Shown here: one piece after another, positions 1 through 29,499 of the stretch
Layout of the letters: every line of letters begins with the position of its first letter
Position numbering within the stretch: position 1 is the first letter of the stretch
Origin: a virus
IMG/VR virus record: IMGVR_UViG_3300045541_000213
Location: 1-29,499 of that record
Strand: one strand, 5' to 3'
DNA length: 29,499 nucleotides
Notes under the pieces: model-generated
Told to the model about the DNA's origin: nothing
Seen by the model: the letters and a program-made list of their open reading frames with translations, nothing else
The model's database searches: none
Position numbers and translations under genes: made by a program

Positions 1-73
1 TGAACTTCTCTAAGTCCACTCCGCCTTTGATTGCACTTGATATAGTGCTATTTAATGATTCTTTTTTTGCCAT
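1..73 (-). CDS. N-terminus of a truncated gene, possibly a UvsX/RecA-like recombinase
   Basis: Reading left from an ATG at 73-71 gives about 24 codons (MAKKESLNSTISSAIK and on) before the window ends, with no stop. The gene follows the gp32-like gene and the terminator at 86-110, so it probably has its own promoter or is reached by read-through. The short lysine-rich start resembles the beginnings of RecA/UvsX-type proteins I have seen in T4-like phages, and a recombinase beside an ssDNA-binding protein would make sense. Twenty-four residues cannot establish this. The gene itself is well supported by the start and open frame; its function is a guess. Confidence 0.5.
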   Translation of the reverse strand, partial: MAKKESLNSTISSAIKGGVDLEKF

Positions 74-85
74 GATTAAAGGGTT

Positions 86-110
86 AAAAAAGCCCCCTTT
101 CGGGGGCCTT
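86..110 (-). terminator. Rho-independent terminator after the gp32-like gene
   Basis: On the minus strand a perfect 6-bp G/C stem (GCCCCC, loop GAAA, GGGGGC) is followed directly by TTTTTT. The stem begins 7 bases beyond the gp32-like stop codon. GAAA is a stable GNRA tetraloop. This is a textbook intrinsic terminator and marks the 3' end of the transcript carrying the ssDNA-binding protein. Confidence 0.9.
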
Positions 111-114
111 TTGT

Positions 115-897
115 TTAGATGTTAAACAGATCGTCGATTGTGGAATCGACACTAGCTTTGCTCGTATTGAGCGTGAAAGCCTGGGTCTCTGGCTGCTTAG
201 TAGCAACTGGATCAGCTTCTTCCTTCAACTCCTCCTCAGGATTCAGGTGCTTAAGCAGAGCTTCTTTCATCTCGTCATAAGAATACTTCTTGAACTGAGC
301 GAGTGGATCAGGCTGCTGCTCCAACCACTGTTTAACTTTATCCGCATCATTTGATAGCGGAGTTGACTTGGTCCTCACACGCACAGTTGAGGTGTTGTAC
401 ATCAGACCAGTCGTTTCTTTACCGGCGGTTTCAACGGTGATATCACGGCCTGTGATAGGATCAGTGAAATCTCCGATGTCCTCGTCCTCGGCGAACTTCA
501 ACAAGTCCATATAGACCTGCTTACCAAATTCCCAGAGGCGAACGCCTTTATCTTCTTCACCACGTACGATAACAGGTGCGAAGATCCTCATCTTTGGCTC
601 TAGCTTCTTAGCCAGTTGCCAGTCATCACGATTAGAAGACTTACGCAGGCCTTGTGCAAACTCGACGATAGGATCCTTCTCACCAAAGTTACTGGGAGAG
701 GTCATCGTACGGTTGTTGATGCCGTAGTGCATAAAGATCTCCTTAAAAGGATTTTGTTTGTTAAACACAGAAGGCACAATACGAACAGAGTGCTTCCCCA
801 CGGAAGGACGCCAAATTGTTTGGCTAAGATCCTTCTTTTGTCCCCCACGTGGATTTTGCAGGGCCGACAGTTTTTGTTTGATTGCGGATATATCCAT
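115..897 (-). CDS. Single-stranded DNA-binding protein, T4 gp32-like
   Basis: The 260-residue protein has the gp32 layout: a basic N-terminus (about residues 1-35), a core with the family-type stretches NPFKEIFMHYGIN (49-61) and RLWEFGKQVY followed by FTDPITGRDITV, and an acidic C-terminal tail ending IDDLFNI. In gp32 proteins the core covers ssDNA at replication and recombination forks and the acidic tail recruits partners. T4 gp32 binds zinc with one His and three Cys; this protein has no cysteine. The place where the Cys cluster should be reads SPSNFGEKDPIVEF (67-80), keeping the surrounding residues but not the ligands. No Shine-Dalgarno precedes the ATG (leader AACAACGTTAGTT). A strong terminator follows. 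Its neighbours include a DNA polymerase-like gene, which fits a replication cluster. Confidence 0.85.
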   Translation of the reverse strand: MDISAIKQKLSALQNPRGGQKKDLSQTIWRPSVGKHSVRIVPSVFNKQNPFKEIFMHYGINNRTMTSPSNFGEKDPIVEFAQGLRKSSNRDDWQLAKKLEPKMRIFAPVIVRGEEDKGVRLWEFGKQVYMDLLKFAEDEDIGDFTDPITGRDITVETAGKETTGLMYNTSTVRVRTKSTPLSNDADKVKQWLEQQPDPLAQFKKYSYDEMKEALLKHLNPEEELKEEADPVATKQPETQAFTLNTSKASVDSTIDDLFNI

Positions 898-960
898 AAC
901 TAACGTTGTTTACAACAATAATAAGAAATAGGAAAGAAGATAAAAAATCTATCTTTCTAG

Positions 961-1395
961 TTACACATTAACTATCTTATGGATAGCAGTGTTTATTCTT
1001 TTTAGTCCCTCACCTTGAGTGAGCAGGACACAATTTTTATAGTCTTGCCAGTTAATTGCAAAGCTCGTGTCTAGTACGCCTTCGTTCAATTGCTTGATCA
1101 GGGTATTAAGAGCGTTGATTGTGTAGAGAGTGTTTGATTCCTTCTTTCTGTGAAGTAGAATAGTGTTAGGCAGGATTTTAGTGGGTCCTCCTTCTATTTC
1201 AATATTATATGTGCACAGGAATTCGTTTGACTCTTTGGATTCGAGAACGAATATCTTTTTGTACAATATCGTATACTGCCCTGTGATCTCAGATAGAGTT
1301 TCCTCTAGCTTGTCCTTCTGAGAAAAAGTGCAGAACAATTTATTTGCCATTGATTCTTTTGTAAGTTCAATTAATTTTAGTTCAGTTGTAACCAT
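961..1395 (-). CDS. Unknown 144-residue protein between ssDNA-binding protein and polymerase genes
   Basis: I do not recognise this protein. It is a mixed alpha/beta soluble protein with no signal peptide or membrane segment; the N-terminal third is charged and probably helical and the middle has beta-like stretches. The chosen start, MVTTELKLIE, lies 10 bases after a copy of the ATATTTAT motif; a second Met at residue 16 (MANKLFCTF) is a possible alternative. Placed between the gp32-like gene (63-base gap) and the family-A polymerase, it may take part in replication or late transcription, but that rests on position only. It may head a two-gene transcript with the gp32-like gene. Confidence 0.65.
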   Translation of the reverse strand: MVTTELKLIELTKESMANKLFCTFSQKDKLEETLSEITGQYTILYKKIFVLESKESNEFLCTYNIEIEGGPTKILPNTILLHRKKESNTLYTINALNTLIKQLNEGVLDTSFAINWQDYKNCVLLTQGEGLKRINTAIHKIVNV

Positions 1396-1406
1396 TTTTA
1401 CTATTA

Positions 1407-1414
1407 ATAAATAT
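1407..1414 (-). promoter_or_regulatory. ATATTTAT motif upstream of the 144-residue unknown gene
   Basis: The coding strand reads CATATTTATTAATAG in the 30-base gap between the polymerase stop and the next start. The octamer ends 10 bases before the ATG. It is one of nine copies placed ahead of transcription-unit heads in this window and is a candidate late promoter -10 element. Confidence 0.5.
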
Positions 1415-1425
1415 GTGAAAATTGA

Positions 1426-2721
1426 CTAGAAAGCATAGTTAGGACCCCACTTGTGCTTCACTGACATACCACCGCTTTCTAGGATCTCCTTGATCTTTTT
1501 TAATAGGGGTTTGCCATCCTCTTGGTGAAAATCAAACAGGAATGAGTCGTATGTTATCAGAATCAACTTGGTCTTCTTGTCACTTAGAAGTTTGTTGATC
1601 TCTAGGATTTTATAGATGTTCTCTTTGGTTTCTAGGTTCTGAATAATATAATTGAACACTTTTAGTTTGTTCATGCCAGGCAGCTTCTTTAGAATGCGGC
1701 CTGTCGGCAGAATCAGGGCTTTATGCGTGTTGTACTTTTTCCACTCCTTGTCAATGAACTGGCCTAAGGACTGGAAGAAGTCAATGTCCTCGTACTGCTT
1801 TTCTATGCCGCCGTAGAGCTGCTTGAATGTGATGGCCTTTGATTCTTTATATTGTTCATCAGTCAATTCCTCCACACCAAAATATCTTTTGCCTAGATAG
1901 TGGTGCATGGACTCATTAGGCAACTCAAAACCGATAAGATTAGCGATTAGTCTTAGGTGATAGGCTTCAAAATCAAACTCAACCAGGTAGTCGTTTGCAG
2001 CCACAAAGCACTTCCTGAACTTCTTATCCTTAGGTATAGCCAGGAAGTTCACGCCATTAAATGAGTTCGTCGGTCTAGCTGTGAGATTATAAAGATTGTA
2101 GTAGGAATAGACCGTGCTGCCTAATAGTGAGTACGCTGTGTGAGTGAACTCAAACTTCTTGTTAAAGCAGCTGAGGTCTACTTTTATGCCTGTCTCTTCC
2201 ACTTTTTTATAGGCTTCTACTAATTTGTCTTGTAGCTCGATATCCATCTCAAGATCAAAGTAGTCTTTTACCAGCTCATATAAACACTGGCATTTCTCGT
2301 AGTGTTTAGCTATCGGTATGATCTCGTTGAGGTTAGGCATCGTAGGATACCTCAAATAGAAATCTCTATGTGCAGGTGTGTTACACTCAAATGGATTATA
2401 CTCGTTGTTCTTGTCTAGACAGATAAACTGTACATCAATAGCTTGAGGCAGATTTAAGAAGTAAGAATGCAGCTTTTTGTCGAGTAGATAAAGTTTCTTG
2501 TGTGAACTGAGGAATTGCTCTACTAACTTGATGTCTAGTGAGAATCCTTCTGAGTGGTTGATGACAAACACATAGCCTTTCTTACTGTTGTTGTAATAGA
2601 TAAGAGAAGGCCTAGTAAGCTTAGGATGGAAATGATCATTAGAAGTCACGATCTGGATGAATGCTTCATCAGACGACTCTAATCTAGATAATTGATCTTG
2701 ATTTTCTATTATAAAATACAT
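1426..2721 (-). CDS. Divergent family-A DNA polymerase
   Basis: The 431-residue protein can be aligned by eye to the Pol I/T7 polymerase palm and fingers. NLTARPTNSFNGVNFLAIP (212-230) matches the TGR...NLQNIP segment. FDFEAYHLRL (249-258) is motif A. YKESKAITFKQLYGG (291-305) is motif B. NYIIQNLE (357-364) corresponds to NYPIQGSAAD. ITYDSFLFDF (389-398) is motif C. The catalytic aspartates appear kept (D250, D392). The motif A glutamate that acts as steric gate aligns with His255, and the motif C HDE reads YDS. The N-terminal 100 residues contain LDKKLHSYFL (80-89), which looks like a worn-down 3'-5' exonuclease motif. The protein is much shorter than Pol I (928) or T7 polymerase (704). T4 itself uses a family-B enzyme, so this is unlike T4. 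Whether it is the replicative enzyme or an accessory one is unknown. Confidence 0.75.
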   Translation of the reverse strand: MYFIIENQDQLSRLESSDEAFIQIVTSNDHFHPKLTRPSLIYYNNSKKGYVFVINHSEGFSLDIKLVEQFLSSHKKLYLLDKKLHSYFLNLPQAIDVQFICLDKNNEYNPFECNTPAHRDFYLRYPTMPNLNEIIPIAKHYEKCQCLYELVKDYFDLEMDIELQDKLVEAYKKVEETGIKVDLSCFNKKFEFTHTAYSLLGSTVYSYYNLYNLTARPTNSFNGVNFLAIPKDKKFRKCFVAANDYLVEFDFEAYHLRLIANLIGFELPNESMHHYLGKRYFGVEELTDEQYKESKAITFKQLYGGIEKQYEDIDFFQSLGQFIDKEWKKYNTHKALILPTGRILKKLPGMNKLKVFNYIIQNLETKENIYKILEINKLLSDKKTKLILITYDSFLFDFHQEDGKPLLKKIKEILESGGMSVKHKWGPNYAF

Positions 2722-2771
2722 AACCTTTGTTAAACAATTATAACCTTTATTGCAGCATTTAGAAAATTTAT

Positions 2772-3401
2772 TTACGCAGTAGGTCTAGCAAATTTTGCGT
2801 AGTCACCACCTATGTAGTCTAGTATGCCTAAAAATGTTTTATTTGCAGTTTCAACTAGTCTTTTGTTAGTATCAATAATGCCTGGGATGACATTATATTG
2901 TGATTGCCTTTGAGAGTTTAGAGGTCCTGTTATTTTCCAAAGTATTTTTTGAGTTTGATAAATTCTAATATCGTAATTTGCTGTACCATCTACAATATTA
3001 TTGTACTCTTCTTCAGATATTTCTATAACAAAAGTATCATTATTTTTCTTTGTGAAATATCTTATAATGTACCCTCTTTTGTAGTCACTCTCTATAGGTT
3101 GAGGATAATAAGAAACAGGTTTTCCTAATGTCCTATTAGGTGATACATTTGTTTTTATAGCTAGTTCTTTCTTTTGTTGTTCAGTAATATTTAAAGATCC
3201 TAAAATAGGAGAAGAGGGATATTCATTTATTTTTTGCAAAGGTTCACTAGGACCAACTTCTGGTGAAGGACCTGAAAATGCTTTTCCATCAAAAGTTAAA
3301 TAGTATTTTCCTGAGTAAACTCTACCATTAGAATTTAAAAACTCTGCACCGCTAGTTTTTTGATTCGTTAAAATTTTAGAAGCTGGATAATATCTTAACA
3401 T
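2772..3401 (-). CDS. Probable virion structural protein, last gene of the baseplate block
   Basis: The 209-residue protein is not recognised with certainty. Near the N-terminus it has an aromatic/glycine stretch, YSGKYYLTFDGKAFSG (about residues 29-44), of a kind I associate with phage structural proteins; the rest is polar with many Tyr, Asn and Pro. There is no membrane segment or enzyme motif. It starts 3 bases after the stop of the 1465-residue hub-like gene and is the last gene of a tightly packed run of tail genes (12536 to 2772), which points to a baseplate or tail-tip role. No Shine-Dalgarno is visible (TAAATTATG), so it is probably translated by coupling with the gene before it. Confidence 0.6.
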   Translation of the reverse strand: MLRYYPASKILTNQKTSGAEFLNSNGRVYSGKYYLTFDGKAFSGPSPEVGPSEPLQKINEYPSSPILGSLNITEQQKKELAIKTNVSPNRTLGKPVSYYPQPIESDYKRGYIIRYFTKKNNDTFVIEISEEEYNNIVDGTANYDIRIYQTQKILWKITGPLNSQRQSQYNVIPGIIDTNKRLVETANKTFLGILDYIGGDYAKFARPTA

Positions 3402-3404
3402 AAT

Positions 3405-6400
3405 TTATACAAATTGTCCTCCTGATCCTAAATAATCACTCAAATTACCTTGTTCCAATGCTATATGTAAGTGAATTGGCCATTCAAAATCTGGTCTAGG
3501 AGGTTCACCAACAAATCCCAATAAATCACCTCTTTTAACTTTAGCTCCATTACTTACTACGACTCTATCAAGATGTGTGTACCAAGCACTGTTACCATTT
3601 CCAATTAATGTAAATCTGTATCCCCAAATAAAGTTTCCTTGTTCTAAATAATTAATATTATTAATAGTTCCATCAAATATAGCATATATAGGAGTATACT
3701 TATCTACAAATAAATCCCAAGCATTTGAACTTTGCCATTGACCAACTTGATTAGCTTCTCTAGCTCCATGAGCTTTGGTTTTTATAGTACTATTTATTGA
3801 AGGCTTACTAGATCCAAAAAGAAAATTTGATGTTGAATTAGCTGTAGCTGATTTTGATTTATTAACATTTCTCGGTATTCTACTAGCTTTATTTAGATCT
3901 GTTACTTCACCATGATATAAAGATCCATTAAGTTCGCCACCAAATCGCCCGGCTTCCTGTCTTTTATACTCTTTATCTTTTTCAAGATTAAACATTGATC
4001 TATCTTTTAAAAAAATCATATTAGCTTTAACGGCTGTATTCCAACTATTATTTTCTATAGTATGAGAAAGACCAACCACAACAAATCCTACTCTATTAAT
4101 ATGATCTTTTTCTCCGCTAAAAATTCTAGAGCTATAAGTATAAGGAATTAATTCATTAGGTAAAGTGAAAGCATGTCCCATATTAAACCCGGATATTCCA
4201 TCTGTAGTGAAATTTACAGAAACAGGAATCATTGCTGATGCTCTAGTAGGTGGTTCGTTACCTTTTATTTTAGTAATTTTATTTATAAAATAATTAGTAG
4301 CCATTCCTACATATTGCTGAGACGGGGCTATGGAATTATAAAAAGATTCTATAGCGGAGTTAAATTGTATAGCCGTGTTTTTAAGTCCATCTGATGGTGT
4401 CTCTTTATCTTTTTGTTGACTTGGTTCTTTTCTATTTTGAATATATCTATCTACATAATTAGTATTTATAAATCCAAATGAATCTCCATTAGTAGAAAGA
4501 GTTGATTTAGATCCTGTTTCAGCATTCACAGAAATAGCTAGCATATTACTAAGTTTAGTAGATATTTCTGTTTTTATATCAATAGATTTAGCTATGCTTG
4601 TTTTACCAAAAAGGGGCAAAGTAGCATTATTATCAGCAGTTAATTCTAACATGACCTCTTTGTCTTGAGGCGGAACTATTTGATCATCAGTAATTTGATA
4701 AGTATTACCTGCGTCATTATATGACAATCTAAAGACATTAAAATTTCCTATACTCTTAGAAATATCTATAATAATCTGCTCTAAAAATGGTTTGAGAAAC
4801 ACTTTATTTTCATCATTTTTAGTACTGAACATTTTTATTGTGTTCATTAAATAATCAATGTTCAATAGTATGTTCATTATTTTACCTCTATAAGGACTAG
4901 ATTCTTCGTCGTATTTGAAAGGTAAAATTGCACCTGATAAATTATCTCTGCTATCTTCTACATCAGATCTAGGATCAAATAGAGGCGTTGATTGCTCACT
5001 ATCAGTAAGTGGGGCAATTGCTGTTTTATCTTCAGTTAATATATTCTCATCAAATAGTTTTCTATAGTCATCAGTTTTACCTTCAAAAGGAATTAAACAA
5101 GTCCAAGGATCTGTGCTTAATTGATTAGGATTACTAAGACAGTAGCTGTGATTTGGGTTAAAATCTATATAGATTAAAGGTTTTTGTGATTCACCATCGC
5201 TTTTTACATCATATATAGTAGCACTATGATTAAGAATCATTAATAATGTACCAAATGGAATATAAACAGGATGGTTTAATTGAGTTCCTGATTCTATTTC
5301 TTGACTAATATCATAAGGAACTACGTAAGATTTTAATAGTTTTTTATAATTAACTGGAGAAAAATTTAATTGAGGTAAAGTTATTTGACTACCACGTAAA
5401 TTAAATGTTGTTGCATTTTCATATAGCTTTTCTCTATTAGCCATTAAATTTGTAGCAAATCCGTACTTAGATTGAACTTTAAATCTATAATCTGAGTTAG
5501 TATTATTTATATTATCATATTCTGTATCTGGTATATTGCCAGATATTAGTTCATTTATAAATGGAGTAAATACTCCATTTGAAAATATTTGATTTATAAA
5601 TTCAGTATTTCCGTCTTCTCCGACAAGAGGAATAGGTTGAACTTGTCTTCCTATTTCTAAATCAAAACCAGATTTTCTTATAGCTTCTGATAAAGAATGG
5701 ACTTGTATTGTTCTTAAAATTAACTCAAGAGATGAAAGGTTAGATAGAGGGGATTCAGTTTGTTCTGAATTAGCATCTTGTGGAGAAGCTTGATTTTCTT
5801 CAGATTGTCCTGTATCTTGATCTTTTAGATTTTTTTCATAATCTAAATAATCTATTGGTTGTGTTACTTTATCAATACTAACACTACGAATTAAGCTGGT
5901 GTCTGTAAATTTAAAAGTTACAGGTATTTTATAAGTAGCGTCTTCTGTTATTATTTTGGTTCCTACAACTCTTCCAACATTATTTGTAACTTCTTGAAAT
6001 ACTTTTGCTGGTTTTGTTATAGTAATATTAAATTTTACAGTAAATGACCAAGGATTTCCTTTTTGTAGTTCTTCATTTGTTATATTATTTTGACCTATTC
6101 CTGATATTCCTCTATCTGCATCAAATATATCTAATTGAATAGAAGAAAGTTTAAGAGTATTATTAGATTTTAAATAATTTAAAAATTCGTCAGCAAAAGT
6201 TTTTGTATCTATACGAATTAACTGATCTTCCTCAATTACGGATTTTTTTGTTGTTTTTGCATACGTTGTTCTATCTACATAAAAAAGATAAGGAAAATTG
6301 TTTACTTGTCCTCTATATACTCTTATTTTATTAAATCGCTCTATTTCATTTTCATCAAAAGTTACTGCACGATTTACCTGTCCTGGAACATCCCAATTTT

Positions 6401-7802
6401 GGTCTTGAGATAATTCATTTAAAAAATTTACATTTATAATTTTTAAAAGTCTTTCTGTGTCTAAAGTTATATTAGCAACTTTACGATCTCCTACATTATC
6501 TGGTATTAATGCTTTTAATCTTCTTATTAATAAAGACTTCTGATCTCTTCCTATGTATATATCAGCATTTTCTAATGTTTGCTGAGCGTTTGATGGATAG
6601 CTTACAGATGCTTCTTCACTAGTGCCTTTATACTTATATACATTTTTTTGAGTATCTATCTCGAGATATCTATCTATTAATTGTTGAGCGGTAAATTCCT
6701 TGTCTCTATTATCTACTAATAATTTAGCCCTTTGCTCTTCTTCTGGTGTTACATTATATGTTTTTTTGTAAGATTCGAAACTAGTTCCTTTAAATTTACC
6801 CTCTTGTATAATACCATTAGAATCTGTTTTGCTCCAATTATAGGTAATGTTTTGTTGTCTTAATAATTGTTTTTTTGTTTCTTGATCTTGTTTAGCTGCT
6901 TTTGCTCTAGCTATTTCTTCTAAAACACTATTATATTTTTTAATTGTGCCCTTTAAAACATCAGGTAAATTGCTAGGATTATTTATTTTTATTGAGTCTC
7001 CTAGACTACCTAAAGCAGCTATTCTTAGAGTACAATCATAAGCCCCATCTTGATTAAAAGAAAAATTAAAATTAGTTACAATACCTAACATGGCATCGTA
7101 ATTACCTTCTGAGTCCCTAGAGTTCTGCGATATTCTTCTTAAGATTTCTTCCTTTGTCAGATTGGCTTCAAAAGGATTTATCGTGTAAAATTCTGTTGAT
7201 CTAACTTTAGTAGGATCATATTTGGATGGATTTGCAATAGTTCCTGGACTAGGATAATAGTATGTGTGTCCCCATTCTAAGAACATAGAGTATCCTAACT
7301 TGAAGTATAGGGCATCAATAATATCTAATTGATCTTTATCAAAACATTTAAAGTTAACTACGGCCTCCCTAACAGATCCTAAACGGCCTTTTGTTTCAAT
7401 TGTAACATTAGTAATACCTGGCATTGGTCTGTATCCATACTTTTGGATTTCTGTGTCTCCTAAAAGACCATAAGACCCTCCTTTGCCTAATCCTGCTCTT
7501 AAATTATTTTTATTGTTTAAATATACCGTGGTTCCTCCAAAGAGAGTGAACTGCTGTGCTAAACTATTTTCATCAGCAGTTACATCTGCTCCTAAATTTC
7601 TAAAATAGTCCCTATCTCTAGGATCAGTTATGTTTATAGAAGAAACTAGTCTCACCCACGCTGTTTTATTAGCTAAATAAACTAAATTATTATTGTCTCT
7701 ATATCCTTGAGAATTTTGACTAGATCTAGTTTGTAACTGCTGATAAAGCCATTCAGGTATTCTAACACCTAGAATATTCGATATTTTATTATCTAATGGC
7801 AT
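3405..7802 (-). CDS. Giant baseplate hub-like protein with C-terminal M23 peptidase domain
   Basis: This 1465-residue protein is probably the baseplate hub and cell-wall-piercing component. The N-terminal 300 residues look like a structural domain (for example GYSMFLEWGHTYYY). Near residues 1170-1280 a segment with VGLSHTIENNSWNT resembles the end of gp27/late-control-D type hub proteins, which typically carry a G-x-SH-x-I...W-x-T pattern. After a Ser/Asn-rich linker, residues 1341-1465 match an M23 (LytM-like) peptidoglycan endopeptidase: SNAWDLFV...YTPIYAIFDGTI, YTHLD (His1410), GDLLGFVG and IHLHIAL (His1444, His1446). The Asp ligand (Asp1363) is present, but the first His of the usual HxxxD pair aligns with Ser1359, so activity is uncertain. 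In T4 the comparable role is played by gp27 plus the gp5 lysozyme. The gene starts 2 bases after the LysM-type gene. Confidence 0.75.
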   Translation of the reverse strand: MPLDNKISNILGVRIPEWLYQQLQTRSSQNSQGYRDNNNLVYLANKTAWVRLVSSINITDPRDRDYFRNLGADVTADENSLAQQFTLFGGTTVYLNNKNNLRAGLGKGGSYGLLGDTEIQKYGYRPMPGITNVTIETKGRLGSVREAVVNFKCFDKDQLDIIDALYFKLGYSMFLEWGHTYYYPSPGTIANPSKYDPTKVRSTEFYTINPFEANLTKEEILRRISQNSRDSEGNYDAMLGIVTNFNFSFNQDGAYDCTLRIAALGSLGDSIKINNPSNLPDVLKGTIKKYNSVLEEIARAKAAKQDQETKKQLLRQQNITYNWSKTDSNGIIQEGKFKGTSFESYKKTYNVTPEEEQRAKLLVDNRDKEFTAQQLIDRYLEIDTQKNVYKYKGTSEEASVSYPSNAQQTLENADIYIGRDQKSLLIRRLKALIPDNVGDRKVANITLDTERLLKIINVNFLNELSQDQNWDVPGQVNRAVTFDENEIERFNKIRVYRGQVNNFPYLFYVDRTTYAKTTKKSVIEEDQLIRIDTKTFADEFLNYLKSNNTLKLSSIQLDIFDADRGISGIGQNNITNEELQKGNPWSFTVKFNITITKPAKVFQEVTNNVGRVVGTKIITEDATYKIPVTFKFTDTSLIRSVSIDKVTQPIDYLDYEKNLKDQDTGQSEENQASPQDANSEQTESPLSNLSSLELILRTIQVHSLSEAIRKSGFDLEIGRQVQPIPLVGEDGNTEFINQIFSNGVFTPFINELISGNIPDTEYDNINNTNSDYRFKVQSKYGFATNLMANREKLYENATTFNLRGSQITLPQLNFSPVNYKKLLKSYVVPYDISQEIESGTQLNHPVYIPFGTLLMILNHSATIYDVKSDGESQKPLIYIDFNPNHSYCLSNPNQLSTDPWTCLIPFEGKTDDYRKLFDENILTEDKTAIAPLTDSEQSTPLFDPRSDVEDSRDNLSGAILPFKYDEESSPYRGKIMNILLNIDYLMNTIKMFSTKNDENKVFLKPFLEQIIIDISKSIGNFNVFRLSYNDAGNTYQITDDQIVPPQDKEVMLELTADNNATLPLFGKTSIAKSIDIKTEISTKLSNMLAISVNAETGSKSTLSTNGDSFGFINTNYVDRYIQNRKEPSQQKDKETPSDGLKNTAIQFNSAIESFYNSIAPSQQYVGMATNYFINKITKIKGNEPPTRASAMIPVSVNFTTDGISGFNMGHAFTLPNELIPYTYSSRIFSGEKDHINRVGFVVVGLSHTIENNSWNTAVKANMIFLKDRSMFNLEKDKEYKRQEAGRFGGELNGSLYHGEVTDLNKASRIPRNVNKSKSATANSTSNFLFGSSKPSINSTIKTKAHGAREANQVGQWQSSNAWDLFVDKYTPIYAIFDGTINNINYLEQGNFIWGYRFTLIGNGNSAWYTHLDRVVVSNGAKVKRGDLLGFVGEPPRPDFEWPIHLHIALEQGNLSDYLGSGGQFV

Positions 7803-7804
7803 GA

Positions 7805-8113
7805 TTATCTTGTAATGTTTTCTACTTTATAACTATTAATTACTCCTGGAAGATTAGCTGGTATTCTTATTTGAGCACCAGGTTCTAAATACAGAGAATC
7901 CCCTGGTAGGGAGTTTGCGCTGGCAATTACCCACCAGAATGTGACATCGCTATAAAAATCTAAAGCTAATAGATCTAATCTATCACCTAATACTGCTATC
8001 ACGTAGCTATCATCTGGTGAAAAAGGGATTTCAGGATAGATATTATTCACATAATACTGTTCTCCAGTGCTAGACTGTTTTATAATGTCAATATTTTGAT
8101 ATCGGTAATTCAT
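7805..8113 (-). CDS. LysM-type baseplate protein, gp53-like
   Basis: The 102-residue protein has a LysM-like fold signature in its second half: GDRLDLLALDFYSDVTFWW (43-61) followed by an Asn-rich loop and LEPGAQIRIP (about 77-86), which is the usual ending of a LysM repeat. Small LysM proteins of this size next to the hub gene are found in many contractile tails (T4 gp53, P2 gpX and relatives), where they help hold the baseplate or hub together and do not bind peptidoglycan. Its ATG abuts the TAA of the preceding 656-residue gene (TAAATG) and its stop is 2 bases before the hub-like gene, so coupled expression is likely. The family call is good; equivalence to gp53 specifically is uncertain. 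Confidence 0.75.
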   Translation of the reverse strand: MNYRYQNIDIIKQSSTGEQYYVNNIYPEIPFSPDDSYVIAVLGDRLDLLALDFYSDVTFWWVIASANSLPGDSLYLEPGAQIRIPANLPGVINSYKVENITR

Positions 8114-10084
8114 TTATCTTCCTTTGTATCTTGGTCCTAGTATTATTTCAGATAGTGTGGTTCCTCGTACTTTATCTGCATTATTAAGTTCTTCCTCTCT
8201 AATTCTATCCGCTTGCGATTGTTTTGCGATTTCAGCTTGTGTGGCTCTAATTCTACTGTTGATAGAAGGTGCGGTTAAAGTTGGATCCTTAAATACAGAA
8301 TTTTGAGTTCTACTAACTTCGCCTGATGGATCTATAACACTATTATTATTAGCTATAAGTTGTGGATTATCTTTTGTTGTAATAGTAGTAAACGTGGTGC
8401 TAAATTGATCACTATCTACTGACAATTCACTGCTAATTTTTGCTCTTCTAGGTAATTCATCAAGTATAGGTCTAAATGAAACTGACACGTCTATCACTTG
8501 TGGTAATTGAGCCTGATCTCCATCTAAGTTAATTTCCCAAGGAGTTCCATTATCCACAGTTATATTTACATTTTCTAAAAATCCTGGCATTCTATACAAA
8601 TAATCACCTATAGTGACTCTAACAATTGGCGCTCTCATAAATCCTGATTGAGGTCCATAATCTGGATAAACCTGGCTTACTAAAGTATTTAATCTATTAT
8701 ATATTGGTTTAAGTTCATCTTTAGATCCTGCTGCAATTCTAAAGCTAAATGATATGCTTCTATCAAATCCTTGGTAAGTATAGAATGTTTCTCCTCTACC
8801 AGCATAATTAACTGAATTTAATTTAGCTGAATTGTTATCTGTTATTCCAGCTGTTAAAAACGCTCTAAAAAATATAGCTATAGATTGATTAGGATTATCA
8901 TTACTTATTGCTTCAAATACAAATTTTATGAGATCGTCTGATTCTGTTTTATTAATTTCCCAAGGAGCTTCACTATTATTAAAAAGAAAAGGTTTAAGAA
9001 GATTTAATTTATCTTTGTAATCTCCAACAGCAACAAAAAATCTACTATCTATTCTATGATCTACACTACCAGATATCCAAGGAGTATATTTGCCTTTTAA
9101 ATTTGGTAATTGATTTCTAAAATCTTGTATATTTGTAGTTGCCTGACCGTCTGTAATATTATTTATAGTTTGTGCTTTTATTTTATCATAAACCATAGCA
9201 TTTCTACCAGCTAAAGGCTTTATTGTTTTGCCTAATTGAGTAGTATCAACCACTCTTTTAATACTGGTAGATCCTATACCGTAAGTTGAACCTGGACCAC
9301 CTAAATACTGAAATAATAAGTTTCTATTTAAAGAGATTCCTAAAGTATTAACTAGATTTATATCTAAGACATTTTCTGAATTGACAAATGGTGAAACAGA
9401 CGTTGTCATCTTAAGCGCATTAAGATTTACAAGTCTATTAGTGCCTTTTTCATTATTAACATTTTGCTCATTTACCATAGCATAATAATGCTTTTGATAA
9501 GCAGCAAAAGGCACAAGGCCGTGACGTAGGGCATGGCCACCAGTGCCAGCGACTCTAACTTGGGCTAAAGTATTACGACCTTGATTATAAACTCTAGTAT
9601 TTTCTAAAATACCAGGAAAAGGTGCGCCTTGTCCTAATCCAAATAGCACATTTCCAGTTTCTATTTTAGGATTAGTCAATTGTAGACCTATTTGCTTATT
9701 AATAAAAGAAAGCCCTCTAGGAGCATCTTTAAAAAACTTTTGAATTCTTATAGAATCTATTTTGTTAGAAAGAGTAAAAGTCTCCTGTCCAACTTGAAAA
9801 TCTATATCTCCACCTCTTATAGGATAGTCAGGATTTCCTGTACTACCAGGTCTAAATATAGGCTTATATAAACCTGGAGAACCTGGTTCGTCTGGTATCT
9901 GTGTTTGTATATAAGGAAGACCTGATGATCCGTATCCTGGTCTGTCGTTACCAAATTGTAAAGTTGTAAGAGTACTTTGTAAATCTAAAACAGTAGTAAA
10001 GCTAGGTGTAGTTGTTGGAATATACCTCCTGCCACTATTAAATTTTAGATTTCTAAAGTTTGATGTGATATTTAAGAATGGCAT
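8114..10084 (-). CDS. Probable baseplate or tail-tube-adaptor protein
   Basis: The 656-residue protein lies between the tape measure and LysM-type genes. The first 130 residues are Gly/Pro-rich and extended. The C-terminal half (about 330-560) alternates beta strands and contains FDRSISFSFRIAAGS, YPDYG, RAPIVRVTIGDYLYRMPGF and IDVSVSFRPI, a pattern I associate with tube-fold tail proteins that cap or extend the tail tube (compare T4 gp48/gp54 in role). The last 90 residues are charged and possibly helical. No enzyme motif is visible. It begins 7 bases after the tape measure stop, in a run of A/T with no Shine-Dalgarno. A tail role is well supported by position; the exact part is inferred. Confidence 0.6.
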   Translation of the reverse strand: MPFLNITSNFRNLKFNSGRRYIPTTTPSFTTVLDLQSTLTTLQFGNDRPGYGSSGLPYIQTQIPDEPGSPGLYKPIFRPGSTGNPDYPIRGGDIDFQVGQETFTLSNKIDSIRIQKFFKDAPRGLSFINKQIGLQLTNPKIETGNVLFGLGQGAPFPGILENTRVYNQGRNTLAQVRVAGTGGHALRHGLVPFAAYQKHYYAMVNEQNVNNEKGTNRLVNLNALKMTTSVSPFVNSENVLDINLVNTLGISLNRNLLFQYLGGPGSTYGIGSTSIKRVVDTTQLGKTIKPLAGRNAMVYDKIKAQTINNITDGQATTNIQDFRNQLPNLKGKYTPWISGSVDHRIDSRFFVAVGDYKDKLNLLKPFLFNNSEAPWEINKTESDDLIKFVFEAISNDNPNQSIAIFFRAFLTAGITDNNSAKLNSVNYAGRGETFYTYQGFDRSISFSFRIAAGSKDELKPIYNRLNTLVSQVYPDYGPQSGFMRAPIVRVTIGDYLYRMPGFLENVNITVDNGTPWEINLDGDQAQLPQVIDVSVSFRPILDELPRRAKISSELSVDSDQFSTTFTTITTKDNPQLIANNNSVIDPSGEVSRTQNSVFKDPTLTAPSINSRIRATQAEIAKQSQADRIREEELNNADKVRGTTLSEIILGPRYKGR

Positions 10085-10091
10085 TTTATTT

Positions 10092-12536
10092 TTATGGGTT
10101 TTTCACTTTTGGAGGCAACATATTCGGTCCTGTAAATTTTGTGTCATCACTAACTGTAGTAGTGCTTCCCTCTTGTTGAACATTTGTAGTATGATGAAAA
10201 TAGATATCCTGCTTTGCAGGCATCATTGAATTACTTGTAGTACCTGATTGCGTACCATAATTAGATCCAGCTGAATTTTTAGCTGCATTGCCTGAAACTG
10301 TGATAGGACCTGCTAAATCTAAACCTCTAATATAATCTCCGCCTGATTTTGCTGACTCAATTATACTTTCGTCTATGTCTACTCCTGGAAGTAGATTAGC
10401 CAATTCCATTATACCAGCAGCTACAGATCCCATTATATCAAATAGAGTTGCAAACACACTTTGTATTTTAACTACTATAGCAGTTATGTTTTCTGGTTTG
10501 CTTAGGAACTCCATAGCTTTATCTATCAATCCAACTATAGGAGAGCTAGATAGGAATGTGGCAACAGCTGATTGTATTTTATCTAAAAAACCTGCTATCT
10601 TCTCCTGAGTAGAAGCATTTGTCATGTTTATGTAGGCTTCTTCCCCGATCTTTTTTACGATTTCCTCTCTAGTTTTACCTTCAGCTTTCATTGCCTCAAC
10701 CTTTGCTTGAGCGTCTTTAAGATCTTTAGCTCCTAATTTAGTAAGCATTTCTTGCTGTTTAAGCATATCAGCCATTTCATTTTTAGACATGCCCATCGCA
10801 CCAGCTATTGCGTCTTGCTGGATACGATTCATATTTAGGAACTCAGAAGCAGTGCCTACTTGTTTTGTTATTTCTTGTGCGGCTGTAGCAAGGTCGTTAT
10901 TTAGAAATGCTTCACGAGCTTTAGCAAGATTAATGTCTTTACCAGTTAAAAGTTGTGCTTCAAATTCTTTTGATATTGATGATTCAAAATCTAAGAAAGA
11001 ATCAGCCATAGAATCCAGTTTAGAAAGTTCTAAACCTAAAGACTTAGTTGTGACTAACGCTTTAGTTAACTTTTCTGGATATTTAGCAAACTGTAAACCT
11101 AAAACCCCGCCTAGTGAAGAAGCTTCTGCTAGAATTTTTTGATAATTGAAGCTTATTCCTGTTGCGGCTTTTAGAGCTCCTACTTGACCTAAAACAGATT
11201 CTGTTATAGCCTTAGAGGATTGTCCAGTTATAATACTGGATTGCGCTATAGATGCTCTGGTTTTAGCATCTAATCCTGCTAACTTTCCTAACTCTATATT
11301 CGTGGTTAATATTTCACCACTAAGAACGTTTGTAACTCCTAATTCATTAGATAATTCTTTTTGAGATTCTAACAAACCTCTAGAACTTATTAAAGCCTTT
11401 CCAGAATTATTTGCAATTCTATTGAATTGTTCGCTTATTTTACCCGCTTCCGTTCTTGAAACTCCTAGTTCTCGACCTATTTTAGTGATCTTATCGTCTT
11501 CTTGTAAAGAAAGATTCAAAATAGTCGTGAATCCATCTACAAGACCTGATAAAAGTCCCCCAACAAAAGGTATCTTAGAAACTAAATCTGAAACTCCTTT
11601 TCCTAATTTAGAGATTACTTGATCTCCTGTCATTGACATAAAATCAGAAATTCCTGTTGCGGCACTTCTAGCTACATCTCCTAACTTAGTTAATCCAGCT
11701 TGAGCTGCTTTATAAATTCCAATTATTCCTGCTGCAATAGCCGCAGGATCTTTTTTTAATTTATCTACATATTCATATAAAGAGTCCATAGCGCTTCCCC
11801 AAAGAATGGTAGCTTTTTCAGAAAGCGTTAATTCTTTATTAGCATCTCTAGATCTTTCTACTATCTTTTCATAGAACTTATTTCCTATGCCTAATTTATC
11901 TGCAAAAGTTTTTGCTAAATATCCACTTACACCTATACTATCGTTTATTCTTTTCTCTTCAATTCGTTGTTTTTCTAAACGGGTTAAGATCTCTTGGTTG
12001 AGCTCTTCAGTCTTTTTTGCTTGGGCGTATTCTAGAGCTTTTAAACCTATGTCTTCTTTTTCACGCTCTATAAATGATTCTAAAGCGTTAAGTTCATTTT
12101 GTTTTGCTCTTGCTATATCTGTATAACCTAAAGCAATATTTTCATTTAGTTCTTTTTGTAATTTTTGTTGCTTCTCTATTGCTTTGTTAAAATCTAAACC
12201 CCTATTTTTTTGAGTTTCTGAAATTTCTTTTTCTAAATCTGCTAGCTTTTTTGTGTTTGTAAAAGATTTTTCTGTTGTAGTCTTTATTTGAGCTTCTACT
12301 TCTTTTATGTTTATAGCAGACTTATTTATGGAAGCTAATTTTGCTTCCATTTTATCGTAATTTTTTAAAGTGGCTTGTAATTCTTTTATAGAGTCTTTTA
12401 CTATATCTCTATAATCACCTTGTAGCTTAAGTATTTCTTTTAAAGAATCCTTAAGTTCTTGAGCAGACTTTTGTGTCTGCGTAGAACCTTGAGGTTGATT
12501 TAGACCTGGACCAGTATTTTGATTTTCGTTAGCCAT
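10092..12536 (-). CDS. Tail tape measure protein
   Basis: The 814-residue protein has the expected build. A long charged helical/coiled-coil region (about 20-235, rich in Lys, Glu and Gln) comes first. Hydrophobic glycine/alanine-rich segments follow (AAIAAGIIGIYKAA, VGGLLSGLVDGFTTIL and, near the C-terminus, SVFATLFDIMGSVAAGIMELA). A polar Ser/Thr/Asn tail ends the protein. Tape measure proteins span the tail lumen, set its length and help deliver DNA. The gene directly follows the gp26/gp51-like pair, the usual position after tail assembly chaperone genes. An ATATTTAT motif lies 20 bases before the ATG and there is no Shine-Dalgarno. By length alone it would specify a tail of roughly 120 nm at 1.5 angstrom per residue; that is a rule-of-thumb estimate. 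Confidence 0.8.
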   Translation of the reverse strand: MANENQNTGPGLNQPQGSTQTQKSAQELKDSLKEILKLQGDYRDIVKDSIKELQATLKNYDKMEAKLASINKSAINIKEVEAQIKTTTEKSFTNTKKLADLEKEISETQKNRGLDFNKAIEKQQKLQKELNENIALGYTDIARAKQNELNALESFIEREKEDIGLKALEYAQAKKTEELNQEILTRLEKQRIEEKRINDSIGVSGYLAKTFADKLGIGNKFYEKIVERSRDANKELTLSEKATILWGSAMDSLYEYVDKLKKDPAAIAAGIIGIYKAAQAGLTKLGDVARSAATGISDFMSMTGDQVISKLGKGVSDLVSKIPFVGGLLSGLVDGFTTILNLSLQEDDKITKIGRELGVSRTEAGKISEQFNRIANNSGKALISSRGLLESQKELSNELGVTNVLSGEILTTNIELGKLAGLDAKTRASIAQSSIITGQSSKAITESVLGQVGALKAATGISFNYQKILAEASSLGGVLGLQFAKYPEKLTKALVTTKSLGLELSKLDSMADSFLDFESSISKEFEAQLLTGKDINLAKAREAFLNNDLATAAQEITKQVGTASEFLNMNRIQQDAIAGAMGMSKNEMADMLKQQEMLTKLGAKDLKDAQAKVEAMKAEGKTREEIVKKIGEEAYINMTNASTQEKIAGFLDKIQSAVATFLSSSPIVGLIDKAMEFLSKPENITAIVVKIQSVFATLFDIMGSVAAGIMELANLLPGVDIDESIIESAKSGGDYIRGLDLAGPITVSGNAAKNSAGSNYGTQSGTTSNSMMPAKQDIYFHHTTNVQQEGSTTTVSDDTKFTGPNMLPPKVKNP

Positions 12537-12556
12537 TTATCAATATTATCCTACAG

Positions 12557-12564
12557 ATAAATAT
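12557..12564 (-). promoter_or_regulatory. ATATTTAT motif upstream of the tape measure gene
   Basis: The coding strand reads AAATATTTATCTGTAG, beginning immediately after the stop codon of the gp51-like gene and ending 20 bases before the tape measure ATG. It would allow transcription of the tape measure and baseplate block separately from the chaperone genes. Confidence 0.5.
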
Positions 12565-12822
12565 TTACTTTCTGGATTTTACTTTAGAAACAAACGCAGG
12601 CTTTTCCTGATTTGTTTTTACAAAATCTGGCAACTTTATTGACTTGGGATCGGTGTTTTCTGTGACCTTCTGTTGGTTCTTATTCTTTAATTCTTCAACC
12701 TTTTCAAGATATTCATTAATTTTACGCAGATTGAACTTCCTCTTTGGGACGTCCATGTTCCAAACCTCAGAATAGGTGAATCCTCCCCCACCGTGGTAGG
12801 TGAGCTCAAACACCTCAGTCAT
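12565..12822 (-). CDS. gp51-like small tail assembly protein, possibly the second half of a frameshifted chaperone
   Basis: The 85-residue protein starts MTEVFELTYHGGGGF and contains YSEVWNMDVPKRKFNLRKIN, followed by a charged Lys/Asn-rich tail. The aromatic-plus-helix pattern (W-x-M-x-V-P-x-R-x-F) resembles small gp51-type proteins next to gp26 in T4-like phages; T4 genes 26 and 51 are also adjacent. The ATG lies 19 bases after the gp26-like stop. Its frame stays open upstream of the ATG, through the end of the gp26-like gene, to a TGA at 12870-12868. It could therefore also be made as a C-terminal extension of that protein by a +1 or -2 frameshift. A weak AGG lies 9 bases before the ATG, so independent initiation is also possible. 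Confidence 0.65.
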   Translation of the reverse strand: MTEVFELTYHGGGGFTYSEVWNMDVPKRKFNLRKINEYLEKVEELKNKNQQKVTENTDPKSIKLPDFVKTNQEKPAFVSKVKSRK

Positions 12823-12841
12823 GAAAACCGACCTGTATTCC

Positions 12842-12867
12842 TTACCCGGGAAAAAAGAAATCCGCTG
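12842..12867 (-). other. Candidate programmed ribosomal frameshift site between gp26-like and gp51-like genes
   Basis: In the last codons of the gp26-like gene the coding strand reads TTC TTT TTT CCC GGG TAA. The gp51-like frame (+1 relative) is open from 12867 onward, so the two frames overlap by about 8 codons ending at the stop. A +1 slip on CCC/CCG or GGG/GGT, or a -2 slip on the T run, would read through as ...FFPGKEYRSVFMTEV and give a fusion of about 344 residues. Tail assembly chaperones upstream of tape measure genes are commonly expressed this way (lambda G/GT). The site is seen; its use is inferred. Confidence 0.45.
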
Positions 12868-13600
12868 TCATCGGCAGCGCAGTGGACACCTCCGTACCGT
12901 CCTTTAGGGTAAAGGTGACGTTAGTATCTATATCTGGGGTTATGGATTCTATGTATTTACGTAACTCAACAGAATCCCTTGAAAGTAGGTAGCCTTGATC
13001 AATAAAATCACGGACTGTTTTTACAGAGTATTCTCCGTTAATAGCTACTATCTGATGTTTTAATCTTGTTGATAGGGCTCCGGCTTCTTGACCTACAGTC
13101 TTCTTCATGCCTTTGATCTCCTCATCAATCTTCTTATCTAGAGCTATTGTAAGCAACTTAAACGTAACAGAATTTTTAGAATGAGGCAATACATACTCAA
13201 ACTCATTTCTATTGTCTAATAGCGCCCAATTAACCTCTTTATACTTAAGATTTTGTAGATCTACTGTTACCCTTTCCTCTTCTCCTGTGTTAGGATTTCT
13301 GTAAGAGAAAACGTAATCTTTTCCATAAGCCAGTATCCTGGCTGCTATTAGAAGACCATTACGATCACCTAATATTAGGTCTTCGTATTTGATTGGTGAT
13401 TTAATCAGCGAAATTAGAACCTTTTCTATGGCCAAACCCTGACGCAGCAGGTTGACATTAGTTAAGATGTCCTCTTCTCTAGCAGTCATGTATTTCATTT
13501 CTACTTGACCTGATGCTAGTGGATTTTCTTTTGGATAAACTAGACCTTTAGAAGGTAGGTCGATTAGTTCTGTAGGAACCGTAAACTTTTGATCTGACAT
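12842..13600 (-). CDS. T4 gp26-like baseplate/tail assembly protein
   Basis: The 252-residue protein begins with VPTELIDLPSKGLVYP (8-23) and continues with VEMKYMTAREEDILTN, LLRQGLAIEKVLISLI and LGDRNGLLIAARILAYGKDY. This is the pattern of the T4 gp26-type family (annotated T4 bacteriophage base plate protein), whose members are thought to act in hub and tail assembly. The second half is mixed alpha/beta with an Asp/Lys-rich segment and ends in FFFPG. The gene follows a terminator, has an ATATTTAT motif 15 bases upstream and no Shine-Dalgarno (AAACGTTTTATG). Together with the gp51-like gene it takes the tail assembly chaperone position just before the tape measure. Its end overlaps a possible frameshift site. 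Confidence 0.75.
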   Translation of the reverse strand: MSDQKFTVPTELIDLPSKGLVYPKENPLASGQVEMKYMTAREEDILTNVNLLRQGLAIEKVLISLIKSPIKYEDLILGDRNGLLIAARILAYGKDYVFSYRNPNTGEEERVTVDLQNLKYKEVNWALLDNRNEFEYVLPHSKNSVTFKLLTIALDKKIDEEIKGMKKTVGQEAGALSTRLKHQIVAINGEYSVKTVRDFIDQGYLLSRDSVELRKYIESITPDIDTNVTFTLKDGTEVSTALPMTADFFFPG

Positions 13601-13615
13601 AAAACGTTTTTATTT

Positions 13616-13623
13616 ATAAATAT
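13616..13623 (-). promoter_or_regulatory. ATATTTAT motif upstream of the gp26-like gene
   Basis: The coding strand reads GTATATTTATAAATAAAA between the terminator at 13651-13675 and the gp26-like start. The octamer ends 15 bases before the ATG. Because a terminator separates this gene from the tail tube, a promoter is needed here, which makes this copy particularly persuasive. This copy also contains TATAAATA on the coding strand, overlapping the octamer (13611-13618). Confidence 0.6.
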
Positions 13624-13650
13624 ACGCTGTTTGTGTTTTTATATAAAATA

Positions 13651-13675
13651 AAAAAGCCCCAATTAAGGGGCCTTT
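13651..13675 (-). terminator. Rho-independent terminator after the tail tube gene
   Basis: The minus strand reads AAAAGGCCCCTTAATTGGGGCTTTTTT in outline: a 5-bp G/C stem (GCCCC/GGGGC) extended by flanking A/T pairs, loop TTAATT, then a run of six T. It lies about 22 bases after the tail tube stop. It would end the abundant tube transcript before the low-abundance assembly genes. Confidence 0.85.
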
Positions 13676-13696
13676 TAATAATTTAATAATTAAATA

Positions 13697-14182
13697 TCAG
13701 TAGTTCAGGACACAGTAATCCATTGCCACAGTCAAACTGATTTCTGTTGGTGCAGAAGTAGACCAGTCGTAGCTACCGAAATTAGTGTCTTTAACAAAAG
13801 CACCTTTCAGAATCCACTCAGATACCACATCACCTACAGGACCAAGAATAGACAGGTTAATGTCTTTCTTATAAAAGTCAGAATAACCATCACGGCCTGT
13901 TACAGACTCGTGAGAAAGGCGTACCCATTCCATCACAGCCTGTTGACCAGATGGAGAGATCGGGTTATAAAGTGAAAGCACCATGTCTCTCCAGAGTGCC
14001 TTACCTTTGATCTTACGATACACGTTGATGTGATCTAATTTGATTTCATCTAGTGTTACACCAGGAGCATCCGCCTTTTTGATCATGTAAGAAGGAATAC
14101 CATCTATGTACATGATAAATCGGTTCGATACTGTGGGCTCGAACGCTGTGAACATTATTTCATTGGGATCCAGTACTGGCAT
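13697..14182 (-). CDS. Tail tube protein, gp19-like
   Basis: The 161-residue protein fits the T4 gp19 tail tube family in size (T4 gp19 is 163) and pattern: an N-terminal segment with EPTVSNRFIMYIDGIPSYMIKKADAPG (positions 14-40), a central ALWRDMVLSLYNPI and WVRLSHESVTGRDGYSDFYKKD region, and a C-terminal strand EISLTVAMDYCVLNY. Tube proteins stack as hexameric rings around the tape measure inside the sheath. The gene lies near the sheath gene, separated by one Lys/Glu-rich gene. It has its own ATATTTAT motif 25 bases upstream and a terminator downstream, so it is probably made as a single-gene transcript at high level. It is richer in G+C than the baseplate genes, as expected of a highly expressed structural gene. 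Confidence 0.9.
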   Translation of the reverse strand: MPVLDPNEIMFTAFEPTVSNRFIMYIDGIPSYMIKKADAPGVTLDEIKLDHINVYRKIKGKALWRDMVLSLYNPISPSGQQAVMEWVRLSHESVTGRDGYSDFYKKDINLSILGPVGDVVSEWILKGAFVKDTNFGSYDWSTSAPTEISLTVAMDYCVLNY

Positions 14183-14207
14183 TTTTCTATCGGTTTAAAT
14201 TCTAGTT

Positions 14208-14215
14208 ATAAATAT
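14208..14215 (-). promoter_or_regulatory. ATATTTAT motif upstream of the tail tube gene
   Basis: The coding strand reads GCATATTTATAACTAG, ending 25 bases before the tube ATG and lying in the 40-base gap after the Lys/Glu-rich gene. With the terminator at 13651-13675 it frames a single-gene unit. Confidence 0.55.
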
Positions 14216-14222
14216 GCGACAA

Positions 14223-14813
14223 CTAGTTTTTATCAGCGTCAGGCTTAGTAAAAGAGCTGTAACCCACATCTCCTTGAGTCATTGTTGCTTGACCTTTAGG
14301 AACGTATTTAGGTCTAAAAGTTTTTCTTGGTTGATATCTAACAAAGCGTTGGCGTTTTTCGTCGTAGTCAGGCTCGTCCATATACTCTTCTCTGCCCCAC
14401 TTTGACTCTTCCATTTCCTCTTTTTTCTCTTCTACTTTGTCTTTAACCTCTTCCATCTTTTCTTTCTCTTCCTCTACAGGAGCTTTCTCTTCTTTCTTCT
14501 CCTCCAACTTAGCAATTTCTGCTTGAAGGAGTTCTGCTAGAGTTTTCAACTCCTCGATGCCCATCTTTTTGTGGCCGTCTTTAGGAACTTTAGCCTCCTC
14601 TTTTGGAGCTTCAGCATTTTTAGGAGCCGCTGCCTTTTTAGGAGCGCTAACTTTAGGCTTATCGCTAGTCGCTTTCTTTTCCTTTACTATTTCCATGCCT
14701 GCACCAAGATTGTGCTTGCCTTTTGCCTCTTTAAGAGTCAACTGTGCTTTAACAGCTTCGTAAAGATGAGCTGGTACTTTAATTCTAAGAATTGTATTGT
14801 CGTTCATTTCCAT
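14223..14813 (-). CDS. Lys/Glu/Ala-rich protein between sheath and tube genes
   Basis: The 196-residue protein is not recognised. Residues 1-40 look folded (LRIKVPAHLYEAVKAQ). Next is a low-complexity Lys/Ala/Pro segment (KKAAAPKNAEAPKEEAK, about 59-75) and a long Glu/Lys-rich predicted coiled coil (about 82-138). The tail has Arg/Tyr/aromatic residues (RQRFVRYQPRKTFRPKYVP). It has no Cys, signal peptide or membrane segment. It starts 12 bases after the sheath stop and is probably co-transcribed with the sheath. Position between sheath and tube suggests a tail-related or assembly role, for instance binding unpolymerised subunits, but no sequence motif proves it. Low-complexity composition makes homology calls unreliable. 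Confidence 0.65.
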   Translation of the reverse strand: MEMNDNTILRIKVPAHLYEAVKAQLTLKEAKGKHNLGAGMEIVKEKKATSDKPKVSAPKKAAAPKNAEAPKEEAKVPKDGHKKMGIEELKTLAELLQAEIAKLEEKKEEKAPVEEEKEKMEEVKDKVEEKKEEMEESKWGREEYMDEPDYDEKRQRFVRYQPRKTFRPKYVPKGQATMTQGDVGYSSFTKPDADKN

Positions 14814-14825
14814 TGTTTTTCGCTA

Positions 14826-16586
14826 TTATTGACCGAATGAAGTACCTGTAGGCAGGATGTTGAAGTCAAGCTGGATAAATTCAGCAGTCTTTGTAGGCTG
14901 CAAGTAAATTGTACCAACCAACTGGTTACGATCCACTACATCAGGCGTGTTGTTAGTTTCGTCCATCACTACCTGGAAGGAGTACAAGCCTTGACGCTGT
15001 TGTACGGATTCCAAATAAGGATTAACTTGATTGAGAAACTTATTGCGAGTAACTTGAGTGTTAGGCTCGAATACGATGTTCTCACCGATTTGACCGATGT
15101 AGTCCTTAAGAGCTATCAACAAGCGACGCACGTTAACACGATCGAGAGCAGAAGGCTTCTGTTGAAGAGTCTTCTGACCGTAGATCACAGTGCCAACACC
15201 AGGGAATGTAGCAATAGGATTAACTTTACCTTGATAGAGTATATTACGGTCATTGACTGTAAGCTTACGCTCAGGCTGCAGCACTGTAGAGAGTGAACCG
15301 CGGTTCAAACCAGCAGGTGCAAACCACTCGGCAGACACTCTGTCGTTGTATTCGTATACTGCTGGTACAAGAGTAGAAGCAGGTACGAAGTTTACTTTGC
15401 CAGTCTCACGGCTGCGGACTTGAATCCAAGGCCAGTATGTGGCTGCATAAGAGTTATCGTAGCTTATAGCTCTGTTAATTACTGTGCTAACTTGCTGTCC
15501 GTATCCTACCATATCAACCACAGCTATGGAGTCTCCTCTATTTTGCGCCAGATTAATAATAGAGTTTACTTGAGATGGTGCATTTTGAGAAGTCAAACCA
15601 GGAGCATAGATCACATTGAATCCGTATGCGTCTTGATTCTCAAGCAGAGAAATCGCTGTGTTATAGTCTGCTGCAAGAAGACCTTGTACATTGCTTCCAC
15701 TTATATTTGCAGTTGTCACAGGAATGTTTTCAAACATATTTAGTGCTGATTCATTAATGCAACCATACAAAGCGCCAACTGCACCTCCGAATGATCCATT
15801 AACGGATCCTGAGCCTAATTTAGGCATAAGATTAGTGTAAGCAGTCTGTGCTACTCCAACCTGATTAAAGTAATTAGGGGTTGGTGAAGGCACAGAAGAT
15901 ACTCTTACATATTTAGATGCATTAGCATAGGATCCAGTAATTTGAATATACTTACCTGTCGTGGAATCTGTAGCAATGGTTTCTTTTTGATCACCTATTA
16001 CATAAGCGATATAATTATTCTGATTAGGATCTAGTGAAAGACCATTCCAAGTTTCAAGAATAGTCTTGCTATTATTGTAGTCATCACCTCGACGGATAAC
16101 TAAGTTAAAAACTCCAGAACCAGTGTCTACGGCAGTTATCTCCCAACGAATATTAGCTGCAGAACCAGAAGGCAGAGATCCATTTGATCCTGAAGACCAG
16201 TCTCCACTATTATTCATTACGTCACCTTGAGAAAGTGTCTCAAGTACAAATGCAGTAGATCCTCCACTAATACTACCTACAGAAGCTGTTGCAGAGGTAT
16301 AAGAACCTGAAGTGACCCTAGTCACCAATAGAGATTGACCTCCCTGCTCAAAGTAGTTAAGAGCAGCGATGGAAGTCAAATACTCATAAGTAGCACCGCC
16401 AGAAATAAAAGACGCTCCGAAGATCGCCTTATATTGTGAATATGTGGTTACTACTGTTGGGATGTTTACCGGTCCTGTTACTGTAGGGCCTAAAAGAGCA
16501 GCTCCTACTGTGATCGGTCCCTGTGTTATCTGTGAGAGGTCATTTTCTTGTAAGAAGACCCCTGGGCTAATAAGTGTTTCGGCCAT
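14826..16586 (-). CDS. Contractile tail sheath protein
   Basis: The 586-residue protein has the sheath family ends. The N-terminus has a conserved start (ETLISPGVFLQENDLSQ, 3-19) followed by GPITVGAALLGPTVTGPVN. The C-terminal domain has ALDRVNVRRLLIALKDYI, FEPNTQVTRNKFLNQVNPYL and the final QPTKTAEFIQLDFNILPTG, typical of phage_sheath proteins. The middle (about 110-300) is a Ser/Gly/Thr-rich, more AT-rich insertion that probably forms surface domains. Sheath subunits surround the tube and contract to drive it into the cell. Size is between T4 gp18 (659) and small sheaths. The gene has an ATATTTAT motif 21 bases upstream and no Shine-Dalgarno (ACTTACATAAATG). Confidence 0.92.
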   Translation of the reverse strand: MAETLISPGVFLQENDLSQITQGPITVGAALLGPTVTGPVNIPTVVTTYSQYKAIFGASFISGGATYEYLTSIAALNYFEQGGQSLLVTRVTSGSYTSATASVGSISGGSTAFVLETLSQGDVMNNSGDWSSGSNGSLPSGSAANIRWEITAVDTGSGVFNLVIRRGDDYNNSKTILETWNGLSLDPNQNNYIAYVIGDQKETIATDSTTGKYIQITGSYANASKYVRVSSVPSPTPNYFNQVGVAQTAYTNLMPKLGSGSVNGSFGGAVGALYGCINESALNMFENIPVTTANISGSNVQGLLAADYNTAISLLENQDAYGFNVIYAPGLTSQNAPSQVNSIINLAQNRGDSIAVVDMVGYGQQVSTVINRAISYDNSYAATYWPWIQVRSRETGKVNFVPASTLVPAVYEYNDRVSAEWFAPAGLNRGSLSTVLQPERKLTVNDRNILYQGKVNPIATFPGVGTVIYGQKTLQQKPSALDRVNVRRLLIALKDYIGQIGENIVFEPNTQVTRNKFLNQVNPYLESVQQRQGLYSFQVVMDETNNTPDVVDRNQLVGTIYLQPTKTAEFIQLDFNILPTGTSFGQ

Positions 16587-16607
16587 TTATGTAAGTTTTA
16601 ACTAGTA

Positions 16608-16615
16608 ATAAATAT
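16608..16615 (-). promoter_or_regulatory. ATATTTAT motif upstream of the sheath gene
   Basis: The coding strand reads GTGATATTTATTACTAG, ending 21 bases before the sheath ATG in a 58-base gap. The downstream flank TTACTAG closely matches the copy ahead of the tube gene (TAACTAG). Confidence 0.55.
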
Positions 16616-16644
16616 CACTATTTTTTTCGAAACACTTTGACTGG

Positions 16645-16878
16645 TTAAAATTCTCCAGTCTCTATATTTATGCTGACGTTACCGTATTTTTCTTTCAGTT
16701 CGTTAAGAAAAGCAACCTCTCTAGCCCTAACCTCTTTCATCTTCTCTTTTACTTGATCCTCAGCAATATCCAAATTAGTTTTTTGGTACTGAATTTCACC
16801 TAAACCGTAAATGATTTGTGAGGTCTCTTGCTTAAGGTCTGTGATTGTTTTAAGTTCTGCTTCTGTGATTTTTCCCAT
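16645..16878 (-). CDS. Small coiled-coil protein of unknown function
   Basis: The 77-residue protein is almost entirely predicted helix with heptad-like spacing (ITEAELKTITDLKQE, then EIQYQKTNLDIAEDQVKEKM) and ends in a short beta-like YGNVSINIETGEF. No membrane segment or enzyme motif is seen. It starts 11 bases after the stop of the 114-residue membrane protein and is probably co-transcribed with it. Such short coiled-coil proteins are frequent in late regions of T4-like phages, but I do not know a function for this one. The ending NIETGEF could be an ordered cap. Confidence 0.65.
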   Translation of the reverse strand: MGKITEAELKTITDLKQETSQIIYGLGEIQYQKTNLDIAEDQVKEKMKEVRAREVAFLNELKEKYGNVSINIETGEF

Positions 16879-16889
16879 GACTTTTTATT

Positions 16890-17234
16890 TTAGTTGTTAT
16901 TGGTTTTTTTAGCTTTAGCCTGATTAGGCTTTCTTTTGCCGTAAAATCTCTTTTTATTTTTCTTAGGTTTTACTTCTGCCTCAGCTGTAGTAGAGTTAAC
17001 TGACTCTATGTCTACAATTACTAGATTGCTAGTAGTTGATTTAGGCTGCTCTTCTACAGGCTGCTGCACTGCAATTGATTCTTCTTGAGTGAAATCTTCA
17101 ACCGCTTTAGCCTGTTGTTCAAACTCCTCTTTTGCTTTTTCTAACTGCTTTTCTTGAGAGTATTCAAAATAGATTTTAAGGCCTATTAAAGCAGCCATTG
17201 CAGTAGAAATAATCACAATTAGAGTAATAGACAT
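16890..17234 (-). CDS. Small membrane-anchored protein with a basic tail
   Basis: The 114-residue protein has one clear N-terminal membrane segment (residues 3-22, ITLIVIISTAMAALIGLKIY). A Glu/Gln-rich probable coiled coil follows (about 27-70), then an extended Thr/Ser/Glu stretch and a strongly basic C-terminus (KPKKNKKRFYGKRKP and on). No lipobox is visible. Single N-terminal membrane anchors followed by coiled coil are seen in phage inner-membrane spanins and in other late proteins, but the basic tail and lack of a partner gene do not support a spanin call. It is the first gene after an ATATTTAT motif and precedes a small coiled-coil gene by 11 bases. Confidence 0.65.
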   Translation of the reverse strand: MSITLIVIISTAMAALIGLKIYFEYSQEKQLEKAKEEFEQQAKAVEDFTQEESIAVQQPVEEQPKSTTSNLVIVDIESVNSTTAEAEVKPKKNKKRFYGKRKPNQAKAKKTNNN

Positions 17235-17251
17235 AGTAATGTTATTTATTT

Positions 17252-17259
17252 ATAAATAT
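17252..17259 (-). promoter_or_regulatory. ATATTTAT motif upstream of the small membrane protein gene
   Basis: The coding strand reads AGTATATTTATAAATAAA, ending 17 bases before the ATG of the membrane protein gene and beginning in the 48-base gap after the 66-residue gene. Flanks are close to the copy at 13616-13623. Confidence 0.55.
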
Positions 17260-17282
17260 ACTAAAATTGAGCAAAACGATGA

Positions 17283-17483
17283 CTATACATCCAATTTATT
17301 GTTTTCAGAATCCACTGAGACGACCTTGTATCCTCTGCCTGGATCTGCGGCTTCTAGTTCTGCTTTTTTAATCTCTGCCTCTGCTAGAGTGTCAAATATC
17401 CAGATAGGATCATCTGGGTTCAATTTTTCCACCCAGATCTGATCGTTACCTGGGATGAATTGCATTAGTATTAAGTATTTCAT
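17283..17483 (-). CDS. Small conserved-looking protein of unknown function
   Basis: The 66-residue protein starts MKYLILMQFIPGNDQIWVEKLNP and contains a helix-like FDTLAEAEIKKAELEAADP then a strand GYKVVSVD. This beta-alpha-beta outline, with an xTxxEAxxKxxxLxxxD helix, suggests a compact small domain; similar short genes often sit beside tail fibre genes in marine phages, but I cannot name it. It lies 15 bases after the stop of the 71-residue gene and last in the fibre unit. It is not a shadow frame: it uses amino acids evenly and fits the tandem packing of its strand. Confidence 0.6.
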   Translation of the reverse strand: MKYLILMQFIPGNDQIWVEKLNPDDPIWIFDTLAEAEIKKAELEAADPGRGYKVVSVDSENNKLDV

Positions 17484-17498
17484 GTTTTGGTGTTTTTG

Positions 17499-17714
17499 TT
17501 AAGTTAAAGAAGACCAGGCAGCTTGTGCTAGATTATAGTAGTAAGGTTCATTTAGAACTTCTTGAGCAGAAGGTGAATTGGGTTCTAATGCACATCTCCA
17601 ATAGGTTTCTGCTATAACCTTTCCGTCTTTTAAAACTTGGTTTGTTTTTCTAACATTGATATGTCCACTAGGTAGAATATCAAAAGATGAAATAAACGTT
17701 TTTTCTTCTATCAT
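17499..17714 (-). CDS. Small fibre-associated protein of unknown function
   Basis: The 71-residue protein (IEEKTFISSFDILPSGHINVRKTNQVLKDGKVIAETYWR in composition, ending AWSSLT) has a two-strand pattern followed by a Trp/Arg turn and a short helix (AQAAWSSL). Short proteins with the order F-x-x-LP-x-G-x-I-x-V-(K/R)-x-T...DGK are common next to phage fibre genes and may be assembly factors or tip proteins; the function is not known to me. It starts 11 bases after the stop of the 1381-residue fibre gene and is probably co-transcribed with it. Confidence 0.6.
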   Translation of the reverse strand: MIEEKTFISSFDILPSGHINVRKTNQVLKDGKVIAETYWRCALEPNSPSAQEVLNEPYYYNLAQAAWSSLT

Positions 17715-17725
17715 AATATATTATT

Positions 17726-20700
17726 TTATGTGTTATAAAATCCATAAAAATACGCTCTATTTTGGTTAGTAATTGCTCCAGTTTGCATATCTCCTGGAAC
17801 ACATGCTACTGTTTCACTTGTTTGTAAGTCTCTTTGTTGATATAATACTATTTTTGTATTATCTATACCTAAAGCCATAGATGGTGGATTTGCATCCCAA
17901 AATGACACGTCTGCAAATGTAATCATAGGAAGATCGGCATTGTAAGTTGATCTATATGTAAAAGGCAAATTTGCTATTCTTAATGTGCCTCCACCAGTTC
18001 CTATTGTAAGACTATCCGTACCTATATATCCTGATATAAATACCTTGTTTCCTATTTTTTGGTAAGTTCCTTTTCTGGCTGAATTATAAGTTATAGTAGT
18101 AAAAGAATTTGTTCCTGGTTCATAAATAGGATCCCAAGTACCTTCTTCATAATCATCTAAAGTATTAACATCAGAACTAGGATTTTGAGTAGCTGGAAAT
18201 TTCAGTTGTCCTTGTAAAAGTTCAACTGTAGTTCCATTATCTGTAATAGTAGAATTACCTAATGTAGTAGGTCCTGCGCTAAATTTAGGAACATAATTAA
18301 CGGTTCCACTTCCTACTATTCCAGATAAAACAGCTAAAGCGTATGAAGATGTGACAGAAAAAGAAGACGTAGTTGCCCAAGAAGCCGTGATATTCCAAGT
18401 ACCTGTAGCATTAGTGCCATCAGTCCATGCGACATCTTTATAAGAGGCATATGCAGTGGCAGAATTAAAAGTCTGCTGCCATAGTCTTATACCTAATGCG
18501 TCTTTTCTAAACATCAGTAGGTTGTCATTTCCTCCTGAATTGTCTGTGTAGGATCTTAAGTGTAAATAGTCTGCGTAAGGTGATGTGTTATTGTTATTCC
18601 AAGACGTAAATCCGAACTGCATCCTACTTGAGTTTATAGAATTTGGTTCTATAATTCTATCGTCTTTACTTACGTTTTGTCCTAAAGTTCCGTTTACTAT
18701 ATCAGCAGCAACTGCGCTAGTGGCGGTGCCTAATAGAGATCCTGTGAACGAGGTCGCGTAAATGTTTCCATTGACTTGTAGAGTGCCTAGAGTTGGACTA
18801 GTGGTGCCTATACCGACATTACCATTTTCTACAATAGTTAACTTAGCATCAGCTAATGTGGCACTACCGGCGCCTGCTTGAGGGCCATTAAGAATATGAA
18901 CTTTACCCTGAGCATTATTAGTAGTTAAATCTGTTCTCTCAAATACAATAGCAGATTTTCTATATAATGCACTAGCTTCTCTGTATCCAAAATGAATACC
19001 TGTCCATTCTCCTACAGCCATTTGTCTTACACCTACAGAAGCAAAATCTGATGCCGCAGTTATTACTTCTAATGGTTTCTGTGGAGATAGAGTACCCACA
19101 CCTACGTTACCACCACTTGAAAGATACATAGCATTTACACTGCTATTGTTTGTTCTGAGGTATAATCCTCCCGTGCCTGCATCTAAGTATGTAGCATTAT
19201 CAGAAAATCTTCCGTATAAAACCGTTCTTATTGTACCTCCTGTATCTTTAGCTGCTATGAAGTTAGTATTATCTAACAATATATTTCCTGCTCCTATATG
19301 AAGCTTTGCTTCTGGACTAGTTGTGCCTATGCCAACGTAACCATCGTTCTTTATCGTTACTCTGTCAGTGGAAGATCCGTTCGCTGCGTTAGTGTAAAAG
19401 GATATCTTCGTGGGAGGATTTTGACCGGAAGTAAAAGTTCCGTCCACATCCACGGTCATGGAGTTCAAATATGTAAAGGTAGATCCTTGATAAGGAGCCA
19501 CACGAAGAGTGAATATGCCGTCCCCGTTTTGTACTATAGCGGGAGAAGCGGAAGTTCCCCTAGATTTTAGGTAATCCAACACTCCAGAAAACTCATTGGC
19601 TGTGCTTCTCTGGTAAGTTATACCTGATGCGCCGTCAAAGCTGATCTGCGTTATGGCAGCAGTTCTACCGACCATGAAGTTTCCTGAGCCGTCTATGACC
19701 GCTCTAGTTGTGGAACCCTGTTGTATATAGAGAGTCGCTCCCGTTTTAAGGTAGTTGTTTGAGCCGTCTGAAGTTATGAGTTCTACGCCGTTTGAGTAGT
19801 AGGAGTTGAGCGTATTGACGGTTCCAGACACGTGAAGTTTGAATCCTCCAACTCCGTCTCCCCCTATGCCAACGTTTCCTGCGTACCTTTGTAGTATTAA
19901 ATTAATTGCGCCTGTTCCCCTATTAACCGATTGTATGAACGAGAGTCCGCTAGTTTGATCGACTCCCAAATTTAATCTATTTCCAGTAGTTCCTGTTGCT
20001 GATTTTATAGAAAGCTGAGGGAATGTATCTATTGTACTAAACGAAATATTATCGTAGACTTCCAGTTTTCCTGAGGGACTCGTTTCGCTTATGCCAACGT
20101 TACCTCCTGGAATTACTAAATTATTGTACGCGGTATTACCTGATTGAAATGCATATATTTGAGAGTAAGTATTGCCTGAGGAGGCACCGGTGTTGATTAT
20201 GAATCCACTACCTGCGCTGTTTAGAACAAAATCAGTGTTTGTTCCTAATATAATTCCACCGTTTACGTGAAGCTTTCCGCTTGGACTTGTGGCACCGATA
20301 CCTAAATTCCCATTTGAATCAAGCGTCATTAAAGTAGAAGAGCCTCCGTTGGGTCTAAAAGCAAATCCCCTTCCTGTGGCAGCCGCAAAATACATGCCAT
20401 CAGAAGTATCTGAGGCCGCGGATATTCTATTTCCTCCGTTTGAAGTTGAGTTAAAACCTATTACTTTATAAGGCGATCCATAACTGCTATCGTCTCCGAG
20501 TATGATGCTGTTTATGAAACCATTTCCTCCAAATACATGAAGTTTGTAAGATGGACTTGTAGTGCCAATACCGACGTCACCAGCACTTGTTATGCGCATT
20601 CTTTCGGTAGCATTTGTCCAAAACGCAAGTGGATTAGCATCAGGGGTTCCAATAAATGATTGATTCACACCGCTTGGAGAATGGACACCAGCGTAGAAAC

Positions 20701-21871
20701 GGTTAACCTGATTTAACTGTGAAGCTATAAAACCAGCAAATCCAAGGTCATTACCCCCAGAAGTTGTGAATGCGTTTAGAAAACTTCCTGCCCCGTATAC
20801 AGTTCCAACATTATTAATTTTTGCAGTTGAAGCTTCGTTTCCGGCAACTTCTAACCTCTGACTTGGACTTATAGTACCTATACCGACATTTCCTGAATCT
20901 ACAATCGTTAGAGATTGAGATACTGTTGAAGTACCTATGCTAATAGGTAAACCGTTTGATGTTCTTATTTGAGTTGCTGTAAGTGCAGATCCGTTAGCTA
21001 TGTATCCCAAATAAATTGCCCCTGCTGAGTTATTTCTAGCGAATCTAGCGATATTAACATGTTCTCCTGCTGCAACGCCATCGTCAGATAATACGTCTAA
21101 TTGAGCCGCTGGACTTGTGGAGTTTACACCTAGTCTACCATTAGAATCAATACGCGCCTTCTCTGAACCTTCTGTTCCAAAAATTAAATTAGGAATTGTA
21201 CCACTGTTTCTCGTTACATCAAGAATGCCGTCGTTTCCTGACATTCTCAACCTGATTTGTTGTTGGTTGGTAGCGTCAGCGTTTCTTACAATTACCGAAC
21301 CATTAGCATTGTCTACAAATATGTTTCCTGCATCTACGTGAAGTTTTGTAGCCGGATTTGTCGTTCCTATACCAATGTTACCCTCTTTCGTGATCCGCAT
21401 TTTCTCGGTCATAGAACCATCTGTTGCGGTCCAAAACTTAATCACACCATCATTAGTACCTGCTCCACTAGAAGAGATATCTCCTTCAATTGCAGCCAAA
21501 GTAGAAGTCGCGCTATTTCCAAACAGTATCCTGTGACCTCCGTCTTGGTTGTTGTTGAGTGTTAAAGTAATAGAAGGCGTAGAAGCTGCGGCTACGCTAA
21601 CTAAAAAAGCAGTAGATCCTGTGATCTGTACACTAGTGCCGTTGTCGAGTATATTGCTATCTCCTATTGTCGTGCCTGCGGTGAACTTAGCGACTCTGTT
21701 TGTGTTACCTGAGCCACCAACGCCACTTCCACCGCCTACGGAATTAAATGCCCAAGAAGCAGTACCTAACAGAGAACCGGTTATGCTGGGTGCTATAAGA
21801 CTACCGGTAATCTCGGTAGGCCCGGCCTCAACCAATAGGCCATTCTTAATTTTAAATCTACTATCTCCCAT
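17726..21871 (-). CDS. Large repeat-built tail fibre protein
   Basis: The 1381-residue protein starts with a short head (MGDSRFKIKNGLLVEAG) and a GSLLGTASWAF module (33-43). Then comes a module GSGNTNRVAKFTAGTTIGDSN (53-73) that is shared with the other large fibre. Ten irregularly spaced repeats of the type NVGIGTTSPSxKLHV cover residues 165-1030, in a Ser/Gly/Asn-rich, beta-strand-rich body. The C-terminus (about 1190-1381) has another copy of the NRV/KF module and then LDDYEEGTWDP, an ending often seen at the tips of phage fibres, followed by a beta-rich domain. It lacks a recognisable S74 chaperone. Fibres of this kind bind host surface receptors. The ATATTTAT motif is 42 bases upstream. 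Confidence 0.85.
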   Translation of the reverse strand: MGDSRFKIKNGLLVEAGPTEITGSLIAPSITGSLLGTASWAFNSVGGGSGVGGSGNTNRVAKFTAGTTIGDSNILDNGTSVQITGSTAFLVSVAAASTPSITLTLNNNQDGGHRILFGNSATSTLAAIEGDISSSGAGTNDGVIKFWTATDGSMTEKMRITKEGNIGIGTTNPATKLHVDAGNIFVDNANGSVIVRNADATNQQQIRLRMSGNDGILDVTRNSGTIPNLIFGTEGSEKARIDSNGRLGVNSTSPAAQLDVLSDDGVAAGEHVNIARFARNNSAGAIYLGYIANGSALTATQIRTSNGLPISIGTSTVSQSLTIVDSGNVGIGTISPSQRLEVAGNEASTAKINNVGTVYGAGSFLNAFTTSGGNDLGFAGFIASQLNQVNRFYAGVHSPSGVNQSFIGTPDANPLAFWTNATERMRITSAGDVGIGTTSPSYKLHVFGGNGFINSIILGDDSSYGSPYKVIGFNSTSNGGNRISAASDTSDGMYFAAATGRGFAFRPNGGSSTLMTLDSNGNLGIGATSPSGKLHVNGGIILGTNTDFVLNSAGSGFIINTGASSGNTYSQIYAFQSGNTAYNNLVIPGGNVGISETSPSGKLEVYDNISFSTIDTFPQLSIKSATGTTGNRLNLGVDQTSGLSFIQSVNRGTGAINLILQRYAGNVGIGGDGVGGFKLHVSGTVNTLNSYYSNGVELITSDGSNNYLKTGATLYIQQGSTTRAVIDGSGNFMVGRTAAITQISFDGASGITYQRSTANEFSGVLDYLKSRGTSASPAIVQNGDGIFTLRVAPYQGSTFTYLNSMTVDVDGTFTSGQNPPTKISFYTNAANGSSTDRVTIKNDGYVGIGTTSPEAKLHIGAGNILLDNTNFIAAKDTGGTIRTVLYGRFSDNATYLDAGTGGLYLRTNNSSVNAMYLSSGGNVGVGTLSPQKPLEVITAASDFASVGVRQMAVGEWTGIHFGYREASALYRKSAIVFERTDLTTNNAQGKVHILNGPQAGAGSATLADAKLTIVENGNVGIGTTSPTLGTLQVNGNIYATSFTGSLLGTATSAVAADIVNGTLGQNVSKDDRIIEPNSINSSRMQFGFTSWNNNNTSPYADYLHLRSYTDNSGGNDNLLMFRKDALGIRLWQQTFNSATAYASYKDVAWTDGTNATGTWNITASWATTSSFSVTSSYALAVLSGIVGSGTVNYVPKFSAGPTTLGNSTITDNGTTVELLQGQLKFPATQNPSSDVNTLDDYEEGTWDPIYEPGTNSFTTITYNSARKGTYQKIGNKVFISGYIGTDSLTIGTGGGTLRIANLPFTYRSTYNADLPMITFADVSFWDANPPSMALGIDNTKIVLYQQRDLQTSETVACVPGDMQTGAITNQNRAYFYGFYNT
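18775..21379 (-). repeat. Ten VGIGT-type repeats within the large fibre gene
   Basis: The translated repeats read, with variation, N-V-G-I-G-T-T-S-P-x-x-K-L-H-V. Examples are NIGIGTTNPATKLHV, DVGIGTTSPSYKLHV, NLGIGATSPSGKLHV, YVGIGTTSPEAKLHI and NVGVGTLSPQKPLEV. Between them lie 50-120 residues of non-repeated sequence, so each repeat probably marks a turn between beta domains along a trimeric fibre shaft. Base composition changes between segments, suggesting shuffling. Confidence 0.8.
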
Positions 21872-21913
21872 AAGGCTTCTTTTTGTTCACTTCCGAAAAA
21901 GCAGCTACTGAGT

Positions 21914-21921
21914 ATAAATAT
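21914..21921 (-). promoter_or_regulatory. ATATTTAT motif upstream of the large fibre gene
   Basis: The coding strand reads CCTATATTTATACTCAG, beginning just after the stop of the first LamG-like gene and ending 42 bases before the fibre ATG. This gives one of the longer leaders among the nine copies. Confidence 0.55.
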
Positions 21922-21924
21922 AGG

Positions 21925-22641
21925 TCAGAGACCGAAACGGCCCTTGGTGGCGTTATAGTTTTGTATCATCTCTGACTCGGTTAAAGCTCTATTATAACAA
22001 GTTAAAAGAGCTAAATTACCATTAAAGAATTGTTGGTAAGTACCGTTATTATTACCAGCTCCTATTGAAGCATGCGTTGCTAAACTAGTGTTATTTGTAG
22101 TATTAGAAGCCTCTAAAATTGTATCTAAATAAAGTTTTCTAGAGGAAGTACTTGTTTGTATATAAGTTACATATTTCCATCCTAAATTTCTAACGTCTGT
22201 AACACCTCTTAAAACATTTATTGAAAAAAACCAAACTCTTAAACCGCCGACTGCTTGTCCATTAGAAGATGTGTCTCCAAAATAAATTATAAAAAGATTA
22301 GATGGCCAAGAGGATGGTGTATTTTCACTATAAACTATTGGAAAATTTACTCCTACAGTTGTTCTTGCCCAAAAAGAAACACTAAAAGCAGATAAATTAC
22401 TTACACCTATATTTGGAAGTAGAACAACATCATCTGTTCCATCAAATTGTATATTTCCTAAGTTATCTGTATTAAAATTTGACCCATTTATTAAACTTCC
22501 TGTTACATTATTTCCATTGACATCTCTCCAAATCCCAGCACTAGAGTACCTGTTATAAGAATTAGAAGTGCCAGCGTCCAAGTAGAGCACAAGCCCGTCT
22601 CTAACTATATCAGGAGAATTCCAACTGATGTTTGCGCTCAT
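21925..22641 (-). CDS. LamG/concanavalin-like protein, paralogue 1
   Basis: The 238-residue protein follows a common pattern of phage lectin-like proteins: IVRDGLVLYLDAG (11-23), WRDVNG, a TGSLINGSNF turn, GNIQFDGTDDVVLL and SVSFWART, then a C-terminal NGNLALLTCYNRALTESEMIQNYNATKGRFGL-type ending (last 32 residues). This is the LamG/concanavalin A-like jelly-roll with a conserved helix at the end. Such domains usually bind glycans; here it is probably a fibre or virion decoration. Its ATG overlaps the stop of paralogue 2 (ATGA), so translation is probably coupled. It is the last gene of its unit. Confidence 0.8.
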   Translation of the reverse strand: MSANISWNSPDIVRDGLVLYLDAGTSNSYNRYSSAGIWRDVNGNNVTGSLINGSNFNTDNLGNIQFDGTDDVVLLPNIGVSNLSAFSVSFWARTTVGVNFPIVYSENTPSSWPSNLFIIYFGDTSSNGQAVGGLRVWFFSINVLRGVTDVRNLGWKYVTYIQTSTSSRKLYLDTILEASNTTNNTSLATHASIGAGNNNGTYQQFFNGNLALLTCYNRALTESEMIQNYNATKGRFGL

Positions 22642-23294
22642 AGACCGAATCGGGTTTTGGTTGCGTTATAGTTTTGGACGACTTCTGCAAAAGATAAATT
22701 TCTGTTGTATAGTTTTAAACTAGATATGTTACCATTGAAATAAAGAGCAGGAGATGTTCTGCCAGCGAATAAAGATCTGTTAAAATAGTATTGAGCAGAA
22801 GAAGTCCACGTATTAGCGATTACAGCATTTCTATAAGCTGTGACGGAGGTTCCTGTTCTTGTTATTATTACATTGGTCCATTGGTTAGTAGATATAGATC
22901 CTATAATTCTAGTTGGTCCTGATTCGTACACTATCAGTTGATCACTGTTTAAATTAGAAAACTGTATAGTAAAATCTGGAACTTGAGCGTATATTATGTG
23001 TGGACTTGATGTTACAACGAATGGATTAAACCATAAATCAAAACAAAAATTTCCAGTAAAATTCAAAGAAGGATTACTTGGTAGTATAGCGTAATCATTT
23101 GTACCATCAAAATTTATGCAACCTACGTTGGTAGCTCTATAAGCAGCGCCGTTGATTAAACTACCAGTAAAATTAGAAGTTAAATCATTCCACACAATAC
23201 TTCCACTAGTGTAGCTTTGATAGTTAGCGGCGTCTAAATAAAGCACGAGCCCGTTAGTGACTATATTACCAGGTCCACCGTTCAGCGTGCTCAT
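22638..23294 (-). CDS. LamG/concanavalin-like protein, paralogue 2
   Basis: The 218-residue protein shares the framework of its neighbours: NIVTNGLVLYLDAAN (10-24), WNDLTSNFTGSLINGA, GCINFDGTNDYAIL, FCFDLWFNP, and the ending LKLYNRNLSFAEVVQNYNATK (193-213) RFGL. The jelly-roll core differs strongly from paralogue 1, as expected for a binding face under selection. It starts 4 bases after the 84-residue gene, where an AAGGA is too close to the ATG to be a normal ribosome site. Its stop overlaps the next start by 4 bases. Glycan binding is inferred from the fold family. Confidence 0.8.
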   Translation of the reverse strand: MSTLNGGPGNIVTNGLVLYLDAANYQSYTSGSIVWNDLTSNFTGSLINGAAYRATNVGCINFDGTNDYAILPSNPSLNFTGNFCFDLWFNPFVVTSSPHIIYAQVPDFTIQFSNLNSDQLIVYESGPTRIIGSISTNQWTNVIITRTGTSVTAYRNAVIANTWTSSAQYYFNRSLFAGRTSPALYFNGNISSLKLYNRNLSFAEVVQNYNATKTRFGL

Positions 23295-23298
23295 GTCC

Positions 23299-23553
23299 TT
23301 ACGGCATCGGGTTTGGGTCCGTCCACTCGGGAGTAGCCAGCAGCGCCAGCATTTCGTCGTACGTGTAGGGTCCCTCTTTGGTGGTCAAAGCTTCAACCGA
23401 GGAGGGCACAGCTTCGCCGTCCCACTTTACGAACGTCTTGAGCCCGTCTACTGACTTTCTTACTGTGTCTGCTGAGGTCTCTAGGACCTGGCTGAAATCG
23501 ATCTGCGGTAGTTCTGATACCTGAAAGATCATGAATTCTCTGTTGTTGTACAT
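23299..23553 (-). CDS. Small G+C-rich gene inserted between LamG genes
   Basis: The 84-residue protein begins MYNNREFMIFQVSELPQIDF and continues SQVLETSADTVRKSVDG, KTFVKWDG, PSSVEAL, then YTYDEMLALLATPEWTDPNPMP. It looks like a compact alpha/beta protein; I believe similar small proteins occur in fibre regions of marine phages, but I know no function. Base composition is clearly richer in G+C than both flanking LamG genes, with codons such as GTC, GCC and CTG where neighbours use A/T-ending codons. This suggests separate origin and acquisition as a cassette. It sits 4 bases from each neighbour, so it is expressed with them. Confidence 0.7.
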   Translation of the reverse strand: MYNNREFMIFQVSELPQIDFSQVLETSADTVRKSVDGLKTFVKWDGEAVPSSVEALTTKEGPYTYDEMLALLATPEWTDPNPMP

Positions 23554-23557
23554 GGGT

Positions 23558-24268
23558 TTAATTTAAATTAAATCTAGATTTTGTTGCGTTATAGTTTTGG
23601 AGGACTTCGGTTGGAGATAAAACTCTATTATAAATTTTAATTAAGTGAAATTTCATATTACCTACACTGCTACCACCGAAAGGATTGTCTAGTTGTCTAC
23701 CTATCCAATATTGACATGGCTGTAAAAAATTAGGAGGTGTTACTAAGCTTTTACTAGGTATAAGTTCAGAATTTTTATATATAGAAGCTGTTCCATTAGC
23801 TCCTGATGATAAAAATGTGTAACAAAAATAATACACTCTATTTACAATTATTGCGCCCGCACCGCATCCAGGGTCTGAATCTGAAAATCTAGAATCTGTT
23901 GAGGTTCCGCAAAAAATCCCTCCTCCAGAAGTTGAATGAAATACAAAATTTCCCCAATTACTAGTATTACTTACTGTGATTATTTGACTATAATTAGTTA
24001 ATTGTGTTGGAGTAAAACAAAATTCAATTGAAAAAGATGTATTTATTATTGGTGTAGATCCTACTAAATAATCATCTACTCCATCTAGTATAATACTTCC
24101 TTGATTAGTATAATCAAAAGTAGGCCCGTTAATAAGACTTCCCGTATTTGCATTAGCTGTTAAATTCGATAAATTAGTACTACCACTAACATAACTCCTA
24201 GTATTAGCCGCATCCAAGGCCAACACCAATCCATCCGTCACTATTTTCGGCGAAAACGAAAATGCCAT
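23558..24268 (-). CDS. LamG/concanavalin-like protein, paralogue 3
   Basis: The 236-residue protein shows the same framework: KIVTDGLVLALDAANTRSY (8-26), TGSLINGPTFDYTNQGSI, LDGVDDYLVGS, FSIEFCFTPTQL, and the ending IKIYNRVLSPTEVLQNYNATK (211-231). The DNA is very AT-rich. Its ATG is 1 base after the stop of the 945-residue fibre gene (TAGTATG), so translation is probably coupled. Residues near 100-150 contain an unusual Cys pair region (GGGIFCGTS and DPGCGAG) that could form a disulphide. Probable role: glycan-binding fibre accessory, inferred from family and position. Confidence 0.8.
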   Translation of the reverse strand: MAFSFSPKIVTDGLVLALDAANTRSYVSGSTNLSNLTANANTGSLINGPTFDYTNQGSIILDGVDDYLVGSTPIINTSFSIEFCFTPTQLTNYSQIITVSNTSNWGNFVFHSTSGGGIFCGTSTDSRFSDSDPGCGAGAIIVNRVYYFCYTFLSSGANGTASIYKNSELIPSKSLVTPPNFLQPCQYWIGRQLDNPFGGSSVGNMKFHLIKIYNRVLSPTEVLQNYNATKSRFNLN

Positions 24269-24269
24269 A

Positions 24270-27107
24270 CTATATCGATCTAATTATTGTTTTCATCGTC
24301 CAGTTCGCAGTCGTAGCAGATCCTGTCAGTGCTACATTGCTGCCAGTCACCATCACCATGAACTTCACTCCTGTGGTGTCACCAAAATCTACGGTCACAG
24401 TTTCATTATAATTAGCATCAGATCCTGACCAGATGCCCATGATGCTACCTGCTCTAGCATTACTACCTGACTTGAGCGAGTACTCGAAGAACACAGCATC
24501 GTAAGAGGCAGTAGGTATATTCTGGTAAATGATGTTGTTGCCTGCGGCAAGAGTGGTTCTCACCGTTGTCGTGAGCATAGGAGCCTGGTAGCTGCCTATC
24601 AGGACTCTGTTGTCAGAGAATGCCTCGATTATCGGCAAGCCAGAGATATCGTTGACAGAGAATAGCGAGCCAGAGAGCGAATCGTTAACTGAGAAGAGTT
24701 CTCCCTGCGAGCCCTGTACAGTGAACACCGGTTGCGCTGAGCCTGAACCAAAGACCACAAGTGTTGAACCTGTAACCATGTTCTGAGAAGAGGATAAGAA
24801 TAACCTCTGCGCAGTTATAAATCCTGAACTACTAACAAAAAATAATCTCGTTGAACCACTAGTAATCTGGAAAGAGGCTGAGTTTACGTTCACAGAAGCT
24901 GTGACACTACCGCTATTAATTTGAGAAAGATTTAATCCAATTACTGATGATGCAAGCACATATGAAGCAGTCACAGCATTAGATGCGCTGATAGCCCAAG
25001 AGGAGGTGCCAAATAGAGAACCAGTAAGATTATTAATAGTGGCGGGTCCTGTAACACCTAAACTACCAGTTATGGTAACACTACCTGTGAACTGGTGTGT
25101 ATCTGTCAATTGACTACCAAATCTAGTAGAACCAGTTACAAAATCTGTGGAAGAAGTTACCACTTGTACCACAAGTGTCTGAGCTGTAATAGTACCTGTG
25201 AAAAGTCCGTTTGACGCGGTTAAATTCTGTCTGACTACAAAATTGTCTGCAGAAGAAGCTGTGAGTGAAGTAGTGGAAAAACTAGAACTTAAAGAATTAA
25301 CAGCATAAGAAGCGGTTCCAAATAGAGAACCAGTGAATCCACCTGTAGATTCAACAGAACCTGTGAATTGAGTAGCTCCGATAACAAACAATTCTACTGG
25401 AGCAGAAGAGCTTAATATAACAGAGCCTGTTATAATCAGATTCTGATTTAAATTGTTTATGAAAGAGGCAGTACTAGCAAACGAAGCACTAATAGATTGA
25501 AGCACATAGGAAGCTGTCGTAGAATTAGAAGAACTAACAGCCCAACTAGAAGTGCCAAATAGTGAACCAGTAAAACCACCAGTTGATCTCACAGATCCTG
25601 TAACTATAAAAGCAGTTGAAGCTCCACTAACTATGATATTTGAACCTGTAATTTCTAGGTTAGTACCATCATCGAATATATTACTGTTTCCTATGGTAGC
25701 CGGTGCCGTGAATTTTGAGACTCTATTTGCTGTACCGCTACCTCCTATACTACCTACTCCTGCATTAAGTGCAAAGGATGCAGTCAGAGCATAAGAAGAA
25801 CTCAGAGCAGGATTAGCCGATGTGAAAAGTGCCCCTGTAACATAAGATGCGGTCAGAGCATTAGATGCACTAATAGCCCAAGAGGAGGTGCCGAATAGTG
25901 ATCCTGTGATTCCAGTATTAATCGTTAGAGATCCAGTTACTATGAGATTTCCTGTAAAGTTTCCAGATCCAGAAACGTCTAAGTTATAGAGAGGATTAAT
26001 TACATTTATACCAATACGACCTCCTCCCATTGAGCCTGAGAAGGGATTACCTGAGGTAGTGGAATACGTGCCGCTTATAAACAATACTGCTCCTAAGTTG
26101 GTGTAATTACCATAAGAGTTAGGAAGAGTTATGTTTGTCCCAATTATCGTGTTATTGTTCGAAAGATTTCCAGCTCCAGTTCCCCTTAAACCGGCTTGAT
26201 AACCTATGAAATTGGAGTAGGAAGAATTTGAAGAGGAGTAGCCTGCCCTGTAACCAAATGCGTTGGTGTAAGACGCGCTAAACATCCTTAACCCCGGTTC
26301 GTAACCTAAAAAATTATTATATAAAGAACCTGATGCGGCAAAACCTGCGGCAACGCCTATGTAATTGGAGTACCGAGGATTAAGTGAAAGCTCACCAGCT
26401 TGGTTTCCTATAGCGATGGTATTTTCTGCAGTATCAGAATTTTGTAAAGCTTCGTATCCTATTCCTATTGCTTGATTAACGTAGATGGCAAACGAATTTA
26501 CTGCTTTAGCGTTCTTTCCTGCTCTATATCCTAAAAAAATATTATTGTTACCAGAACCAGTATTGAAGTTATAAGCAGCTTCATTACCTATAGCGATATT
26601 TGCGCTACCTAATGACTGAAAACCTGAGTTAACTCCTAAAAAAACACACTCTGCTGCATAAAGAGAACCGTATCCTGATAGATATCCAATAAAAACAGAA
26701 TCAGCTATAGTATCAGCATTTTTGCCTGCTTCTCTTCCTATCGCAACTCCATTTTGAAAAGAAGCATAACTAGTTCCAAGAGATCCTGCTTCTACAGAGC
26801 CCGCTTCAGTACCAATAAGCACTGAATTTTCACTCCCATAGAGATTAACCCCTGTATTTAATCCTATGAATATATCATTAGTACTAGCAGTAAAATTTAA
26901 GGAATGAGAATAGTTAGATACTAGAGTGGATCCTGTTACTAGAAAGGGATAAGAAGAGGAAAGAGCATTTCTTGCCCAGGAGGCAGTACCAAATAGAGAA
27001 CCTGTAAATTGTGGAGAGACTACCGAAGAGCTCACGTAGAGCGAACCGGTGATCTGAGAATCTTTTAATCCTATAATGCCATTTCTGGCTACAAATTCAT
27101 TGGCCAT
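24270..27107 (-). CDS. Tail fibre protein with YadA-head-like repeats
   Basis: The 945-residue protein begins MANEFVARNGIIGLKDSQITGSL. It has a GSLFGTASWARNA module (37-49). Residues 77-330 contain about 13 short repeats of the I-x-I-G-x-x-A-G type (VAIGREAG, IAIGNEAA, IFLGYRAG, IAIGNQAG, FIGYQAG), the pattern of trimeric autotransporter adhesin heads, which form a left-handed beta roll. The body then repeats GSLF-GT-SWAxSASNAxTASYV modules several times. The C-terminal 90 residues form a separate beta-rich tip (FEYSLKSGSNARAGSIMGIW). It is the first gene of a unit followed by three LamG proteins, and probably a host-recognition fibre. Unlike other genes here it has a strong Shine-Dalgarno. 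Confidence 0.85.
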   Translation of the reverse strand: MANEFVARNGIIGLKDSQITGSLYVSSSVVSPQFTGSLFGTASWARNALSSSYPFLVTGSTLVSNYSHSLNFTASTNDIFIGLNTGVNLYGSENSVLIGTEAGSVEAGSLGTSYASFQNGVAIGREAGKNADTIADSVFIGYLSGYGSLYAAECVFLGVNSGFQSLGSANIAIGNEAAYNFNTGSGNNNIFLGYRAGKNAKAVNSFAIYVNQAIGIGYEALQNSDTAENTIAIGNQAGELSLNPRYSNYIGVAAGFAASGSLYNNFLGYEPGLRMFSASYTNAFGYRAGYSSSNSSYSNFIGYQAGLRGTGAGNLSNNNTIIGTNITLPNSYGNYTNLGAVLFISGTYSTTSGNPFSGSMGGGRIGINVINPLYNLDVSGSGNFTGNLIVTGSLTINTGITGSLFGTSSWAISASNALTASYVTGALFTSANPALSSSYALTASFALNAGVGSIGGSGTANRVSKFTAPATIGNSNIFDDGTNLEITGSNIIVSGASTAFIVTGSVRSTGGFTGSLFGTSSWAVSSSNSTTASYVLQSISASFASTASFINNLNQNLIITGSVILSSSAPVELFVIGATQFTGSVESTGGFTGSLFGTASYAVNSLSSSFSTTSLTASSADNFVVRQNLTASNGLFTGTITAQTLVVQVVTSSTDFVTGSTRFGSQLTDTHQFTGSVTITGSLGVTGPATINNLTGSLFGTSSWAISASNAVTASYVLASSVIGLNLSQINSGSVTASVNVNSASFQITSGSTRLFFVSSSGFITAQRLFLSSSQNMVTGSTLVVFGSGSAQPVFTVQGSQGELFSVNDSLSGSLFSVNDISGLPIIEAFSDNRVLIGSYQAPMLTTTVRTTLAAGNNIIYQNIPTASYDAVFFEYSLKSGSNARAGSIMGIWSGSDANYNETVTVDFGDTTGVKFMVMVTGSNVALTGSATTANWTMKTIIRSI
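24961..27005 (-). repeat. Repeated GSLFGTxSWA modules in the fibre gene
   Basis: Five near-identical segments encode GSLFGT(A/S)S(W/Y)A with a following Ser/Ala/Thr stretch. They lie around 24961-25026, 25301-25345, 25521-25575, 25841-25907 and 26971-27005. The first and fourth are similar over about 65 bases. A related copy occurs in the other large fibre near 21741-21780. Such direct repeats can drive deletion, expansion and exchange between fibres. Confidence 0.75.
26118..26879 (-). repeat. YadA-head-like IxIGxxAG repeats
   Basis: About 13 repeats of 15-22 residues, each with an I/V-x-I/L-G-x-x-A/S-G core, occur in residues 77-330 of the fibre. In trimeric autotransporter adhesins this pattern folds as a trimeric beta roll. 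Loops between repeats vary in length, and several contain Tyr/Asn-rich turns. Confidence 0.7.
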
Positions 27108-27112
27108 GCGCT

Positions 27113-27118
27113 CCTCCT
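27113..27118 (-). promoter_or_regulatory. Strong Shine-Dalgarno for the YadA-like fibre gene
   Basis: AGGAGG lies 5 bases before the ATG at 27107 (AAGGAGGAGCGCATG). It is the only canonical ribosome binding site I see at a gene start in the window. A CCTCCC about 20 bases upstream, in the same leader, could pair with it. Confidence 0.7.
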
Positions 27119-27145
27119 TTTTCCCTATCCAAAGGGAGGTTTACA

Positions 27146-27153
27146 ATAAATAT
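27146..27153 (-). promoter_or_regulatory. ATATTTAT motif upstream of the YadA-like fibre gene
   Basis: The coding strand reads CTCATATTTATTGTAAAC in the 71-base gap after the methyltransferase gene, 38 bases before the fibre ATG. It would start the transcript carrying the fibre and the three LamG genes. Confidence 0.55.
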
Positions 27154-27178
27154 GAGGAGGGGTGGTTCCTCCCCTGAA

Positions 27179-27778
27179 TCACCTCTTTTTTAGGTCGACC
27201 ATCATATCTGCTACCACGTTCCAGTACTTGTCTATGTTGAACATCCTGGTCTCCTCACTCTTGTTGGCTACGGTAGGATCCTGCCAAACATAATAGATAT
27301 TGAATTCAAAATCACAGTTTATAGGATAGTGATCTAGTTTATTAGTCTCTCTCCACTTCTTGTCCCAGTAGAAGTAGCTATTCTCAGAGATAGGAGGCCA
27401 CTTGTGAGTCGGATCCTGCACTGCTCTCACAGACTTGTAATACGGGTGAGTTAGTCTCATCTTGCCCTCAGGCTTCAGGATTCTGTAACACTCATTGAAA
27501 AACTTAATACGCTCGATTCCATCTAGATGCTCTACAAAATGAGATGAGAATATCGCATCCACAGATTCGTCTTTAAAAGGATAAGGAAACTTAGTGAGAT
27601 CGTGAACAATATCCACACCTTTACACTTGACTATGTCTACACCTATGATTTTATCCGGATCCACTTTCATGTTCTCCAGAAAAAATTCTTTAGTAGCTTT
27701 TAATTGACCGCAACCTAGATCGACTGCAACAACTTGCTCTTTACTTTTTTTGTTCTCTTTTTTTACAACTTTTTTCAT
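27179..27778 (-). CDS. Class I SAM-dependent methyltransferase
   Basis: The 199-residue protein has a Rossmann-type methyltransferase core. Motif I is VVAVDLGCGQ (16-25), the post-I acidic strand is IIGVDIV (44-50), and the motif II/III region includes DAIFSSHFVEHLDG. A loop follows with YRILKPEGKMRLTHPY, the common segment of Methyltransf_11-type enzymes. A short Lys-rich N-terminus (KKVVKKENKKSKEQ) precedes it. The substrate cannot be read; the C-terminal part has many aromatic residues (SENSYFYWDKKW). The gene starts 1 base after the glycosyltransferase stop (TAATATG), so the two are almost certainly co-expressed, and methylation of a sugar or of a fibre-linked group is a reasonable inference. 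There are no DNA methyltransferase (DPPY-type) motifs. Confidence 0.8.
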   Translation of the reverse strand: MKKVVKKENKKSKEQVVAVDLGCGQLKATKEFFLENMKVDPDKIIGVDIVKCKGVDIVHDLTKFPYPFKDESVDAIFSSHFVEHLDGIERIKFFNECYRILKPEGKMRLTHPYYKSVRAVQDPTHKWPPISENSYFYWDKKWRETNKLDHYPINCDFEFNIYYVWQDPTVANKSEETRMFNIDKYWNVVADMMVDLKKR

Positions 27779-27779
27779 A

Positions 27780-28499
27780 TTACCACATTTGATCGTTTTC
27801 TAAATCGTAATGACCTACTTTAACTCTTGAATCGCAAGCGAACTTGTATCCTAGTTTTCCAGCATTTTCAAAAAACTTAAGATCTTGAGTGTATCCAGCT
27901 ACTCCCACACCAGGAGTGTAGCTTTGTACGGTTTCAAAGAAAGGCTTTTTCAACTTCTTGTTTTTAAAGATTTCTGTCTTAAACAGTGTGAATCCCATAC
28001 CAAGTCCATTGCATCTTGTTACTGTGTCTGGATCAGGCATAAATGGTGCAAAATTAACAGGAAAAACATCTGGTTTTCCGTAACACATTGGCTTTCCTTC
28101 TACTCCTTTTGTCCAATAAAGACCGCCGATGACATCGTACTTATCCATGTTTTCGTAAAGCTTTAAAAGTCCATCTGGAGGAGGCACGTTGTCCTCTTCT
28201 AGAGTTAGTATATATTTGTATTTTGAAAGCTCTGGGTGCTCAATTATGTTTTCTATCGTGGTAGAATACGCGGCTCCGACTTCTAAACCGATTGCAAATA
28301 TCCTCATAAACCTTTGGTTCATGGGAGACATCAATCCCATCCAGGATTGTACTACTTTTGCAGGTATCTGTCCTCTAGTAGGAACTATGCATACAGTAGA
28401 TAAGTCTTTGTATGCGTTCTTCTTTAGATTCTCTTCGTCAGCGATAGTGTTGTGAAATCCCTGATTTCCGTGAAATACGATTTGAGGTTTCTTATTCAT
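27780..28499 (-). CDS. GT-A type glycosyltransferase
   Basis: The 239-residue protein looks like a GT-A fold enzyme. After a short leader, STVCIVPTRGQIP (33-45) is the first nucleotide-binding strand. YKYILTLEEDNVPPPDGL (94-111) is the metal-binding region, where EED stands in place of DxD. DVIGGLYW, CNGLGMGFTLFK and YTQDLKFFENAGKLGYKFACD follow; the last resembles the end of family-2-type transferases, with Asp as likely catalytic base. No membrane segment is seen, so it is cytoplasmic. It forms a pair with the SAM methyltransferase (1-base gap) and lies among fibre genes, which suggests modification of virion or host-surface glycans. Acceptor and donor are unknown. Confidence 0.75.
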   Translation of the reverse strand: MNKKPQIVFHGNQGFHNTIADEENLKKNAYKDLSTVCIVPTRGQIPAKVVQSWMGLMSPMNQRFMRIFAIGLEVGAAYSTTIENIIEHPELSKYKYILTLEEDNVPPPDGLLKLYENMDKYDVIGGLYWTKGVEGKPMCYGKPDVFPVNFAPFMPDPDTVTRCNGLGMGFTLFKTEIFKNKKLKKPFFETVQSYTPGVGVAGYTQDLKFFENAGKLGYKFACDSRVKVGHYDLENDQMW

Positions 28500-28527
28500 A
28501 ATTCGTAACTATTAAATGTAACGTTTT

Positions 28528-28953
28528 CTATGCGAAGTTTATCGATATATGTCCAAAGTGTGGGCTAGTATTTCCGTCTCCTCCGCTGCTTATGATGGCT
28601 AAAAACACATCGTTTTGAGGAGCTATTATTTGAGTCCAATTTGTGGTAAGAAAAGTGTTTTCCACATCGATGCCTACTTCTACAGGTTCTACACCTACAT
28701 CTATATAATCGTTAGGATCTAAGCTAAAAGTTTCAGAATACTTTAGGGTTAACTTACAACCTGGGTTTGCAGGCACTGACTGTTTGTTGACCACCATTCT
28801 AACAGAGTTTATCCCTGAAAGATCTACTATGCTTATGTGTCTAGAGGAGTTAAATAAAAAACTATTCTGATTTGGCACATTAGCGTAAATAGTTTCTTCG
28901 CTAGTATCAGCGCAGAGAGAAACGTTAAATGCCCATGCTCCGTATTTGCTCAT
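28528..28953 (-). CDS. Small beta-rich virion-associated protein
   Basis: The 141-residue protein is not recognised by name. It is beta-strand rich with few charges and ends in AIISSGGDGNTSPHFGHISINFA-like strands (119-141); such G-x-G-x-x-x-P-x-F-G-x-I-x-I-x-F endings are common at C-termini of phage fibre and receptor-tip proteins. A middle segment (RMVVNKQSVPANPGCKLTLKY) looks like two strands with one Cys. It is the first gene after an ATATTTAT motif that ends only 5 bases before its ATG, so its transcript may be nearly leaderless. It precedes the glycosyltransferase by 28 bases. Role as a fibre tip or accessory is inferred. Confidence 0.65.
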   Translation of the reverse strand: MSKYGAWAFNVSLCADTSEETIYANVPNQNSFLFNSSRHISIVDLSGINSVRMVVNKQSVPANPGCKLTLKYSETFSLDPNDYIDVGVEPVEVGIDVENTFLTTNWTQIIAPQNDVFLAIISSGGDGNTSPHFGHISINFA

Positions 28954-28958
28954 ATTTT

Positions 28959-28966
28959 ATAAATAT
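28959..28966 (-). promoter_or_regulatory. ATATTTAT motif next to the start of the small beta-rich gene
   Basis: The coding strand reads CTATATTTATAAAATATGAG, with the octamer ending only 5 bases before the ATG. If transcription starts 5-7 bases downstream of the element, as in T4 late promoters, the mRNA begins at or next to the start codon. Confidence 0.5.
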
Positions 28967-28976
28967 AGATCAGTAG

Positions 28977-29499
28977 TTAAAAGGTTTGACTTACAAGATA
29001 AAATACAGGCTGTCTTAATACGTTAGTTGCTGATGCGTTAGCTGTCGTGTAAGTAGCCGCTCCAAATAATTCACTTATTGCTATATTAGATGGTAGATTA
29101 TTAGTAGAAGTAGAATAGAATCCTAAACCTCTAGTATATTGAATGGTTCTATTATATGCCTGTCCAAACAAACCAAAGAAGCTTGAGTTCTGTTGTGATA
29201 CCACTATATTACTTATTGTGCCTCTAGTATTAGTTACACTAGAAATCATGCCCACATAATATTGGCCTTCAGTTAAGGTCTCTGTCAATCCCATTGTCCA
29301 CAACCTGATTCCGTTGTATATGGTTGAGTTTGCTCCGCCTATAGTTCCTTGAAAAGTAGTAGAAACAGTGTAATCACTTAAGAGACTTAAAGTACTTACA
29401 TTTCTTGTGTATAATCCCCAAGAAAGACTAAAACTCAATCCCATAGTACTGTTGTTCTGGGTTGTGGCAGAAATGTACATCGGAACAGCAACTCTATCG
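28977..29499 (-). CDS. C-terminal part of a fibre-like structural protein (truncated by the window)
   Basis: The reading frame is open to the right edge: codons before the internal Met at 29480 encode DRVAVPMYISATTQNN, continuous with the rest, so that Met is not the start and the N-terminus lies outside the window. The visible 173 residues are Ser/Thr/Asn-rich and low in charge, with beta-strand pattern (GLSFSLSWGLYT, TEGQYYVGMISS) and an ending VLRQPVFYLVSQTF. This composition matches C-terminal receptor-binding domains of phage fibres. It ends 23 bases before the ATG of the small beta-rich gene. I see no enzyme motif. Confidence 0.65.
   Translation of the reverse strand, partial: DRVAVPMYISATTQNNSTMGLSFSLSWGLYTRNVSTLSLLSDYTVSTTFQGTIGGANSTIYNGIRLWTMGLTETLTEGQYYVGMISSVTNTRGTISNIVVSQQNSSFFGLFGQAYNRTIQYTRGLGFYSTSTNNLPSNIAISELFGAATYTTANASATNVLRQPVFYLVSQTF

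Follow-up and report, generated by a model that had tools for sequence, protein, structure and literature searches.

According to PMC5009743, frameshifting of the G/GT type is widely conserved among phages with long tails, 'except T4', and T4-like phages were later described as relying on something else. For the T4-like phages, citing papers credit Vladimirov et al. (2022) with identifying gp26 and gp51 as the tail chaperone genes, and one of them (PMC12846349) cites that study for poly-T −1 signals. Another, PMC10885494, states that in place of a frameshift some T4-like phages possess a short gene together with a longer fusion gene. On this account, neither the role of gp26/gp51 nor, probably, the −1 sites are new. 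Shifts in the +1 direction are documented in other settings. Listeria phage PSA uses the sites CCC_UGA and CCC_UCC (PMC5009743), and PA-X of influenza A is produced by an experimentally established +1 slip on UUU_C within UCC_UUU_CGU, from which the authors predicted a class of such sites (PMC3498833). In the literature searched, we found no report of a +1 route in the gp26/gp51 family.

The phage described here is related to T4 in its tail genes and, as judged from the comparison of its sequence with those of its relatives, almost certainly makes the longer form of its tail chaperone by skipping a single base. T4 obtains the same two proteins from two separate genes, and cyanophages and KVP40 appear, from their sequences, to reach the same tail by shifting −1 at Phe-Phe codons in the equivalent place. 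Of this system, the tail chaperone role of gp26 and gp51 had already been published, and what is new is the variation by a +1 shift.

The gp26-like gene and the frame behind it

The window, by which we mean the whole 29,499-nucleotide stretch that was analysed, is a linear virus DNA of 29.5 kb with 36.8% G+C. Its tail genes lie on the minus strand (Table 1) in the order sheath, tube, gp26-like gene, tail ORF and 814-aa ORF, and the identical order is found in L001, L004 and L006. The gp26-like gene and the tail ORF are placed directly upstream of the likely tape measure gene and behind the tail tube gene. The gp26-like ORF matches PF12322 (T4_baseplate) with an E-value of 9.4e-8 and 32.4 bits (gathering score 24.5), and phrog_150 with an E-value of 1.4e-11.

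The gp26-like ORF ends in the codons GCG GAT TTC TTT TTT CCC GGG TAA, and the downstream ORF lies in the +1 frame relative to it. As the preliminary description had observed, the downstream frame is already open across the end of the upstream gene, from 23 nt before the TAA through 277 nt after it. When CCCG is read as one step, the predicted fusion has 344 aa, in agreement with the length of about 344 residues given earlier, and reads ...ADFFF-PGKEYRSVF-MTEVF... across the junction.

We regard it as very probable, from the sequence comparisons set out below, that the long form of the tail assembly chaperone arises at this junction through programmed +1 frameshifting of the ribosome. The majority of ribosomes would terminate at the TAA and release the short gp26-like form. 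In the remainder, the P-site tRNA-Phe would slip by +1 at UUU_C with CCC as the next codon, re-pairing from UUU to UUC (or to UUU in relatives), and these ribosomes would read on in the +1 frame as ...FFF-PGKEYRSVFMTEVF..., adding a tail of 94 residues. If the two forms act as lambda G and GT do, the tape measure protein would probably be coated by the short form, and tube subunits would be recruited by the tail. We infer the skipped base, the frequency of shifting and the chaperone role, the last from homology and gene position.

Table 1. Features of the tail gene region of the window, with positions numbered from the first letter of the window
Feature	Position	Strand	Basis or remark
Tail sheath	14826-16586	-	
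Tail tube protein, upstream neighbour	13697..14182	-	phrog_4542, E 4.9e-23
Putative short tail assembly chaperone (G-like), 252-aa, gp26-like	12842..13600	-	stop TAA 12842-12844
Full run TTTTTTCCCGGG	12845..12856	-	one copy in the whole 29.5-kb record
Inferred shift tetranucleotide TTT_C (mRNA UUU_C), P-site tRNA-Phe UUU to UUC	12850..12853	-	
CCC, rare Pro codon, in the A-site at the predicted shift	12848..12850	-	
Predicted +1 extension, putative T-like domain, 94 codons and stop, PGKEYRSVFMTEVFELTYHGGGGFTYSEVWNMDVPKRKFNLRKI...	12565..12849	-	fusion translation; selection; profile match
ATG called as a separate start	12820..12822	-	Lys in the L087 clade; AT-poor upstream context
Downstream ORF, 85 codons	ATG 12822 to stop ending 12565	-	
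814-aa ORF, likely tape measure protein	10092..12536	-	position; annotation in L001, L004, L006

Conservation of the +1 frame and of the putative slip site

Relatives were gathered in five IMG/VR scans (the best 80 matches per query) and from phage records. These yielded at least 344 loci with a usable junction, at least 245 of them distinct over 180 nt; the sequences are related, so junction counts do not amount to counts of independent events. The nearest isolates are the Flavobacterium phages immuto (49% identity), Microcystis phage Mel-JY01 and an uncultured jumbo phage, and more remote ones are Bacillus SP-15, Listeria LIS04 and Streptococcus GXN1. A search of reference genomes recovered no relative. 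Records of 126-188 kb carry a single gp26-like copy, and a second gp51-like copy was not found in eight further records, four of which are 126-188 kb long.

The +1 frame extends more than 50 codons beyond the stop in 238 of the 245 distinct junctions among the matches listed, and a comparably long −1 frame is present in 7 of the same 245. Inside gp26-like ORFs, a background that is itself coding-shaped, the +1 frame is open for at least 50 codons at 0.24% of positions. Among the matches listed, stops within 60 codons of the slip site occur in the +1 frame of 2/85 and 2/152 junctions and in the −1 frame of 84/85 and 150/152. The frame-0 stop lies 1, 2, 3 or 5 codons past the slip codon in one class of junctions (class I, defined below) and 3 to 6 codons past it in the other (class II), and the +1 frame remains open while the position of this stop shifts among relatives. 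Stops in the overlap of relatives had been named beforehand as evidence that would speak against a fusion; the relatives' overlaps are without them.

The record of Mel-JY01 lists the tail (L002:4749-4985), which overlaps the gp26-like gene, as a hypothetical protein of its own; it is probably the tail of a fusion. In the 595-kb jumbo phage record LR756511 (L007:4657-4926), the gp26-like protein has a longer C-terminus, and the tail ORF behind it uses the −1 frame and overlaps at a TAATG.

At the slip site, all 239 junctions with a +1 extension among the matches listed contain an in-frame TTT followed by T or C, which corresponds to the UUU_C type of +1 site proposed earlier (PMC3498833). The background frequency of such a tetranucleotide is 5.3% of the other 12-codon stretches in the same ORFs. 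The junctions fall into two classes. Class I, comprising the window and L087 clades, has TTT CCC followed mostly by GGG and otherwise by TAG, TAA, TCC, AGT or AGG. Among the matches listed, CCC is present in 84/87 class I junctions, compared with 7.7% of the Pro codons elsewhere in these ORFs, and GGG in 72/87, compared with a background of 7.2%. Class II, made up of the Immuto and Mel-JY01 types, has TTT TTT TGG CCT, TTT CTT TGG CCT, TTT CTA TGG CCT, TTC TTT TGG CCT and a few others.

A +1 slip could also take place at CCC_G, or at GGG_U beside the stop, as a variant of +1 shifting that gives an identical product. CCC is nearly invariant in the window's clade, and it is the +1 shift codon in Listeria phage PSA and E. 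coli pheL (PMC5009743). However, class II, which accounts for 152/245 junctions among the matches listed, has kept TTT-Y with no CCC at the site, and in class I the CCC and GGG codons could owe their conservation to the fact that both frames encode Pro-Gly there. We therefore consider slippage at CCC_G or GGG_U unlikely, though by no means negligible, and prefer UUU_C as the shift site. The preliminary description had proposed to look for a run of T, C and G in the relatives. Its T portion is retained, with 6-9 T in most relatives, but CCC is confined to two sister clades, one of them the window's, and GGG is dispensable, as seen in sites such as TTT CCC TAG, TTT CCC TAA and TTT CCC TCC.

We also looked for a stimulatory structure. 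In the window's clade, 10/32 site variants have a 6-bp hairpin 4 nt past the CCC, with paired silent changes, but the window's own junction has no such hairpin (z +0.93), a point that, like its ATG in the +1 frame, weighs against a programmed shift. Because it is absent from the window and present in only these 10 variants, the hairpin does not belong to the general mechanism. Where it occurs (L324 and others), it has the form GCGGAC-UAUAG-GUCCGC with the frame-0 UAG at the loop, and changes from G-C to C-G and from C-G to U-A keep the pairing.

Codon differences between relatives were compared over the 9 codons that separate the slip site from the place where the window has its ATG, and over 18 codons in the class II clades. 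In the window's clade, the normalised nonsynonymous/synonymous ratio is 0.09 in the +1 frame, 2.58 in frame 0 and 2.53 in the −1 frame. The +1 value is 0.06 in the L087 clade, which is without the ATG, and 0.21 and 0.17 in two other clades. Because amino-acid changes are suppressed only in the +1 frame, the protein under selection starts at the slip site and not at the ATG. Comparison of the relatives shows that selection maintains the fused +1 frame beginning at the slip site.

These results bear directly on whether the locus contains two separate genes, the second being translated from the ATG at 12822 through coupled re-initiation once ribosomes have terminated at the TAA, so that no fusion arises. 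The ATG is present in the window and its clade, and four loci discussed below have a stand-alone ORF with its own start. However, the +1 frame is already under selection before the ATG is reached, and 111/234 classed junctions among the matches listed contain neither ATG nor GTG nor TTG within the extension's first 21 codons. The conserved part of the extension, EYR..F.Q.HEIVFHG.GG, falls within these 21 codons, and in the 111 junctions without a start codon the domain can therefore be made only by a shift. The window's Met is replaced by Lys throughout the L087 clade, which is sister to the window's clade. The upstream context of the ATG is also unlike that of real starts: A+T is 51% in the 20 nt before it, compared with 89% before the gp26-like starts of the same phages. 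Two separate genes are thus very improbable, and the ATG is most likely, from these comparisons, an internal Met codon of the fusion.

The preliminary description had left open two directions of slippage, +1 on CCC/GGG and −2 on TTT TTT. A −2 slip would enter the same frame and add one extra Phe, and −2 shifting is known in the tail genes of phage Mu. Among the matches listed, −2 re-pairing is possible in 190/239 junctions, including the window's, but impossible in the other 49/239, which have TTT CTT TGG, TTT CTA TGG, TTC TTT TGG, TTC TTT CCC or TTC TTT CGT. Re-pairing after a +1 slip is possible in all 239, so a −2 slip would call for two mechanisms where one suffices. Of the two directions we retain +1, and give −2 as poor a chance as separate genes. 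Least probable of all is slippage of RNA polymerase on the T run to give shifted mRNAs, since, although most relatives have runs of 6-9 T, the +1 frame is retained even in 38 junctions among the matches listed whose final 12 codons hold no T run longer than 3.

Loci with uncoupled reading frames

In four loci (L077, L352, L285 and L290), the two frames have come apart. All four have a changed site, and each has a stand-alone tail ORF. The sites read TTC TTC TTC CCA in L352, TTT TTC TTC CCA in L077, TTC TTG TAT CCT in L285 and TTC CTT TGG CCA in L290; no TTT is left in L352, L285 or L290, and L077 keeps one TTT-T but has lost TTT CCC. When L077 is compared with the coupled locus L070, 9 of the final 10 codons are silently different with the residues identical, although elsewhere in the gene the codons for an unchanged residue are identical in 69% of cases. 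The four loci probably represent three separate events. Since the two ORFs are uncoupled in them, the fusion cannot be required in every phage. What separates the gp26-like gene from the tail ORF in L077 is an inserted ORF (L077:4741-5328) that is GIY-YIG endonuclease-like by its sequence motif and is placed precisely at the boundary of the two.

The uncoupled loci provide natural examples of the loss of the shift for comparison, and the +1 site itself is simple. The results also suggest a correction to annotation, in that the short ORFs behind gp26-like genes, which are often called hypothetical, are probably the tails of fusions.

Relationship to the chaperones of T4, cyanophages and other phages

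T4 gp26 and gp51, known as hub assembly chaperones, both match the entire PF12322 profile (E 8.8e-64 and 3.9e-52), and gp51 consists of a gp26-like domain with about 48 residues more. Because they are two genes, and on opposite strands, T4 makes no frameshift fusion. S-PM2, P-SSM2, HTVC008M and phiM12 each have a single gp26-like gene followed by an out-of-frame stretch that corresponds to the tail part of phrog_150 and lies at −1 over T TTT TTC or T TTT TTT. KVP40, phiW-14 and Atu_ph07 have a similar −1 arrangement. In all these phages (L098:2160-2372, L099:2130-2369, L101, L102, L103, L104 and L106), the tail ORF is in the −1 frame over U_UUU_UUY at the Phe-Phe codons used in the window.

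A profile of the +1 tails matches the −1 tails of S-PM2, P-SSM2, HTVC008M and KVP40 with E-values of 1e-4 to 2e-4, and hhalign of the +1 tails against the −1 tails gives 96.9% over 49 columns (E 1.7e-10). A profile of the −1 tails built without T4 in turn matches residues 206-248 of gp51 (E 1.4e-7) and does not match gp26. There is no direct profile match between the window's tail and gp51 (the phrog_150 tail), and the hmmscan match of the window's fusion to phrog_150 ends at position 239 of 282; the link between the window's tail and gp51 therefore needs the −1 tails as intermediates. A search of solved structures with the fusion returned only chance matches to antibodies. RM378 and the SP-15 group also have the tail in the +1 frame, a weaker case with few sequences.

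From these profile matches, the short form is the counterpart of gp26, the fusion is the counterpart of gp51 and the downstream ORF corresponds to the tail of gp51 only. The earlier designation of the downstream ORF as gp51-like cannot be kept, since the C-terminal tail is the only part of gp51 to which the ORF's family is related. The preliminary description was correct that genes 26 and 51 are separate in T4, but it is the fusion, and not the downstream ORF, that is equivalent to gp51. Its broader proposal, that the gp26/gp51 system of T4 is connected with the G/GT strategy of lambda, holds because the fusion is the gp51 counterpart, the chaperone role in T4 having been published previously according to the citing papers. 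The T4-type chaperone family itself appears to use a +1 frameshift, in hundreds of environmental phages.

As in the G/GT type, the long form in the window would come from a shifted, overlapping frame that is kept in relatives. In contrast to lambda, where the shift is −1, the shift in the window would be +1 and the protein family is PF12322 (T4 gp26-like). The window shares with T4 a short form that belongs, like gp26, to PF12322, and gp51 is a PF12322 domain with a tail related to the frameshift-encoded one; the difference is that T4 has two genes, whereas one locus in the window would give both forms. PSA resembles the window in a +1 shift involving CCC in phage structural genes, and the window's relatives have CCC UAG, CCC UAA and CCC UCC, but the PSA shift serves capsid and tail shaft proteins and not a tail chaperone. 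The slip in PA-X is likewise at UUU_C in the P-site, and phage GXN1 (L005) carries TTC TTT CGT; PA-X, however, is an unrelated protein of a eukaryotic virus, and the A-site codon in the window's family is mostly CCC or UGG.

The cyanophage type (S-PM2, P-SSM2, HTVC008M, KVP40, phiM12 and phiW-14) has the same tail domain, out of frame behind a gp26-like gene, but reached by −1 over U_UUU_UUC or U_UUU_UUU and not, as in the window, by +1 over UUU_Y. On balance, we favor the view that this homologous family has shared Phe-Phe codons near the end of the gp26-like gene at which the direction of shifting has flipped in evolution. Cyanophages, KVP40 and others would shift −1 (U_UUU_UUC), whereas the window's large clade, Immutovirus, Mel-JY01, RM378 and the SP-15 group would shift +1 (UUU_Y), with T4 using a second gene; the +1 members would then make up a large set of naturally occurring bacterial UUU_Y +1 sites that have no stop codon or hairpin in common.
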